Below, in pieces: positions 1 through 64,000 of a stretch of DNA of 64,000 nt. Made by a program: the position numbers and the translations under genes. Source of the stretch: an uncultured Roseobacter sp. (lineage in GTDB: Bacteria > Pseudomonadota > Alphaproteobacteria > Rhodobacterales > Rhodobacteraceae). Position 1 is the first letter of the stretch. The number at the start of each line of letters is the position of its first letter. Under the pieces are notes generated by a model, which was given only the letters and a program-made list of their open reading frames with translations, searched no databases and had not been told where the DNA came from. The stretch lies in assembly GCF_947495275.1 (NCBI RefSeq), contig NZ_CANLYL010000001.1:310001-374000 (forward strand), written 5' to 3'.

Positions 1-481
1 CGAACCCGGCAAAATCCAGCAGGGACGCCAGCGCATCCCCAAAGACGGCCCCCCGCGTATGGCCCACATGCAGCGGACCTGTTGGGTTTGCAGAGACGTA
101 TTCAACGTTGACCTTCTTGCCATGCCCCAGACTTGCCCGGCCAAAATCCGTACCTGCCGCCAAAATGCCCGACACAACACCCTGCCAGATATCGGGCGCA
201 AGCCGCAGGTTCAAAAATCCCGGGCCTGCGACCTCCGCTTTGCTGATCCGATCGTCCTTGATCAGATGTGCGGCAAGGTTTCCGGCAATATCGCGCGGTT
301 TCTGACCCGACGGTTTTGCAAGGACCATGGCAGCATTGGTTGCCATATCGCCATGCGCGGCATCGCGCGGCGGCTCCACCGTCACATTGTCCATGGTCAG
401 GCCCTCGGGCAATTGCCCGGCGGCCACCATGTCCTGCAAGCAGTCGACTACAAGCGCGCGGATATCGGCGAATAGGTTCAT
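1..481 (-). CDS. argS: Arginyl-tRNA synthetase, N-terminal part (cut by window edge)
   Basis: Charges tRNA-Arg with arginine in the cytoplasm (class I synthetase). About 160 residues from the ATG at 481 are visible; the rest lies left of the window. The N-terminal tRNA-recognition domain is followed by the class I signature in the form TGPLHVGHTRGA (HVGH replaces the textbook HIGH), preceded by VNVEYVSANP, which is typical of ArgS. The gene runs in the same direction as the dGTPase gene and lies 132 bases downstream of it, an arrangement that suggests a shared transcription unit. Identity is firm from the motifs; only the length is unknown. Confidence 0.95.
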   Translation of the reverse strand, partial: MNLFADIRALVVDCLQDMVAAGQLPEGLTMDNVTVEPPRDAAHGDMATNAAMVLAKPSGQKPRDIAGNLAAHLIKDDRISKAEVAGPGFLNLRLAPDIWQGVVSGILAAGTDFGRASLGHGKKVNVEYVSANPTGPLHVGHTRGAVFGDALASLLDFAGF

Positions 482-613
482 CTTCTTGGTCCTAACAGAA
501 ACTTCGGGCGGTTTATCACGCCCCGGGGCCGGGTCAACCGCACATGCCTGCAGATAGTCCGCCCGAAATCGAAAAGACACGCCGCCGTGCCCCTAGAGGC
601 TAAAACCCGCCGT

Positions 614-1756
614 TTATCCCTCAGCGATCAAACGTTCATGTTCTTGCAGGGCAAACCTGTCGGTCATCCCGGAGATATAATCAGACACGATACGCGCCAG
701 CGCCGTTTCCCCGCGCGCCTCCTCCACATCCTTGCGCCATTGTTTTGGCAATTGATCCGGGTGGGACATGAAGTAGGGGAACAGCTCTTCGACAACCTGC
801 GTGACCTGTGCCCGCATTTCCACAACACTGGGCGCGCGGTACATACGGTCGAAAAGAAAAGACCGGATGACTTTCAGATCGGTAAAGACATCATCGGAAA
901 AACGGATAATGGTGCGCCCTGCACCGCGAATGTCATCCACCGATTGCGGGGCCAGCTCCATGAGCCTCTCCTGCGCAAAATTGATCACGTCCTCGACCAG
1001 AACGCCAAAGAAGCGCCGCAACGCCTCATGGCGGCGGCGGTAGTAGTTCAGTCCCGGATAAAGCCTGTCGACCTCTTTGAAACATGCGTTGAGGATCGGC
1101 AAAGCAGCCAGTTCGTCGGTTGAAAAAAGCTCGGCGCGCAGCCCATCATGAAGATCGTGATGATTGTAGGCCACATCATCGGCAATCGCCGCCACCTGTG
1201 CTTCGGCACTGGCGAACGTTCCCAACTCAAGATCATGTCGATCGTTGTAGACTTGCAGCGCCCAGGGGATTTCACCGATGACCGGCCCATTGTGCTTGGC
1301 CAATCCTTCGAGCGTTTCCCAGGTCAGGTTCAGCCCATCAAAATCCGCGTAGTGACGCTCCAGATGCGTGACGATCCGTATGGCCTGCGCATTGTGATCA
1401 AAACCGCCATAGGGCGCCATGAGCGCAGAGAGCGCATCCTCCCCGGTATGGCCAAAAGGCGTATGACCCAGATCATGGGCAAGAGCCACGGCTTCTGTCA
1501 GCTCGGCATTGAGCCCCAGCGCACCCGCAATTGTCCGCGCCACCTGCGCCACTTCGATAGAGTGGGTCAGCCGTGTACGGTAATAATCGCCTTCATGTTC
1601 TATGAAGACCTGAGTTTTGTGCTTGAGCCTTCGGAAGGCGCTGGCATGAATAATCCGGTCCCGGTCACGCTGAAAACATGACCGAAACGTGCTTTCCTCC
1701 TCCCGCACGCGCCGTCCCCTGGCGCGGGCCGGATCAGAGGCATAAAGAGCCGTCAT
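614..1756 (-). CDS. dgt: dGTPase-like deoxynucleoside triphosphate triphosphohydrolase
   Basis: HD-domain phosphohydrolase that removes the triphosphate from dGTP or related dNTPs, a cytoplasmic control on nucleotide pools. The 380-residue length fits the short dGTPase-like family. The metal-binding histidines and aspartates are visible: RLTHSIEVAQVA (first His), then AHDLGHTPFGHTGE (HD pair and following His), and a later Asp in VAAIADDVAYNHHD. The N-terminus SFRRLKHKTQV-like segment (FRRLKHKTQVF) is the usual conserved block. The start is ATG at 1756, divergent from the Fe-S carrier gene with 83 bases between them. Exact dNTP preference cannot be read from the sequence. Confidence 0.93.
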   Translation of the reverse strand: MTALYASDPARARGRRVREEESTFRSCFQRDRDRIIHASAFRRLKHKTQVFIEHEGDYYRTRLTHSIEVAQVARTIAGALGLNAELTEAVALAHDLGHTPFGHTGEDALSALMAPYGGFDHNAQAIRIVTHLERHYADFDGLNLTWETLEGLAKHNGPVIGEIPWALQVYNDRHDLELGTFASAEAQVAAIADDVAYNHHDLHDGLRAELFSTDELAALPILNACFKEVDRLYPGLNYYRRRHEALRRFFGVLVEDVINFAQERLMELAPQSVDDIRGAGRTIIRFSDDVFTDLKVIRSFLFDRMYRAPSVVEMRAQVTQVVEELFPYFMSHPDQLPKQWRKDVEEARGETALARIVSDYISGMTDRFALQEHERLIAEG

Positions 1757-1769
1757 TGCTCGCTTGTCC

Positions 1770-1798
1770 TTGTGGCCTGATCTGCGAGTTTCTATATT
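1770..1798 (+). promoter_or_regulatory. Candidate sigma-70 promoter for the A-type Fe-S carrier gene
   Basis: TTGTGG at 1770-1775 and TATATT at 1793-1798 are separated by 17 bases and end about 40 bases before the erpA start at 1840. This is pattern matching only; no iron-responsive operator was recognised with confidence in the 83-base divergent region. Confidence 0.45.
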
Positions 1799-1839
1799 GC
1801 ACCTACAGCATTAATGAAACCGCTTGACGGAGCCCGCAC

Positions 1840-2163
1840 ATGCAACTGCCCCCTAAGGTTACGCCCCGCGCTTTTGATCGGCTGGCCGAAATAGGCGCCG
1901 CGACTGACGGCAAGGCCCTGCGCGTGGCCGTTGAGGGGGGCGGCTGTTCGGGTTTTCAGTATGAAATTGCTCTGGATGAACCTCGCGAAGACGACCTGAT
2001 TCTCGAAGGGTCAGGTCAAAAAGTTGTCGTTGACGCCGTGTCCCTGCCCTTTCTGGGTGGTGCAACAATTGATTTCACCGAAGAATTGATCGGTGCGCGA
2101 TTTGTGATCGACAATCCGAATGCGTCAAGTTCTTGCGGTTGTGGAACCTCTTTCTCGATGTAG
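1840..2163 (+). CDS. erpA: A-type iron-sulfur cluster carrier/insertion protein (ErpA/IscA family)
   Basis: Delivers Fe-S clusters to apoproteins in the cytoplasm. The 107-residue HesB/IscA fold carries all three cluster-ligand cysteines: one in VEGGGCSGFQYEIAL and two in the C-terminal CGCGTSFSM block. The ending CGCG-x-SF is the family signature. It is divergent from dgt and convergent with the uncharacterised gene ending at 2195. Rhodobacterales usually call this copy ErpA when it is outside the suf operon, and no suf genes are nearby, so the ErpA label is a context inference; the family call is firm. Confidence 0.9.
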   Translation: MQLPPKVTPRAFDRLAEIGAATDGKALRVAVEGGGCSGFQYEIALDEPREDDLILEGSGQKVVVDAVSLPFLGGATIDFTEELIGARFVIDNPNASSSCGCGTSFSM

Positions 2164-2194
2164 CCGCGATGCCCATGCGCGCGTTTGGCCAAGA

Positions 2195-3244
2195 CTAGAC
2201 CTCTGCTCGCGAGAAATCCTCGAAGAATGCGCTGAACCTTTCCGAGGATTGTTCGGCACCACTCAGAATTTCGACACCCTCAGAACCAACCGCTTCGGCC
2301 ATGCCGTCGCGCATTTGAGCCCAGTTGCGGCTGCGGGCGGGGCCGAGATGAAACATGTATTCGGACATGGCGCGCAACGGTCCCTTACGGCCCGTATGAC
2401 GGCGGACATGTAACCCCTGCGCGGAAGGAATACCGGGAAAGGAAGATCGACCGGTAAGTTGCGCCCACCAGCTGGTGACAAGGTACTCATGGTAACAATC
2501 CCCGGCACCGTTGCCGTTGGGTGCCAGAACAAAACCACCCATTTCCTGCGCAATCCAGTTTTCCCAGATGTCACTGGGCACCTGCCCTGCGAACCGCATG
2601 GCAACGCAAATCTCTGCAAGAAGGTCAATGTCCTGATCGAGAAAGGCCAGAAGGCCTGCATATTCGAGGCTGGCAATCGCCTGCTCCCCCAAATGAGGGT
2701 TGGTTACCCCGTAATCTGAGAGGTAGAACACGATGTGGGTAAGTTCATATGTGGCCTTCTTGTTCGGCAGGGCGAAAGTTTCAGACCGATCAACGAATGC
2801 GTGCAACCGGTTCCACAAGGCTTCTTCGTCAGCTTTCACCTCACGCCGCGCCATCAGGCGATATGCTTCGGCACGTTGAAGGTCTGATAATTCTGCTTCG
2901 ACAAGTCCCATTTCCGCGACCCATTGGCATAAGGACGCCCCCTTGTCGCCATCGATTCCAAGGTCCTCAAGATCAAGGCAAATGGACAACAAAAACCTGT
3001 AATATTGTGGGAAAAACCGCAATCTCTCTTCGAGCCCCTGATACACCCGCTCATAGGGTGCTAATGCCGCCTCCGACAAAGTGGCTCCGCTGGAGGCCAG
3101 TACGTTGAGAACTTCGGCGTTTTCCTTCAGCCAGAAAACGTCATCGGGTGATCGGCGGTTACAAGCAAAATTGTGTAGCAAAAGGGCCTGGCGGTCAGCC
3201 AGAGCCGGTCTGCGCGGCAGACCCAAAGAGACGACGTTAGACAT
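2195..3244 (-). CDS. Uncharacterised helical protein paired with the repeat peptide
   Basis: A 349-residue soluble protein with no signal peptide or membrane segment. It is rich in predicted helices and carries two eye-catching motifs: ELTHIVFYLSDYG near residues 167-179 and AGDCYHEYLVTSWW near 247-260, each with a conserved-looking histidine next to aromatic residues. From memory this resembles a Rhodobacterales-restricted domain of unknown function (possibly DUF6902), which I cannot verify. The ATG at 3244 has an AAGGAAG ribosome site. It lies 93 bases downstream of the repeat-peptide gene on the same strand with an imperfect hairpin between them, as often seen between a peptide gene and its processing or binding partner. 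The function is not known; an enzyme, receptor or immunity role are all open. Confidence 0.7.
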   Translation of the reverse strand: MSNVVSLGLPRRPALADRQALLLHNFACNRRSPDDVFWLKENAEVLNVLASSGATLSEAALAPYERVYQGLEERLRFFPQYYRFLLSICLDLEDLGIDGDKGASLCQWVAEMGLVEAELSDLQRAEAYRLMARREVKADEEALWNRLHAFVDRSETFALPNKKATYELTHIVFYLSDYGVTNPHLGEQAIASLEYAGLLAFLDQDIDLLAEICVAMRFAGQVPSDIWENWIAQEMGGFVLAPNGNGAGDCYHEYLVTSWWAQLTGRSSFPGIPSAQGLHVRRHTGRKGPLRAMSEYMFHLGPARSRNWAQMRDGMAEAVGSEGVEILSGAEQSSERFSAFFEDFSRAEV

Positions 3245-3292
3245 GGGGGTTCTTCCTTTGTCCTAAGGATCTGCCGCACAAGGCTGTTGATC

Positions 3293-3321
3293 GGGCCAAG
3301 GTCCATTGCGGACTTGGGCCC
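3293..3321 (-). terminator. Imperfect hairpin between the repeat-peptide gene and its downstream partner (attenuator-like)
   Basis: GGGCCAAGGTCC at 3293-3304 can pair with GGACTTGGGCCC at 3310-3321 with small bulges around a 5-base loop. No T-run follows on the minus strand, so it is more likely an attenuation or RNA-stability element than a full terminator. Such elements commonly let an upstream peptide gene be expressed more strongly than the gene after it; that role is inference here. Confidence 0.4.
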
Positions 3322-3337
3322 AGCCAATCAGGTCGGG

Positions 3338-3619
3338 TTACATGGAGGTTGTGAACAGCCCCGTTGCATCACCCGAAAACGCATCTTTACCGGCAACCAT
3401 ACTGGTGGTGAATTGACCGGTCTCTGCCCCTGTCAGAGTATCTGCGGATGGGCCCATTGATGTGGTAAAAAGCTCAGTGCCATGACCGCTCATCATATCG
3501 GTACCAGAAGGTGCCATACTTGTTGTGAAAAGAGCGGTTCCAGCGCCACTGTGCAGGTCATTTTCAGACCCGAAGATATCTTCAGAAACCATAGCTGCGG
3601 CAAGTGCGTTCGTCTTCAT
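3338..3619 (-). CDS. Small four-repeat peptide, FTTSM repeats (uncharacterised, precursor-like)
   Basis: A 93-residue protein made of a short N-terminal segment (MKTNALAAAMVSEDIFGSEN) and four repeats of 19-20 residues, each ending in FTTSM at residues 31-35, 51-55, 70-74 and 89-93; the stop codon directly follows the last repeat. The repeat consensus is roughly D-x-x-[ST]-G-x-x-T-x-x-F-T-T-S-M. The serine in the motif is encoded by TCC, AGT, TCA and AGT in the four copies, so the amino acids are kept while codons have diverged, which argues for real selection on the protein. It has an AAAGGG ribosome site before ATG 3619. No cysteine is present. The multi-core layout recalls ribosomal peptide precursors, but no known modification enzyme is adjacent. 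A DUF number (possibly DUF6749) may exist; unverified. Confidence 0.75.
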   Translation of the reverse strand: MKTNALAAAMVSEDIFGSENDLHSGAGTALFTTSMAPSGTDMMSGHGTELFTTSMGPSADTLTGAETGQFTTSMVAGKDAFSGDATGLFTTSM

Positions 3620-3698
3620 ATCATATCCCTTTCAAATGAAGTTTTGTTCGCTCTTTCACGCTTGCCCGTTTAAGGAGAGTTTCCAAGAATTATTCGCG

Positions 3699-3714
3699 TT
3701 AACAATGTGTTAAC
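3699..3714. promoter_or_regulatory. CtrA-type box TTAA-N7-TTAAC
   Basis: TTAACAATGTGTTAAC matches the alphaproteobacterial CtrA consensus exactly, with 7 bases between the TTAA halves. It lies 80-95 bases upstream of the repeat-peptide start codon at 3619, a position suited to control of that gene. Binding by CtrA is inferred from the motif only. Confidence 0.55.
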
Positions 3715-3720
3715 CATTAC

Positions 3721-3729
3721 TTATCCACA
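3721..3729 (+). promoter_or_regulatory. DnaA-box-like nonamer TTATCCACA
   Basis: Exact match to the strong DnaA box consensus TTATNCACA, seven bases after the CtrA-type box. Its job here is unknown. Confidence 0.45.
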
Positions 3730-3797
3730 CGAACATTCCGTGTTAGCGCCAGACATTTTTGGAAAGTTCGACGCAGTAATCTTGGTTAATTTTTTTT

Positions 3798-3824
3798 TAT
3801 CCACAGAGGATAACTCTGTGGATA
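3798..3824. repeat. Perfect 11-base inverted repeat built from two facing DnaA-like boxes
   Basis: TATCCACAGAG (3798-3808) and CTCTGTGGATA (3814-3824) are exact reverse complements around the 5-base centre GATAA. The left arm is extended to TTATCCACA by the preceding T. It follows a run of eight T. Whether this is an operator, a DnaA site or a hairpin in a transcript is unclear. Confidence 0.6.
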
Positions 3825-3974
3825 TTAACCTTTTAAGCCCGATTTTCGTTAACCATTAACAAGAATCACCTTCGCCCGTTTCAGCTTTTCAGCCGGCGTG
3901 GAGGACTGCTTGGCCCTTGCTCTGGCGGCGCGGTTGGGCAATAGCTGAACAGGTCCGTGACAAGGAGCGCCCCC

Positions 3975-4757
3975 ATGAAGATCGCCACATTCAACATCAA
4001 CGGCATCAAAGCCCGGATTGATGCGCTTCCCGCATGGCTCGATGAAGCCCAGCCAGACGTCGCTATCTTGCAGGAAATCAAGTCCGTGGATGAAGGATTT
4101 CCTTCCGAGATATTCGAGGAACGGGGCTTTAATGTCGCCACCCACGGGCAGAAGAGCTTCAATGGCGTCGCCATATTATCCAAGCGCCCGCTGGAGGATG
4201 TCACGCGGGGCCTGCCGGGGGATGACAGCGATGAACAGGCCCGCTGGATCGAAGCCACGGTCATGGGAGATACGCATCCTGTTCGTATTTGTGGTCTGTA
4301 TTTGCCCAATGGCAATCCAGCGCCGGGCCCGAAGTACGATTACAAACTATCTTGGATGGCGCGTCTGCTAGATCATGCGCAATCGATGCTGGCCAGTGAA
4401 ACGCCGTTCCTGATGGCCGGGGATTACAACATCATCCCGCAAGTGGAGGATGCAGCAAAGCCAGACAGCTGGCGCGAGGACGCATTATTTCGGCTGGAAA
4501 GCCGTGCGGCATTTCGAAGATTGCTCAATCTCGGTCTGACAGAAGCCTTCCGGGCGCGCACCGCCGGACCCGGGCACTATAGTTTCTGGGACTATCAAGC
4601 CGGCGCGTGGAACCGAAATAACGGCATTCGCATCGATCATTTCCTGCTGTGCCCGCAGGTGGCCGACATGCTGCAGGACTGCCAGATCGACAAAGAAGTG
4701 CGCGGCCGTGACAAGCCTTCGGATCACGTTCCCGTCTGGGTAGAGCTTGCCGCCTGA
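3975..4757 (+). CDS. xth: Exodeoxyribonuclease III
   Basis: AP endonuclease and 3'-5' exonuclease of base excision repair. The 260-residue length matches the family. The start MKIATFNINGIKAR, the metal-binding Glu in ILQEIKS, the GLYLPNGNP block, GDYNIIP (catalytic Asp and Asn), and the terminal SDHVPVWVEL are all present. The ATG at 3975 is chosen because AAGGAG lies at 3962-3967; an in-frame codon at 3957 would overlap that site. The gene diverges from the repeat-peptide gene across the CtrA/DnaA-box region. Function is firm; regulation is not known. Confidence 0.95.
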   Translation: MKIATFNINGIKARIDALPAWLDEAQPDVAILQEIKSVDEGFPSEIFEERGFNVATHGQKSFNGVAILSKRPLEDVTRGLPGDDSDEQARWIEATVMGDTHPVRICGLYLPNGNPAPGPKYDYKLSWMARLLDHAQSMLASETPFLMAGDYNIIPQVEDAAKPDSWREDALFRLESRAAFRRLLNLGLTEAFRARTAGPGHYSFWDYQAGAWNRNNGIRIDHFLLCPQVADMLQDCQIDKEVRGRDKPSDHVPVWVELAA

Positions 4758-4846
4758 CTAACCTCGCACCCCCATAAACCTCAACCGGTGATAGAATTTT
4801 CTTGGCATAAGGACGCATCCTGCTAACCTCGCGCCCAAGAGGTTGC

Positions 4847-5740
4847 ATGATACGATCACATACTCCGCCGAACCTGATCCCCGTTCCAGCATCTGCACGA
4901 TCTGGACAACAGCGACAGAAAACCGCGCCGAATAGCGGCATTGATGCGCTGCAACGGCAGGCGGATGAAAGTCAGATCGTAGGTCACTTGCAGCTGCTCC
5001 AACGCAAGGCTGACAGCCACCGCTCCCGCCTTGCAGCCGGTGGTCCCCCGATACAGCGTGAAAAGAATATCGGGTTGGGTTTCACCGATCTGGAGAATGA
5101 CAAATACGGCGAAGATGCATTCGGCAAGTCAAGCAGTTCAAAGGGCAATCTTGACAAGTTCCGCACCGAAGTTAACGCCGAAGGCCCCGGCGCGTTTGTC
5201 AAAGGGCTGGCCAGCCAACGCCAAAGCGGGCAGATACAGGGTATCTTCACAGGCGGCATCAAGAAGGCCATGGAACAATCCCTGACAATCAAACAAAACC
5301 TCGCGGGATTTACGCAGGATCAGATCGACCACGCGCGCAATCACCCGCCCATGTTGGACGAAGACGAGACCCGGGCGGCGCAACTCGCCGTTCCGGTTTT
5401 CAAGGACATGCCGGGCACATCGGCGGAACTTTGGAGCGCGATGAGTGATGTCGACCCGCCACTGGGGTTCAGCAAGGGTAATGCGGCGATTTCGGTTTGG
5501 GAACTGAGCCACATGCTGCACAACGAGACACTTTTCGCCAAGACCGAATTTTATGACTTCAACGCGTCAGACGATGTGCCGAATGCGGTGCCGCTGTCTC
5601 CGCAGCAGCTTGAATCGCGCGGCATCGAATTGAGCGAAGAGGACCAGAAAACACTTGCCGAACTCGGGATCGAAGCCCCAACGGGCCGCTCAAACGGCAA
5701 TTGGTTCACAAATTTGTTCAAATGTTGCTTTGGTGGGTAG
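4847..5740 (+). CDS. Toxin-like protein with eCIS-effector-style N-terminus
   Basis: A 297-residue protein of unknown activity. Residues about 36-70 read as two copies of an LQRQAD / LQLLQRKAD heptad-like motif followed by PPIQREKN, a pattern I know from the N-terminal prologue of proteins associated with extracellular contractile injection systems and other DUF4157-type polymorphic toxins. The following DUF4157 core itself was not seen. The middle and C-terminal parts are polar and globular, with WELSHMLHNETLF near residues 220-232, and the chain ends in FTNLFKCCFGG, an unusual hydrophobic tail with adjacent cysteines. The ATG at 4847 has an AGAGGTTG site. A small gene follows after 6 bases. 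No injection-system genes are in this window, so the effector reading is inference. Confidence 0.6.
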   Translation: MIRSHTPPNLIPVPASARSGQQRQKTAPNSGIDALQRQADESQIVGHLQLLQRKADSHRSRLAAGGPPIQREKNIGLGFTDLENDKYGEDAFGKSSSSKGNLDKFRTEVNAEGPGAFVKGLASQRQSGQIQGIFTGGIKKAMEQSLTIKQNLAGFTQDQIDHARNHPPMLDEDETRAAQLAVPVFKDMPGTSAELWSAMSDVDPPLGFSKGNAAISVWELSHMLHNETLFAKTEFYDFNASDDVPNAVPLSPQQLESRGIELSEEDQKTLAELGIEAPTGRSNGNWFTNLFKCCFGG

Positions 5741-5746
5741 ACCCAG

Positions 5747-6148
5747 ATGACTACGCGAAACGATCAACAGGTGCAGATTGAGATGATGCGCCAAGAGGCC
5801 CAGGTCCTCTTTGTGCAGGTGCTGCAAGACGGGGCCTTCCAACGCTTGGGGGCCAGGGATTTGCGGACTTCAGATGGCGTGCTGGTCAAAGGTCATCTTG
5901 AACCAGACACCACCCGCCGTCTCTTCGAGGCTATCCCGGACGATTTTCGCGAAACTGCCGGACACTACAACGATCCCGACGCCACAGGCGACCGTATGGG
6001 ACTAAGCATCATCCTGCGCCGCAACGGGACTGAAGAGGTGTTTCAAATGGTCTACGGCAGCCAATCGACCGGGCCGACCCAGGAGATCAAGGATTTTGTG
6101 ATCACCGCGATACAGCTGACAGAACCAGCCTATCAGGCACATCTCTGA
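5747..6148 (+). CDS. Small acidic partner of the toxin-like protein (possible immunity or chaperone)
   Basis: A 133-residue soluble protein with no signal peptide, cysteines or recognisable motif; it reads as a compact alpha/beta fold with an acidic bias. It begins 6 bases after the upstream gene, so the two are almost surely co-transcribed. In polymorphic toxin loci a small gene in this position often encodes the immunity protein, but here that is a guess from layout. It could equally be a chaperone for the upstream protein. It ends 18 bases before the convergent HNH gene. Confidence 0.55.
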   Translation: MTTRNDQQVQIEMMRQEAQVLFVQVLQDGAFQRLGARDLRTSDGVLVKGHLEPDTTRRLFEAIPDDFRETAGHYNDPDATGDRMGLSIILRRNGTEEVFQMVYGSQSTGPTQEIKDFVITAIQLTEPAYQAHL

Positions 6149-6166
6149 CAGCATCAGACCGCTGAT

Positions 6167-6751
6167 TCAGGCTTCGAGTTCGGCATCCCAGTAGAGAAAA
6201 TCCATCCAGCTTTCGTGCAGGTGGTTTGGGGGAAATTTGCGCCCCATATTGCGCAGTTCTTCAGCGCCCGGCTGGCGGGGCGGTTTACGCAGGTTAAGAC
6301 CCGTGCGGTGAAGCGGTTTTGATCCCTTCTTCAGGTTGCATGGGCTACAGGCCGCCACAACGTTCTGCCAGCTGGTCACCCCGCCCGAGGCGCGGGGCAC
6401 AACGTGATCAAATGTCAGGTCTCCGCGCGCGCCGCAGTATTGGCACCGGAATTCATCTCGCAGAAATAAATTAAAGCGCGTGAAGGCCACGCGCTTTTGA
6501 GGTTTTACATAGTCTTTCAGAACAACGACCGATGGGATCCTGATCTGGGTACTGGGGCTTCGGACAATGTCATCGTATTCCGCCACGATATCCACCCTGT
6601 CGAGCCAGGCCGCTTTCACTGCCTCCTGCCAGGGCCAGAGGGATAGCGGATAATAGCTGAGCGGTCTGTAGTCGGCATTCAACACCAGAGCCGGCCTGTG
6701 CCTCAAGGCTGCCGGGTTGCGCGTAAAATCCGTCCTGAAATCGCCGTCCAT
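6167..6751 (-). CDS. HNH endonuclease family protein
   Basis: A 194-residue protein with a single HNH domain at residues about 100-145. FRCQYCGARG and CSPCNLKKGSK supply the two CxxC zinc pairs, and TFDHVVPRASGG gives the DH catalytic core with the Asn in SWQNVVAACSPCN. The N-terminal ALVLNADYRPLSYYPLSLWPW segment belongs to a very widespread bacterial HNH subfamily whose job in the cell is not established. It is not next to a restriction methylase or phage genes. It converges with the toxin-partner gene. A perfect DnaA-box sequence lies at 6774-6782, just upstream of its start codon. Confidence 0.85.
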   Translation of the reverse strand: MDGDFRTDFTRNPAALRHRPALVLNADYRPLSYYPLSLWPWQEAVKAAWLDRVDIVAEYDDIVRSPSTQIRIPSVVVLKDYVKPQKRVAFTRFNLFLRDEFRCQYCGARGDLTFDHVVPRASGGVTSWQNVVAACSPCNLKKGSKPLHRTGLNLRKPPRQPGAEELRNMGRKFPPNHLHESWMDFLYWDAELEA

Positions 6752-6773
6752 GTCTGGGCTTGCCCTCTACCGA

Positions 6774-6782
6774 TTATCCACA
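6774..6782 (+). promoter_or_regulatory. DnaA-box-like nonamer upstream of the HNH gene
   Basis: TTATCCACA lies 23 bases upstream of the HNH start codon at 6751, inside the likely promoter or leader. It continues as CAGAG, the same 12 bases as the arm of the inverted repeat near 3.8 kb. Confidence 0.35.
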
Positions 6783-6937
6783 GAGCCTCACGCCAACCGC
6801 GCCACCAGCGCACGAGTCCTAAGCTGGACTATATATCGTGGTTTCCACCGCGCAAGCCCTGCAATTCCACAAGATGTCGCGGCTCCTTTTGACGCTCTAT
6901 TGTAACACAAAAATGTCTCCAATCGGTAAAGTTCAAA

Positions 6938-6965
6938 AAAGAGGCGCCAGAAGAGGCGCCTCTTT
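6938..6965 (-). terminator. Rho-independent terminator of the DUF995-like gene
   Basis: AAAGAGGCGCC (6938-6948) and GGCGCCTCTTT (6955-6965) form an 11-base perfect stem around AGAAGA. On the minus strand the stem is followed by TTTTTT, and the gene ending at 7008 lies just upstream in that direction. Confidence 0.85.
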
Positions 6966-7007
6966 GATCAGCCGGTTATCTCGGACCTGTTTTCGCCTGT
7001 ATGGCGT

Positions 7008-7496
7008 CTATTGTCCTACAATGCGACGGTGCGCATCATATGTCGCCTTGATGGCATTGCCGCTCGATAACTTCTCGGGGCTTGGCCGGTACCAGTCTTC
7101 CTTTTCGTGGTGGCGCTGCCAAAGCCGACCTTGCTTGTCGACAACATGCCGCCAGCAGTTTTTCCTGACCTCATCGGGCTCGTTCTTTTCTTTCCATTCC
7201 CAAACGGCTTCGTAGCAAAGCGTGCCTTTGTTGGTGACATACCATTTGCCGTCAGCGTAGGATTTGCTCTGGTTTTCTTCATTGGTCCAGACCGCCTGAA
7301 ATTTGCCACCACTGCCCCAATACGAGCCACCTTGCGACCAGTTCCACGTGTTGCCAAGATATTTCGCGATGATTTGCTGCGGGTCTGCGGGTGTCGCCCC
7401 GCGTGGTTTTTTCTCGGCCAGCGCTGCGGTGCCGGCAGTCGTGAGCATGGCGCAAGCACCGGCGACCAGAGTGTAACGCATATGTTTCAAAATCAT
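7008..7496 (-). CDS. Secreted DUF995-like protein
   Basis: A 162-residue protein with a signal peptide: a basic start MILKHMRY, a hydrophobic stretch to about residue 27 and an ALA-E cleavage site. The mature part has NTWNWSQGGSYWGSGGKFQAVW, a W/G-rich block, then GKWYVTNKGTLCYEA and a matching cysteine in RKNCWRHV, which fits the DUF995 family of small periplasmic proteins of unknown role. The ATG at 7496 is preferred over an in-frame TTG at 7508 because GGAG sits 7 bases before it and inside the longer version. A clear terminator follows. Standalone gene. Family call is moderate. Confidence 0.75.
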   Translation of the reverse strand: MILKHMRYTLVAGACAMLTTAGTAALAEKKPRGATPADPQQIIAKYLGNTWNWSQGGSYWGSGGKFQAVWTNEENQSKSYADGKWYVTNKGTLCYEAVWEWKEKNEPDEVRKNCWRHVVDKQGRLWQRHHEKEDWYRPSPEKLSSGNAIKATYDAHRRIVGQ

Positions 7497-7692
7497 TTTT
7501 ATCTCCAAAAAAATTTGCGAATAGCGCCGCTATTTGAGCGCGCTGGCAAGCCGGCGTCATGATCCATATGGACTATGCGACAAACTCATCGCCCAGACGC
7601 ATCCCTGTCGCATGCTGATAGTCAGATTTTGGAGAGCAAGCCCTCGGAGCAATTGCAGTTTGGCAATACTAGTGCCGCAAAGGCGTCCGGTC

Positions 7693-8358
7693 CTACAGGC
7701 TGAGCTTATCGCGCATAAAAGCCAGGGCAACGGAGAGCCCATCCGGCGCGATGCCATGGCCGGTACCCTTCATGACATGAGCGTAGACATCCTGCCACCC
7801 TGCCTCCTGCAAGGCTTCGGCGGCTTGTGGCAGCGATTGTGGCGGGACAACATCGTCCTGATCGCCATGGACCAGCAGGACAGGCGGGCGCACGACCACT
7901 TCGTCGGTCAGCGTCTCGGGGCTCAGCAAGCGACCGGAAAACGCGACAATCCCCGCAATCTGATCCTCGCGCCGGGGCGCAACATGCAGCGACATCATGG
8001 TTCCTTGTGAAAACCCGAATAACACGACCTGCTCGGGCAACACATCTTCATCGACCATCAGCGCATCCAGAAAGGCATTCAGGTCATCCACTGCCTGCAT
8101 CATGCCGCGCATGGATTCCTCTTCGGAAGACCCATCAATCCAGGGGATCGGAAACCACTGATAGCCCATCGGAGCCCCTGCGCAGGCTTCCGGCGCATCG
8201 GGTGCCACAAACAAAGTATCGGGCAAGTGCTCGCCCAAGGGATCAGCCAGCCCCAGAAGATCGGCGCCATTGGCGCCATAACCATGCAGAAAAACCACAA
8301 CGGAACGCGTCTCACCCGACACTGGCGCGCGGCGCTCTGCATTCAAAACCCTTGTCAT
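7693..8358 (-). CDS. Carboxylesterase/phospholipase-type alpha/beta hydrolase
   Basis: A 221-residue serine hydrolase of the carboxylesterase 2 family. The oxyanion region is FLHGYGANGADL, the nucleophile elbow is FGFSQGTMMS, the acid is in LLVHGDQDDVVP and the histidine in GTGHGIAPDG, so the triad is complete. No signal peptide is seen, so it is probably cytoplasmic. Its start overlaps by 4 bases the stop of the glycosylase gene, and cobK overlaps the glycosylase the same way, so all three are likely one operon. Natural substrate is unknown; acyl-thioester or short-chain esters are typical for the family. Confidence 0.88.
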   Translation of the reverse strand: MTRVLNAERRAPVSGETRSVVVFLHGYGANGADLLGLADPLGEHLPDTLFVAPDAPEACAGAPMGYQWFPIPWIDGSSEEESMRGMMQAVDDLNAFLDALMVDEDVLPEQVVLFGFSQGTMMSLHVAPRREDQIAGIVAFSGRLLSPETLTDEVVVRPPVLLVHGDQDDVVPPQSLPQAAEALQEAGWQDVYAHVMKGTGHGIAPDGLSVALAFMRDKLSL

Positions 8359-8987
8359 CTGATCCCGTCCCGTTGTTTGGCATGTCTGTAGTAGGCAAAG
8401 AGCAGGCGCGCCGCAACCGACCGCCAGGGAGACCAGTTTTCCGCCATTTTTCGCAACTCGCGTTCTTTTGGTCTTTCGGGCAGGCCATAGAGAAGCCGCG
8501 CGGCTTCCTGAAGGGCCAGATCACCGGGCGCAAAAACATCCGCTCGGCCCAGACTGAACATCGCGTATATCTCTGCTGTCCACACGCCTATGCCTGTGAC
8601 GGCGGTCAGCGTCTTGATGACCTCGTCGTCCGATGCGGATCGCAAGGCTGCATAGTCGATGTTTGCGGCCGCCAAGGCATGGGCGTAACGCGCTTTTTGT
8701 CGACTCAATCCAAGATCACGCAATTCCTGCTCGGTAAGGGCCCGCACCGCATCAGCGGAAACGGCGCCTGCGTCGCGCAATCGGGCCCACAACGCCGCGG
8801 CGGAAGCTGTCGAAACCTGCTGGCTGACGATCGCGCTCAACACTTGGGCAAAACCATCCGGTTTGCGGCGCAGGGGCAAGGGTTCGGTCAGACGCAGCGC
8901 CTCTGCCAGGCAGGCCTCCCTGCCGGCCAGCCAGGCGGCCCCTTCTGCGACATCCGCATCGGTCTCGATGATCCGGCCTGCATTCAC
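8355..8987 (-). CDS. DNA-3-methyladenine glycosylase II (AlkA-like)
   Basis: Base-excision glycosylase of the helix-hairpin-helix GPD superfamily, 210 residues. The hairpin LTAVTGIGVWTAEIYAMF and the catalytic aspartate in DVFAPGDLALQEA are both seen, followed by the usual WSPWRSVAARLLFAYYRH ending. It lacks the N-terminal beta domain of E. coli AlkA, which fits the shorter DNA-3-methyladenine glycosylases of many bacteria. Removes alkylated purines. Overlaps cobK by 4 bases on one side and the esterase by 4 bases on the other. Confidence 0.9.
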   Translation of the reverse strand: MNAGRIIETDADVAEGAAWLAGREACLAEALRLTEPLPLRRKPDGFAQVLSAIVSQQVSTASAAALWARLRDAGAVSADAVRALTEQELRDLGLSRQKARYAHALAAANIDYAALRSASDDEVIKTLTAVTGIGVWTAEIYAMFSLGRADVFAPGDLALQEAARLLYGLPERPKERELRKMAENWSPWRSVAARLLFAYYRHAKQRDGIR

Positions 8988-9727
8988 GCGTTTGCTTCCC
9001 AGGCCAGTGCTTCGGCGACGGTCTCTACAACCGGCATCGCAGCCGGAGGGGGCTGCCGTTCGATCATCATAACGCGAATGCCCAAGCGCCGCGCCGCCAA
9101 CAGTTTGGACATGCTCGCAGCACCGCCGACGTTACGACAAATCAGCCGGTTTATTCTCAGCTCGCGGAACAGGGTTTCTTCATTGCGCTGCGAGAACGGC
9201 GGCACGCCGAAACTGTATTTTACAAAGGGAAACGGCGGTGGCGCAGATCCTGAATGTGTTTGTCTCAGATACAGCACCTGACCCTGGAAATCCGCGAACT
9301 CGGGAAGCGACGCCCAACCGGTATTGCTGAAAACGCGCGCACCCGGAGGCACTGCATCGGAGGCTTTCTTGACGGAACTGCAATTGGTCCAGCGGTCCTG
9401 ACCGGTCGCGCGCCACGCCGGGCGCAAGACCCGCAGATAACTGAGGCTGAGCTTTGCACAGACGACAGCAGCACGTTGCGAAATATTTGCGTCAAAAGCG
9501 TGGCTTGCATCAATAACACAGGCGACCTCATTCGCCGTGAACCAATCTTCCAGCGCGTCGGTGTCGTGAAAAGGTCCGATGCGCGTCGGCACCGGCAAAA
9601 CATCAAATAACCGCTCCGGTTCCGGCAGGCTGGCAATGACATCCCGGCCTCGGGATACAAGTCTGGTGATCACACCATGTGCTTCTCTTGCACCCGACAT
9701 CACAAGAACTTTGCCACCCTTTACCAT
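8984..9727 (-). CDS. cobK: Precorrin-6A (or cobalt-precorrin-6A) reductase
   Basis: NAD(P)H-dependent reductase of the corrin ring in cobalamin synthesis, 247 residues. VLVMSGAREAH at the start, VIDASHAFDANISQRA (the family usually has DATHPFA), and NVGGAASMSKLLAARRLGIRVMMIER near the end are CobK signatures. It stands alone here, away from other cob genes, as first gene of an apparent operon with the glycosylase and esterase. The host also has a B12-dependent ribonucleotide reductase at 21.6 kb, so the vitamin is needed. Divergent from the MFS transporter. Confidence 0.88.
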   Translation of the reverse strand: MVKGGKVLVMSGAREAHGVITRLVSRGRDVIASLPEPERLFDVLPVPTRIGPFHDTDALEDWFTANEVACVIDASHAFDANISQRAAVVCAKLSLSYLRVLRPAWRATGQDRWTNCSSVKKASDAVPPGARVFSNTGWASLPEFADFQGQVLYLRQTHSGSAPPPFPFVKYSFGVPPFSQRNEETLFRELRINRLICRNVGGAASMSKLLAARRLGIRVMMIERQPPPAAMPVVETVAEALAWEANA

Positions 9728-9802
9728 GGGATGATTGTAATTCAGATCACGTCATAGGCAAGAGGGCTTGCCCCTTTCCCGCAACAGGAATACGCAAGGC
9801 TC

Positions 9803-11026
9803 ATGCAAGCCTCCGACGTCAGCCGCGCCGTTCGAAATGTAGCCGTTCTGGTCATGGCCCAGGCGTTCCTGGGCAGTCAGTTACCGATGATGTTCGTCGT
9901 GGCTGGCCTTGCCGGTCAACAAATGGCCACCAACGTCTGCCTCGCGACGCTGCCGATCTCGATGATTGTGTTCGGGTCCATGACGACGGCACCTTGGCTG
10001 TCAGGGCTGATGCAACGGTTTGGCAGGCGCGCGGGATTTGTCGCAGGTGCCGCGGGCGGCATGGTCGGAGCTGGAATCTGCGCCTATGCGCTGACCATTT
10101 CCAACTTCTGGATTTTCCTTGCAGGCAGTTACCTGATGGGCATCTATATGTCTTCGCAGGGTTTTTTCCGATTTGCGGCGGCCGATACAGCCTCTGATGC
10201 CTTTCGGCCCAAGGCGATTTCCTATGTCATGGCGGGCGGTCTGGCCTCGGCCATCATCGGACCGCAATTGGTGGCGTTTCTGACCGGCACCAGCCCGGAT
10301 GCAACGGTCATGCGGTTTTTTCCGGTCTATCTGGCCGCGGTCGCCCTCAATCTCATCGGCATGTTCTTTTTCGTGTTTCTGGACATTCCTAAACCAATAA
10401 AACGCACCGCAGACGCCCCGCGCGGGCGATCTCTTTCGGAGCTTTTGCGCACCCCGCGCATCGCGGTCGCAGTCATTTGCGCGATGGTATCATATGCATT
10501 GATGAATCTGGTGATGACCTCGACACCGCTTGCCGTTGTCGGTTGCGGTTTTGCAGTGGCCGATGCATCAAATGTGGTCACAGGTCACGTGTTGGCCATG
10601 TTCGCACCCTCCTTTTTCACCGGCCACCTCATCGTGCGGTTCGGCGTTGAGCGGATCATGGGGCTGGGGTTGTTGATTCTGGGAGGTGCCGGAGCGGTTG
10701 CGCTCTCGGGGGTGGAACTCGGTCATTTCTACATTGCCCTGATCTTGCTGGGTCTGGGATGGAATTTCGGTTTCATCGGCGCCACGACCATGCTTGCAGG
10801 CGCACATGAGCCGCATGAACGCGGGCGTATGCAGGGTTTGAACGACTTGCTGGTTTTTGGCGGCGTCACCCTGGCTTCCCTCTCCTCGGGCGGGTTGATG
10901 AATTGCTCAGGTGGCACACCGCAAGAAGGCTGGGCCGCCGTCAATATCGCGATGATCCCCTTCCTTGTGCTGGCGGGGGGGGCGTTGATCTGGTTGATGA
11001 TGCGGCCCAAACCTCAACCCGTTTGA
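9803..11026 (+). CDS. MFS transporter
   Basis: A 407-residue inner-membrane protein with about twelve hydrophobic segments and the layout of the major facilitator superfamily. The loop after helix 2 reads LMQRFGRRAGF, a variant of the MFS motif DRxGRR, and the second half repeats it weakly as LIVRFGVERIMG. Substrate cannot be told from the sequence; it has the look of a drug/efflux-type member. It is divergent from cobK with 75 bases between and convergent with the next gene. Not obviously tied to cobalamin. Confidence 0.85.
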   Translation: MQASDVSRAVRNVAVLVMAQAFLGSQLPMMFVVAGLAGQQMATNVCLATLPISMIVFGSMTTAPWLSGLMQRFGRRAGFVAGAAGGMVGAGICAYALTISNFWIFLAGSYLMGIYMSSQGFFRFAAADTASDAFRPKAISYVMAGGLASAIIGPQLVAFLTGTSPDATVMRFFPVYLAAVALNLIGMFFFVFLDIPKPIKRTADAPRGRSLSELLRTPRIAVAVICAMVSYALMNLVMTSTPLAVVGCGFAVADASNVVTGHVLAMFAPSFFTGHLIVRFGVERIMGLGLLILGGAGAVALSGVELGHFYIALILLGLGWNFGFIGATTMLAGAHEPHERGRMQGLNDLLVFGGVTLASLSSGGLMNCSGGTPQEGWAAVNIAMIPFLVLAGGALIWLMMRPKPQPV

Positions 11027-11045
11027 GCCCAATAAACCAATGGTC

Positions 11046-11837
11046 TCAGGACCAGCGCCAGAGCTGCAATGAACGGCGCAGCGGTGACACAGCCAATGTG
11101 CCATCCGCCACGCATCGCGGATTGTTCACAACCTGGGCCAGCAGCCTTTCGGTCAGAAAGGCCTCGGTAAGCGCGGACTGCAGGGCAGCGGGCAGCGTGT
11201 TTTTGAGGCTTCGGGTTGGCCGAATTGCAGCAAGGGCTTCCTGCGCCATCTGTGCAATGGCATCGGGGCGTCCGTCCACAAGGGGGATGCGGCCCTGTGC
11301 TTCCAACGCTGGCACCGCCTGCAAGAACCGCGCCAATCCGGTGGCATAGCCCAGTTTTTCTATCGCAGTCCAAAGCGCGTCACCGGGAGCAATCTCCACA
11401 TCGCTGCGCTGTCCCAGAACCCGCGCGGCAACCAGCATGATGCCCGCGGCAGTGTCATCGAGATATGCCTTGAAATGCGCTTCATCCTCGAAGGCTTCCT
11501 TGTAAATGTCCCATCGTCGCGCGGCAACGAGCCGGTCAAGACGTGTGGCCGCCTCCGGGTCCAGAAGTGCAGCCAGAGGGGTGACAACCTCATGACGGCG
11601 TATGGCGTTTCGGGCGGCGATTTCCTCCAAAGCATCGCGCCACCATTGCAACCGCATCTCTGCGATCATCGGCTCCTGCGTCAGCCAGGGCGCGCGGGCC
11701 ACTTCGATGTTGAAGGCATAGAGCGGAAAGAGCACGCGGCGTGCGGCAACCGGGCTGGCCATGGCTGCGGCAAACCTGTCCGGATCGCCTTTTTCGACAA
11801 GAGCCGCGCAGGCGGTGAGGTCCGCGTCAAACGTCAT
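11046..11837 (-). CDS. Squalene/phytoene synthase family protein, NDUFAF6-like
   Basis: A 263-residue all-helical protein of the squalene/phytoene synthase fold. The region LFPLYAFNIEVARAPWL and RLQWWRDALEEI matches the family, but the aspartate-rich DxxxD motifs needed for prenyl diphosphate chemistry are not preserved (NIEVA where DDxxD-type residues are expected). This is the pattern of the alphaproteobacterial relatives of the mitochondrial complex I assembly factor NDUFAF6, so a non-enzymatic or assembly role is likely. It overlaps the upstream methyltransferase gene by 11 bases, which suggests translational coupling. Confidence 0.8.
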   Translation of the reverse strand: MTFDADLTACAALVEKGDPDRFAAAMASPVAARRVLFPLYAFNIEVARAPWLTQEPMIAEMRLQWWRDALEEIAARNAIRRHEVVTPLAALLDPEAATRLDRLVAARRWDIYKEAFEDEAHFKAYLDDTAAGIMLVAARVLGQRSDVEIAPGDALWTAIEKLGYATGLARFLQAVPALEAQGRIPLVDGRPDAIAQMAQEALAAIRPTRSLKNTLPAALQSALTEAFLTERLLAQVVNNPRCVADGTLAVSPLRRSLQLWRWS

Positions 11838-12555
11838 CCGGGCGCACCACGCTCAGCAAATATCCGAAAGCATCGCGGTGCGCGCGCCAGCAGGCAGCTT
11901 CGGTTTCCGCCTCATCCAGAACCTGCGCCAAATCGGCCGTAGCACCCGTTCGCAGGTTGGCGATGCGCCGATCCAGCGGGGCGAAGTAATCTTCCCAGGC
12001 CTTGTCCGACAGTTTGCGGGTTGCCAGCGTCCTGTAGCCTGCCGCCTCCACATGGCGCGCGATGCCCGCCACATCCGTCATCGCCGGGTACTCTTGCCAA
12101 AAGTCAACGGCGGCTTTCGGACGGGCGTCCGAAAACCAGCAAACCTCTGAAAAGGCGATCACCCCGCCCGGTGCCAGTGCCTTGCGCCATGTGGTCAGGC
12201 CTTCCTGAATCCCCATGAAGTAAAGCGCACCGGCGCACCAGATCATGTCAAAGGGGCCGGTGATGTCTTCCATGTCGGATACCGACAGGGACACCTGCGG
12301 GTGATCCCCAAACATGCTGTGCGCCTGCGCCACAAATTGCGGCGCCTTGTCCATTGCGGTCACATGTCCACGTGGGGCGGCCTTCAGCAAAGCGGAAATA
12401 TCCGCCCCCGGCCCGCAGGCCGCATCGCATATGCGTGCATCAGCGGCCAGCCCTGCGATGCCAGCGGCCCATTCAACGTCCTGCGCCTGCCCCGGCCCTT
12501 CGCGTGGCAAGTCGCGATGCAGGGCGAAGAACGCATCCCAGTAGGCGTCGCTCAT
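11827..12555 (-). CDS. Class I SAM-dependent methyltransferase
   Basis: A 242-residue cytoplasmic protein with a Rossmann methyltransferase domain. ARICDAACGPGADI is motif I (the SAM-binding glycine loop), VTAMDKAP is motif II, and FDMIWCAGALYFMG with LAPGGVIAFSEV are motifs IV and V. Substrate is unknown. It overlaps cimA by 4 bases upstream and the squalene-synthase-like gene by 11 bases downstream, so the three form one transcript. Small-molecule methylation is the default reading. Confidence 0.88.
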   Translation of the reverse strand: MSDAYWDAFFALHRDLPREGPGQAQDVEWAAGIAGLAADARICDAACGPGADISALLKAAPRGHVTAMDKAPQFVAQAHSMFGDHPQVSLSVSDMEDITGPFDMIWCAGALYFMGIQEGLTTWRKALAPGGVIAFSEVCWFSDARPKAAVDFWQEYPAMTDVAGIARHVEAAGYRTLATRKLSDKAWEDYFAPLDRRIANLRTGATADLAQVLDEAETEAACWRAHRDAFGYLLSVVRPDDV

Positions 12556-14174
12556 GACGCCCTCTTGATGTCACGCAGCAGCTTCCAGCGGATAGCGTCC
12601 AGAAGCGCTTCGAAAGAGGCATCCACGATGTTGGCCGAGACGCCAACCGTGGACCAGCGTTGCCCCTGCCCGTCTTCACTGTCGATGATCACGCGGGTCA
12701 CGGCCTCTGTCCCGCCCTGGGTGATACGCACCTTGAAATCCACCAGCCGCATGTCGTCGATGATCTCCTGATACGGCCCCAGATCCTTGGCCAGCGCCTT
12801 GGCCAGCGCGTTTACGGGGCCCCGGTCCGAGCCTGTTTCATCCATGGATTCGCTGACAGAGAGCTTTTTCTGCCCATCCACTTTCACGACCACAACCGCC
12901 TCGGACAGGCTGATCATCTTGTTGTATTTATTTTTACGCCGCTCAACGGTCACGCGGTAGCGTTTGACTTCGAAAAACGCCGGCATCTGGCCCAGAGCGT
13001 CCCGCGCCAGCAGCTCGAAACTCGCCTGCGCCGTGTCATAGGAATAGCCATCCGCTTCGCGCGATTTGATCCGGTCAAGGATCAGCCCAAGCGCCGGATC
13101 GCCCTTGGTCACCGTGATACCTGCCGCCGTCAGACGCTCGCGCAGATTGGACTGGCCCGCCTGATTGGACATCGGGATGATCCGCGCATTGCCGACGTCA
13201 CCGGGGTCGATATGTTCATAGGTGCTGGGGTCCTTGAGGATCGCGGAAGCATGCAGCCCGGCCTTATGGGCAAAGGCCGAAGAGCCCACGAAAGCCGCCT
13301 GCCGGAAAGGCACGCGGTTGAGGATTTCATCAAGCATGCGACTGGTCCGTGTCAGCCCCTTCAGCGCCGCGCGCGTCACGCCAATTTCATACTGGCTGGC
13401 ATAGGGCTCCTTGAGCAACAGAATAGGGATGAGCGCCGTGAGGTTGGCGTTGCCACAGCGTTCGCCCAGACCGTTCAGCGTGCCCTGTATCTGACGCGCG
13501 CCCGCGTCCACTGCCGCCAGCGTGCAGGCCACGGCGTTTTCGGTGTCGTTATGGGTGTGGATGCCCAGATGGTCCCCCGGAATACCCGCCTTGATGACCT
13601 CTGCCGTGACGCGCCCGACCTCTTCGGGCAGCGTGCCGCCATTGGTGTCACAGAGCACAATCCAGCGTGCACCTGCATCATAGGCGGCCCGGATCGCGGC
13701 CAGCGCGTGATCCGGATTGGCCCGGTAGCCGTCAAAGAAATGCTCCGCATCAAAGAGCGCCTCGCGCCCGGCGGATGTGATATGCGCCATGGACCGGGCG
13801 ATGTTGTCGATGTTCTCGTCAAGCGGGATGCCAAGTGCTGCCTCGACGTGGAAATCATGGGTTTTGCCCACAAGGCAGATGGCCTTGGTGTCAGCATTCA
13901 TGACGGCTGCCAGCACATCGTCATTTTCCGCCGACATGCCGGAGCGTTTGGTCATGCCGAAGGCGGTCATGCATGCGCTGGTCTGCGGCGCGGCCTCGAA
14001 AAACGCGCTGTCCGTCGGGTTGGCCCCCGGCCAGCCGCCTTCGATATAATCCACGCCAAGCGTGTCCAGTGCTTCGGAGATCAGACGTTTTTCTTCGGTC
14101 GAAAACTGCACGCCTTGCGTCTGCTGCCCGTCGCGCAAAGTGGTGTCGTAGAGGTAAAGACGTTCGCGGCTCAT
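12552..14174 (-). CDS. cimA: (R)-citramalate synthase
   Basis: Condenses pyruvate and acetyl-CoA to citramalate, the threonine-independent entry to isoleucine synthesis. The 540-residue length and the LIPS/HMGL TIM-barrel motifs (YLYDTTLRDGQQTQG, HTHNDTENAVACTLAA, GTLNGLGERCGNANL) match CimA, and the C-terminal LeuA-type allosteric domain is intact, with VDFKVRITQGGTEAVTRV. ATG 14174 is chosen because GGGGAGA precedes it; the reading frame stays open further upstream only through a GC-rich spacer. Three GTGCAC palindromes spaced 11 bases apart lie upstream and may regulate it. Confidence 0.95.
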   Translation of the reverse strand: MSRERLYLYDTTLRDGQQTQGVQFSTEEKRLISEALDTLGVDYIEGGWPGANPTDSAFFEAAPQTSACMTAFGMTKRSGMSAENDDVLAAVMNADTKAICLVGKTHDFHVEAALGIPLDENIDNIARSMAHITSAGREALFDAEHFFDGYRANPDHALAAIRAAYDAGARWIVLCDTNGGTLPEEVGRVTAEVIKAGIPGDHLGIHTHNDTENAVACTLAAVDAGARQIQGTLNGLGERCGNANLTALIPILLLKEPYASQYEIGVTRAALKGLTRTSRMLDEILNRVPFRQAAFVGSSAFAHKAGLHASAILKDPSTYEHIDPGDVGNARIIPMSNQAGQSNLRERLTAAGITVTKGDPALGLILDRIKSREADGYSYDTAQASFELLARDALGQMPAFFEVKRYRVTVERRKNKYNKMISLSEAVVVVKVDGQKKLSVSESMDETGSDRGPVNALAKALAKDLGPYQEIIDDMRLVDFKVRITQGGTEAVTRVIIDSEDGQGQRWSTVGVSANIVDASFEALLDAIRWKLLRDIKRAS

Positions 14175-14211
14175 GGGGCGATCTCCCCGGCAAAATCGCC
14201 GTATGACATGC

Positions 14212-14239
14212 GTGCACAACCTGTGCACCACCTGTGCAC
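14212..14239. repeat. Three GTGCAC palindromes at exact 11-base spacing
   Basis: GTGCAC occurs at 14212-14217, 14223-14228 and 14234-14239, with ACCTGTGCACC as the longer shared unit. The spacing of one helical turn puts all three on one face of the DNA, 38-65 bases before the cimA start codon, as expected for a regulator binding site. Confidence 0.5.
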
Positions 14240-14347
14240 CGCTCGGAGCACCCGCCGGAAACCATACGTCGCGTGGCGTGTTGCCGAGGCTTCGACCTTC
14301 GCGGGAACGTCAGCCCGGAGCGCGCGCAAGGCGCGCGCCGCGCCCGA

Positions 14348-14368
14348 CCCGCCCCCCCACGGGGCGGG
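14348..14368. terminator. GC-rich hairpin between cysS and cimA
   Basis: CCCGCCCC (14348-14355) and GGGGCGGG (14361-14368) are perfect reverse complements around a 5-base loop. No T-run follows on either strand, so it may be a pause or Rho-linked element rather than an intrinsic terminator. Confidence 0.35.
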
Positions 14369-14421
14369 CGCTCCCCGCCCTTCTCGCGCGGTCCGGGCGC
14401 TGATCTCAAATTTGAACCGGG

Positions 14422-15810
14422 TCATTTCAGGGCCTCCAGTTTGGAGGGATCGAACCCCGGTGTTGGTTTGAGCGACACGCCGTCTTTCGACATCTGAACT
14501 TCCACCCCAGCCTCCAGCAATGCATTTTTCAATGTGTCCAATGCCGAAAAATCCTTGCTTTCAAGCGCAGCAATACGGGCGGATTTCAGCTTGTCTTCCA
14601 TATCCGAAAGGTCAGTTTCAGGCTGCTCAGCCCATTTGGGCACCCGCCCATTGAACAAGCCCAATATCGAAAGGTTGCGAAACAATGCCATGTCATCATT
14701 TGCATTAGCTAAGCGATGGCAGGCGGTAAGCGCGCGAGGTGTATTCAGATCGTCCTTCAATGCGGCATCAAATTCCGGCTCCTTGAATTGAGAAACTGAA
14801 CCGTCAAACAATCGGTACCAGCGCCGCAGCGTCTTCTCCGCCTCCTGCCGCTTCTTCTCCGTCCAGTCCATCGGCTTGCGGTAGTGGGTGCTCAGCATCA
14901 CGAAGCGGATCACTTCGCCGGGCACGCCTTGGTCCAGCAGGTCGCGCACGGTGAAGAAATTGCCCAAGGACTTGGACATCTTCTTACCCTCGACCTGAAG
15001 CATTTCGTTGTGCATCCAGACATTCGCGAAATCATGTCCTGCGCAGGTCGACTGGGCGATCTCGTTTTCATGATGCGGGAATTGCAGGTCATTGCCGCCA
15101 CCGTGAATGTCGAAGTGCGCGCCCAGAATGTCATGCGCCATGGCGGAGCATTCAATGTGCCAGCCGGGCCGCCCGCGCCCCCAAGGGCTGTCCCAGCCGG
15201 GCAGGTCGTCGGTTGAGGGTTTCCAGAGCACAAAATCCATCGGATTGCGCTTGTAGGGGGCGACTTCGACCCGGGCGCCTGCGATCATGTCATCTGTCGA
15301 ACGGCCCGACAGCGCCCCATACGCCGCATAGCTCTCGACGGCGAAAAGCACGTGACCCTCCGCCGGATAGGCATGGCCTTTTTCAATGAGGTCTTCGATC
15401 ATCATCACCATCTGGTCGATGAACTCGGTCGCACGCGGCTCATGATCCGGTCGCAGTGCGCCAAGCGCGTCCATATCGGCGTGATACCAAGAGATGGTCT
15501 CCTCCGAGCGCGCGCGGATCAACTCTTCGAGCGTTCCGGCCTCGCCTGCGGCTTTGCGATCTTGCGCCGTCTGGTTGATCCGGTCGTCCACATCCGTGAA
15601 ATTGCGCACATAGGTCACCTGTTCGGCCCCGTAGACATGCCGCAGCAGACGGTAGAGCACATCAAAGACGATCACCGGCCGCGCATTGCCCAGATGTGCA
15701 CGGTCATAGACGGTTGGCCCACAGACATACATCCGCACGTTTTCAGGATCGATGGGCGCGAAATCCTCTTTGGTCCGGGTTTTTGTGTTGTAGAGCTTGA
15801 GTGTCGTCAT
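14422..15810 (-). CDS. cysS: Cysteinyl-tRNA synthetase
   Basis: Class I synthetase that charges tRNA-Cys, 462 residues, monomeric and cytoplasmic. The start [12 protein letters not shown], the HIGH-type element in [16 protein letters not shown] with the zinc-binding cysteine, the second zinc site WHIECSAMA and [15 protein letters not shown], and [10 protein letters not shown] (KMSKS loop) are all present. ATG 15810 gives the family's usual N-terminus; an upstream in-frame extension to 15849 has no support. It reads toward cimA and diverges from an aminotransferase gene. Confidence 0.96.
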
Positions 15811-16031
15811 GACAGGCGTCCTTGCGCGAGAATAGCGCGGGCATAGCAATCTGAGTTCAGGATGAAAACGACCTAAATCCGCCCGCAGGGTGCGTTCAGC
15901 AGATAATACAGCAAATGAGCGTCATCTTGGTCATGCCCCTCCCTAGCGCGACCAGCCGGCGGCGGTCAAGACAGATTGACGAATCGTGCGGCCTCTGCGC
16001 CCCTGCGCGGCAGACAGCGAAGGAGTGGGTC

Positions 16032-17204
16032 ATGCAGTTATCTTCACGCATCACAGGCCTGACGGGCGGCGGCTCGGACGGGTGGGATGTCTTCTTGAAA
16101 GCGCGCCGGATGATCGCCGCAGGCACCCCTGTGACCGAACTGACCATCGGCGAACATGACATTCGCACCGCAGCACCCATTTTGCAGGACATGCATGCCT
16201 CAGCCCTGGGCGGGCACACCGGTTATGCCGCCGTTCCCGGCACCGAGACGTTGCGTCGAACCGTGGCCGCACGTGTTCAGGAACGCACCGGCGTGCCGAC
16301 AACGCGCGATAATGTGATGATCACCCCCGGCGGTCAGGCCGCGCTTTTTGCCGCGCATATGGCCGCCTGCGATCCCGGTGATACGGCGCTTTATATTGAT
16401 CCCTATTACGCCACCTATCCCGGCACGCTGCGCGGTGCGGGTACCATCCCGCAGGCCATTTCCACACGGGCCGAGGATGCGTTTCAGCCGCGCGCGGAGG
16501 CCCTGAAGGCGCATTCCGGTGCCGCCCGGTCGCTGCTGGTCAATTCCCCCAATAACCCGACGGGCGTGGTCTATTCTGACCGGACGCTTGAGATGATCGC
16601 ATCTGTCTGCTGCGAGGACGACCTGTGGCTGATTTCCGATGAAGTCTATGACACGCAGGTCTGGGAAGGCCGACACCTGTCACCGCGTGCCTTGCCGGGG
16701 ATGGCCGAACGCACGCTGGTCGTGGGCTCCATGTCGAAGTCCCATGCGATGACAGGGTCCCGCTGTGGCTGGATCATTGGGCCGGAAGACGCCGTGGCAG
16801 ACCTGATCACGCTTGCAACGCATACGACCTACGGGGTGCCCGGATTCATTCAGGACGCCAGCACTTTCGCCCTGAACCAGGGCCGGGATTTCGAAGCAAA
16901 AATCGCCGAGCCGTTCAGACGCAGGCGCGCGCTGGCAAGCGAGGTATTGGCGCGCCAGAACACGGTTGGCCTGGTCCCGGCGCAGGGAGCGATGTATCTG
17001 ATGCTCGATGTCCGGGCGACGGGCCTGTCGGGCGAAGCCTTCGCCTATGACCTGCTGGACGCTCACCATATCGCGGTCATGCCCGGCGAGAGCTTCGGCA
17101 AGTCCGCGGCGGGTCACATCCGGGTTGCAATGACAATCGAAGACACCGCCTTTGAAGCGGCATTGCAAACACTGTGCGCCCATGCGGAGAAGCTTGCCGC
17201 ATGA
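16032..17204 (+). CDS. PLP-dependent aminotransferase, class I/II
   Basis: A 390-residue fold-type I aminotransferase. NSPNNPTGVVYSD, ISDEVYDTQVW (Asp and Tyr that hold PLP) and VVGSMSKSHAMTGSRCGW (Schiff-base lysine and the carboxylate-binding arginine) are clear. The ATG at 16032 has AAGGAG just upstream; an earlier in-frame start at 15915 would include the promoter. Amino-acid preference is not readable; it resembles aspartate/aromatic-type enzymes. It is a lone gene convergent with an outer-membrane barrel gene across a shared hairpin. Confidence 0.9.
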   Translation: MQLSSRITGLTGGGSDGWDVFLKARRMIAAGTPVTELTIGEHDIRTAAPILQDMHASALGGHTGYAAVPGTETLRRTVAARVQERTGVPTTRDNVMITPGGQAALFAAHMAACDPGDTALYIDPYYATYPGTLRGAGTIPQAISTRAEDAFQPRAEALKAHSGAARSLLVNSPNNPTGVVYSDRTLEMIASVCCEDDLWLISDEVYDTQVWEGRHLSPRALPGMAERTLVVGSMSKSHAMTGSRCGWIIGPEDAVADLITLATHTTYGVPGFIQDASTFALNQGRDFEAKIAEPFRRRRALASEVLARQNTVGLVPAQGAMYLMLDVRATGLSGEAFAYDLLDAHHIAVMPGESFGKSAAGHIRVAMTIEDTAFEAALQTLCAHAEKLAA

Positions 17205-17206
17205 AA

Positions 17207-17234
17207 AACCCCGGCGGCGCAGGCCACCGGGGTT
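17207..17234 (-). terminator. Terminator of the outer-membrane protein gene (possibly two-way)
   Basis: AACCCCGG (17207-17214) and CCGGGGTT (17227-17234) form an 8-base stem. On the minus strand it is followed by a run of five T, so it ends the gene at 17253; the convergent aminotransferase gene ends directly at the other side. Confidence 0.65.
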
Positions 17235-17252
17235 GCGCAAGCTGGCGGTTGA

Positions 17253-17870
17253 TCAGAACTGCCAGGAAGCCCGGATGGTGAAGGTGTCCGCATCCGCATC
17301 TGTACCCGGCGCACCGATGTCGCTGAAGCTGTGTTTCAGATATTCACCGCTTATGATGATCTGCTGCGTCGCCTTGTAGGACAGGCCGATGCCGTAAAAA
17401 TCTCCGGTGTCGCTGCCGATGGAGGTGTCCACATCCGCGAGACCCGCCGTGGCATAAAGCAGCGTGTTGCCAAAATCATAGCCACCGCGCAGCTTTGCCC
17501 GCCAGACAGAATCCACGGATGCGCCTATCGGGCCGCCGGCGTTCTCAAGATCAACACTGGCATCGTCATAGTCCAGCTCGCCGCCCAAAACCCAGCTGCC
17601 AAAGTCATAGTTGTACCCGGCGTGCACACCATAGGTCGTGTCATCGCCCCCGACCCCGGCCAACCCGCCCTGACCATCAACGTCCAGATTGCCAAGCTGC
17701 GCACCGGCATAGAAACCGGTCCAGTCGCCACCTGAGTAAACAGGGGCTGGCGGTGGTGCTGCCGGAACGGGCGCCGCAACCGGCTCCTCCAGAGATCCTG
17801 CAACCGCAGGGGCCGTTGCCAGGGTTGCTGCCGCCAGTGCTGCTACACTCAGAATATTTTTCATTTTCAT
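17253..17870 (-). CDS. Outer-membrane beta-barrel protein
   Basis: A 205-residue protein with a signal peptide (MKMKNILSVAALAAATLA, cleavage after the AVA near residue 24), a Pro/Ala-rich linker APVPAAPPPAPV, and then an eight-strand OmpA/Omp25-like barrel with alternating YDF, GGELDYD and RGGYDFGNTLLYAT strands. It ends in the terminal aromatic residue of IRASWQF needed for barrel insertion. AAGG lies 4 bases before the first ATG and about 10 before the second at 17864; either may be used. Likely structural or a minor porin-like protein. Confidence 0.85.
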   Translation of the reverse strand: MKMKNILSVAALAAATLATAPAVAGSLEEPVAAPVPAAPPPAPVYSGGDWTGFYAGAQLGNLDVDGQGGLAGVGGDDTTYGVHAGYNYDFGSWVLGGELDYDDASVDLENAGGPIGASVDSVWRAKLRGGYDFGNTLLYATAGLADVDTSIGSDTGDFYGIGLSYKATQQIIISGEYLKHSFSDIGAPGTDADADTFTIRASWQF

Positions 17871-18138
17871 ATCCTTACCTCATTTATCGAGCACCACTTC
17901 CAGCACCCACAGGATGTAAACTGATCGCCCTGACGATTGTTTCAATGGTCGGCACCTGCGGTTGGCGGAGATCGGCGGAAAGGGGCTAAAAACTCCCGAA
18001 AGATGCGGGATTCCTGAGCGAATACCTGCTGCGTTCCCATGTCGCACTGGAAAGGTTGGAAAACGACACAAGGTCGCAAACAAGCTTGACCGTTTCCTTT
18101 GCTTCGCCGCAGGCTGAAGCGGAAATGAAGGAGCCGAC
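17871..18138. other. Intergenic stretch before the MttB-family gene; nothing firm
   Basis: No convincing gene was found in these 268 bases. An open frame on the minus strand (17986-18249) has no ribosome site and no recognisable product. The stretch probably holds the promoter of the barrel gene and of the downstream MttB-family unit, but I did not find a clear -35/-10 pair. Confidence 0.4.
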
Positions 18139-18231
18139 ATGCAGGGTGATCTGAGCAAGATCAATATCGTGGTCCGCACGATCGGTGCCGAGCGGGGTCG
18201 TGCCGCGCGTGGACGTCCGCAGAAGCGGTAG
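18139..18231 (+). CDS. Possible 30-residue peptide upstream of the MttB-family gene
   Basis: ATG at 18139 follows a near-perfect ribosome site AAGGAG with 5-base spacing. It opens a 30-codon frame, starting MQGDLSKINIVVRTIG and ending in an Arg-rich tail before TAG. It stops 40 bases before the MttB-family start. The good ribosome site is the main support; no homologue is known to me. It may be a leader peptide, a small protein or chance. Confidence 0.4.
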   Translation: MQGDLSKINIVVRTIGAERGRAARGRPQKR

Positions 18232-18271
18232 CCGTTTTCCCTTCGACACCCTTTCTTCTCAGGACGACCCC

Positions 18272-19810
18272 ATGACAACAAAAACCCAAACCCGCAGCGG
18301 TGGACGCTCCGCCCGCCGTGCTGCCCGTGCGGCACCGCTTGCATCACATCTGCGCCCGATCCGGCCCGGCATGGAAGGCGGACGCTACAAACCGTTGACC
18401 GAAGCCGACATGAACCGCATTCACACGGCGGCGCTTGATGCACTGGAACATATCGGCCTGGCGGATGCGCCGCCCACGGGTATCGCCTATCTGACGGAGG
18501 CGGGCGCGACGCTGGGCGAAGACGGGCGCATTCGCTTCCCCCGCGCGCTTGTCGAGGAAACCGTGGCCAAAGCCAACCGTTCCGTGACGCTGATGGGGCG
18601 CGACCCGGCGCATGATCTGGAACTCACCGGCCACCGCGTCCACTATGGCACCGCGGGCGCTGCCGTGCATCTGGTCGAAGCGGATGGCAGAAACTACCGT
18701 GAATGCGGTGTCCAGGATCTGCACGATGCCGCGCGCATCGCCGATGTGCTGGAAAACATTCACTTCCTGCAACGCCCCATGGTGTGCCGCGACATCACGG
18801 ACAACCTTGAGATGGATCTCAACTCGATCTACGCCTGTTGTTCGGGAACGAAAAAACACATCGGCGTATCGTTCACCGAGCCGGGGTTTGTGCCCCATGC
18901 CGTCGAAATGCTGCATATGATCGCGGGCGGTGAGGACAAATGGCGCGAACGGCCTTTCATCAGCAATACCAATTGCTTCGTCGTGCCGCCGATGAAATTT
19001 GCCACCGAATCCTGTGAGGTGATGGAGGCCTGCATCAAGGCGGGCATTCCCATCCTCCTGCTTTCTGCGGGCATGGCCGGGGCGACCGCCCCCTCGACAG
19101 TTGCAGGCGCCATTGTACAGGCGGTGGCCGAATGTCTGGCGGGGCTTGTCTATGTCAACGCAGTTCAGCCCGGACATCCAGCGGTATTCGGCACGTGGCC
19201 CTTTGGCCTCGACCTGCGCACCGGGGCGATGACCGGAGGTTCAGGCGAGCAGGCCTTGCTGACGTCGGGCTGCGCCCAGATGCACAAGTTCTACGGCCTG
19301 CCCGGCGGGGCCGCCGCCGGTATCGCCGATTCCAAACTGCCCGACATGCAGGCGGGTTGGGAACAGATGTGTTCCAATGTCATGGCCGGCCTGTCCGGCC
19401 TTAACATGGTCTATGAGGCTGCGGGCATGCATGCCTCGCTGCTGGGGTTCTGTCACGAATCCCTGATCCTCGGCGATGATCTCATCGGGCAGGCGCTGCG
19501 CTGCGTTCGCGGGATCGAGGTGACCGACGAGACCCTCGCCCTCGATCAGATGCGTGAGGTCTGTCTTGGCGGCCCCGGGCACTATCTGGGCACCGAGCAG
19601 ACCCTTGGGCGCATGGAAGCGGATCACGTCTACCCAACCTACGGTGACCGGACGTCGCCAAAGGAATGGGATGAACTGGGCAAACCCGACCTGATTGCAA
19701 AAGCGACCGCCCGCAAGGAGGAAATCCTGTCACGGCCCTCAGCTGCGCGGTTTGATCCCCTGCTGGATGCGGAACTGCGGGCGCGTTTCAACATCCACCT
19801 GCCCGTCTGA
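18272..19810 (+). CDS. Trimethylamine methyltransferase (MttB) family protein, non-pyrrolysine type
   Basis: A 512-residue member of the MttB superfamily, corrinoid-linked methyltransferases acting on methylated amines. GGRYKPLTEADMNRIH, the central NTNCFVVPPMKFATESCEV, GGSGEQALLTSGCAQMHKFYGLP and the C-terminal DHVYPTYGDRTSPKEW fit the family. No in-frame TAG is present, so it lacks the pyrrolysine of true trimethylamine MttB; such members include glycine-betaine and other quaternary-amine demethylases, and many are abundant in Roseobacters. No corrinoid protein (MttC-like) gene is adjacent. An ATG at 18272 follows AGGA. Substrate is undetermined. Confidence 0.85.
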   Translation: MTTKTQTRSGGRSARRAARAAPLASHLRPIRPGMEGGRYKPLTEADMNRIHTAALDALEHIGLADAPPTGIAYLTEAGATLGEDGRIRFPRALVEETVAKANRSVTLMGRDPAHDLELTGHRVHYGTAGAAVHLVEADGRNYRECGVQDLHDAARIADVLENIHFLQRPMVCRDITDNLEMDLNSIYACCSGTKKHIGVSFTEPGFVPHAVEMLHMIAGGEDKWRERPFISNTNCFVVPPMKFATESCEVMEACIKAGIPILLLSAGMAGATAPSTVAGAIVQAVAECLAGLVYVNAVQPGHPAVFGTWPFGLDLRTGAMTGGSGEQALLTSGCAQMHKFYGLPGGAAAGIADSKLPDMQAGWEQMCSNVMAGLSGLNMVYEAAGMHASLLGFCHESLILGDDLIGQALRCVRGIEVTDETLALDQMREVCLGGPGHYLGTEQTLGRMEADHVYPTYGDRTSPKEWDELGKPDLIAKATARKEEILSRPSAARFDPLLDAELRARFNIHLPV

Positions 19811-19827
19811 CGGCGGTAGAAACAGAT

Positions 19828-19858
19828 GTACCCGGTTTCTGGGGGTGAAACCGGGTAC
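19828..19858. terminator. Strong 12-base hairpin after the MttB-family gene
   Basis: GTACCCGGTTTC (19828-19839) and GAAACCGGGTAC (19847-19858) pair perfectly around TGGGGGT. It sits between the MttB-family gene and the convergent EF-hand gene and could serve both. Neither side has a T-run, so intrinsic termination is not certain. Confidence 0.6.
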
Positions 19859-19920
19859 GTAAGCCGCAACGCCCCTCAAGCCTAATGCGTGGCCCGGGCG
19901 TTGTCTGGCCTGCTGGCTGA

Positions 19921-20157
19921 TTAGGCTGGCATCAGGCCGGCTTCTTGCGCGGACTGCACTTCGGCCTCGTCCAGCGCGCCGTCGGCATTCAGGTCCATGG
20001 TGCTGAAGGCCTCTGCGGTGACGTCAGGAAAGACAGCCTGTACTTCATCAATCGTCAGAACGCCGTCTCCGTTGGCGTCCGCAGCCAGTTCAGCAACAGC
20101 AACGGATGCTGAAAGTGCTGCGATCAACGTGATGGCGGATTTTTTGAACAGTGTCAT
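19921..20157 (-). CDS. Exported EF-hand calcium-binding protein
   Basis: A 78-residue protein with a signal peptide (MTLFKKSAITLIAALSASVAVA, cut near residue 22) and two canonical EF-hand loops, DANGDGVLTIDE (27-38) and DLNADGALDEAE (55-66), with all the acidic ligands. It is expected in the periplasm, binding calcium. GGGAGT lies 8 bases before ATG 20157. It diverges from an ECF-type sigma factor gene, with an inverted repeat TTGAACA-N4-TGTTCAA just upstream of its start, so it may be regulated by or with that gene; this is inference. Confidence 0.85.
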   Translation of the reverse strand: MTLFKKSAITLIAALSASVAVAELAADANGDGVLTIDEVQAVFPDVTAEAFSTMDLNADGALDEAEVQSAQEAGLMPA

Positions 20158-20179
20158 TTGGGTACTCCCGTTTTTAAGT

Positions 20180-20197
20180 TTGAACATACGTGTTCAA
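20180..20197. promoter_or_regulatory. Inverted repeat TTGAACA-TACG-TGTTCAA between EF-hand and sigma genes
   Basis: The 7-base arms at 20180-20186 and 20191-20197 are perfect reverse complements around a 4-base centre. It lies 22 bases before the EF-hand start, a usual place for an operator. No known regulator was matched. Confidence 0.45.
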
Positions 20198-20420
20198 GGC
20201 GCTGCTCTGCGCCTCACTTTGTCAGATGCACCAAACGGCCATTCCATCCGCCTGATCGGTCGGGTTGTCCACGACGCGCCGATCCTCGCCGATCGGACCA
20301 TCCTGCGGTGGCAACCCGTTGCCGAAAAAGGCCTCTTCCGCCTCATCGGCAAAAAGCCCCCATCTGGTGCTGCGGGAAAGACATGCCATGTTGAATGCAT
20401 GCCTCACAAAGGAGCCTCAA

Positions 20421-20924
20421 ATGGAACATCTGCACGATATCCCACCCGCTCTGAATGCCGTTTTACCCAGATTGCTGGCACGCGCCCGCAGGTTGGCCGA
20501 CAGTCCCAGTGACGCGGATGACCTGGTTCAGGAAACGGCCCTAAAACTCTGGCAAAGCTTGCGAAAGGGCACGGAAATCGAAGACCTTGACCGCTACGCC
20601 ATGACCGTGTTGCGCAATCAGGCCCGTCAGCGATGGCGCTCCGACAGGCCCACCGATCCGCTGGAAGAGGAAAGTGCTGCGGTGCCCCCCGTCGCCCCGG
20701 CGCGCATCGCCTGTTCGGAACTTGCCGCCGCTGTCGAAAGGCTGCCCGATACACAAGCCGCACTGATCCACATGATTGCCGGAGGAGAAACCAGCCCTGC
20801 GGCTTTGGCGGAGCGGACGGGTCTGCCGGTCGGGACCGTGATGTCCCGCCTTGCGCGCGCCCGTTCGAAACTGCGCGCCGAGATGGGGATCACGCAAAAA
20901 GCGCCGGTGTCCGACCTGTTCTGA
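20421..20924 (+). CDS. ECF-type RNA polymerase sigma factor
   Basis: A 167-residue group 4 sigma factor with region 2 (DADDLVQETALKLWQSL, RYAMTVLRNQARQRWR) binding core polymerase and the -10 element, and region 4 (LPDTQAALIHMIAGG ... TGLPVGTVMSRLARARSKLR) with the helix-turn-helix for the -35. ATG 20421 has AAAGGAGCC upstream; an open frame from 20265 is not needed. There is no adjacent anti-sigma gene. It diverges from the EF-hand protein gene. The trigger is unknown. Confidence 0.9.
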   Translation: MEHLHDIPPALNAVLPRLLARARRLADSPSDADDLVQETALKLWQSLRKGTEIEDLDRYAMTVLRNQARQRWRSDRPTDPLEEESAAVPPVAPARIACSELAAAVERLPDTQAALIHMIAGGETSPAALAERTGLPVGTVMSRLARARSKLRAEMGITQKAPVSDLF

Positions 20925-20969
20925 AAGAAATGAACAACGTCCGGCAATTACCTGAATAAAAAGAAAAAA

Positions 20970-20989
20970 CGGAGGGCATGTGCCCTCCG
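20970..20989 (-). terminator. Strong minus-strand terminator downstream of the small basic protein gene
   Basis: CGGAGGGCA (20970-20978) and TGCCCTCCG (20981-20989) pair perfectly with a 2-base loop. On the minus strand it runs into TTTTTT. The nearest minus-strand gene ends at 21242, so it would end a transcript with about 250 untranslated bases, or a small RNA. Confidence 0.75.
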
Positions 20990-21079
20990 TTGAGTTTCGC
21001 CGTTCAGGCTCTCTATGTTAACCGCTCGGTATTTTTCTGCCTGCGGCCTGAACGTCGTCGGGGGCGAGCGCACCCGCCC

Positions 21080-21182
21080 CGTGTAAAGGTGGGAAGGAAC
21101 AAAGTACCGTTCCCACGCTATTCGTCGGGAGACGGACCGTCTGGTGGTCCGGCGCCGCCCCCCTACACGTCCCCCAGGGACG
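21080..21182. ncRNA. Structured-RNA candidate (nested inverted repeats), strand unknown
   Basis: An outer pair CGTGTA (21080-21085) with TACACG (21164-21169) encloses two further hairpins: GTGGGAA (21089-21095) with TTCCCAC (21110-21116), and GGACC (21134-21138) with GGTCC (21146-21150), the latter competing with AGACGG-A-CCGTCT (21130-21142). A third element, CGTCCC (21168-21173) with GGGACG (21177-21182), shares bases with the outer stem and so could be exclusive with it. It lies between the sigma gene and the small basic protein gene, and the minus-strand terminator at 20970-20989 is downstream. It is not tmRNA, 4.5S or RNase P by the motifs I know. Confidence 0.35.
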
Positions 21183-21241
21183 CGTTTTCCTGAAGCAGGA
21201 TGCCCAACCAACGCGGGACACCCAGTTGTCTCACGGAAGAA

Positions 21242-21385
21242 CTATTTCTTCCTGTTCGGTCGCTGCGTAAGCGCCGATGCTGCTGCTGTTTTAGCAGCCT
21301 TGGACGATTTCGGATTTCTGAGCACTTTGGATGCAGCAGATGCTGCCTTAGCGCTCGTAACTTCCGAGTTCTTGCGTCGAGCCAT
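21242..21385 (-). CDS. Small Lys/Ala-rich basic protein
   Basis: A 47-residue protein too short for usual gene calling: MARRKNSEVTSAKAAS at the start, repeated AxKAA and ASxxL segments, and the end RPNRKK. GGAGGG lies 7 bases before ATG 21385. The sequence reads as a basic, Ser/Ala/Lys-rich helix like the tails of histone-H1-like proteins; similar short proteins occur in many alphaproteobacteria by memory. Nucleic-acid binding is a plausible role. It sits upstream of the structured-RNA candidate and a terminator on the same strand. Confidence 0.7.
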   Translation of the reverse strand: MARRKNSEVTSAKAASAASKVLRNPKSSKAAKTAAASALTQRPNRKK

Positions 21386-21622
21386 TTTTTAGCCCTCCAT
21401 TTATCCACCGAAAACTGTGGGCAATTCAGGTATGTTCTCTGTATCGCCATGTATTTCCTGTGGAACTGCAGCGCGTTGTTGATCGCAGTTTCCGACCGTG
21501 TTTTTCCTTTCATTACGGCCGACTCAGGCCGATCTGCTTTGTCTCCCGACCACGCTGTTGAACCGGGGGACGAGCTTGGGGGGTGGTGTTCGCGCACCGC
21601 TCCCCGCCAGCTCTCAATTTCC

Positions 21623-24600
21623 TCAGCTACACCCGGACGTCCCGCCGCAGGTGTTGCATTTCATGCAGGTGCCGTTGCGCACCAGCGTGTAGTTTCCGCA
21701 TTCGCCGCAGGCTTCGCCTTCATAGCCCTGCATCTTGGCTTTGGTGCGCGCGTCCATCGGGGCCGAACCGCTGGCAATGGCGGTTGTGGCCATCGCAACG
21801 GCCACGCTTCCCTCCGCAACCGGCGCAAGACCGTCATAGGCCACCGCAGTGTCGGCAAACCCCTGTTGACCGCCCTGCAATACCACCAATTCCTGCGGCA
21901 TCCTGTTGCGCAGGTAGCCCGTTGAGCTGATTTGTTTCAGCACTTCCAGCGACTTGGTTGCGGCACTCTCGGAAAGTTCGGAGACATTGCTCACCCCTTC
22001 CTCTTCGCCCCGGCCCAGCGCGTCGAAGGTGTGGCCTTCTGGAGCGACATGCGCCAGATCGGTGCGGTCGAGGTAGCTGACAGCCAGTTCGCGGAAGACG
22101 TAGTCGAGTATCGAGGTGGCGTTCTTGATGGTCTCATTGCCTTGCACCATGCCTGCAGGCTCGAATTTGGTGAAAGTGAAGGCGTCGACAAATTCCTCCA
22201 GCGGCACCCCGTATTGCAGACCGACCGACACCGCGATGGCGAAGTTGTTCATCATCGCCCGGAAGCCTGCACCCTCCTTGTGCATGTCGATGAAAATCTC
22301 TCCGAGATTGCCGTCCTCATACTCACCGGTGCGCAGATAGACCTTGTGCCCGCCCACGATGGCTTTTTGGGTGTAGCCCTTGCGGCGCTGGGGCATCTTT
22401 TCACGGTGCGATTTGACGATCTCCTTAACGATCACTTTCTCGACGATCTTTTCGGCCAAAACGGCTGCCTTTTCGTGGGCATTACCGCTTTCGAGCGTCT
22501 CCTGCGCATCCTCATCATCTTCAACCAAAGCGGCTGCTAGTGGTTGCGAAAGCTTTGAGCCATCACGGTAGAGCGCGTTGGCTTTAACCCCCAACGACCA
22601 GCTGAGTTCATAAGCCTTCTGGCAGTCCTCGATGGTGGCGTCATTGGGCATGTTGATCGTCTTGGAAATCGCGCCGGAAATGAAGCTCTGTGCCGCAGCC
22701 ATCATGTGAATGTGACTGTTCACCGACAGGTAGCGCTTGCCCTTCTTGCCACAGGGATTGGCGCAGTCGAAGATGGGCAGGTGCTCGTCCTTGAGGAACG
22801 GCGCCCCTTCCAGTGTCATGGTCCCGCAAACGTGATCGTTAGCCGCGTCGATGTCCTTTTTCGAAAACCCAAGGTGCTTCAAGAGATCGAAGGTCGGATC
22901 GTTCAGCTTTTCAGCAGGAATACCAAGTACTTGCGTGCAGAACTCTTCCCCCAGCGTCCACTGGTTGAACACGAACCGAATGTCAAAGGCCGAGGCCAAT
23001 GCCGCATCCACTTTCGCTAACTCGTTGGCGCCAAAACCATGACCCGCAAGCGAGGTGTGGTTGATGCCCGGCGCGTTGCCAATGGTGCCGTGACCGACCG
23101 CGTAGGAGACGATCTCTTCGATCTGCGCGGAGCCGTAGCCGAGTTTTTCAAGGGCGGCCGGCACCGACTGGTTGATGATCTTGAAATACCCACCACCGGC
23201 GAGTTTCTTGAACTTGACCAGCGCGAAGTCTGGCTCGATCCCGGTGGTGTCGCAGTCCATGACCAGACCGATGGTGCCGGTGGGGGCGATAACGGAAACC
23301 TGCGCATTGCGGTAGCCGTGCTTTTCACCGAGTGCGAGTGCCTCATCCCAGGCGGAGGTGGCAACTTCGATCAGTTTGGCATCCGGGCAACCTTTGTGGT
23401 CGAGGGCCACCGGTTTCACCGCAAGGGCTTCATAACCTTCGGTTTTTCCCTGTGCTGCGGCACGGTGGTTGCGGATGACACGCAGCATGTGGTCGGCGTT
23501 TTTCGCAAAACCCGGGAACGGTCCCAACTCACCCGCCATTTCGGCGGAGGTGGCGTAGGACACGCCGGTCATGATCGCGGTCAGAGCACCGCAGAGCGCG
23601 CGACCTTCTGTGCTGTCGTAGCTATACCCCATGTTCATCAGCAGACCGCCGATGTTGGCATAGCCCAGACCCAGCGTGCGGAAGTCGTAAGATCGCTGCG
23701 CGATTTCCTTGGAGGGGAACTGCGCCATCATCACCGAAATTTCCAGCGTCACGGTCCAGAGCCGGGCCGCATGCATGTAGTCTTCGACCTGGAAAGTGCC
23801 GTCTTTAAGGAAGGTCAGCAGGTTCATCGACGCCAGATTACAGGCCGTATCGTCGAGGAACATGTATTCCGAGCACGGGTTGGAGCCGCGGATCGCGCCG
23901 TCTTCGGGGCAGGTGTGCCAATCGTTCACGGTGTCGTGGTACTGGATGCCGGGATCGGCGCAGGCCCAGGCCGCGTGGCCGATCTGTTCCCAAAGTTCCC
24001 GGGCTTTCACGGTTTTGGTGACCTTGCCGTCAACACGGTTGATCAGCTCCCAGTCGGCGTCCTTTTCGACGGCCGTCAGGAAGGCATTTGTGACGCGGAT
24101 CGAGTTGTTGGAGTTCTGGCCGGAGACGGAATTATATGCCTCGGAATCCCAGTCGGTATCGTATGTGGGGAATTCGATCGAGGTGTGGCCCTGCTTGGCA
24201 TAATCCAGCACGCGTTTGACGTAAGTCTCTGGGATCGAAACCTTTTTCGCTTCTCGGATTGCCTGTTTCAACGCGCCGTTCTTGGCCGGGTCATAGGCGT
24301 CTGCCTCCGCCCCATCCCATGTCTTGATGGCTTCGAACAAACCATTCAGCTTCTGCTCGTGCATCTTGGAACCTGCGACGATGCTCGCCACTTTTTGCTC
24401 TTCAATGACCTTCCAGTTGATGAAATCCTCAATGTCGGGGTGATCCGCGTCAACAATCACCATCTTGGCGGCCCGGCGCGTGGTGCCACCCGATTTGATG
24501 GCCCCCGCCGCACGGTCACCGATTTTCAGGAAGCCCATCAGTCCGGACGACTTGCCACCACCCGACAGGCTCTCCCCCGCAGCCCGCAGGCTGGAGAAGT

Positions 24601-25276
24601 TGGTGCCGGTGCCGGAGCCGTATTTGAACAGACGCGCTTCCCGCACCCACAGATCCATGATGCCGCCGTCGTTTACGAGGTCGTCCGAGACAGACTGGAT
24701 GAAACACGCATGGGGTTGTGGGTGCTCGTAGGAAGATTTCGATTTGGTCAATTTGCCGGATTTGTAGTCGACGTAATGGTGACCCTGCGCCGGGCCGTCG
24801 ATCCCGTAGGCCCAATGCAGACCGGTGTTGAACCACTGCGGGCTATTGGGGGCCGCACGCTGGCTGGCGAGCATATGGCGCATTTCGTCAAAATAGGCCC
24901 GCGCATCGCCTTCAGTGGAGAAATAGCCGCCCTTCCAGCCCCAATAGGCCCAGGCCCCTGCCAGCCGGTCGAAAACTTGCTTGGAGGAGGTTTCGCCCCC
25001 CATTTCCGCACCCTCTGCCGGGACCGACCGCCACAGGAACTCGGGAACGCCCTTTTCTTTTACTTTCTTGGTGGCCGAAGGAACGCCCGCCTTGCGGAAG
25101 TATTTCTGCGCGATGACGTCGCTGGCAACTTGGCTCCAGGATTTGGGCACCTCGACTTCATCGAGGCGGAACACGATTGTGCCATCCGGGTTGCGAATTT
25201 CAGATGCCGTTGTGACGAAATCCAGATCTGCGTAGGCGTTCTGATCTACTTTTGTGAATTTACGTTCAATTTTCAT
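21623..25276 (-). CDS. nrdJ: Vitamin B12-dependent ribonucleoside-diphosphate reductase (class II)
   Basis: Makes deoxyribonucleotides with adenosylcobalamin as radical source, independent of oxygen. At 1217 residues it has the usual size of the Rhodobacterales enzyme. It shows the finger-loop and active-site cysteine region in [20 protein letters not shown], the phosphate-binding [19 protein letters not shown], and the C-terminal cysteine-rich tail [22 protein letters not shown]. The start at ATG 25276 gives MKIERKFTK; an open frame to 25513 runs through the regulatory region. Two NrdR-like boxes 31 bases apart lie about 200 bases upstream. It is the only ribonucleotide reductase seen here. 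Confidence 0.97.
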
Positions 25277-25476
25277 TTTTGCTGCCTCATTTCCAGCATC
25301 TTCGTTCAAGAGACCGCTTTGTCTTTGCAAAGCTTCTCCAACCTCTTTGCCGTGGACTGCAGGGCAAAAATCATCCTGTGCCGCGCCTGCAAAAGCTGAC
25401 GCTGCCGGTTGTGCCAGATCGATGATATTGATCGTCTGTCTGCCCCTGTCCCGCCGATGCACCTCTGAGCGTTCAA

Positions 25477-25523
25477 CCACTACATGTTGTGGCGTCATCG
25501 TCGGCCTCCACAAACTGACGTAT
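25477..25523. promoter_or_regulatory. Tandem NrdR-like boxes upstream of nrdJ
   Basis: CCACTACATGTTGTGG (25477-25492) matches 12 of 16 positions of the NrdR consensus ACACTATATATAGTGT. CCACAAACTGACGTAT (25508-25523) is a weaker copy starting exactly 31 bases away, three helical turns, the spacing known for NrdR pairs. NrdR represses ribonucleotide reductase genes, so the location fits. Confidence 0.5.
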
Positions 25524-25739
25524 ATACCCCTACTGGGTCAACGGAATTTTTATAGTTTTTTTGAAGTTTACCGGCTTGACGCATCGCGAATTTTAATCCG
25601 CGCTCACGCCGTCGTGATTCAACATATTAACAGCCGGTTAATATCCCCAGATCGCTGTTTTCGAGCTGCTCTATACCCACCCCTCAATAATTGAATGGAA
25701 TGGCAGCTTTAGACGATATTTCTGAAGCGCCACATGAAT

Positions 25740-25748
25740 TTATCCACA
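25740..25748 (+). promoter_or_regulatory. DnaA-box-like nonamer upstream of nrdJ
   Basis: TTATCCACA, exact match to the consensus, about 465 bases upstream of the nrdJ start. Role not known; DnaA is a known regulator of ribonucleotide reductase genes in E. coli, which makes it worth noting. Confidence 0.3.
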
Positions 25749-25908
25749 GAACACACCCGTTAAGCTTTCAACCAAAGCGTTAACTTTTTCAGAATCAAAT
25801 ATTTTTACGGGTAATCACGCTGTGTTACATTTTTATGTCGGTTTCCCGTCCAGGAACGGTTCCCGCCTCCCCAGATATGGTGAGTAAGCCGTCATTGAGT
25901 GAAAGCTC

Positions 25909-25924
25909 CCACTATATATAGTGG
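25909..25924. promoter_or_regulatory. Perfect palindrome CCACTATATATAGTGG (NrdR-box-like)
   Basis: A 16-base exact palindrome that matches the NrdR consensus at 14 of 16 positions. It is 630 bases upstream of nrdJ and 143 before the next plus-strand gene. No good partner copy was found 31 bases away on either side. Confidence 0.45.
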
Positions 25925-26066
25925 CCGTCCGATCTTGAATTTCGACCACGCTCCACCCCGAAATTGCGCGTTAATCTGGCGATTTCGCGCATTGATTCCT
26001 TTACGGAACCGCACTCACGCCCTCTGATATGAACTATCCGCAGATTGAGATTTGGACACATCCCTT

Positions 26067-26591
26067 ATGGCGCACGCCTCATCTGATTTCGCCGCCATGC
26101 TCCGGCAATGGGACCAGAAGTCGAAACCACAGATCGTCGAAATCTATCAGGCGTTCAAAGATACTGACGATTTCCTGGCCGATCTGCTCGATTTCTGTGG
26201 GATCGCGGATTTGCAAGGCGGGGCCACCTGGTTGATCAAGCACCATTGCGAACAGACCGACCTGGTATTCAGCCCCGCTGAACAATGTCGGTTTTACGAG
26301 ACCTTTGAGCAACTGGCTTCGTGGGACGCGCAGTTACATGCGCTACAAACCATGCACCACGTTCCCATCCCCAAAGCCAGCGGACCGGCGTTGAAGACGT
26401 TCCTCTTCACCGGGATCGCCCAGCAAAACAAACTTGTCCGCGCCTGGTCCTATTACGGGCTGGCCCTTCTGGCCCGCCGATTCCCCGAAGATAAGCCAGA
26501 GGTTTTGGCGGTTCTTGACGAGGCCGCCCTTCAAAATCCATCCGGTGCGATTGCGGTGCGTTTGCGCAAAGCGCGCGCCCTTTTGCCCTGA
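26067..26591 (+). CDS. Uncharacterised conserved helical protein
   Basis: A 174-residue soluble protein, mostly helical, with a repeat-like pattern (LLDFCGIADLQGGATWLIKH, then AWSYYGLALLARRFPEDKPEVL) that resembles HEAT- or armadillo-type repeats. ATG 26067 is preferred to an in-frame TTG at 26052. I do not recognise the family. It is alone on the plus strand, between the nrdJ regulatory region and tRNA-Pro. A scaffold or adaptor role is only a guess from the fold. Confidence 0.65.
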   Translation: MAHASSDFAAMLRQWDQKSKPQIVEIYQAFKDTDDFLADLLDFCGIADLQGGATWLIKHHCEQTDLVFSPAEQCRFYETFEQLASWDAQLHALQTMHHVPIPKASGPALKTFLFTGIAQQNKLVRAWSYYGLALLARRFPEDKPEVLAVLDEAALQNPSGAIAVRLRKARALLP

Positions 26592-26628
26592 CACCAGGGC
26601 TCGTTGCATTAAGCCGCGATTTTGAAAG

Positions 26629-26705
26629 TGGTCGGAGCGAGAGGATTCGAACCTCCGACCCCCTGTACCCAAAACAGGTGCGCTACCAGGCTGCGCCACG
26701 CTCCG
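26629..26705 (-). tRNA. tRNA-Pro (anticodon TGG)
   Basis: A 77-base tRNA with CCA encoded. The acceptor arms CGGAGCG and CGCTCCG pair exactly; the anticodon arm CCTGT-TTTGGGT-ACAGG gives anticodon TGG; the T arm contains GGTTCGAATCC. The D arm GCGCAGCCTGGTAGCGC is typical of tRNA-Pro. Confidence 0.97.
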
Positions 26706-26746
26706 ACTGCGGTCTCTTTAGACGGGGTAATTCGGTTTGAAAACCC

Positions 26747-27208
26747 CTAACACGCCCATTCCGCCTCCGATTTCGAAAATGTTGGATGGCGCAACAGCGT
26801 GCCGGTCGTAATGCCCAGTGCCTCGGCAAGGCCGCCGTTGATCTCCAGCACATGTGTCAGATTGTCACCGCCCGGGATCGGGGTCTCATCGAGCGGCTGC
26901 GCGCGGTGATGGATATGACGCACGGTGCCACTGGCGTCGATAAAGAGCATATCCAGTTCGATCAGGGTATTGCGCATCCAGAAAGATAGGCGTTGCGGTC
27001 GGTCATAGACAAAGAGCATCCCCGCCGCACTCGGCATGGTTTCGCGGTGCATCAGACCTTGGGCGCGTTCCTCTGCATCATCTGCAACTTCCACGGCGAA
27101 CCGCGCCTGCCCCCAATCGCCTTTGAGAAAGACCGTATCGTCCCGGCAGTCCTGCGCCTGAAGGGCCGTCGCCAGAAAGCTGACCACCAGCGCAAGGCGC
27201 AGGATCAT
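26747..27208 (-). CDS. DUF192 family exported protein
   Basis: A 153-residue protein with a signal peptide (MILRLALVVSFLATALQA) and a DUF192 domain: RAQGLMHRETMPSAAGMLFVYD, then FWMRNTLIELDMLFID, and the closing VLEINGGLAEALGI. It acts in the periplasm or envelope; its function is unknown despite wide conservation. The start overlaps the stop of the cold-shock gene by 4 bases (ATGA), so the two are translated from one message, a pairing I know from other Rhodobacterales. The gene ends 41 bases short of tRNA-Pro. Confidence 0.85.
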   Translation of the reverse strand: MILRLALVVSFLATALQAQDCRDDTVFLKGDWGQARFAVEVADDAEERAQGLMHRETMPSAAGMLFVYDRPQRLSFWMRNTLIELDMLFIDASGTVRHIHHRAQPLDETPIPGGDNLTHVLEINGGLAEALGITTGTLLRHPTFSKSEAEWAC

Positions 27209-27747
27209 GTGGAAGCGGCCTCCAACGCGGCTTCCCAGGCAAAAACCTCGGCGGCCATATGGCCACGCTTGCCCTCGATCACCCGCAATGCCAAAGCCTC
27301 CCCCGGCGCTAGATCCGAGAGGCCGGAGCGTCGCAATACTTCCATATGCAGAAAGATGTCTTCTCGGCGGCCAAAAACATTCGCAAAGCCGAACCCTTTA
27401 CCCTTGTCGAACCATTTTACACGCGCAGGTTCTAAAGGTGCTGCGGCGACAACCGCAGGGTCCAAAGCCGCGATGTCGGACAATCCGACCGACTCACCCG
27501 CCTGAGGGGGAAAAAGTGCGATAACCTGCGTGGCCTGAACGCCCCGTTCGGTGCGTTGCACTTCCAGTTCAACCCGTGCTCCATCGGCAACGGAACTCTG
27601 ACCAAAGTTGCGCAAAACGTTAACATGCAAGAGAATATCCGGCCCGCCCGCGTCGGAAACAACGAAGCCAAAACCCTTTACCGGATCAAACCATTTAACC
27701 AACCCGGAAACGGGGGAAGATATCTCTTCGGTCTCGTTCACACACAC
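27205..27747 (-). CDS. Double cold-shock-domain protein
   Basis: A 180-residue cytoplasmic RNA/DNA-binding protein with two cold-shock domains in tandem. Domain 1 has GLVKWFDPVKGFGFVV with DILLHVNVLR (RNP-like motifs), domain 2 has ARVKWFDKGKGFGFANVF with DIFLHMEVLRRSG. They are linked by an Ala/Pro-rich stretch. Single-domain CspA proteins are about 70 residues, so this is a fused pair, common in alphaproteobacteria. The start appears to be GTG at 27747, since an ATG two bases earlier runs into a stop; no strong ribosome site is seen. Confidence 0.88.
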   Translation of the reverse strand: MCVNETEEISSPVSGLVKWFDPVKGFGFVVSDAGGPDILLHVNVLRNFGQSSVADGARVELEVQRTERGVQATQVIALFPPQAGESVGLSDIAALDPAVVAAAPLEPARVKWFDKGKGFGFANVFGRREDIFLHMEVLRRSGLSDLAPGEALALRVIEGKRGHMAAEVFAWEAALEAAST

Positions 27748-28021
27748 ATCTTTCGGTCGCAGTACATTCTTTTAACACAGTCTTGCGCGATTTGGCTTTC
27801 TTGTTTCAAGTTGAAATACTAATTCTTCGGTCTGAAAGTGATCAGATGAAGGCGAAATCTCTTCGTATGCGCATCACGTAGTTGTGAATTTGGATACATT
27901 TCCCGCAAAAATAGAAATTTGTCTTTTAAATCACTGTAGAAGCTAAATACATTTCATCTACGCACATAATATTGTGCGCTGGCAAACACTATTTTTCATC
28001 GCAATGACATTGCTTGTGCAA

Positions 28022-28627
28022 TCACGGGTTGAGGCGGGTGACCGTCCACGGCCCTTGCGGGTCTTTTCTGCGCCATACAAAGCGGTCATGCAGCCTGAAA
28101 TCGCCATCCGCCCAGAACTCAATCTCCAGCGGAATGATGCGAAAGCCCCCCCAAAAGGGCGGACGTTTGGGGTTTGCGCCGTGAATTGCGGTGACCTTGG
28201 CAACTTCAGCCATAAGCGCGGCGCGGCTTGAGAGCGGGCGCGACTGCCGAGAGGCCCAGGCACCCAGGCGGCTTTTGAGAGATCTTGACGCGAAATAAGC
28301 GTCGGCCTTTTGCCCATCTTCTTTTTCGACCAGACCGCGCACCCTGATCTGCCGCCGCAGGCTTTTCCAGTGCATCACGAAGGCCGCCTTGCCCGCACTG
28401 TCCAACTCCCCCGCCTTGGCGCTCTCGTAATTGGTGTAGAAGACGAAAGCATCGCGGTCGATTGCTTTCAGAAGCACCATGCGGGCGTTGGGCAACCCAT
28501 CCGCGTCGACGGTGCTCAGCGCTATGGCATTGGGATCATTCGGTTCGGTATCTTCGGCTTCGGAGAGCCAGCGATCCGCGATCTCAAATGGATTGTCGCC
28601 CGCAAACTTGCCGCTTCTGCTTTCCAT
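28022..28627 (-). CDS. pdxH: Pyridoxamine 5'-phosphate oxidase
   Basis: FMN-dependent oxidase that makes pyridoxal phosphate from pyridoxine or pyridoxamine phosphate. The 201-residue length, [29 protein letters not shown] (FMN and substrate contacts), [15 protein letters not shown] and [18 protein letters not shown], and the C-terminal [10 protein letters not shown] with the substrate arginine, are all diagnostic. ATG 28627 has GAGG nearby. It diverges from fabI. The PLP product serves the two aminotransferases in this window, though no operon link exists. Confidence 0.95.
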
Positions 28628-28776
28628 CTCACCCTCACAACACTTGGTAAGACAGCAATTGGGGGAAGCGGCCCAAAGGTCAAGGGCGATGCGCTGACTC
28701 CGACCAGCCTTGATGGGCCTCGCGCAATCGCCTAAAGGACAACAAAGAAAAATCATACGTAAACCGAGGTACCTTC

Positions 28777-29580
28777 ATGGGAAATGATCTTCTGGCGGGC
28801 AAGCGCGGCCTTATTATGGGTCTGGCCAATGACAAATCGATCGCCTGGGGCATTGCGAAAGCCTGTGCCGATGCGGGTGCGCAACTGGCGTTCTCCTATC
28901 AGGGTGAGGCGCTGAAGAAACGTGTCGATCCATTGGCTGCCGAGTTGGGCAGTGACATCGTCCTGCCCTGCGATGTGGGTGACGAGGCATCGCTGGATGC
29001 CCTGTTCGCCGGGCTGAAGGAGCGTTGGGATCAGCTGGATTTCGTGGTTCACGCCATCGGGTTTTCCGACAAGAACGAACTGCGCGGGCGCTATGTAGAT
29101 ACCAGCCGTGGCAATTTCGCCCTGTCGATGGATATTTCTGTCTATTCCTTCACAGCCGTGGTTCAGCGCGCCGAAAAAATGATGACCGAGGGCGGCTCCT
29201 GCCTCACGCTCACCTACTACGGCGCGGAAAAAGTGATGCCCCATTATAATGTGATGGGCGTGGCCAAAGCGGCCCTCGAAGCCTCAGTGCAATATCTGGC
29301 CGAAGATCTTGGCAAGGACGGCATTCGCGTGAATGCGATTTCTGCCGGTCCGATCAAGACGCTTGCGGCCTCAGGCATCGGCGATTTCCGCTACATCATG
29401 AAGTGGAACGAATATAATTCTCCGTTGCGGCGCAATGTGACCACCGAAGACGTGGGCAAGGCCGCCCTCTTTTTGCTGTCTGATCTGGGGTCTGGCACCA
29501 CGGGCGAAAACCTGCATGTGGACGCGGGCTACCATGTGGTCGGGATGAAGGCGGTCGATGCGCCTGACATGAGCAAGTAA
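28777..29580 (+). CDS. fabI: Enoyl-[acyl-carrier-protein] reductase (NADH)
   Basis: Last reduction step of fatty-acid elongation. A 267-residue short-chain dehydrogenase with the FabI-type N-terminus GLIMGLANDKSIAWGIAKA, the catalytic Tyr-x6-Lys in YYGAEKVMPHYNVMGVAKAA, and AISAGPIKTLAASGIGDF. The substrate-binding loop matches the triclosan-sensitive FabI group. The stop codon TAATG shares one base with the next gene's ATG, so the exporter gene follows in the same message. Confidence 0.95.
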   Translation: MGNDLLAGKRGLIMGLANDKSIAWGIAKACADAGAQLAFSYQGEALKKRVDPLAAELGSDIVLPCDVGDEASLDALFAGLKERWDQLDFVVHAIGFSDKNELRGRYVDTSRGNFALSMDISVYSFTAVVQRAEKMMTEGGSCLTLTYYGAEKVMPHYNVMGVAKAALEASVQYLAEDLGKDGIRVNAISAGPIKTLAASGIGDFRYIMKWNEYNSPLRRNVTTEDVGKAALFLLSDLGSGTTGENLHVDAGYHVVGMKAVDAPDMSK

Positions 29581-30197
29581 TGACCGTTGCGGCGCTGACC
29601 CACCTGATGCTTTTGCAGGTGTTGATTGCGATGAGCCCCGGCCCAGCGGTGGTCCTGACCATTCGCACGGCTGCAAGCAAGGGTGCGCGCGCCGCTTTGA
29701 AGATCAGCCTTGGGCTGGCATTGGGCATTCTGCTCTGGGCGATCGCGGCTCTTGCAGGGCTGGCGGTCCTCTTTGAGGTAATGCCCTGGATCCAGACGGG
29801 CCTGCGCCTGATCGGTGCCGCCTTTCTGGTGTGGATTGGCATCCGGCTGTGGCGCGATGCGTCTCACCCGCTCGCGGAGATCGGTACCGAACTAGCGCCA
29901 CAAGGTTATTCCGGCGTTGGACTGGGTGTCTGGACCAATCTGGCGAACCCCAAGGCGCTGGCCTATTTTGCCGCTGTTTTTACCGGGATTTTGCCGGTGA
30001 ACGTGACATTTGCGGATGCCGCCGCCATCCTGGCGGTCGTTTTTATTGTCGAGGCCGCATGGTACACCAGCGTTGCCTTGGTGTTTTCACGCCCGGCACC
30101 ACGCCAGATTTACGCCCGCGTGAAAGCAGGTCTGGAGCGTTTCTTTGGCGCGCTCATTGCAGCTTTCGGGCTGCGCCTGCTTTTCGAAAGGACCTGA
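29580..30197 (+). CDS. LysE/RhtB family exporter
   Basis: A 205-residue membrane protein with about six hydrophobic segments and the LysE-type N-terminus [22 protein letters not shown] (Pro-Gly-Pro turn). Exports amino acids or related compounds; substrate not known. It shares one base with fabI and ends just before the xanthine phosphoribosyltransferase gene, so it lies in an operon whose parts do not share an obvious pathway. A typical 200-210 residue length supports a full-length protein. Confidence 0.88.
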
Positions 30198-30198
30198 T

Positions 30199-30726
30199 AT
30201 GAGCAAAGATCAAAGCCGCCTGCCCCATGAAAAGGGCTTCCACATCAGCTGGGACCAGATCCACCGTGACAGCCGGGCGCTGGCCTGGCGGCTGGACGGA
30301 CAAGGCCCCGACAACGGCGGCTGGCGCGCGGTTGTCGCGATCACCCGGGGTGGCATGGCCCCTGCGATGATCGTGGCGCGCGAACTCGACATTCGCACGG
30401 TCGACACGATTTCGGTCATGTCCTACCATGCCGGCGGGGGCAAGGCGGACCAGCGCCGCGACGCAGAGGTGCTGAAAGCCCCGGACCAGCAGATGATGGG
30501 TGACGGCACCGGCATCCTGATCATCGATGATCTGGTGGACAGCGGCAAGACGCTGGAACTGGTGCGCGCGCAGTACCCCAAGGCCCATTTCGCCACTGTC
30601 TACGCCAAGCCTCAGGGTGAACCCCAGGTCGATACCTTCATCACCGGGGTGAGCCAGGACACATGGATATTTTTCCCCTGGGACATGGCGCTGCAATATG
30701 TCGAACCCTACCGCGGCACCGATTGA
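30199..30726 (+). CDS. gpt: Xanthine-guanine phosphoribosyltransferase
   Basis: Salvages xanthine and guanine with PRPP. A 175-residue type I phosphoribosyltransferase; the PRPP loop is [19 protein letters not shown], and the [19 protein letters not shown] and FPWDMALQY blocks are typical of bacterial Gpt. ATG 30199 starts one base after the exporter's stop; an earlier in-frame start at 30145 is not used since the ATG has a plausible AAAGGA site. Confidence 0.93.
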
Positions 30727-30788
30727 TCCGACGTCGCGCGCGGGTCAGCCAAAATTGGCACGACAGATGATGCAGGAAAGATGAAGCG

Positions 30789-31970
30789 ATGACACTCTCC
30801 CGAACCGCCACCACCTTTGCCCCCCCGGTGATGGAGGCGCGGCGCTGGCTGGAAGGCGTGAGCTTCCCCGAAGACCGCCCGTTGATGAATGTCAGCCAGG
30901 CGGCACCTGTCGACCCGCCCCCCGATGCGCTGAGGCAGGTCATGGCCGATGTCGCCTTGGGGCGCGATGATGCGCATCTTTACGGTCCGGTGCTGGGCTT
31001 GCCGCCACTGCGTGAGGCGTTGGCCGCGCAGACCGGCGGGCATTACAACGGCCCGGTGACACCCGGGAACGTCGCAATCACCTCAGGCTGCAATCAGGCC
31101 TTTGCGGCGGCCATCGCGACGCTCTGCGCCGAAGGGGATGAAGTCATCCTACCGACGCCGTGGTACTTCAACCATAAAATGTGGCTGGACATGTCCGGGG
31201 TGAAATCCGTGCCACTGAAAACCGGTGCCGATCTGCTGCCCGACCCGGAGCGCGCCGCGGAGCTTATAAACCCACGCACCCGCGCCTTCGCCCTGGTCTC
31301 GCCCAATAATCCCGCTGGCGTGGAGTACCCCGCAGAGCTTTTGCGCGCCTTCTTTGACCTGGCCCGCAACCAGGGGATCGCGCTGATCCTCGATGAAACC
31401 TACCGGGATTTTCACGCCCAAAGTGGCGCGCCGCATGATCTTTTCGAAGACCCCGCGTGGCAGGACACGCTGATTCATCTTTATTCTTTCTCCAAAGCCT
31501 ACCGTCTGACCGGGCACCGCGTCGGCGCCATGATCGCGGCACCTACGCGATTGGCCGAGGTCGAGAAGTTTCTCGACACGGTCGCCATCTGCCCGGGCCA
31601 GATCGGGCAGCATGCGGCCCTCTGGGGCATGCAGAACCTCGGGCAATGGCTGGCAGGAGAGCGGGCCGAAATTCTGTGCCGCCGCGCCGCGATCACAGCT
31701 GGTTTTCCAAAACTTGCTGATCAGGGCTGGGCCCTTTTGGGACTGGGGGCCTACTTTGCCTATATGGCGCATCCTTTTGCCATCAGTTCCGCGGAACTGG
31801 CCCCGAAACTGGTTCAGCAGCAAAGTATTCTGAGCCTGCCCGGCACCATGTTTTGCCCCGCCGACGATCCGGACGGTCGGTCCCAGATGCGGATCGCTTT
31901 CGCCAATCTTGATGCGGCGGGCATCGCTACACTTTTCGAACGGCTTTCGCAGGTTGATGCGGCACGGTGA
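30789..31970 (+). CDS. PLP-dependent aminotransferase, class I/II
   Basis: A 393-residue fold-type I enzyme. SPNNPAGVEYPAELL, LILDETYRDF (Asp and Tyr) and YSFSKAYRLTGHRVG (Schiff-base lysine, then arginine) are present. It differs from the aminotransferase at 16 kb and is closer to the aspartate/kynurenine-type group. It follows gpt by 62 bases and precedes the SurA/PpiD-type gene. Substrate unknown. Confidence 0.9.
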   Translation: MTLSRTATTFAPPVMEARRWLEGVSFPEDRPLMNVSQAAPVDPPPDALRQVMADVALGRDDAHLYGPVLGLPPLREALAAQTGGHYNGPVTPGNVAITSGCNQAFAAAIATLCAEGDEVILPTPWYFNHKMWLDMSGVKSVPLKTGADLLPDPERAAELINPRTRAFALVSPNNPAGVEYPAELLRAFFDLARNQGIALILDETYRDFHAQSGAPHDLFEDPAWQDTLIHLYSFSKAYRLTGHRVGAMIAAPTRLAEVEKFLDTVAICPGQIGQHAALWGMQNLGQWLAGERAEILCRRAAITAGFPKLADQGWALLGLGAYFAYMAHPFAISSAELAPKLVQQQSILSLPGTMFCPADDPDGRSQMRIAFANLDAAGIATLFERLSQVDAAR

Positions 31971-32048
31971 GACCCCTTGCCCCCCGGTCGCGCTGCGCAT
32001 AGACAGTGCGTCAATAACTGACAAATCTGCATGTTGCGAAGGGTGCGT

Positions 32049-33887
32049 ATGGCCAAGGGCAAGAGTGTTTCGAGAACTGCCGTCTGGATTTTGATGGGTC
32101 TTTTGATCCTGGGTCTGGGAGGCTTTGGCGCGACCAATCTCTCTGGAACCATCCGGACAATCGGATCGGTCGGGGACATGCCGGTTTCCGTTGACAGCTA
32201 CGGCCGCCAACTTCAGCAGGAAATCCGCGCCGTCGAGCAGCAGACCGGTCAGGCCTTGCCCTTTGCACAGGCGCAGCAGATCGGATTGGATCAGGCGGTT
32301 TTGCAGCGGCTGATTGCCACGCGGGCACTCGATCATGAAGCCGCACAGATCGGATTGTCGATCGGCGATGAAAACCTGCGGGACCGGATTCTCGAAATTC
32401 CGGCATTTCGCGGCATAGATGGCGAATTTGACCGCGAAGGCTACAGGTTTGCGCTGGAACAGAACGGGGTTTCTGAATCGCAGTTCGAAACGCAGCTGCG
32501 CGAAGAGGTCTCCCGCACCCTGATGCAGGGGGCGATTGTCGGGGGGGTTGTCATGCCGGATGCCTATGTGGACACGCTGGTCAACTACGTGGGTGAACGC
32601 CGCAGCTTCACCTGGACCCGTCTGGGCGATGCAGATCTGGCCGAGCCGGTGGAGACACCGGATGATGCCACGTTGCGCGCTTTCTACGACGCCAATATTG
32701 ACCTCTTCACCCTGCCCGAGACACGCCAGATCACATATGCGGTGCTCAGCCCCGACGCGATGATCGACGAAGTCGAGATCGACGAGGCCGACCTGCGTGA
32801 GGCCTATGATTTGCGCGAAGCCGAATTCAATCAACCTGAGCGCCGTCTTGTCGAGCGTCTGGCCTATCTGGATGACGCCGCCGCAAGTCAGGCCGCAGCC
32901 GCACTGGAAGTCGGCAACAGTTTCGAAGGTCTGGTCGAAGAGCGTGGGCTTGCGCTGGCTGATATTGATCTTGGCGATGTGTCGCTGGCCGATCTCGGAG
33001 CGGCCGGGGAGGCCGTTTTTGCAGCAGAGGTCGGGGCGGTCGTCGGGCCATTGCCCAGCGATCTGGGCCCGGCGTTGTTTCGGGTCAACGCTGTTCTGCC
33101 CGCGCAGTTCACCTCCTTTGAGGAGGCAGTGGAAATCCTGCGCCCCGAGCTTGCCGCCGACCGTGCGTTGCGTCTGGTTGAGGCGCAGGCCGAAACCTTC
33201 GACGACATGCTCGCCGGTGGCGCAACCCTAGAAGAGCTGGCAAATGACACCGACATGACGCTTGGCCAGATTGACTGGAGCACCGAGAGCACTGAGGATA
33301 TTGCCGCCTATGAGGCTTTCAGACGTGCCGCATCAAGGGTGACGGTCGAGGATTTTCCCGAGATCGGGCAGTTGGATGATGGTGGGCTTTTCGCCCTGCG
33401 TCTCGACGCGGTTTTACCACCACGCCCAGCCCCTTTCGAGGACGCGGGCGAAGACGTGCTGGCCGCATGGCAGGCCACCGAGGTTCAAAGCAGGCTGATG
33501 ACGCAGACCGATCCGCTGCTGCCGCAACTGCAGTCCGGCACGGAATTTGCCGACCTCGGGCTGGATGCGGTACGCGAGGAACACTTGCTGCGCAGCGACT
33601 TCGTGGGGGGCACGCCTCCCGGTTTCCTGTCGACGGTGTTTGATCTTGACGCAGGCGATGTGGAAGTCATGGAAGACAACGGGGCCATTGTTATCGTGCG
33701 CCTCGATAGCATCGACGGACCGGAAGAGAACGAAGAGGCCATCGCCCTGCGCGAACAGCTCAGCCAGCAGGCAGGGCAGGCACTGGCGCAGGATCTTTTC
33801 GAGATTTACCGCACAGACGTGACGCTGCGCGCCAATGCCCAGATCAATCCGCAGGCCCTTCAGGCCGTGCATGTGAACTTCCCCTGA
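32049..33887 (+). CDS. SurA/PpiD-type periplasmic peptidyl-prolyl isomerase/chaperone
   Basis: A 612-residue protein with a single N-terminal membrane anchor (AVWILMGLLILGLGGFG, near residues 10-27) and a large periplasmic part. The SurA-N-like helical segment (QQEIRAVEQQTGQALPFAQ) and the following domains fit PpiD. The parvulin domain is weakly conserved, so it may act mainly as a chaperone. ATG 32049 has AAGGG before it and is preferred over the ATG at 32031. It lies only 3 bases before trpE, an unusual but well-known Rhodobacterales arrangement. Confidence 0.85.
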   Translation: MAKGKSVSRTAVWILMGLLILGLGGFGATNLSGTIRTIGSVGDMPVSVDSYGRQLQQEIRAVEQQTGQALPFAQAQQIGLDQAVLQRLIATRALDHEAAQIGLSIGDENLRDRILEIPAFRGIDGEFDREGYRFALEQNGVSESQFETQLREEVSRTLMQGAIVGGVVMPDAYVDTLVNYVGERRSFTWTRLGDADLAEPVETPDDATLRAFYDANIDLFTLPETRQITYAVLSPDAMIDEVEIDEADLREAYDLREAEFNQPERRLVERLAYLDDAAASQAAAALEVGNSFEGLVEERGLALADIDLGDVSLADLGAAGEAVFAAEVGAVVGPLPSDLGPALFRVNAVLPAQFTSFEEAVEILRPELAADRALRLVEAQAETFDDMLAGGATLEELANDTDMTLGQIDWSTESTEDIAAYEAFRRAASRVTVEDFPEIGQLDDGGLFALRLDAVLPPRPAPFEDAGEDVLAAWQATEVQSRLMTQTDPLLPQLQSGTEFADLGLDAVREEHLLRSDFVGGTPPGFLSTVFDLDAGDVEVMEDNGAIVIVRLDSIDGPEENEEAIALREQLSQQAGQALAQDLFEIYRTDVTLRANAQINPQALQAVHVNFP

Positions 33888-33890
33888 CCC

Positions 33891-35402
33891 ATGGCGCTGA
33901 CCCCTGAATTCGATGCCTTCGAGGCAGCCTATGCAGCCGGGCGCAATCAGGTCGTCTTCACCCGTCTGGCGGCGGACCTCGACACGCCGGTTTCCCTGAT
34001 GCTCAAGCTGACGGGCGCGCAAAAAGATGCTTTTGTACTGGAATCGGTGACCGGGGGTGAAGTGCGTGGCCGCTATTCGATCATCGGCATGAAACCCGAT
34101 CTGATCTGGCGCTGCCGCGGCACGACCAGCGAGATCAACCGGGCGGCACGCTATGATGCCGATGCCTTTGACCCTCAGGTCGGAAACCCGCTCGACACCC
34201 TGCGCGCGCTGCTTGCCGAAAGCCGCATCGACTTGCCCGATGACCTGCCGCAGGCGGCCGCCGGGCTGTTTGGTTATCTGGGCTACGACATGGTGCGGCT
34301 GGTCGAACATCTACCCCACATCAACCCCGATCCGCTGGGTCTGCCAGACGCCATCATGCTGCGGCCCTCGGTCATCGCGGTGCTCGATGGCGTCAAGGGT
34401 GAAGTTACCGTTGTCTCACCCGCCTGGGTCTCGGACGGCCAATCCGCCCGCGCCGCCTATGCGCAGGCCGCCGAACGGGTGATGGACGCCGTGCGCGATC
34501 TGGAACGTGCCATGCCGGTCGCCACCCGTGACCTTGGCGAGGCCGAAGCGCCCGGCGCCCCGGTCAGCAACTTCACCCACGAGGGCTACAAACAGGCGGT
34601 GGAAACCGCAAAAGACTACATTCGCGCGGGCGATATCTTTCAGGTTGTCCCGGCGCAGCGCTGGTCACAGGATTTCAAGCAAGACCCTTTTGCGCTTTAC
34701 CGCAGTCTGCGGCGGACAAACCCATCGCCTTTCATGTTCTATTTCAATTTCGGGGATTTTCAGGTCATCGGGGCCAGCCCGGAGATTCTGGTGCGGGTCT
34801 TTGGAGATGAGGTCACCATCCGACCCATCGCAGGCACCCGCCCCCGGGGGGCGACGCCGGAAGAAGACAAGGCCCTTGAGGCCGATCTGCTGGCCGACCA
34901 GAAAGAGCTGGCAGAACATCTGATGTTGCTCGATCTGGGGCGCAACGACGTGGGGCGCGTCGCCAAAATCGGCACCGTCCGCCCGACCGAAGAATTCATC
35001 GTCGAACGTTACAGCCATGTGATGCATATTGTCTCGAATGTTGTGGGGGAATTGCACGACGACAAGGACGCGCTTGACGCCTTCTTTGCCGGTATGCCCG
35101 CAGGGACAGTATCAGGCGCGCCGAAAGTGCGGGCCATGCAGATCATTGACGAGTTGGAACCCGAAAAACGCGGTGTCTACGGTGGTGGCGTGGGCTATTT
35201 CAGCGCGGGCGGTGATATGGATATGTGCATCGCCTTGCGCACAGCGGTGGTGCAGAGTCAAAAGCTCTATATTCAGGCAGGCGGCGGCGTCGTCTACGAC
35301 AGCGACCCCGAAGCGGAATATCAGGAGACCGTCCACAAATCCAACGCCATCCGGCGCGCGGCGGCGGACGCGGCCCGATTCTCGGGGCAAGGCAACAGCT
35401 AG
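33891..35402 (+). CDS. trpE: Anthranilate synthase component I
   Basis: Makes anthranilate from chorismate with ammonia from TrpG, the first step of tryptophan synthesis. The 503-residue length is normal. LESVTGGEVRGRYS is the N-terminal tryptophan-feedback region; IRPIAGTRPRGATPEEDKALE, DLGRNDVGRVAKIGTV, ERYSHVMHIVSNVVGEL and PAGTVSGAPKVRAM are the chorismate-binding motifs. It begins 3 bases after the upstream chaperone gene. Its TrpG partner is 5 kb downstream, so the two subunits are not adjacent. Confidence 0.96.
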   Translation: MALTPEFDAFEAAYAAGRNQVVFTRLAADLDTPVSLMLKLTGAQKDAFVLESVTGGEVRGRYSIIGMKPDLIWRCRGTTSEINRAARYDADAFDPQVGNPLDTLRALLAESRIDLPDDLPQAAAGLFGYLGYDMVRLVEHLPHINPDPLGLPDAIMLRPSVIAVLDGVKGEVTVVSPAWVSDGQSARAAYAQAAERVMDAVRDLERAMPVATRDLGEAEAPGAPVSNFTHEGYKQAVETAKDYIRAGDIFQVVPAQRWSQDFKQDPFALYRSLRRTNPSPFMFYFNFGDFQVIGASPEILVRVFGDEVTIRPIAGTRPRGATPEEDKALEADLLADQKELAEHLMLLDLGRNDVGRVAKIGTVRPTEEFIVERYSHVMHIVSNVVGELHDDKDALDAFFAGMPAGTVSGAPKVRAMQIIDELEPEKRGVYGGGVGYFSAGGDMDMCIALRTAVVQSQKLYIQAGGGVVYDSDPEAEYQETVHKSNAIRRAAADAARFSGQGNS

Positions 35403-36440
35403 ATGCCCCGCCAGCCCTTTGAGATTGCAGGACAAAGCATTGCGGCAGGCGCGGTCGAAACGGTTCATCTGCCGGTCTCGACACTCCCCGATCATACGCC
35501 CGTAAACCTCTCCGTTCAGGTGCATCATGGCAAAAGGGCGGGTCCGGCGCTCTTCGTCTCGGCGGCCGTCCACGGGGATGAGGTCATTGGTGTGGAAATC
35601 GTGCGGCGTCTGCTGCGCACGCCCCAACTCAAATCTCTGCGGGGCACCTTGCTGGTTGTGCCTGTCGTGAACTCCTTTGGATTTCTCAACCGCTCTCGGT
35701 ACTTGCCGGACCGGCGCGATCTGAACCGGTGTTTTCCGGGCCATCCGTCAGGATCACTGGGGTCACGGCTGGCGCATATTTTCCTCAATGAGATTGTCCT
35801 GCGCTGCGATGTCGGCATTGACCTGCATTCAGCGGCCATTCACCGCACCAACCTGCCGCAGATCCGCGTCTCGCCACGCGACAAGACCACGCGCGACATG
35901 GCCACAGCCTTTGGCGCTCCCGTTATCCTGACTTCCCCGCTGCGCGATGGGTCGTTGCGAGGGGAGGCGGCTGAGCGCGGCACACCGGTCCTGCTTTACG
36001 AGGCAGGTGAAGGGTTGCGATTTGACGAAATGGCGGTTCGCGCGGGCGTTGCCGGTATCCTGCGGGTGATGCGCAGCCTCGACATGCTGCCTGCAAAGGG
36101 CATCGCAAAAGCCAAGGCCGCGCCCTACATCTGCGAAAGATCCACCTGGCTGCGCGCGCCGGCAGGTGGTTTGCTGCGCACCTTTCGCGCCGAGGGCGAA
36201 ACCGTTGAACCCGGCGATTTGCTGGCCACGGTCTCCGATCCCTTCGGGGGATTTGAGACGGATCTTCTGGCACCCTCACCGGGCATCCTGATCGGGCGCG
36301 CGATCCTGCCTGTGGTCAATGAAGGTGACGCGGTTTTTCATATCGCAACCCTCAGCCCGAAAGTGGCCGAAGCCACCGTGGAAGACCTCGCAAGCCAGTT
36401 GGAAACAGACCCGCTTTTCGACGAAGACGAGATCATCTGA
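35403..36440 (+). CDS. Succinylglutamate desuccinylase/aspartoacylase family zinc deacylase
   Basis: A 345-residue zinc-dependent deacylase of the AstE/AspA group. AAVHGDEVIGVEIV (zinc His and Glu), YLPDRRDLNRCFPG, then GIDLHSAAIHRTN (zinc His) are present. It starts directly after the trpE stop. Natural substrate unknown; the C-terminal beta-domain fits the broad family rather than AstE of arginine catabolism, whose ast genes are not near. No signal peptide. Confidence 0.85.
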   Translation: MPRQPFEIAGQSIAAGAVETVHLPVSTLPDHTPVNLSVQVHHGKRAGPALFVSAAVHGDEVIGVEIVRRLLRTPQLKSLRGTLLVVPVVNSFGFLNRSRYLPDRRDLNRCFPGHPSGSLGSRLAHIFLNEIVLRCDVGIDLHSAAIHRTNLPQIRVSPRDKTTRDMATAFGAPVILTSPLRDGSLRGEAAERGTPVLLYEAGEGLRFDEMAVRAGVAGILRVMRSLDMLPAKGIAKAKAAPYICERSTWLRAPAGGLLRTFRAEGETVEPGDLLATVSDPFGGFETDLLAPSPGILIGRAILPVVNEGDAVFHIATLSPKVAEATVEDLASQLETDPLFDEDEII

Positions 36441-36648
36441 ACATTCAGATTTCGAAAAATTTCTCCAAAACTTCAAATAATTGCCACGTAAAAATCAGGG
36501 TGATCCTCCCCGGAATAGGCATTCCATTGAGATATTCGAAAGGCCAATGAGGAACACTGATCAGTGATACGCAGGCCGCGTTTCCGCTGGGTGGAATGGA
36601 CGCGCGGGCCTCCTGCACGCAGATGTGAACGTCGAGGGAACTAGCGCC

Positions 36649-38718
36649 ATGGGTGTAGTGAAGAGGCTCATTCGGAGGTTCCAGCGCCATGTCTGCATCA
36701 CCGAGCCCAAATCCCTGTGGAAACGTTACGCCATTGGTTTGGCCTTTATTTTCGTAACAATAGGGGCCGCTCACTACAGTTCCTTGAGGGCAATCGCCGC
36801 ATCGGGCCTGGACGCTGAAGCCAGCAGGATCAGCAACCAGCAAATCATGCTCAGCCAGCGCATTCTGTTTTTGATGCGCGAAAGTGAACAGAACCCTTCC
36901 CTGGAGGTCGAAGCGCGTCTGTTGTCGGCGATTCAGTTGTTCGAATCCGCTCATGACTGGCTGGTGACCCGGCAGGAACTGACCCCTGCCCTGCAGCAGC
37001 TGTATTTCGAAGATGATACCTTTCCACTGGACTATTTCTCCCGCCGGTTTGTCGAGACAGCCCGTTATGCCGTGAAGGCAGAGGGGCAGGTTCGCAGCAA
37101 TATGCAAAATCGCCTCGTAGCCCTGGGGCAACAGGATCTGCTTTCAGCGCTGAGCAAAGCCTCCCGTTTGCACCAAGATAAATCCCGCAGGCAGACTGCG
37201 TGGCTGCAGAATCTCGAAACCATCGCACTCGGATCAGCCCTGTTTGTCCTGCTTCTGGAAGCCCTCTTCATCTTTGTGCCGGCACAGATTTCGGTGTCCC
37301 GGGCCATCCGGCGCATGGAAAGACGTAGCAAACAACTCTCGACATCTTATGAAACTCTCAAAGCGCGCAACCTTGAACTCGTCGCAGCGCGAAAAAACCT
37401 GACCCACGCCGCCAACCACGACGCGTTGACAGGGCTGCTGAACCGTCGCGCGCTTTATGATTTTCTGACACATCTGAAAGCCGCACCCAATGGCAGCGAC
37501 ATTGCGCTCAGCGTTCTGAAAATTGATCTGGATCGGTTCAAGTCGGTCAATGACACGCTTGGGCACAAAGCCGGAGATGATGTGCTGGTTGTGGTTGCCA
37601 GCATCCTTCTGGCACAGGTCCGGGAAAACGATCTGGTTGCAAGGATCGGCGGCGATGAATTTGTCATCGTGGTCAAGGCGCCGAAATCCATGGATACGCT
37701 GGAAGCTCTTGGTTCCCGGATCATCGAAGAGATCAGCAAACCCATGCAGATCGCCGAGAATGTCTGCAAGATCGGTGCCAGCGTCGGGTTCACCATGGCC
37801 AGCTCCGCTGTTGCCACCCCGGACCAGCTTTTGATCGAAGCGGACCTGGCGCTTTACAAGGCCAAGCGTGGTGGACGCGGACAGGTTTTCGCCTATTCGG
37901 GCGATCTGCGCGAAGAGATCGAAACACGTGAGGCTCTCTTTGAGGAAATCACCGAAGCTTTGGCTGACGATCAATTCGAACCCCATTTCCAGCCGCAGCT
38001 CTACACGGGGTCGGGAAAACTCTTCGGCTGCGAGGTTTTGGCCAGATGGCGGCATCCGCGACGGGGTATCATTCCCCCCGCAACCTTCCTGGCAGCGGCG
38101 GAGGAGGCTGGGCTGATCCAGCAGATCGACCTGATCATGGTTGAAAAAAGCCTCGATTTTCTGGAGCGGCTGCGGTCAGAAGGTAAGGATCTGCCTTCCG
38201 TTTCCGTCAATGCGTCGCCCGATTCACTGAGGGATCCGAATCTGCCGGATCGCCTTGCCCAGGAGGTTTTGGCGCGCGGATTGTCACCCGCGGATCTCAC
38301 CATCGAGGTGCTGGAAACCACGCTGATCGAGAGCCAGGATGACGAGGCGTTCCTGACCATAAGGAACCTGACCAGCGCGGGCTTCTCGGTGGTACTGGAC
38401 GATTTCGGCACCGGTTATGCCTCTATGTCGAACCTGTCACGCCTGAAATTTGATGGCCTCAAGCTGGATCGCTCGCTGGTTGAGCCTGTCCCCAACGAAC
38501 GCGCAGAAAGCATCATCGCCGCACTTGTCGCCCTGTCACGAAATCTTGGCATGCGCGTTGTTGCAGAAGGTGTCGAAAACAACGCTCACTATGATCGCGT
38601 CAAGGAGCTGGGGTGTGATGTTGTCCAGGGGTTTGGTATAGGCTACCCGATGCCGGCGGCTCAATTCATCGACTGGTATGAGGAATTCGCCAAAAAGGAC
38701 AAAAAGCGCCCTGCATGA
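36649..38718 (+). CDS. Membrane GGDEF/EAL cyclic-di-GMP protein with PilJ/NarX-like sensor
   Basis: A 689-residue protein: a membrane helix near the N-terminus, a periplasmic helical region containing SNQQIMLSQRILFLM, which resembles the PilJ/NarX sensor signature RQRMLSQR, a second membrane helix, then GGDEF and EAL domains. The GGDEF motif is intact at residues 334-338, and an I-site REND lies five residues before it. The EAL core is EVLARW at about 462, a common variant of EALLR, followed by DDFGTGYAS and EGVEN, so it may be active as phosphodiesterase. Net cyclic-di-GMP effect cannot be told. Standalone gene. Confidence 0.9.
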   Translation: MGVVKRLIRRFQRHVCITEPKSLWKRYAIGLAFIFVTIGAAHYSSLRAIAASGLDAEASRISNQQIMLSQRILFLMRESEQNPSLEVEARLLSAIQLFESAHDWLVTRQELTPALQQLYFEDDTFPLDYFSRRFVETARYAVKAEGQVRSNMQNRLVALGQQDLLSALSKASRLHQDKSRRQTAWLQNLETIALGSALFVLLLEALFIFVPAQISVSRAIRRMERRSKQLSTSYETLKARNLELVAARKNLTHAANHDALTGLLNRRALYDFLTHLKAAPNGSDIALSVLKIDLDRFKSVNDTLGHKAGDDVLVVVASILLAQVRENDLVARIGGDEFVIVVKAPKSMDTLEALGSRIIEEISKPMQIAENVCKIGASVGFTMASSAVATPDQLLIEADLALYKAKRGGRGQVFAYSGDLREEIETREALFEEITEALADDQFEPHFQPQLYTGSGKLFGCEVLARWRHPRRGIIPPATFLAAAEEAGLIQQIDLIMVEKSLDFLERLRSEGKDLPSVSVNASPDSLRDPNLPDRLAQEVLARGLSPADLTIEVLETTLIESQDDEAFLTIRNLTSAGFSVVLDDFGTGYASMSNLSRLKFDGLKLDRSLVEPVPNERAESIIAALVALSRNLGMRVVAEGVENNAHYDRVKELGCDVVQGFGIGYPMPAAQFIDWYEEFAKKDKKRPA

Positions 38719-38721
38719 TGG

Positions 38722-40458
38722 CTATTCCGCACTTTGGAGCGCCGCCGAGACAGGTACCAGGGCCACACGCTCGGACCTGTCCTGAAGGGCCCAGAGGAGA
38801 AGCGCGGAAATCGTATCTTCCCGCAACCGTCCCAGCATGACAACCGCACCCTCATTGCCCGCCCGGAACGCCGCCTGATCCAGAAAACGGCGAATGACGG
38901 TCGGGGTCTGTTGATTGCTGTCGAAATCGCGAAAGACGACTGCCGACGGAACACCGGCTTTGGCGGCCAGTTTCTGGACCGTGTTCAAACCCTTGTTCTG
39001 GGTCACAAAGCCGTGCCCTGACGCGGCCAGAATTTCGGTGACCTGACGGGCGGCATCCCGGGTTCCCTGAACACCCTCTCCCACACCTTCCAACACACCA
39101 ACGGCCTCTGGCACCGCCTCCAGCGCAACCGCCAGCGATATTTCCGCGTCTTGCGCCTGCGCGCCCTCGGGCAAGTTGATCGTTGCCAAGACCTCAAACC
39201 CTTCAGCGCGGTAGGCGGCCATTCGGTCCTTGGCGTCGGGAAGGCTTGAATCCACCGCGAAACTAACCGGGTATGGAAAGCTGCGCAGAGCAGGTAAGCC
39301 AATGGTATTCGCCGACAAATCCACGCCATCATCCATCAGGACAATTGCCATAACCGGTTTGTCAGCCGGGTTGTCATGGGGGACCGCAAATCGTTCAACC
39401 GGGGGCAGCGATTCGAGAGTTTCCGGGCTCGGGTCCTCTTCAATCGGTTCCGGTTGCTCTTCAAATTCAATCTCGGGCTCTTCACCCAATGTCGGCAATC
39501 TGTTCGTCTTTACCTCCGGTGCCAGATCATCAAATGTGCCAATGGGCGTCCCGATGGTCTCTGCTGTCTGCTCATCCTGAACAGGGTCAGACGGTGCCTC
39601 GACCTCTGGTTCTGATGGCGCGGCGGGCTCAACCTTCGCTTCTTCTTCTGCAACCGGTGGCTTCGGTTCCGGGTTAGCTTGAGGGGCATCAGCCGTTTCC
39701 GGTGCCGGCAAGCTGTTTACGGCCACCTCCTCGTCGGCGCGTGGCGTTTCATCCGCCGGGCCACTGGGTATCAGAGGTGCATCATCATCACCGATCAGTG
39801 GCGCGGGGGTCTCAAAGGCCTGCGATTGCGTCGGAACTTCTGGCAATGGCGGTTGATCAGGCTCGACCGAAATGGAAGTTTCAAGTTCTGCTGGCGCAGG
39901 TGTTTCGTCAACGTTTGGTGCCAATCCCGTGGCTTCGACATCAACCGTCGGCTGCCCCGGCTGAGCCGGGCCTTCGGACAAGGCAATCTCTTCTGCCACC
40001 TCTGGTGCCGGTGGCTGCGCCGGATCAGTTGAAATGGACACCGAAGGGTCGGCGCGCGGTGTTTCCAGGCCCTGCGACCCGGCATTTGATACAATTGGGG
40101 TGCTGCCTGCGGAGGTCGCAATACCACCCTCGGCATCAGTGGATGATGGCCCTGTCAGAGCCGTGGCGTCGCCGGTTTCAGGCAATGCAGCCGGGGCCGT
40201 ATCACTCTGACGCACAGCGCTCAGTGTATCAGGTTGCGGTGCGGGGGCCTTGGGCGCTTGCTGGCCGGTCACGGGCACCCTGTCACCTTGCGATTTTTTC
40301 GCATCCGCCGCCGAAGGTTGCGGGGCGACCTCGCTTTGAGGCGCGGCATCTGTCACGGACGGCGCGACAGGGCCTTCGGCTACGATAGAAACCACTGCAG
40401 CAGCACCCAGACTCACTGCGCTGCCCCAAAGAGCCCCCTTTAGAAAACCACCTGCCAC
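38722..40458 (-). CDS. Divergent polysaccharide deacetylase family protein
   Basis: A 578-residue protein: an N-terminal membrane/signal segment ([19 protein letters not shown]), a long low-complexity stretch of about 290 residues rich in Pro, Ala, Glu and Asp, and a C-terminal YibQ-type divergent deacetylase domain ([66 protein letters not shown]). GTG 40458 is preferred, with AGAGGTGAG upstream and the family-like [12 protein letters not shown] start; the ATG at 40497 is an alternative. Periplasmic, likely cell-wall related. Convergent with the GGDEF/EAL gene by 3 bases. Confidence 0.85.
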
Positions 40459-40643
40459 GCGCTGCTCACCTCTTTTCGTTTTCCCGGCAGACAACATCTG
40501 TCGCGAACCGGTTTCGCCTTCCCACCCAAGCCTGTTGCGCGACTCTGCGCCCCTTGACGCAGCCTTGCAAGCCTGAACATGTATGCACGACTTATACCGC
40601 GCTTGAGCCCATGGTCTCCAGCCCTGAATTCGAAGATTTGGAC

Positions 40644-41225
40644 ATGCTGCTGCTGATCGACAATTACGACAGTTTCACCTACAACCTTTTGCACTATCTG
40701 GGCAGTCTTGGGGCGGATGTTGTGGTCCACCGCAATGATGCGCTGGACGTTCAACAGGCGATGGCGCTGAACCCTTCGGGCATTCTGCTGTCCCCCGGCC
40801 CGTGTGATCCAGATCAGGCGGGAATTTGCCTTGCCATCACGCAGGCGGCAGCGGAAACCCGCACACCGCTGATGGGCGTTTGCCTTGGCCACCAGACGAT
40901 CGGGCAGGCATTCGGTGGTAAGGTGGTTCAGGCCAAGGACATCGTACACGGAAAAATGGGACACATCCGCCATGGCGGAAAAGGTCTCTTTGCAGGTTTG
41001 CCGTCGCCTTTTGCCGCCACACGCTATCACTCCCTGATTGTCGAACGCGCGAGCCTGCCGGAAAGTCTGGAGATTACCGCAGAGCTGGAAGACGGCACCA
41101 TCATGGGCGTGCAGCATCGCGACTTGCCGATCCACGGCGTGCAGTTTCACCCTGAATCGATCCGTTCCGAACATGGTCATGCGCTTTTGAAAAATTTCCT
41201 GAACGAGATGAAGGTCCCCGCATGA
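40644..41225 (+). CDS. trpG: Anthranilate synthase component II (glutamine amidotransferase)
   Basis: Supplies ammonia to TrpE from glutamine. A 193-residue class I amidotransferase with [15 protein letters not shown], the nucleophile Cys in [12 protein letters not shown], and the His-Glu pair in [17 protein letters not shown] 40644 gives the normal N-terminus; upstream in-frame starts lack a ribosome site. It starts an overlapping run with trpD (4-base overlap), ung, trpC. Confidence 0.95.
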
Positions 41226-42241
41226 GTGACGCGTTGAAGCCCTTGATCGGCGCCGCAGCCAGCGGCCCGCTTACGAAAGAACAGGCTCAAGCCGCTTTCG
41301 GCATTCTTTTTGACGGCGAAGCCACGCCAAGCCAGATTGGGGGCTTCCTGATGGCTTTGCGCACACGCGGGGAAACGGTGGATGAATATGCCGCAGCCGC
41401 CGCGGTCATGCGCCGCAAATGCCATGCCGTGCGCGCGCCAGAGGGGGCGATGGATATCGTCGGCACTGGCGGCGACGGCAAGGGCACGTTGAACATTTCC
41501 ACGGCCACAGCCTTTGTTGTCGCCGGTGCAGGCGTGGTTGTGGCCAAACATGGCAACCGCAATCTCAGCTCCAAATCCGGGGCGGCGGATGCGCTGACCC
41601 AGATGGGGTTGAATGTCATGGTCGGGCCGGAGGTCGTTGAAAAAGCGCTTAACGAGGCCGGAATCGGGTTCATGATGGCCCCGATGCACCATCCTGCCAT
41701 CGCCCATGTGATGCCCACGCGTGCCGAACTTGGGACCCGCACGATTTTCAACATCCTCGGCCCCCTGACAAACCCGGCGGCTGTGAAACGTCAGTTGACC
41801 GGCGCTTTTTCACGTGAGCTGATCCGCCCTATGGCTGAGACATTGAGAGAGCTGGGTTCGGACAAGGCTTGGCTGGTACACGGATCGGACGGCACCGACG
41901 AGTTGACCATAACGGGCGTATCATGGGTCAGCGCCTTGAACCTGGATGGCAGTGTCACCGATCACGAAATTCATCCCGAAGAGGCTGGTCTGCCAACCCA
42001 TCCTTTCGAGGCGATTATCGGCGGGACGCCCGAAGAGAATGCGCGCGATTTCAAAGCATTGCTGGATGGGGAACCTTCCGCTTATCGAGATGCCGTGCTG
42101 CTGAATTCTGCCGCAGCCCTTGTGGTTGCAGATGCCGCAAGCACGCTTAAAGACGGTGTGGAAAAAGCCGCCGCCGCCATCGACAGCGGTGCGGCGCGCG
42201 ACAAGATCAATGCCGTCGCCCGTATCACCCAGACCGCGTGA
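41222..42241 (+). CDS. trpD: Anthranilate phosphoribosyltransferase
   Basis: Attaches phosphoribose from PRPP to anthranilate. 339 residues with [20 protein letters not shown] (PRPP binding), [21 protein letters not shown] (anthranilate site) and [22 protein letters not shown]. It overlaps trpG by 4 bases (ATGA) and ung by 4 bases, so the four genes are coupled. Confidence 0.96.
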
Positions 42242-42909
42242 CGGACGATCAACTCAATCGCCTCGGGCGTTGGAAAGAACTACCGTTCTTTTCAAATAGC
42301 TGGCCGCTGATCAGGTCGCGACTGCGGGTTGAAAAACGGGATATCCTGCCGCCCGCGCCGCTCATCTTCCGCGCACTGGAAATGGTGCAGCCGCAATCGG
42401 TGCGCGTTGTCATATTGGGCCAGGATCCCTATCCGACCCCCGGACATGCTCATGGTCTGGCTTTTTCCGCAGCAGAACACGTAAAGCCCCTGCCCCGCTC
42501 TTTATCAAATATTTTCAAGGAGATGGAGCAGGACATTGGCGCCTGCCCGCCCCACGCTGACCTTGGTTTTTGGGCCGAACAGGGGGTCTTGTTACTCAAC
42601 ACGGTCCTGACCGTTCCAGCGGGCGAGGCCAAAGGGCATGACAAGCTTGGCTGGCAACGGCTTACCGCAGAAGTTCTGGACCACCTCGGGCAGACCCCGC
42701 GCGCCTACCTGCTCTGGGGAGCGAATGCCCATAAGGTTGCCGCAGATGTTGATCCCGATTTTAACCTGACGATCAAAACGGCCCACCCGTCTCCGCTCTC
42801 CGCGCGGCGCGGGTTTTTTGGCTCCCGCCCCTTCAGTCGGGTCAATGCATGGTTGCAGGCCCGCGGAGAGCGCGCCATAAACTGGACCAACGCGCCGGAG
42901 GCCCCATGA
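42238..42909 (+). CDS. ung: Uracil-DNA glycosylase
   Basis: Removes uracil from DNA; 223 residues, family 1. The water-activating loop reads [20 protein letters not shown], with Pro where most family 1 enzymes have His in GQDPYH; the minor-groove loop is [20 protein letters not shown] and [17 protein letters not shown] complete the set. The start is GTG at 42238, overlapping trpD by 4 bases; trpC overlaps the stop by 4 bases. A repair gene inside a trp run is unusual but coupling is clear. Confidence 0.93.
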
Positions 42910-43718
42910 CCGAAACCATATTGGACAAGATCAAATCCTATAAGCTGGAGGAAGTCGCCGCAGATAAAGCAGCCAGACCCCTCGCTGATATCGAAGCGGA
43001 TGCGCATGAAGCCCCGCCTGTGCGCCCCTTTGCCGACGCGCTGCATCATGCGACACTCGATGGGTATGGGCTGATCGCCGAAATCAAGAAAGCCAGCCCC
43101 TCCAAAGGCTTGATCCGTGATGATTTTGATCCCGCAACGCTGGCGCAGGCCTATGAAGCAGGCGGTGCCACCTGCCTATCCGTTCTGACGGACACGCCGA
43201 GCTTTCAGGGCGCAAAGCAATTTCTGGTTGAGGCTCGCGCTGCCTGTGATTTGCCGGTTTTGCGCAAGGATTTCATGTATGACCCCTACCAGGTGGCCGA
43301 AGCACGCGCGCTTGGTGCCGACTGCATCCTGATCATTATGGCGTCTGTCAGTGACGCCCAGGCCCGCGAGTTGGAGGACGCTGCAAGCCAATGGGGGATG
43401 GATGCGCTGCTGGAGGTCCATGACGCGGCAGAACTGGAGCGCGCCAGCCGCCTTGAAAGCCGCCTGATGGGCATCAACAACCGCAACCTGAAGACATTTG
43501 AAACCACATTGGACACGACCCGGACCCTGTCGCGTGATGTTCCGGAAGATAAGCTTATCGTGTCTGAATCCGGTCTCAGCACGCCGGAAGATCTGGCGGA
43601 TATGGCGCGCTACGGTGCCCGCATTTTCCTGATCGGCGAGAGCCTGATGCGTCAGGAGGATGTGCAATCCGCCACGCGCCGTTTGTTGTCAGACCCGATG
43701 ACCGCCGGAGGCATGTGA
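42906..43718 (+). CDS. trpC: Indole-3-glycerol-phosphate synthase
   Basis: Closes the indole ring in tryptophan synthesis; a 270-residue TIM barrel without fused Trp[31 protein letters not shown] (catalytic Lys), [23 protein letters not shown] and [11 protein letters not shown] are all family motifs. Overlaps ung by 4 bases (ATGA), and moaC starts one base after its stop. Confidence 0.96.
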
Positions 43719-43719
43719 G

Positions 43720-44199
43720 GTGACCGACAAGCTCACGCATTTTGACGCCAAGGGTGATGCCCATATGGTCGATGTGGGTGACAAACCGGTCACAGATCGG
43801 ATCGCGACCGCTCGTTGCTGCATTAAGATGATGCCAGAAACCTTTGATATCATTTCAGAAGGTCGCGCCAAGAAAGGCGATGTTCTGGGTGTCGCCCGGC
43901 TAGCTGGCATCATGGCGGCGAAGCGCACGTCTGATCTTATTCCGCTCTGTCATCCCCTGCCGATCACCAAGGTGGCCGTCGAATTCGAAGCCGACGCCGC
44001 CTTGCCCGGATTTCAGATCGAGGCAACGGTGAAGACGACGGGTCAGACCGGCGTTGAAATGGAAGCACTGACGGCGGCTTCCGTCACCGCGCTGACGGTT
44101 TATGACATGTCGAAAGCGGTGGACAAGGCCATGCAAATTCAGGATTTGCGGGTGGTGTTGAAAGATGGCGGCAAATCGGGCCGTTTTGTCGCCACATGA
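43720..44199 (+). CDS. moaC: Cyclic pyranopterin monophosphate synthase
   Basis: Second enzyme of molybdenum cofactor synthesis, 159 residues. It has [30 protein letters not shown] (catalytic region), [21 protein letters not shown] and GGKSG. The start is GTG at 43720 right after trpC. Overlaps moeA by 4 bases. MoCo steps next to trp genes look to be translated as one long run. Confidence 0.95.
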
Positions 44200-45368
44200 T
44201 TTCCGTCGCCGAGGCGCTGGAGCATTTGTTTGCCCTCGTGCAGCCTATGGAGACCGAAACCGTCCCGCTGCGGAACGCCGCCGGTCGCGTGCTGGCACAG
44301 GACGTGGCAGCAACCCGGACACAACCACCTTTTGACGCCTCCTCCATGGACGGCTATGCGCTCCGCCGCACCGAAGTCGAACCGGACGCGATGTTCAAGG
44401 TTGTCGGAGAGGCCGCCGCTGGTCACGGGTTTTCCGGATCGGTGGGCCCCGGTCAGTGCGTGCGTATTTTCACCGGAGCGCCCATGCCGTCCGACACGGA
44501 TTTCGTGGTGATTCAGGAAGATGTCACGCGTCGCGGTGATCTAATTACCCTGAACCGGGATGTGGAGAGCAAGGACAACGTGCGTCCCGCAGGCGGTGAT
44601 TTCAAACTTGGGGATGTGATCTCATCGCCCAAACGGCTGGGTCCTTCGGATGTGGCTTTGCTGGCCGCAATGAACTGCCCGGAGGTCCCTGTTGCCAGAC
44701 GTCCAAGGGTCGCCATCATGGCCACCGGTGACGAATTGGTCATGCCCGGCGAAACCCCCTCCCCGGATCAGATCATTGCCTCCAACAGTTTTGGACTTGC
44801 CGCACAATTGGAAGCGGCGGGGGCTCTCCCCCGGATGATGCCCATTGCGAAGGACACGCCCGAAGCGCTCAAGGCGGTCTTTGAGCTGGCCGCGGCATCC
44901 GATCTGATCGTCACCATTGGCGGCGCCTCGGTCGGAGATCACGATCTGGTGGCCCCCGTGGCGGCAGAACTGGGCATGGAGCAGTCGTTTTACAAAGTGG
45001 CAATGCGCCCGGGCAAGCCCCTGATGGCAGGACGGCTGCGCGGCGTTCCGATGATCGGCTTACCCGGCAATCCGGTCTCGGCCCTTGTTTGCGGCACCAT
45101 TTTTGTCGTGCCGGTGGTTTCGGCCATGCTTGGTCTGGGGGCCCGTCCTGTCAGCCAGCGCACGACCCCCTTGGCCGCCCCGCTGTCAAAGAACGGGCCG
45201 CGCGAACATTATATGCGCGCCGAGATGACCACGAACGGGCTGCGCGCCTTCGACCGGCAGGACAGTTCCTTGCTCGGTGTACTGGCACAGGCCGACGCTC
45301 TGCTGGTGCGACCGCCACATGATCCTGAACGCAACATTGGTGAGGTGGTTTCTTACCTGCCTCTTTGA
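44196..45368 (+). CDS. moeA: Molybdopterin molybdotransferase
   Basis: Inserts molybdate into the cofactor; 390 residues. The MPT-binding [32 protein letters not shown], and [13 protein letters not shown] blocks match. Follows moaC with a 4-base overlap. It ends 66 bases before lexA, in which there is a clear lexA promoter, so the run ends here. Confidence 0.95.
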
Positions 45369-45373
45369 AACCG

Positions 45374-45402
45374 TTGACACAAAACGGGAACATCAATAGA
45401 AC
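45374..45402 (+). promoter_or_regulatory. lexA promoter with overlapping LexA box
   Basis: TTGACA (45374-45379) and TAGAAC (45397-45402) lie 17 bases apart. The LexA box GAAC-N7-GAAC (45388-45402) overlaps the -10 element, so LexA would block its own promoter. This box form is the alphaproteobacterial one. Confidence 0.85.
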
Positions 45403-45434
45403 AAAGGCGAAAACAGGCGTCGGAGGACCAAAAG

Positions 45435-46136
45435 ATGCTCACCAAGAAGCAGTTGGATTTGCTCGAATTCATCCACAAGCGCGTTGGCCGTGACGGCGTG
45501 CCCCCAAGTTTTGACGAAATGAAGGAAGCCCTTGATTTACGGTCAAAATCAGGGATTCACAGGTTGATCACCGCGTTGGAAGAACGTGGTTTCATCCGCA
45601 GGCTAGCGCATCGCGCGCGTGCCATCGAAATCGTGAAATTGCCCGAAAGCCTTGGTGGGGCACCTTCCTCTGGGTTCTCGCCGCGTGTGATAGAAGGCGA
45701 CAAGCCCGATGTGCCGATGCCCGCGAATGCCCAGCCCGTAAGCCCGATTGACGCCAGCGAAGTACCGCTGATGGGCCGGATTGCAGCGGGCGTGCCCATT
45801 GAGGCGATCAATCAGCGATCTCATTCCGTCGCTGTTCCGGGGCAGATGCTTTCAGGGTCGGGCGAACACTATGCGCTTGAGGTCAAGGGTGACTCGATGG
45901 TTGATGCGGGCATCAATGACGGCGATGTCGTGGTGATCAAGGAAACCAAAATCGCAGATAACGGCGATATCGTGGTGGCCCTTGTGGAGGATCATGAGGC
46001 GACGCTGAAACGCTACAGGCGCAAAGGCAGTCAGATCGCTCTGGAAGCCGCGAACCCCGCCTACGAGACGCGGTTTTTCTCTGATGACAAGGTGAAGGTG
46101 CAGGGAAAACTGGTCGGGCTTATCCGCACTTACTGA
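45435..46136 (+). CDS. lexA: SOS repressor LexA
   Basis: Represses DNA-damage genes and cleaves itself when RecA is activated. 233 residues: winged helix N-terminus ([17 protein letters not shown]), the Ala-Gly cleavage site in [11 protein letters not shown], catalytic Ser in [11 protein letters not shown] and Lys in [15 protein letters not shown] lies before ATG 45435. Autoregulation is supported by the box upstream. Converges with comEC by 9 bases. Confidence 0.97.
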
Positions 46137-46145
46137 CCCACCCGT

Positions 46146-48176
46146 TCAACGTTTTGCCCACGGGGTCCACAAGCGGTCACCTGTCACATCCCGCACGGAA
46201 GTGAGCTCGACGCCGCTATCCCCCATAAATATCGCGACAGCGCCGGTATCCCGCAGGCGCTGCGGATCGAGTATCAGGCAATCTGCCTTCACGGTCGGCA
46301 GATCCTGATTGGCCACAATGATCTGCCCTTCACCACAGCCGTCAAAGGCGGCCACGGCTTTCTTTCCGGAAAGATGTGTGACCTCCACGCCCCCCGGCAG
46401 GGCCGCGCCCCCGGTTGGCCACCGCGAGGCTGCGGTGATCTGGTCGGTCGCCTCCCCATCGTTCTCCAGCCAGTTTTGCGCGACAAACCCTGCGCCCTTG
46501 CTCTTGCTCAGCGCCCGCCCCTGATCGGTCATCACGCCCACCAATGCGCCGTTCTCGGCAATCAAACCAACCGGTCGGTCTGCCACGTGCCACATCCAGA
46601 ATGCCACCAGAACCGGCGCGATACCCGTCAGACGCGTACGGCCCTGCCATAAGCACAACCAAAGGAACCCAAGAGACATCATTGGCAACACCGCGACGCC
46701 GGGGCCTGCGACGAAGGACCGTGCGCCATCAAGGTTGGCCACAAAGCCGCCAACTTCCAAAATCCAGCGCAGACCCAAACCCATGATCCACAGACCAAGC
46801 CAGTCCAGGCCAAATGGTGCCAGGCAGAGCGCCAGAACCGCGGCCGGGATCACCACCATACCCATCATCGGCACCGATGTGAGATTTGCCAGCAGACCGT
46901 AATGCGAAATGGCGTTGAAATGCGCAGCCCCGATCGGCGCGGTCGCGAGCCCCGCGACACCCGAAGAGATCAGCACCGCCACCACCGGCTTTGCCCAGTT
47001 TGGTCCCATGGAAATGCGGTGATCCCGCATATAGCCAAAGACCGCGACCAATGCGGTTGTGGCGGCAAAGGACATCTGAAATCCCGGTCCCAACAAGGCT
47101 TCCGGTCTCAGGAACAGCACAATCGTCGCGGCAATGGCCACAGCCCGCAGACTGATGGCGCGTCTGTCCAGCATCAGCGCCGTCAGCGCCACTGCCACCA
47201 TGATGAACGCGCGTTCTGTTGCGACATTGCCACCGGAAAGCGCCAGATAACCTGACGCAACGATCAGGGCGCCCCCTGCGGCAAGCTTACGCGCCGGGAC
47301 CCTGAGCGCGAAGGGCGGGATCAACGCAATGATCAGCCGCAAGAGTGCGAAGACAAACCCCGTCAGCAATCCCATGTGTAGCCCTGAAATGGCCAGCAAA
47401 TGAGCGAGGTTACTGGCCCGCAAATCCCCCAGCGCCTCCTGGCTGATCGCGCTGCGGGCACCGGTTGTCACGGCAACCGCGAACCCACCCACGTCACCAG
47501 GCAGCACCTCCAGCATGCGGGCAGCGACGGCCATGCGCACACGGAAAACCAACAAGCCCGGATCTCCTTTTTCAGCGGGCTCTATGGCAAGGAGCGGCAC
47601 GCGGGAATAGCCAACCCCGCCGAGTTGACCGAACCACGCGTGCCTTTGGAAATCGAACCCACCGGGCTCGACCGGTCCGCCGGGCGGCGAAACATGTGCG
47701 GTTGTCATCACCCGCAACCCCGGTGTGGGCGTGATGCTATGGGTCTGGTCACCATGCAGCGAGATCCGCACACGTTCCGGCGTTCTGTGCGGCGATGTTC
47801 TTTCCATGATCACGCGGTCCAGGGTGATGCGCAAAGCGTCCGACCCGCTGCGGTCAATATTGACAACGCGCCCTTCGACGGGACCGTAGTAGCGCCACCC
47901 AAGGACGGGGCTGGCAACATCATGGGCGCGGTAGGCGGCCAGTACGAAACCTGTAGCAACAAGCGCTGTGGCAATGGCAATTGGGGCGAAGGCTTCGCCC
48001 AGCAACCGATGGCTGGCCAGCAGCGAAACGGCAGCAAGACCCGTACAGATCAGAAAGAAGGACGACGGCTCGAACCGCAGCAGAAAATACCAGCCGATGC
48101 CAATGGCAAGGCAGATGGGCACCCATTCAAACAAAGACCCGCGTTGCTGTAGCAAAACGGTCCTGAGCCATGTCAC
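46146..48176 (-). CDS. comEC: ComEC/Rec2 competence-family membrane protein
   Basis: A 676-residue inner-membrane channel protein with a ComEC core (LAHLLAISGLHMGLLTGFVF), many hydrophobic segments and the N-terminal DUF4131 region. The C-terminal beta-lactamase-like domain is largely missing, which is common in alphaproteobacteria. DNA uptake across the inner membrane is the known role; Rhodobacterales use it in gene-transfer-agent-mediated uptake. The start is GTG at 48176, right after a perfect AAGGAGGTG ribosome site. It diverges from gltX. Confidence 0.9.
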   Translation of the reverse strand: MTWLRTVLLQQRGSLFEWVPICLAIGIGWYFLLRFEPSSFFLICTGLAAVSLLASHRLLGEAFAPIAIATALVATGFVLAAYRAHDVASPVLGWRYYGPVEGRVVNIDRSGSDALRITLDRVIMERTSPHRTPERVRISLHGDQTHSITPTPGLRVMTTAHVSPPGGPVEPGGFDFQRHAWFGQLGGVGYSRVPLLAIEPAEKGDPGLLVFRVRMAVAARMLEVLPGDVGGFAVAVTTGARSAISQEALGDLRASNLAHLLAISGLHMGLLTGFVFALLRLIIALIPPFALRVPARKLAAGGALIVASGYLALSGGNVATERAFIMVAVALTALMLDRRAISLRAVAIAATIVLFLRPEALLGPGFQMSFAATTALVAVFGYMRDHRISMGPNWAKPVVAVLISSGVAGLATAPIGAAHFNAISHYGLLANLTSVPMMGMVVIPAAVLALCLAPFGLDWLGLWIMGLGLRWILEVGGFVANLDGARSFVAGPGVAVLPMMSLGFLWLCLWQGRTRLTGIAPVLVAFWMWHVADRPVGLIAENGALVGVMTDQGRALSKSKGAGFVAQNWLENDGEATDQITAASRWPTGGAALPGGVEVTHLSGKKAVAAFDGCGEGQIIVANQDLPTVKADCLILDPQRLRDTGAVAIFMGDSGVELTSVRDVTGDRLWTPWAKR

Positions 48177-48266
48177 GCAGCACCTCCTTGCCCCCGATCA
48201 CTGCACTGGATAGACAGTGCTTCTAAATTTACGCCTCCCATGGTTACTGAAAGGTAAACACCGCCC

Positions 48267-49679
48267 ATGTCAGCCCCTGTCGTCACCCGTTTCGCCCCGT
48301 CGCCCACGGGTTTCCTGCACATCGGAGGCGCGCGTACGGCGCTTTTCAACTGGCTTTATGCGCGGGGTCGTGGCGGTAAGTTTCTGCTGCGGATCGAAGA
48401 CACCGACCGGGCCCGTTCAACACCAGAGGCCACGGCCGCGATCTTGAAGGGAATGGAATGGCTTGGACTTGATCATGACGGCGAAATCGTCAGCCAGTTT
48501 GAAAACGCCAAGCGTCATGCCGCGGTAGCCCGCGAATTGCTGGCCGCAGGCAAGGCATATAAGTGCTTTGCCACTCAGGAAGAGATCACCGCCTTCCGTG
48601 AGGCCGCCCGGGCAGACGGCAAAAGCACCCTTTACCGCTCCCCCTGGCGCGATGTTGATCCCGCTGAGCATACCGATGCGCCCTTTGTGATCCGGATCAA
48701 AGCCCCGCAATCGGGCGAAACCATCATACGTGATCAGGTTCAGGGCGATGTGACCATTCGCAACGATCAGCTTGATGACATGGTTCTGTTACGATCGGAT
48801 GGCACACCCGTCTACATGCTGGCCGTGGTTGTCGATGATCATGATATGGGGGTCACCCATGTGATCCGCGGGGATGATCACCTCAACAATGCCGCGCGCC
48901 AGATGATGATCTATGAGGCCATGGGCTGGGACATCCCGGTCTGGGCGCATATCCCCCTGATCCACGGGCCGGACGGCAAGAAACTGTCGAAACGTCACGG
49001 TGCTCTGGGGGCCCAGGAATACCAGGTGATGGGGTATCCTGCGGCCGGCATGCGCAATTACCTTGCAAGGCTGGGCTGGAGCCATGGGGACGATGAGTTT
49101 TTCACCGACGCGCAGGCGCGTGACTGGTTTGATCTCAAGGGCATCGGCAAGGGTGCTGCGCGCTTCGACCTCAAGAAACTCGAAAACCTGTCCGGCCAGC
49201 ATATTGCACAATCGGATGATGCCGCACTGCAGCAAGAGATTGCCGAATTCCTGAATGTCACGGATGTGCCAGCCTTGACGCAACGGCAGTCAGAATTGTT
49301 GATGAAGGCAATGTATTGCGTGAAAGAACGGGCAAAAATCCTGCCGGAACTCCTTGAAAAAGCTCACTTTGCCTTAATCACGCGCCCGATAGACGTGGAT
49401 GAGAAAGCCGCAAAGAATCTGGATGCTGCGTCTGTCGCGTTGCTGAGAGAATTGACGCCGCAGTTGCAAACTGATAGCTGGAACAAGGAAAATCTGGAAG
49501 ACCTGCTGAACAGCTTTGCACAAAGCAAAGACACTAAGTTCGGGAAGTTGGCCGGACCCCTGCGCGCAGCGCTGTCTGGAAGGGCGGTAACGCCATCAGT
49601 ATTCGACATGATGCTGGTTCTGGGCAAAGATGAAACCCTCGCCCGTTTGACGGATGCAGCACAGGGTGTGGAGCGATGA
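48267..49679 (+). CDS. gltX: Glutamyl-tRNA synthetase
   Basis: Charges tRNA-Glu, 470 residues. [20 protein letters not shown] holds the HIGH-type motif, and [11 protein letters not shown] is the KMSKS-type loop. Many Rhodobacterales have two gltX copies and I cannot tell whether this is the discriminating one. It is followed by gltA 86 bases downstream on the same strand. Confidence 0.95.
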
Positions 49680-49764
49680 CTCCGCACAATGAATTGGCCG
49701 GATGCTTCGCGCATCAAGCGCCGGAAGGCGGGTGCGCCCGCAGGTAAGACAGGAAGGACCCCTT

Positions 49765-51060
49765 ATGGCTGAAAGCACAAAATCCGCTAAGCTGAGCATT
49801 GATGGCAAGGAGTATGAGTTGCCTATCTTTGCCCCGACTGCCGGGCCAGATGTGGTCGACATCCGCAAGCTCTACGCGCAGGCAGGTGTCTTCACCTATG
49901 ATCCGGGGTTCACCTCCACGGCGAGTTGCGACAGCACCATTACTTACATCGACGGCGACAAGGGCGAACTGCTGCACCGGGGCTACCCGATTGACCAACT
50001 GGCGGGCAATTCCCACTACCTCGAAGTCTGCTACCTGCTGCTTTATGGCGAGTTGCCGACGCCGGCGGAGCTTGAGGATTTCGAGTGCCGCGTGACCAAC
50101 CACACGATGCTGCACGAGCAGATGATGAATTTCTTCCGCGGATTCCGCCGCGATGCCCACCCCATGGCGGTCATGACCGGTGTGGTTGGGGCCATGTCGG
50201 CGTTTTATCACGACAGCACGGATATCGCGGACCCCTGGCAGCGCGAAGTGGCCTCCATTCGCCTCATCGCAAAAATGCCAACGATTGCGGCGATGGCTTA
50301 CAAATATACGATTGGTCAGCCTTTCGTTTACCCGCGCAATGATCTGGATTACGCATCAAACTTCCTGCGCATGTGTTTCGCAGTCCCGGCGGAAGATTAC
50401 GAAGTCAATCCGATCCTGAGCCGCGCGATGGACCGTATCTTTACGCTGCATGCGGACCATGAACAGAACGCCTCCACCTCGACGGTGCGACTGGCATCTT
50501 CCTCGGGTGCCAATCCGTTCGCGTGTATCGCCGCCGGTATCGCCTGCCTCTGGGGCCCGGCGCACGGCGGTGCCAATCAGGCCTGTCTGGAAATGCTGAA
50601 CGAAATCGGCACGGTGGACCGCATCCCCGAATTCATCGCCCGTGCGAAGGACAAGAACGACCCCTTCCGCCTGATGGGCTTTGGTCACCGGGTCTACAAG
50701 AATTTCGACCCGCGCGCCAAGGTGATGAAGCAATCGGCAGATGAAGTGCTGGACCTGCTTGGTGTCGAAAACAACCCGATCCTTCAGGTTGCCAAGGAAT
50801 TGGAAGCCGCAGCACTTGCCGATCCGTATTTCGCGGAGAAAAAACTCTTCCCCAATGTGGATTTCTATTCCGGTATCATCCTGGAGGCGATGGGCTTCCC
50901 CACCTCCATGTTCACGCCGATCTTTGCGCTGAGCCGGACGGTCGGGTGGATTTCCCAGTGGAAGGAAATGATCGCAGATCCACAAAACAAGATTGGCCGT
51001 CCGCGCCAGCTTTATCTTGGCAGTACCGCCCGGAACTACGTGGATATCGAAAACCGGTAA
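49765..51060 (+). CDS. gltA: Citrate synthase
   Basis: Condenses oxaloacetate and acetyl-CoA; 431 residues of the type II hexameric form. [13 protein letters not shown] and [15 protein letters not shown] contain the catalytic His residues, with the usual N-terminal domain ([18 protein letters not shown]). ATG 49765 with AGGAAGGA upstream is preferred over 49702. A 10-base perfect hairpin follows the stop. Confidence 0.97.
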
Positions 51061-51436
51061 CCTCTGTTTATGCCGACCCGTTGCATTCACCGGGTCGGCA
51101 CTCTAGGGCGCGTATCCGCTTGCGAGCGAATCGCACTGATATCGCACCCATAAATCCCTGTTTTTCCTGAGATTACGGCAGATTGGCCCGCCGACTGTTC
51201 ACGAGACCCTAGGCGAAATGTGTTCGAATTATGTCATTGTTTCTGGCATTGGCATAATGCGGGTGATTTCTTGACCCCTCGTCGAATTGCACCGTAGTGT
51301 CGCCATCCAAGGCGCTTTGGAGCCATGGGTGGTCCGTTCTTCGTTTCGATTTCAGAACCGTGATCACACCATAGCAGCGCTGCGAAGTCAGGGTTCAGCG
51401 GCATCATTCGCCCTAAGTGTCAGTATGAGGAACGGG
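51061..51436. other. Intergenic region after gltA
   Basis: Beyond the hairpin, no gene was supported. TTGACC (51271-51276) and TAGTGT (51295-51300) at 18-base spacing could be a promoter for the small gene at 51437, but the -10 is weak. An in-frame extension of that gene back to 51287 is not convincing. Confidence 0.4.
51071..51100 (+). terminator. Hairpin after gltA
   Basis: TGCCGACCCG (51071-51080) and CGGGTCGGCA (51091-51100) pair perfectly around a 10-base loop, 10 bases after the gltA stop. There is no T-run after it (CTCTAG), so termination may be Rho-assisted. Confidence 0.6.
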
Positions 51437-51769
51437 ATGGTTCGGCACGTGGTCAATTCAGAAGACAAGATACCCGGGCTGGCACGCCGGATGCCGGTTC
51501 CGCTGATCTGCAGCGACGGCCCCGAAGGCGCGTTGATCCCCGGTGACCGCGCGCAGGAGGATAAGATCGCCGTCGTCTATGACAAGGGCGAGTTGCCGCC
51601 AACAATCACGATCACAGAAGTATCTGGTAGCGTGCAAACCGTGCACGCCAATGGCGTGGCCGTGGCTGTGGTTGCCCGTGCAGAAGGGCCACGGCTGACT
51701 GTTGACGATATTCTGCTTGTCGAAAGAATGATTGGTAAAAAGCGCTGGCGCTCAGGTGCGAGCGCCTAA
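51437..51769 (+). CDS. Small uncharacterised protein
   Basis: A 110-residue soluble protein of unknown function. No signal peptide. The middle (DKIAVVYDKGELPPTITITE, then VHANGVAVAVVARAEG) reads as beta strands. ATG 51437 follows GAGGAACGGG and is preferred to ATG 51425 or the longer open frame. It converges with the PaaG-like gene, overlapping it by 4 bases. I do not recognise the family. Confidence 0.55.
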   Translation: MVRHVVNSEDKIPGLARRMPVPLICSDGPEGALIPGDRAQEDKIAVVYDKGELPPTITITEVSGSVQTVHANGVAVAVVARAEGPRLTVDDILLVERMIGKKRWRSGASA

Positions 51770-52542
51770 CGTCCTTCGAACCGGGCGGCACGTTTTTCCG
51801 TAAAGGCCAGAACGCCTTCCTGGAAATCCCGGGATTTTCCGCAATTACCCTGCTGGCGTGCCTCAAGGGTCAGTTGATCTTCCATCGAATTGTCCCAGCT
51901 TCCCCGAATGACCGTCTTGATCGCGGCATATGCTGCGGTTGGCCCTTGGGCCAGATGGGCAGCCCTGGCTTTCCAATGCGCATCGAATTCAGCATCCGGC
52001 ACGGCCTCCCAGATCATCCCCCAGTCATCGGCCTGTTGCGCCGTGATCTTGTCGGCGAAAAGGGCAGCCCCCATGGCTTTGGCGGTTCCCATGGTCCGGG
52101 GCAACACGTAGGTCCCCCCTGCGTCGGGGATCAGGCCGATGCGCGCAAACGCCTGCATGAAGTAAGCAGATTCGGCCGCGATCACCACATCAGCCGCCAA
52201 AGCCAGATTTGCGCCTGCGCCCGCCGCAGCCCCGTTCACGGCGGCGATGGTTGGCACCGGGCAATCGGTGATGGCCCTGAGCATGGGCGCATATTCATCC
52301 CGCAAAGTCCGTTCCAGATCAAGATTGGCCGCACTCACCCGGTCCCCCAGATCCTGACCGGAACAGAATGCCCGACCGGCACCGGTCAGCACCACGACAC
52401 GCGCCGTCTTGCCTGCTTCGGTGACCGCATAGGCAATCTCAGCCCGCATCTGCGTGCTGAGCGCATTCATCTTTTCCGCACGGTTCAGGGTGATCGTGGC
52501 AACGCCATCCAAGAGCGAATAGGTCAGTGTCTGATAGTCCAT
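51766..52542 (-). CDS. Enoyl-CoA hydratase/isomerase family protein (PaaG-like)
   Basis: A 258-residue crotonase-fold enzyme with the oxyanion-hole GAGRAFCSGQDL and VNGAAAGAGANLALAADVV, and IGLIPDAGGTYVLPR, the form seen in PaaG (2-(1,2-epoxy-1,2-dihydrophenyl)acetyl-CoA isomerase). The acid residue is Asp in PDAGGT, as in PaaG and isomerases, rather than the hydratase Glu. No other paa genes are nearby, so the substrate is uncertain. Confidence 0.85.
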   Translation of the reverse strand: MDYQTLTYSLLDGVATITLNRAEKMNALSTQMRAEIAYAVTEAGKTARVVVLTGAGRAFCSGQDLGDRVSAANLDLERTLRDEYAPMLRAITDCPVPTIAAVNGAAAGAGANLALAADVVIAAESAYFMQAFARIGLIPDAGGTYVLPRTMGTAKAMGAALFADKITAQQADDWGMIWEAVPDAEFDAHWKARAAHLAQGPTAAYAAIKTVIRGSWDNSMEDQLTLEARQQGNCGKSRDFQEGVLAFTEKRAARFEGR

Positions 52543-52612
52543 CGGGCAATCCTTTTTGCGGGGCTTGCCCTGTCATATCAAACTGACCGGTTCAGAAAAG
52601 AGCAACGAGACG

Positions 52613-53065
52613 TCACTCCTTGAGGATTTCGCGCAAACGCGCCTCCTCGGCTTCGGAAAGCGCGGCTTCCTGAGGCGCGGGTGTTCCTGCGCGGCCGCGC
52701 AGATATCCGACGCCAACGCCTGCGGCCAGCAAGAGCATAAGCGGCCCTGCCGCCCACAAAAGCCAGTTTGACCCGCTGACCCGCGGCGACATCAGAACGA
52801 ATTCACCATACCGGGCCACGAAGAAATCCATGATCTCGGCGTCTGTCGATCCGTCTGTGATCAATTCGCGCACGGTCCGGCGCGCATCCTCAGCCCAATT
52901 GGCGTTGGAAGAGGCCACCGATTCCGACTGGCACACGACGCACCTTAGCTCGTGATCGATTGCCCGCGCACGGGCTTCCAATGCCGCGTCTTCGAGCATC
53001 TCCTTGGGATCAAGCGCCCAGAGCGGGCTGGCAAGGAGCATCAGAATGAACGCAATCCGTTTCAT
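52613..53065 (-). CDS. ccmH: Cytochrome c maturation protein CcmH
   Basis: Reduces apocytochrome c haem-binding cysteines before haem attachment. 150 residues, signal peptide (MKRIAFILMLLASPLWA), the CxxC motif in ELRCVVCQSESVASSNANWA, and a C-terminal membrane helix. The ATG at 53065 overlaps the ccmF stop by 4 bases, so the two are coupled. Confidence 0.95.
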   Translation of the reverse strand: MKRIAFILMLLASPLWALDPKEMLEDAALEARARAIDHELRCVVCQSESVASSNANWAEDARRTVRELITDGSTDAEIMDFFVARYGEFVLMSPRVSGSNWLLWAAGPLMLLLAAGVGVGYLRGRAGTPAPQEAALSEAEEARLREILKE

Positions 53066-55023
53066 TCCGCCGGAACCGCCATTGTCTTGCGCGCACCTGC
53101 GGCCACACGGAACCGCCTGTCGGAAAGGCTCAGAAAGCCGCCCAAAGCCATCAAGGCACTGCCAATCCAAATCCAGTTGGTCAGCGGCTTGATGTAGGTG
53201 CGCACGGCCCAACCGCCGCCCGCTTGCTGATCACCGATCACGACATAGACATCGCGCGCCAGATCGTAGTCGATGGCCGCCTCCGTTGTTGGCATCTGAG
53301 CCACGGGATAAATACGTTTTTCTGGTTCCAATTCGGCCAAAACCCGACCGTTTTGCGCCAGCGTGATGAACCCTGTCGTCGAAAGGTAATTCGGGCCTTC
53401 GCTGTTGACCACATCGTTCAGGGTCAACGTATAGCCCCCCACGTCAAAGGGTTCTCCGAATTGGGCAACGCGAATGTCTTCATGTTGCCACGCCATCAGG
53501 CCCGACACGCCCATCATGGTAATACCAAGCCCGGAGTGCGCGACCATCTTACCCCAATCTGCCCGCGGCAGGCGCATCAGCCGCGCCCAACGACCCGAAC
53601 CGCGCCCTGTGCGTTGGGCCAGATCAACAATGGTGCCGGCGACAATCCACGCGGCCAGAAACATACCAATTGGCCCCAGAAGGCTGCGCCCGCTCTGCAT
53701 CGCATAGGCCAAGCCGGCAATGGCAAAGGCCAGCACAAACACATATCTGAGCGGACGCAGGGAGCGCATGATCCCCGCCCGTTTCCAGGGCATCGCCGAA
53801 CCGATGGGCAGGATCAGGCCCAGCACGAGCATGAAGGGTGAAAACGCCATGTTGAAGAAGGGCGGGCCAACGCTGAGCTTGCGATCGAAAAACATCTCCG
53901 CCACCAGTGGCCACATAGTGCCGACGAAAACGACAAAACACGATACCGCGAGCAGCAGATTATTAGCCACCAGCGCACTTTCCCGGCTGACCACGCTGAA
54001 CACGCCCTTGGCTTCCATCGCTCCTGCGCGGAAGGCAAAAAGCACAAGCGCACCGCCCATGAAAAACGCCATGATCATCAGGATGAAGACGCCGCGTTCA
54101 GGATCGTTTGCAAAGGCATGCACCGAGGTCAGAAGCCCCGAGCGGACGATGAACGTGCCGATGAGCGAGAACCCAAAAGCAAGGATGGCCAGCAGGATCG
54201 TCCAGCTTTTCAGGGCCTCGCGCTTCTCCACAACAATCGCGGAATGCAAGAGTGCCGCTGCCAGCAACCACGGCATGAAAGAGGCGTTCTCTACCGGGTC
54301 CCAGAACCAGAAGCCGCCCCAGCCCAATTCGTAATAGGCCCACCAGGACCCAAGGGCGATGCCGATGGTCAGAAAAACCCAGGCCGCAAGTGTCCATGGC
54401 CGCACCCAGCGGCCCCATGCGGCATCCACACGGCCTTCGATCAAGGCACCAACGGCGAAGCTGAACGTCATGCTGAGCCCGACGTAGCCAAGATAGAGAA
54501 ACGGTGGGTGAAACGCCAATCCCGGATCTTGAAGCAGGGGATTGAGGTCTTGGCCATCAAACGGCGGCACCGCAAGGCGTAAAAACGGATTGGAGGTAAA
54601 GAGGATGAAAGCAAAAAAGGCGACCGCGATGGCTGACTGAACTGCCAGAACACGGGCGCGCAAAGTGGGCGGCAGGTTCCCGCCGAACCAGGCCGCCATT
54701 GCACCGAAAAGCGTCACGATGAGTACCCAAAGCAGCATGGACCCTTCATGATTGCCCCATGTTCCGCTGATCTTGTACAGCATCGGCTTGGCCGAATGGC
54801 TGTTCAGCGTCACCAACCTGAGGCTGAAGTCGGACGTGATGAACGCGTACATCAATGCCCCAAACGCAAAAGCCGTCAGCAAGAACTGTGCGGATGCCGC
54901 CGGTTCAGCGATTGCCATCCACGCGGGCCAGCGTTTCTGCGCGCCCACCAAGGGTACGATCATCTGAACGATGGCCACGATAAAGGCCAGGATCAGGGCG
55001 AAATGTCCAAACTCTGTGATCAT
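53062..55023 (-). CDS. ccmF: Haem lyase subunit CcmF
   Basis: Membrane haem lyase of cytochrome c maturation; 653 residues with many membrane helices and the WWD haem-handling motif WGGFWFWDPVENASFMPWL. MITEFGHFALILAF at ATG 55023 is the normal start; a longer open frame to 55065 has no support. It follows the holin gene in the same direction after 59 bases, though they do not share a function. Confidence 0.96.
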   Translation of the reverse strand: MITEFGHFALILAFIVAIVQMIVPLVGAQKRWPAWMAIAEPAASAQFLLTAFAFGALMYAFITSDFSLRLVTLNSHSAKPMLYKISGTWGNHEGSMLLWVLIVTLFGAMAAWFGGNLPPTLRARVLAVQSAIAVAFFAFILFTSNPFLRLAVPPFDGQDLNPLLQDPGLAFHPPFLYLGYVGLSMTFSFAVGALIEGRVDAAWGRWVRPWTLAAWVFLTIGIALGSWWAYYELGWGGFWFWDPVENASFMPWLLAAALLHSAIVVEKREALKSWTILLAILAFGFSLIGTFIVRSGLLTSVHAFANDPERGVFILMIMAFFMGGALVLFAFRAGAMEAKGVFSVVSRESALVANNLLLAVSCFVVFVGTMWPLVAEMFFDRKLSVGPPFFNMAFSPFMLVLGLILPIGSAMPWKRAGIMRSLRPLRYVFVLAFAIAGLAYAMQSGRSLLGPIGMFLAAWIVAGTIVDLAQRTGRGSGRWARLMRLPRADWGKMVAHSGLGITMMGVSGLMAWQHEDIRVAQFGEPFDVGGYTLTLNDVVNSEGPNYLSTTGFITLAQNGRVLAELEPEKRIYPVAQMPTTEAAIDYDLARDVYVVIGDQQAGGGWAVRTYIKPLTNWIWIGSALMALGGFLSLSDRRFRVAAGARKTMAVPAE

Positions 55024-55082
55024 GAGGCGCAGTATAGGACGCGCAATCAGCGCATCCAACGACAATCGCCCCGGTCAGTCGA

Positions 55083-55670
55083 TCACTTTGTCGCAGGTCG
55101 CTTGTGACTATGCCACTCCTCGAGGGCGGCATTTCCGTCCGGCATGATCGACAGGGCTGACAAGCGGGCGTCCGAGCCGCTGTCCGCGACACCGGGCGAT
55201 GTTGATCTGAGGCCGTTGAGCGCAGAGATATTCTCGATCACCTTCGGCGCGTGGGCCATTGTCTGCGCAATAGATCGTTGGAATTGCTGGCTTTTGATCT
55301 GATGTCTCGCACCGAAGTAGAAAGAAACGATCACCCCCAGCAACCACCACAACGGCTCCGGTACCAGCGCAATGCCCTGCATGCGCTTTGAAAACCAGAT
55401 CGGGTCCACCATTGCGGAGACGAACAACGCCAGCGTTCCCAAGGCCAGGGCAGGCCGGGGAACCCGATTGATACCGTCCATGATCCGGTCAAAGATACTT
55501 TGATTGGAGGCTTCGAATTCGCGGGCGAATTGTTTCATCGCTTCCAGCCGAAGTTCCTGTGACCGCGCAGCGCCCTCTTCAGTGTTTTCCCTGAAAACTT
55601 CGACCGTGTCGCTTATCGCGTTGCGGCCATTGCCAAAAATGACGTTCAGTATGCCCGTGATCAAACCCAT
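55083..55670 (-). CDS. GTA-type holin (3-TM family)
   Basis: A 195-residue membrane protein that fits the three-TM holin family named for gene-transfer-agent release. MGLITGILNVIFGNGRNAI at the N-terminus, two clear membrane segments (PALALGTLALFVSAMV and PLWWLLGVIVSFYFGARHQ) and a polar C-terminus. In R. capsulatus the GTA holin and endolysin are a two-gene unit away from the main GTA cluster, and that arrangement is found here. Overlaps the endolysin gene by 10 bases. Confidence 0.8.
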   Translation of the reverse strand: MGLITGILNVIFGNGRNAISDTVEVFRENTEEGAARSQELRLEAMKQFAREFEASNQSIFDRIMDGINRVPRPALALGTLALFVSAMVDPIWFSKRMQGIALVPEPLWWLLGVIVSFYFGARHQIKSQQFQRSIAQTMAHAPKVIENISALNGLRSTSPGVADSGSDARLSALSIMPDGNAALEEWHSHKRPATK

Positions 55671-56272
55671 GCCGCGACCCTTTGTTTAAACTGTTGCTCG
55701 GTGAGGTGGTACTTTTCCGAAATGAAAACTTCCGCGCGTTTGATCCAGCCACCCTTGTGACCCGCGCGGGTGCGCGCGTATTTCCGGCTAGCGGCGCGTC
55801 GGTCCGCGATGCGGAAATAGTAGTTGCGGCGCGCAATGCCGTAGGCATCGGCAAGATGATTTGGCGCGTTCAGGAACGCCGCCTGAGCAGCAGCGATGCT
55901 TTGCGGGCCAAGCGCACCGTCCACTTCGATGTCATGGCCCATATCTCTCAACAGGCGTTGCAGAATCTTGACGGCATTAGCGCCTGCGTTGACGTACATG
56001 TCGAAAACACTGGCGTGCAAAACAGGCGGCAAAAGCGCAATCAGCGGCTTTTCGAAATAGTGTTTTTCGAAGATTTCGACGGCCTGCTCTTTCGTCAGGG
56101 CGCGCACATCGGCAATTGTGATCGCCCCGTCGCGATCCAGATCAAGTCCCAATGTGCGCATCGTATGAATGGTCACACCAAAGTTTGTGGCCCCGCCGGG
56201 ATCATCCGGATCATTTACATAGCCGCCTTCACGCGCCACGATTTGCGTTGCGATCTCTCTGACCGTTTGCAT
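55661..56272 (-). CDS. GTA-type endolysin: glycoside hydrolase 108 / N-acetylmuramidase
   Basis: A 203-residue peptidoglycan hydrolase. VAREGGYVNDPDDPGGATNFGVTI contains the catalytic Glu (REGG) of the GH108 family; the C-terminal part has the putative peptidoglycan-binding DIEVDGALGPQSIAAAQ. An insertion after the catalytic region, DLDRDGAITIADVRAL, looks like an EF-hand- or dockerin-like loop. No signal peptide, as expected for a holin-dependent lysin. It overlaps the holin gene and lies 79 bases downstream of ccmE. Confidence 0.85.
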   Translation of the reverse strand: MQTVREIATQIVAREGGYVNDPDDPGGATNFGVTIHTMRTLGLDLDRDGAITIADVRALTKEQAVEIFEKHYFEKPLIALLPPVLHASVFDMYVNAGANAVKILQRLLRDMGHDIEVDGALGPQSIAAAQAAFLNAPNHLADAYGIARRNYYFRIADRRAASRKYARTRAGHKGGWIKRAEVFISEKYHLTEQQFKQRVAAWV

Positions 56273-56320
56273 CTACGCCCCCTTTATTCGCCATTGCGGA
56301 GGGTAAAATGTGCAAAGATT

Positions 56321-56336
56321 GGTTAATTACGTCTAA
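56321..56336. promoter_or_regulatory. CtrA-like half sites upstream of the endolysin
   Basis: On the minus strand, TTAG (56336-56333) and TTAACC (56326-56321) lie 6 bases apart, near but not equal to the TTAA-N7-TTAAC consensus. The endolysin start at 56272 is 49 bases downstream. CtrA is known to control GTA lysis genes in R. capsulatus, which makes the match worth noting. Confidence 0.35.
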
Positions 56337-56351
56337 GAGCTGCGTACGCAA

Positions 56352-56795
56352 CTAGCCTTCGGGGTCTTGGTAGACGCCTTGTTCTTTCAATGCGTCAACA
56401 ACTTCCTTGGGCATGTAGGTTTCGTCATGTTTTGCAAGTATTTCAGAGGCTTCGAACACGCCATTAATGTAACGACCGGTGCCAACCATCCCCTGATTTT
56501 CCTCAAAGAGATCAGGCAGTACACCGGTGAAACTGACCGGCACAGTTGCGCCGCCATCCGTTACACTGAACTGTATGGTCTTGCCCTGACCACGAACCAA
56601 TGAGCCTTCTTCGACCAGCCCGCCGATGCGAAAAACTTCCGACGGCGCGGGAGGTTCCGCCAGAACCTGACTGGGCGCGCGGAAGAAGTTGATGCCGTCG
56701 CGCATCGCGTAGCCGATCAAACCGGTTGAGAGCGCCAAAGCCACCGCCGCGACGGCGATGACTTGAATTCGGCGTTGTTTCTTCAGGCTTTTCAT
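56352..56795 (-). CDS. ccmE: Cytochrome c maturation haem chaperone CcmE
   Basis: Carries haem covalently in the periplasm to the CcmF complex. 147 residues, N-terminal membrane anchor (VIAVAAVALALSTGLIGYAM), and the haem-binding His in ILAKHDETYMPKEVVDAL. It precedes argC's stop by a few bases on the same strand; the lysis pair separates it from ccmF and ccmH. Confidence 0.95.
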   Translation of the reverse strand: MKSLKKQRRIQVIAVAAVALALSTGLIGYAMRDGINFFRAPSQVLAEPPAPSEVFRIGGLVEEGSLVRGQGKTIQFSVTDGGATVPVSFTGVLPDLFEENQGMVGTGRYINGVFEASEILAKHDETYMPKEVVDALKEQGVYQDPEG

Positions 56796-56801
56796 CGGTC
56801 C

Positions 56802-57830
56802 TCAAGGAAAAAGTGGTGCCATTTTCAGGCCCTGTGTTTCCTCAATACCTAACATCAGGTTGGCGTTTTGCAACGCCTGACCGCTTGACCCTTTCGTGAG
56901 GTTGTCCAAGGCACCAACCACGATTGCCCGGCCCGGAATGCGATCCGCTGACACGCCGATGTGGCAGTAGTTTGAACCCCTCACATGCCGGGTACTGGGC
57001 GTCTCCCCAAAAGGCAGAACGACCACGAACGGCTCGTCGTCATAAGCGTCACGAAGCGTCTTGTGGATCGCTTCCGCGTCGCCCTTCACATAGGTGGTCG
57101 CGAGAATGCCGCGGTTCGCAGGAACAAGATGCGGTGTGAACTGCACCTGAACGGGACGACCGGCAAGCGCGCTGAATTCCTGATCAAATTCACCCAAATG
57201 ACGGTGCGTACCCCCCACCGCATAGGCATGATAGCCTTCCGACAATTCGGCATGCAGCAAATTCTCCTTCAAACTGCGCCCGGCCCCGGAGACGGCGCAT
57301 TTCATATCCAGAATGATCTCATCGAGATCAATCACCTGCGCAGAAATCAGCGGCCTGAGAATGAAATGCCCGGTAGCTGCATTGCACCCGGTTCCCGCCA
57401 CGAGCCGGGCTGATCTGATCTCTTCGCGATAGAATTCGGTCAATCCGTAAACGGCTTCGTGCTGCTGGGCGACTGCGCTGTGCGCGTTGCCGTACCACTT
57501 TTCGTAGTCAGCCGGATCACGCAGCCGGAAATCCGCGCTGAGGTCGACGATCTTCAAACTTGCGGGCAGTGCCGGGATGACCTGCTGGCTGGTCTTATGC
57601 GGCAGCGCGCAAAAGCACAGGTCGATATCGGTAAAATCGATCTCTTTGATTTTCACAAGCGCTGGCAAATCCAGATGGCGCAGATGGGGAAAGACCTGCG
57701 CCATGGTCAATCCCGCTTTGGAATTAGCGCCAAGGGCCGTGATTTTCATTTCAGGGTGATCGGCGATCAGCCGGATCAGTTCTGCCCCGGTATAGCCAGA
57801 GGCACCGAGGATCGCGATGGAATATGTCAT
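56802..57830 (-). CDS. argC: N-acetyl-gamma-glutamyl-phosphate reductase
   Basis: Third step of arginine synthesis; 342 residues, type 1. [20 protein letters not shown] (NADP-binding), [18 protein letters not shown] (catalytic Cys) and [20 protein letters not shown] are diagnostic. ATG 57830 gives the usual N-terminus and length; an ATG at 57839 is in frame but adds nothing. It is 6 bases upstream of ccmE. Confidence 0.95.
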
Positions 57831-57863
57831 GGATATCATCCGTGTCGAAGGAGTTTTGAAAGC

Positions 57864-58673
57864 TCAGGCAGATTGAAATGTGATCCGTCGTCGCAAAAAC
57901 TGTGTGGCCCGGTCACTGACCCGGCGGGCATCGCCGGTCGTCAGGAAGTCACTTTTGCCAGTGCCCAGCATGTCGGGATGGCGTGTCAGATAATCCGCCA
58001 GACTGTCCGCCACCAGCGACGCCTGACTGAAAACCCGCACATCGGGTCCCAGTGCATCCTGGAAATGGGACTGCATCAGCGGATAGTGCGTACACCCCAG
58101 GATCGCCGCATCGGGATCCGGCATTTTCCGTTTCAATGCATCGACATGGCTGCGTACCAAGGCTTCGGCCAGTATCATGTCGCCTTCTTCGATGGCGTCC
58201 ACGACACCGCCGCAGGCCTGCGCCTCGACATCGACGCCAATGGCCCGAAACGCCAGTTCACGCTGGAAAGCACGGCTGGCAACTGTCGCAGGCGTGGCAA
58301 AGAGCGCTACATGTTTCACCGCAACCTCGCGCGGCGGAGAATTGTCGCCCCATTGCCGTTCCGTCATCGCTTCGATGAGCGGCACGAATACCCCAAGCAC
58401 GCGCTTGTCTTGCGGAATCCAGGCCTCCTGCATCCGCCTCAGAGCGGCCGCCGAGGCCGTGTTGCAAGCCAGAATCACCAGATCGCACCCGGCATCAAAA
58501 AGCCGGGTCGCAGCGGCACAGGTCAGATCAAAAATATCGTCGGCGGTGCGCACGCCGTAGGGCGCATGCGCGCTGTCCGCCAGATAGACAAAGGGCACAT
58601 CCGGCAGACGTTTTTCGACGGCATCCAGCACGGTCAATCCGCCCAATCCGCTATCAAAAATCCCTACCGCCAT
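57864..58673 (-). CDS. murI: Glutamate racemase
   Basis: Makes D-glutamate for peptidoglycan. 269 residues with [42 protein letters not shown] (catalytic Cys) and [16 protein letters not shown] (second catalytic Cys). It lies between the acyltransferase gene and argC, all on the minus strand and close together. Confidence 0.95.
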
Positions 58674-58700
58674 TTTACCCGGTGCCTCATTGGCACCCGG

Positions 58701-59582
58701 TCAACCGCGATGCCTGTCTTCGAATTCATATCCCAGATCAAAGGATTTCTCCGGGTCTGGGGACAGCTCATACGTTGCTTTTCGCAGGAAATCCATCATC
58801 GCTTTGCTATCTTTTGCAAGCGGGTCCAGAACGTCACGCTTTATCGGTTGGCCCACGCACAATCGTACCGGGGTATCGACGCGCTTGACGAACTCTTTGA
58901 TCAACAACCCCATGCGCAGGGTTGCATGCATGTGGCTCGCAATCTGGAACAAGCGGCTTGTGTGCCCGTCAAAATAGAGCGGCAGCACCGTCGCATCAGA
59001 TTTCGCTACCATGCGCGCGGTAAAACTGCGCCAGCCCGGGTCCATCGGGCGCGAAAAGGGTCTGGCACCTGTGCTCACAGTCCCGCCGGGAAAGATACCG
59101 ATGGCACCAGCATCGTTCAAATAGGCCAGCGCCTTTTTGCGCGTCGCGATGTTCAGGGCCATCGCTTCTTTTGTGGCATCAAAACTTATTGGCAGAATGA
59201 TGCGGTCAAGGTCTTCTGCTTTGCGAAACACCGAGTTGGCCACAATGCGGAAATCGCCCCGTATTCCGGACAGGATATGCCCCATCACCAAACCATCGAG
59301 AATGCCGTAAGGGTGGTTTGCGATCACAATGAGCGGCCCCTGTCGCGGAATATCCGCCAGGCGACCGGATGCAATCTCCAAGCTTAGTCCATAACGGTCC
59401 AGCATGACCTCGAAGAAATCGCGACCGGCCGCAACTTCGTGCTCATAACCCCGGGCCCGGCGTATCAGACGCAGGCGTCCGGTGCTGTTTTCCATCAAAC
59501 GGATCAGGGCGCGACCGCCCCTTGTTTCAGCCGAATAGGAATAGCTGATATCGCGTGCAATGTTCGGGCGCATCATTCCCAT
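58701..59582 (-). CDS. Lysophospholipid acyltransferase family protein
   Basis: A 293-residue membrane-associated acyltransferase. The HxxxxD-type core IANHPYGILDGLVMG, then GIFPGGTVSTGARPF, supports the PlsC-like superfamily; the N-terminal segment SYSYSAETRGGRALIRLMEN is not signal-like. ATG 59582 is preferred, in-frame ATGs at 59576 and 59573 are alternatives. It could be an outer-membrane lipid or ornithine-lipid acyltransferase; the substrate is not known. Confidence 0.8.
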   Translation of the reverse strand: MGMMRPNIARDISYSYSAETRGGRALIRLMENSTGRLRLIRRARGYEHEVAAGRDFFEVMLDRYGLSLEIASGRLADIPRQGPLIVIANHPYGILDGLVMGHILSGIRGDFRIVANSVFRKAEDLDRIILPISFDATKEAMALNIATRKKALAYLNDAGAIGIFPGGTVSTGARPFSRPMDPGWRSFTARMVAKSDATVLPLYFDGHTSRLFQIASHMHATLRMGLLIKEFVKRVDTPVRLCVGQPIKRDVLDPLAKDSKAMMDFLRKATYELSPDPEKSFDLGYEFEDRHRG

Positions 59583-59661
59583 AGAGTTCTCTCTTGGTCC
59601 CCACGCGACCTTAGCCACGCGACCTCTGGATGCCCAGAACATATGACAGGAATGTGACGCC

Positions 59662-62600
59662 CTATTCCGCGGCTTTCGAGAACCCGGCCCCGCCTGCACG
59701 GATTGCCGCGAGCAGCTCTTCACGGCGTTTGGCCGCTTTTGCCTCACTTTTCTGTTTGACCGGACCAAATCCCTTGATTTGCAAAGGCAGTTCCGCAAGC
59801 GCAATGATCGCAGGCTTGGTCGCCTCTTCCAATCTTGGCAGAACGTCGGCCATGTCGCGCTCAAACTGCCGGATCAACTGACGTTCCATGCGACGTTCCG
59901 CGGTATATCCAAACGGATCAAGCGGTGTGCCGCGCAAGAATTTCAGCTTGGTCAGAAGCCGCAGCGGGCGCTCCAGCCACGGGCCGAATGTCCGTTTCGC
60001 GGGCCGCCCGTCCGGGCCGGTTTTGGACAGCATCGGCGGGGCAAGATTGAAGGTCATCCTGAAATCACCATCGAACTCTTCTGCCGCCTTTTCGCGGCTG
60101 GACAGAAGCAATCGGGCAACCTCATACTCATCCTTATAGGCCAAGAGCTTATGATAGCCTTTTGCCGCAGCGCGCCGGACATCCCCGTCCGAGATCTTCT
60201 CCAGGAAGCGCCGATAGCGTTTGGCCAGGCGGCCACTCTGATAAGCTGAAAGCGCTTCTGCACGGTAGGTGATCTGTTCTTCCAGCGTTTTTGGCAGGCT
60301 GATAACTTTGGCCCGCAACAAACCCGCCGCTTCTTCGGCGTTCAGAACCGCCCAGCGCCCAATCTCGAAGGCGCGAAGATTCTGCTCTACCGCAGCACCA
60401 TTAAGCTGGATCGCTTCGGTGATCGCAGCAAGCGACAACGGCACGAGCCCACGCTGCCAAGCCGCCCCAAAGATCATCATGTTGGAAAAAATGGAATCGC
60501 CCAACGTCGCCTTGGCCAGTTCCGACGCGTCGAACATATCAACGCGATCCTTCAGGCGCGCCTCGATCGCCAGAGACAACCGTTCACTCGGCAGTTGGAA
60601 TTCCGTGTCGCGCGTGAAATCACCGGTGATGATCTCGTGGCTGTTGACCACGGCCCCGGTACGCAAACCGCGTGTCAGACCCAGCGTTTTAGCGCCCGCA
60701 GAGACGACGAGGTCGCCCCCGATCAATGCATCCGCCTCTCCCGTCGCCACACGTATCGCACTGATATCGTCGGGTTTCTCTGCCAGGCGGCAATGAATGT
60801 GAACAGCGCCCCCTTTTTGGGCAAGGCCAGCCATTTCCATCATGCCCGCACCTTTGCCATCAATATGCGCAGCCTGCGCCATCACAGCACCGATTGTCAC
60901 GACGCCGGTACCACCAACGCCCGTGATGACCACATTCCAGGTCCCATTGATTTCCGGAAGAACCGGCATCGGCAGCTCAGGGATTTCGAGCTGAGTGGTC
61001 GGAGTCTTGCGCACCGTCGCCCCTTCAAGGGTCACAAAGGACGGGCAAAACCCCTTCAGACAACTGAAATCCTTGTTGCAGGATGACTGGTCAATTGCGC
61101 GCTTGCGTCCCAATTCGGTCTCTTTGGGCACAATCGAGACGCAGTTAGACTGGACGCCGCAATCACCGCACCCCTCGCAGACGTCCGAATTGATGAACAC
61201 GCGCTTGTCAGGATCAGGAAACAGCCCGCGTTTGCGGCGCCGTCGCTTTTCAGCCGCACAGGTTTGAATATAAACGATTGCCGAAACGCCTTCGATCTTT
61301 GCAAACCTCTCCTGCACGGTTTGCAAGTGCGCCCGCTCATGCAGTTCGACCCCTTTGAAGGCGTTGAGATCGACGTCCTCTTTTTCGTCATAGACAACAG
61401 CGACATGGCTGACGCCCATCGCTTGCAGTTCCTTTACAATCCGCGGCGCATCCAGATCACCTTCATTGTGCTGCCCGCCCGTCATCGCGACCGCATCGTT
61501 ATAGAGAATTTTATAGGTGATGTTGGTCTTGGCGTTCAGCGCTGCGCGAATGGCCTGGATACCGGAGTGATTGTAGGTGCCATCGCCGAGGTTCTGGAAG
61601 ACATGACTGCGGGTCGAAAAGGGCGCCTCGCCGATCCAGTTTGCGCCTTCGCCGCCCATATGAGTGAAACCGGTGGTTTCGCGGTCCATCCATTGCACCA
61701 TGTAGTGGCATCCGATGCCCGCATAGGCGCGCGCGCCCTCGGGCAGTTTGGTCGAAGAATTATGCGGGCAGCCGGAGCAGAAATACGGCAGACGCGCGGC
61801 AATATCCTCGGCGTTGTCATTTCGGCGGGCCTCTTCAAGCACATTAAGACCGGCGCGTAACCTTTCGTTATCACGCTCTTCTTCGATCAAAATCTTACCG
61901 AGTTTTTCCGCAATCATGATCGGGTCGAGCGCGCCGCGTGTTGGGAAAAGCTCTTCCCCATGCATGGATCCTGCGCCCCCGCCCTTGTGCCAGCCATAAA
62001 CCCGTCGACCCCGACGATCATCAAAGATCGCCTCCTTGATCTGAACCTCGATCAATTTGCGCTTTTCCTCGACCACGACGATCAGATCGAGCCCCTCGGC
62101 CCAGTCGTGAAAGCCTTCCATATCGAGCGGGAACGTCTGCCCGATCTTATATGTCGTCAGCCCCAGGCGCTCGGCCTCTGCCGCGTCGATGTTGAGCAGG
62201 CTCAGAGCATGCTCCAGATCAAGCCAGTTTTTTCCCGCCGCCACGAACCCGATCTTTGCCCCAGCCTTGCCCCAGACACGTTTGTCCATTTTGTTGGCGC
62301 GGCTGAAGGCTTCGGCAGCAAAACGTTTATGATCGATCATCCGCGCTTCCTGATCGTGCGGCGTATCGATCAGACGAATGTTCAGCCCGCCTTCGGGCAT
62401 CTGGAAGTCCGGAACAACAAAATTCAGGCGTGATGGGTCGGCATCCACGACCGACGTGGCCTCGACCGTGTCTTTCATTGTTTTCAGCCCGACCCAAAGG
62501 CCGGAAAACCGGCTCAGCGCAAACCCGTAAAGGCCATAATCCAGTATTTCCTGAACACCCGCCGGGCTGACAACCGGCATATAGGCATCCACCATCGCCC

Positions 62601-63081
62601 ATTCGGACTGATGCAGGACCGTCGAGCTTTCGCCTGTATGGTCATCGCCCATGGCCATCAGAACGCCGCCATTTTTTGCGCTGCCCGCCATATTGGCATG
62701 GCGCATGACATCGCCCGACCGGTCAACACCGGGCCCCTTGCCATACCAAAGGCCAAAGACCCCGTCGAACTTGCCTTCTCCGCGCAATTCCGCCTGCTGG
62801 CTGCCCCACAACGCCGTTGCCGCCAGATCTTCATTCAGGCCGGTTTGAAAGGTAATATCATGCTCTATCAGCGGCTTAAGGGCCCGTTGCATCTGCATGT
62901 CGACGGCACCAAGCGGTGACCCGCGATAGCCGGTGACCAGACCAGCCGTGTTGAGCCCCACTTCGATGTCGCGCATCTTTTGCATCATCATCAAACGGAC
63001 AAGCGCCTGCGTGCCATTTAGCAGCACGGTGCTTTTGCTCAGGTCGTAGCGGTCATTCAGCGAAATTTTCTGAGTGCTCAT
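59662..63081 (-). CDS. Indolepyruvate ferredoxin oxidoreductase, fused subunits
   Basis: Oxidatively decarboxylates aryl-pyruvates to acyl-CoA with ferredoxin; 1139 residues, fusing the TPP-binding alpha (TGYRGSPLGAVD near the start, GDGTYNHSG for TPP) and gamma domains (VVITGVGGTGVVTIG). The central cluster region has CEGCGDCGVQSNC and CNKDFSCLKGFCP. This large fused form is typical of alphaproteobacteria. A LysR gene diverges upstream with a T-N11-A palindrome between. Confidence 0.93.
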   Translation of the reverse strand: MSTQKISLNDRYDLSKSTVLLNGTQALVRLMMMQKMRDIEVGLNTAGLVTGYRGSPLGAVDMQMQRALKPLIEHDITFQTGLNEDLAATALWGSQQAELRGEGKFDGVFGLWYGKGPGVDRSGDVMRHANMAGSAKNGGVLMAMGDDHTGESSTVLHQSEWAMVDAYMPVVSPAGVQEILDYGLYGFALSRFSGLWVGLKTMKDTVEATSVVDADPSRLNFVVPDFQMPEGGLNIRLIDTPHDQEARMIDHKRFAAEAFSRANKMDKRVWGKAGAKIGFVAAGKNWLDLEHALSLLNIDAAEAERLGLTTYKIGQTFPLDMEGFHDWAEGLDLIVVVEEKRKLIEVQIKEAIFDDRRGRRVYGWHKGGGAGSMHGEELFPTRGALDPIMIAEKLGKILIEEERDNERLRAGLNVLEEARRNDNAEDIAARLPYFCSGCPHNSSTKLPEGARAYAGIGCHYMVQWMDRETTGFTHMGGEGANWIGEAPFSTRSHVFQNLGDGTYNHSGIQAIRAALNAKTNITYKILYNDAVAMTGGQHNEGDLDAPRIVKELQAMGVSHVAVVYDEKEDVDLNAFKGVELHERAHLQTVQERFAKIEGVSAIVYIQTCAAEKRRRRKRGLFPDPDKRVFINSDVCEGCGDCGVQSNCVSIVPKETELGRKRAIDQSSCNKDFSCLKGFCPSFVTLEGATVRKTPTTQLEIPELPMPVLPEINGTWNVVITGVGGTGVVTIGAVMAQAAHIDGKGAGMMEMAGLAQKGGAVHIHCRLAEKPDDISAIRVATGEADALIGGDLVVSAGAKTLGLTRGLRTGAVVNSHEIITGDFTRDTEFQLPSERLSLAIEARLKDRVDMFDASELAKATLGDSIFSNMMIFGAAWQRGLVPLSLAAITEAIQLNGAAVEQNLRAFEIGRWAVLNAEEAAGLLRAKVISLPKTLEEQITYRAEALSAYQSGRLAKRYRRFLEKISDGDVRRAAAKGYHKLLAYKDEYEVARLLLSSREKAAEEFDGDFRMTFNLAPPMLSKTGPDGRPAKRTFGPWLERPLRLLTKLKFLRGTPLDPFGYTAERRMERQLIRQFERDMADVLPRLEEATKPAIIALAELPLQIKGFGPVKQKSEAKAAKRREELLAAIRAGGAGFSKAAE

Positions 63082-63132
63082 CGATCGCCTCCCCAGCGCT
63101 CGGTCAGTGTTGCACAGATTTGAGACAATAAT

Positions 63133-63151
63133 AGGTCATAAACGCTGACCT
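63133..63151. promoter_or_regulatory. LysR-type operator AGGTCA-N7-TGACCT
   Basis: The inverted repeat AGGTCA (63133-63138) and TGACCT (63146-63151) contains a T-N11-A core, the LysR binding pattern, in the 174-base divergent region before the LysR gene. It is likely that the regulator binds here and controls the oxidoreductase gene. Confidence 0.55.
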
Positions 63152-63255
63152 GTATAGGGGTAAATTTGCCTTTCGCCGCGTTTTGCCGAGACGTCCACTG
63201 TATTTCAGCGGAAGATACCGCTAACACGGCATCAACGCTTTGCACGGGTTACGGT

Positions 63256-64000
63256 ATGGATTGGGATAAGCTGAGAATTTTTCACGCGGTCGCTGACGCC
63301 GGGTCTCTGACTCATGCGGGTGACAAGCTGAATTTGTCGCAATCCGCCGTTAGCAGACAGATCAGGGGCCTTGAGGAATCACTGAACGCCACCCTCTTCC
63401 ACCGACATGCCCGCGGCCTGATCCTGACTGAACAGGGTGAGCTTCTGTTTGACGCCACTTCCGCGATGTCAAAGCGACTGGATACAGCGTCTGCGCGCAT
63501 CCGCGACAGCGAAGAGGAGGTCTTTGGAGAGCTGCGGGTGACGACCACAACCGGCTTTGGCACCCTTTGGCTCGCGCCGCGCCTGCCGAAACTCTATGAG
63601 CAATATCCCGATCTTAAGATCGATTTGATGCTTGAGGAGCGGGTGCTTGATTTGCCCATGCGCGAAGCCGATGTGGCCATCCGCATGAAAGAACCCAGTC
63701 AGGCAGACCTGATCCGCAAGAAACTGATGACGATCCGCATGTGCCTTTATGCCACGCCGGATTACCTCAAGGCGAATGACACCCCTGCGGTGATCGAAGA
63801 TATCGAGGATCATCGCCTGATTTGCCAGAACACGGACAGCAACCAGGTTGGTTCGGGGCGTAACCTCGTGCAGCACCTGATGACATATGACATACGCTCG
63901 TTACTGACGGTGAATAACTACTACGGCGTTTTGCAAGGTGTTCTCAACAATCTGGGAATCGGTGTGCTGCCGGATTACGTGACGGAGGATTTCCCTGATC
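63256..64000 (+). CDS. LysR-family transcriptional regulator (cut by window edge)
   Basis: About 248 residues are seen; the stop lies past 64000. N-terminal winged helix-turn-helix: MDWDKLRIFHAVADAGSLT, then AGDKLNLSQSAVSRQIRGLE. The effector domain begins VTTTTGFGTLWLAPRLP and includes DVAIRMKEPSQADL. Divergent from the indolepyruvate oxidoreductase, so it may regulate it. Effector unknown. Confidence 0.9.
   Translation, partial: MDWDKLRIFHAVADAGSLTHAGDKLNLSQSAVSRQIRGLEESLNATLFHRHARGLILTEQGELLFDATSAMSKRLDTASARIRDSEEEVFGELRVTTTTGFGTLWLAPRLPKLYEQYPDLKIDLMLEERVLDLPMREADVAIRMKEPSQADLIRKKLMTIRMCLYATPDYLKANDTPAVIEDIEDHRLICQNTDSNQVGSGRNLVQHLMTYDIRSLLTVNNYYGVLQGVLNNLGIGVLPDYVTEDFPD

Follow-up and report, generated by a model that had tools for sequence, protein, structure and literature searches.

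A gene for a 93-amino acid protein with four copies of a short repeat and the neighboring gene, which encodes a 349-amino acid protein of the DUF6902 family, form a precursor-enzyme-like pair under strong selection. The pair was detected in a 64,000-nucleotide stretch of the genome of an uncultured Roseobacter sp., hereafter called the window. We consider it probable that the two genes make up a RiPP-type system with a multicore precursor, each core of which would be modified, and perhaps epimerised, by DUF6902. The observations behind this proposal are the existence of a precursor family, its linkage to DUF6902, selection acting on the core, two loci that lack the precursor and have lost conserved DUF6902 residues, and homology between DUF6902 and DUF6895.

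The repeat protein is encoded on the minus strand (3338..3619), with an ATG start and a probable ribosome-binding site, GAAAGGGA, read from the sequence at 3626..3633 on the same strand. A leader (residues 1–24) is followed by four units carrying the pentapeptide FTTSM, also on the minus strand: core 1 at residues 31–35 (3515..3529), core 2 at residues 51–55 (3455..3469), core 3 at residues 70–74 (3398..3412) and core 4 at residues 89–93 (3341..3355). Spacings between successive FTTSM copies are 20, 19 and 19 residues, and the stop codon (3338–3340) abuts the last copy, which forms the C-terminus of the protein. The preliminary description of a 93-residue open reading frame that carries FTTSM four times and stops immediately behind the final copy is thus confirmed, and the frame is assigned to the minus strand. 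The cores are written as TTC ACA ACA AGT ATG (core 1), TTT ACC ACA TCA ATG (core 2), TTC ACC ACC AGT ATG (core 3) and TTC ACA ACC TCC ATG (core 4). In transcript order, the serine codons are AGT, TCA, AGT and TCC, the same four that had been listed before in reverse order (TCC, AGT, TCA, AGT). Because the codons differ, recent unit duplication is ruled out as the source of the identical cores in the window. The protein contains no cysteine, as had been noted; the observation stands for the window precursor, but not as a general rule, as relatives have cores such as FTTSC, FTNWC, MMCCS and similar. Comparison of the window precursor with Pfam and NCBIfam yielded no family at E values up to 1.

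The gene for the DUF6902 protein (2195..3244, minus strand) lies downstream of the precursor gene, on the same strand and after a gap of 93 bases. Its product, a putative core-modifying enzyme, matches DUF6902 (PF21843) with an E value of 1e-140 and DUF6895 (PF21836) with an E value of 1.9e-20. The preliminary description, which saw no known modification enzyme in the vicinity, therefore needs correction, as the adjacent 349-residue protein belongs to DUF6902 and is homologous to DUF6895. Of 144 distinct DUF6902 proteins, 141 retain all five of the residues H170, D207, E211, D249 and H252; the exceptions are L073, which is cut by a contig end, and L064 and L081, in which residues have been lost. 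The same residues (H, D, E, D, H) are present in the four DUF6895 proteins that were aligned (4/4). On the basis of profile similarity and common conserved residues, DUF6902 and DUF6895 constitute one superfamily. To judge from their conservation, the five residues may be catalytic.

DUF6895 is named as a lasso-peptide epimerase in the title of a paper by Shi et al. (ACS Catal. 2026; cited in the reference list of PMC13352647). Homology to DUF6895, the presence of two conserved histidines and three acidic residues, and the frequent C-terminal location of the core (see below) together suggest acid/base epimerisation. DUF6902 is confidently folded in the structure prediction (pLDDT 93.5) and mainly helical. 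Neither a sequence search for relatives of solved structure (best E value, 1.3) nor a Foldseek search with the DUF6902 model (best E value, 0.088) produced a significant match, so the fold search lends no support to epimerisation. An alpha/alpha toroid, the fold of terpene cyclases and prenyltransferases, may be considered as a candidate fold. The strongest competing explanation, to which we assign somewhat less than an even chance, is that DUF6902 modifies the repeats by another chemistry (e.g., dehydration, cyclisation, hydroxylation or proteolysis), in which case the system would still be of RiPP type but without D-residues. Against it, the only activity named for the superfamily, in the title of Shi et al., is epimerisation, and two conserved histidines plus three acids suit acid/base chemistry.

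Precursors were examined in two sets of loci. The drawn set (80 loci) was taken from all same-family genomes with DUF6902, to the exclusion of the window's genome and of G139, a contig-edge fragment. The named set contains the best 80 of 377 relatives found and leans towards Roseobacter; Roseobacter, Sulfitobacter, Ruegeria pomeroyi, Phaeobacter, Roseovarius, Shimia and Tateyamaria are included. Sixteen named loci have the same sequences as drawn ones, and distinct proteins were used for tree and residue counts. A position-specific scoring matrix (PSSM) and, later, a profile termed A2 (window plus drawn loci, 48 rows, paired units) were built from units of the drawn loci. The PSSM detected repeats upstream of DUF6902 in 75/80 drawn loci, L067 by a single unit; in three others (L030, L065 and L080) repeats missed by the PSSM are visible by eye, which raises the total to 78/80. 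Repeats were found in 79/80 named loci, and the single miss (L155) is cut by a contig edge that leaves only 85 bases upstream. These drawn and named counts are partly circular because the PSSM and the profile were made from drawn-locus units.

In the named loci (best 80 of 377), the number of detected copies ranges from 2 to 15, with a median of 6 and a spacing of mostly 21 or 20 residues. The highest detected number, 20, is found in a drawn locus (L003). Homologues with variable repeat number thus exist outside close relatives, with 2 to 20 detected copies across genera. The pentapeptide is usually constant inside one precursor and differs among lineages (FSSGS, FTSWS, FTSGL, FTTSC). Among 137 distinct loci, the dominant cores are FSSGS (33), FTTSM (15), FTSGS (9), FTSWS (9) and FTTSC (9), along with 34 rarer types. 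Core residues 2–5 are identical in all detected copies of 65/79 named precursors (from the best 80 of 377); in the other 14/79 they differ between copies, an observation that counts against our preferred explanation. Core type tracks the DUF6902 tree: 56 changes are needed on 137 distinct proteins, and none of 200 label shuffles needed fewer than 93. When the window precursor was considered together with 77 of the 79 named ones (best 80 of 377; two had no assignable start), 67/78 were found to end exactly at core residue 5, which suggests that this residue is the C-terminus of the product.

In ten gap-free Roseobacter orthologues, dN/dS was 0.005 in the core, 0.088 in the six residues before the core (the arm), 0.158 in the linker and 0.282 in the leader. 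Within a single precursor, the pN value of FTTSM is too high, since a change between serine codons of the TCN and AGY types passes through non-synonymous steps. Altogether, the codon differences and the core dN/dS provide good support for the earlier view that protein-level selection, rather than recent duplication, maintains the repeats; a multi-core precursor architecture, also proposed before, is likewise well supported by repeats at relatives' loci, by the units and by selection. In Ruegeria pomeroyi (L108), by contrast, the five FSTSC units appear to stem from recent duplication, with a core pS of 0.0. When the precursors of eight relatives were scanned with Pfam, a 22-residue repeat model matched one of them (L078) barely above its cut-off, and all remaining matches fell under curated cut-offs. 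At L077, a single DUF6902 gene is preceded by two distinct, consecutive precursor-like open reading frames (728–1384), one with FTSGS-type and the other with FGSSC-type cores.

The cassette is flanked by an erpA-like gene and by xthA, both on the plus strand, with dgt beyond. Pfam scans covered seven products at and around the cassette, and NCBIfam scans six: they are the precursor, DUF6902, a dGTPase, an ErpA-like protein, Xth and two proteins of no known family. Neither an established RiPP enzyme nor a dedicated protease was found among these neighbors, and lasso genes (cyclase, protease, RRE) were also absent from the seven products (six by NCBIfam). In the drawn loci (about 4 kb each, some cut), xthA is found in 73/80 and erpA in 67/80, which indicates that the chromosomal place is conserved. 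A co-directional transporter gene, identified as EamA in the single case run against Pfam, follows DUF6902 in 61/80 drawn loci, and erpA comes directly after it in 14/80, the arrangement seen in the window; 5/80 could be assigned to neither arrangement. A transporter gene lies downstream in 41/80 named loci (best 80 of 377); among the remaining 39, some are truncated at a contig end. The window cassette has neither a transporter nor a protease gene, and elsewhere in the window's genome the L002 transporter has only distant relatives, the best with 33% identity.

These data bear on another explanation, namely that the repeat protein acts whole, as a flexible multi-site partner or scaffold that is bound or modified by DUF6902 and never cut. 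We regard this possibility as unlikely, with perhaps one chance in four. It would fit both the lack of a dedicated protease among the scanned neighbors and the lack of an obvious secretion signal in the precursor, as read by eye. A protein acting as an intact chain is harder to reconcile with a copy number that varies from 2 to 20 while the core sequence stays mostly fixed, with a core at the C-terminus in 67/78 precursors, and with the frequent transporter gene next to DUF6902 (61/80 drawn loci; 41/80 named loci, best 80 of 377). In addition, the predicted structure of the window precursor shows no confident fold (pLDDT 44.4, from only 14 sequences).

Two further features were observed around the cassette. 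The spacer between its two genes (3245–3337, minus strand) can form a GC-rich hairpin, as can several of 23 intergenic stretches that were folded; the predicted structure might perhaps set the precursor-to-enzyme ratio. On the plus strand, an open reading frame of 297 amino acids (4847–5740) without a Pfam match is followed by one of 133 amino acids (5747–6148). The start of the former (LQRQAD...LQRKA...IQR) may resemble that of proteins associated with extracellular contractile injection systems, and the two products could be an effector and its partner.

Linkage of the repeat protein to DUF6902 was examined in 295 genomes of the window's taxonomic family, 82 of which carry DUF6902. The A2 profile matched 76/295, all of them among the 82; the 213 genomes without DUF6902 gave no match and serve as an independent control. 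Hence, the link to the adjacent gene, which the preliminary description left to be checked, is near-total (76/76 genomes with repeats carry DUF6902). Three genomes with DUF6902 and no profile match (G099, G264 and G283) have diverged repeats that can still be seen (MMCCS, MMSCS, SPSC). The others are G139 (the fragment), G288 (locus L064) and G039 (locus L081). In a class-wide sample, DUF6902 exceeded the cut-off in 4/385 genomes, all in the window's family, and a single weak match was found in another family (G297). DUF6902 was not detected in plasmid and phage collections, and a mobile element was therefore rejected.

L064 and L081 are the only two drawn loci where no precursor was seen, and they also encode the only DUF6902 proteins with lost conserved histidine and acidic residues among 144 distinct ones, leaving aside the contig-cut L073. 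This coupled loss is known from two loci only, and the alignment of L081 is less sure because this protein and that of the window have diverged to 28% identity. Both loci are probably decaying cassettes, useful as natural negative controls. The idea that the repeats are functionless low-complexity or chance repetition beside an unrelated DUF6902 gene has in its favor the short repeat length and nothing else, and we give it practically no credit in view of conservation across genera with synonymous variation, core dN/dS, strict co-occurrence of repeat protein and DUF6902, and joint loss at L064 and L081.

Outside the window's family, DUF6895 was searched in a class sample of 385 genomes and a phylum sample of 319. 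Four members were over the cut-off (G595, G297, G765 and G834) and five more were below it. DUF6895 genes adjoin small peptide open reading frames at all four loci examined (L183, L184, L230 and L231), each with one or two copies or genes containing a W motif. The motifs are of GxxxxxW type and are preceded by a common segment near xGIIx or xGIVx. The peptides had no significant Pfam or NCBIfam match and gave negative scores with the A2/FTTSM profile; the arrangement is thus shared at these four loci, and homology of the precursors is not supported. The DUF6895-linked open reading frames are possibly a second unexplored peptide family. As the nearest relatives of DUF6902 also adjoin small peptides, one may be dealing with an unrecognised type of enzyme-modified ribosomal peptide.

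The region upstream of the precursor gene contains two copies of the 9-mer TGTGGATAA, which we take to be the complement of the DnaA box TTATCCACA. Site 1 (3797..3805) and site 2 (3721..3729), both on the minus strand, are 76 bp apart, and a TTAA-N7-TTAA sequence, taken here as a CtrA-like motif, lies at 3699..3713 on the same strand. A survey was made on 75 named loci (best 80 of 377) with a measurable upstream region, five having been dropped. Exact TGTGGATAA or its complement is present at least once in 59/75 and at least twice in 38/75. Relative to the precursor start, pairs are typically located near −186 and near −110, 76 bp apart, and site 1 is conserved near the former position; these distances are approximate because a rule was used to pick the start codons. 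When up to one mismatch was allowed, matches numbered 152, versus 5.8 expected from mononucleotide shuffles, in loci that are non-independent because they are related. TTAA-N7-TTAA was found 24 times versus 0.4 expected, mostly in the Roseobacter clade. No sigma-70 promoter was found in the window between 3200 and 4000.

Genome-wide, the exact twin site produced 21 matches in 20/295 genomes, and 16 of the 21 are at the cassette, so that 16/82 genomes with DUF6902 have it in exact form. The other five (two in G142 and one each in G145, G293 and G088) are found without the cassette or its flanking genes, and the view that the twin sites are a property of xthA or erpA was rejected. A replication origin was likewise rejected as the reason for the DnaA-box-like sites in one genome, G141: dnaA is at base 16 and the cassette at 2.57 Mb of 4.32 Mb, and the skew reverses near dnaA (20 samples of 20 kb, noisy). 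Two dnaA-like genes, both full-length and scoring above the cut-off of the family, are present in the window's genome (G000:C3:374995-376335 and G000:C29:15376-16704). The upstream motifs might reflect a link between the cassette and the cell cycle, and the paired DnaA-box-like sites pose a directly testable question: does peptide production follow replication?

On catalysis, chemistry, processing, export and biological role, what we infer is as follows. The two-gene RiPP-type system, which would have three genes in many relatives, would employ the 93-amino acid protein as a multicore precursor made of a variable leader and tandem units. In each unit, an arm with the pattern G-x-x-[TV]-x-[MLA] would serve for recognition and would be joined to a pentapeptide core that hardly varies (FTTSM here), with looser linkers in between. 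DUF6902 would bind each unit and modify its core by acid/base peptide epimerisation, for which the final residue of the core is a possible target. Once modified, the cores would probably be cut out by a general protease and exported where a DMT/EamA gene is present. A bolder speculation, which we hold to be rather improbable, is that Roseobacters use a lineage-specific, D-residue-ended peptide signal made from a multicopy precursor reminiscent of those of yeast pheromones, with its synthesis tied to DnaA and CtrA, and that core identity, constant inside a lineage and shifting along with DUF6902, serves as a recognition code. If this were true, a peptide signal would exist in Gram-negative marine bacteria.

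If the multicore RiPP-type reading is correct, a widespread peptide-modification system occupies the same chromosomal location throughout a large group of marine bacteria of ecological importance; DUF6902 gains a function and a tie to the newly named DUF6895 epimerases, and natural tandem substrates become available for one enzyme. Literature searches returned no description of this peptide system, nor did word searches of PMC9505594 and PMC8939145. Nothing was found on DUF6902, and searches for FTTSM or for Roseobacter combined with RiPP terms returned only papers that appear unrelated.

Among known systems, the DUF6895 family is the closest: the window protein matches its profile and shares the H, D, E, D, H residues, and in both cases a small peptide open reading frame is adjacent. 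DUF6902 is, however, a separate Pfam family whose candidate substrate is a tandem-repeat protein and, unlike the setting of DUF6895 lasso epimerases, the window has no lasso gene among the seven scanned neighbor products. A second comparison is MslH, the MS-271 lasso-peptide epimerase, which is reported to use two His/Asp pairs to act on the residue at the C-terminus of a ribosomally made precursor and to have a calcineurin-like fold with Ca(II) (PMC10406935). DUF6902 is predicted to be mainly helical and has no metallophosphatase Pfam match; it might mimic the mechanism of MslH and could be its convergent counterpart. Lastly, the window cassette differs from multicore RiPP systems in that no established RiPP enzyme was found among the scanned neighbors and the precursor matches neither Pfam nor NCBIfam. 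In cyanobactins and some graspetides, the precursor consists of a leader and several similar cores, with the gene for the modifying enzyme adjacent. The window precursor has this same layout, a leader followed by repeated cores and a linked putative enzyme gene.
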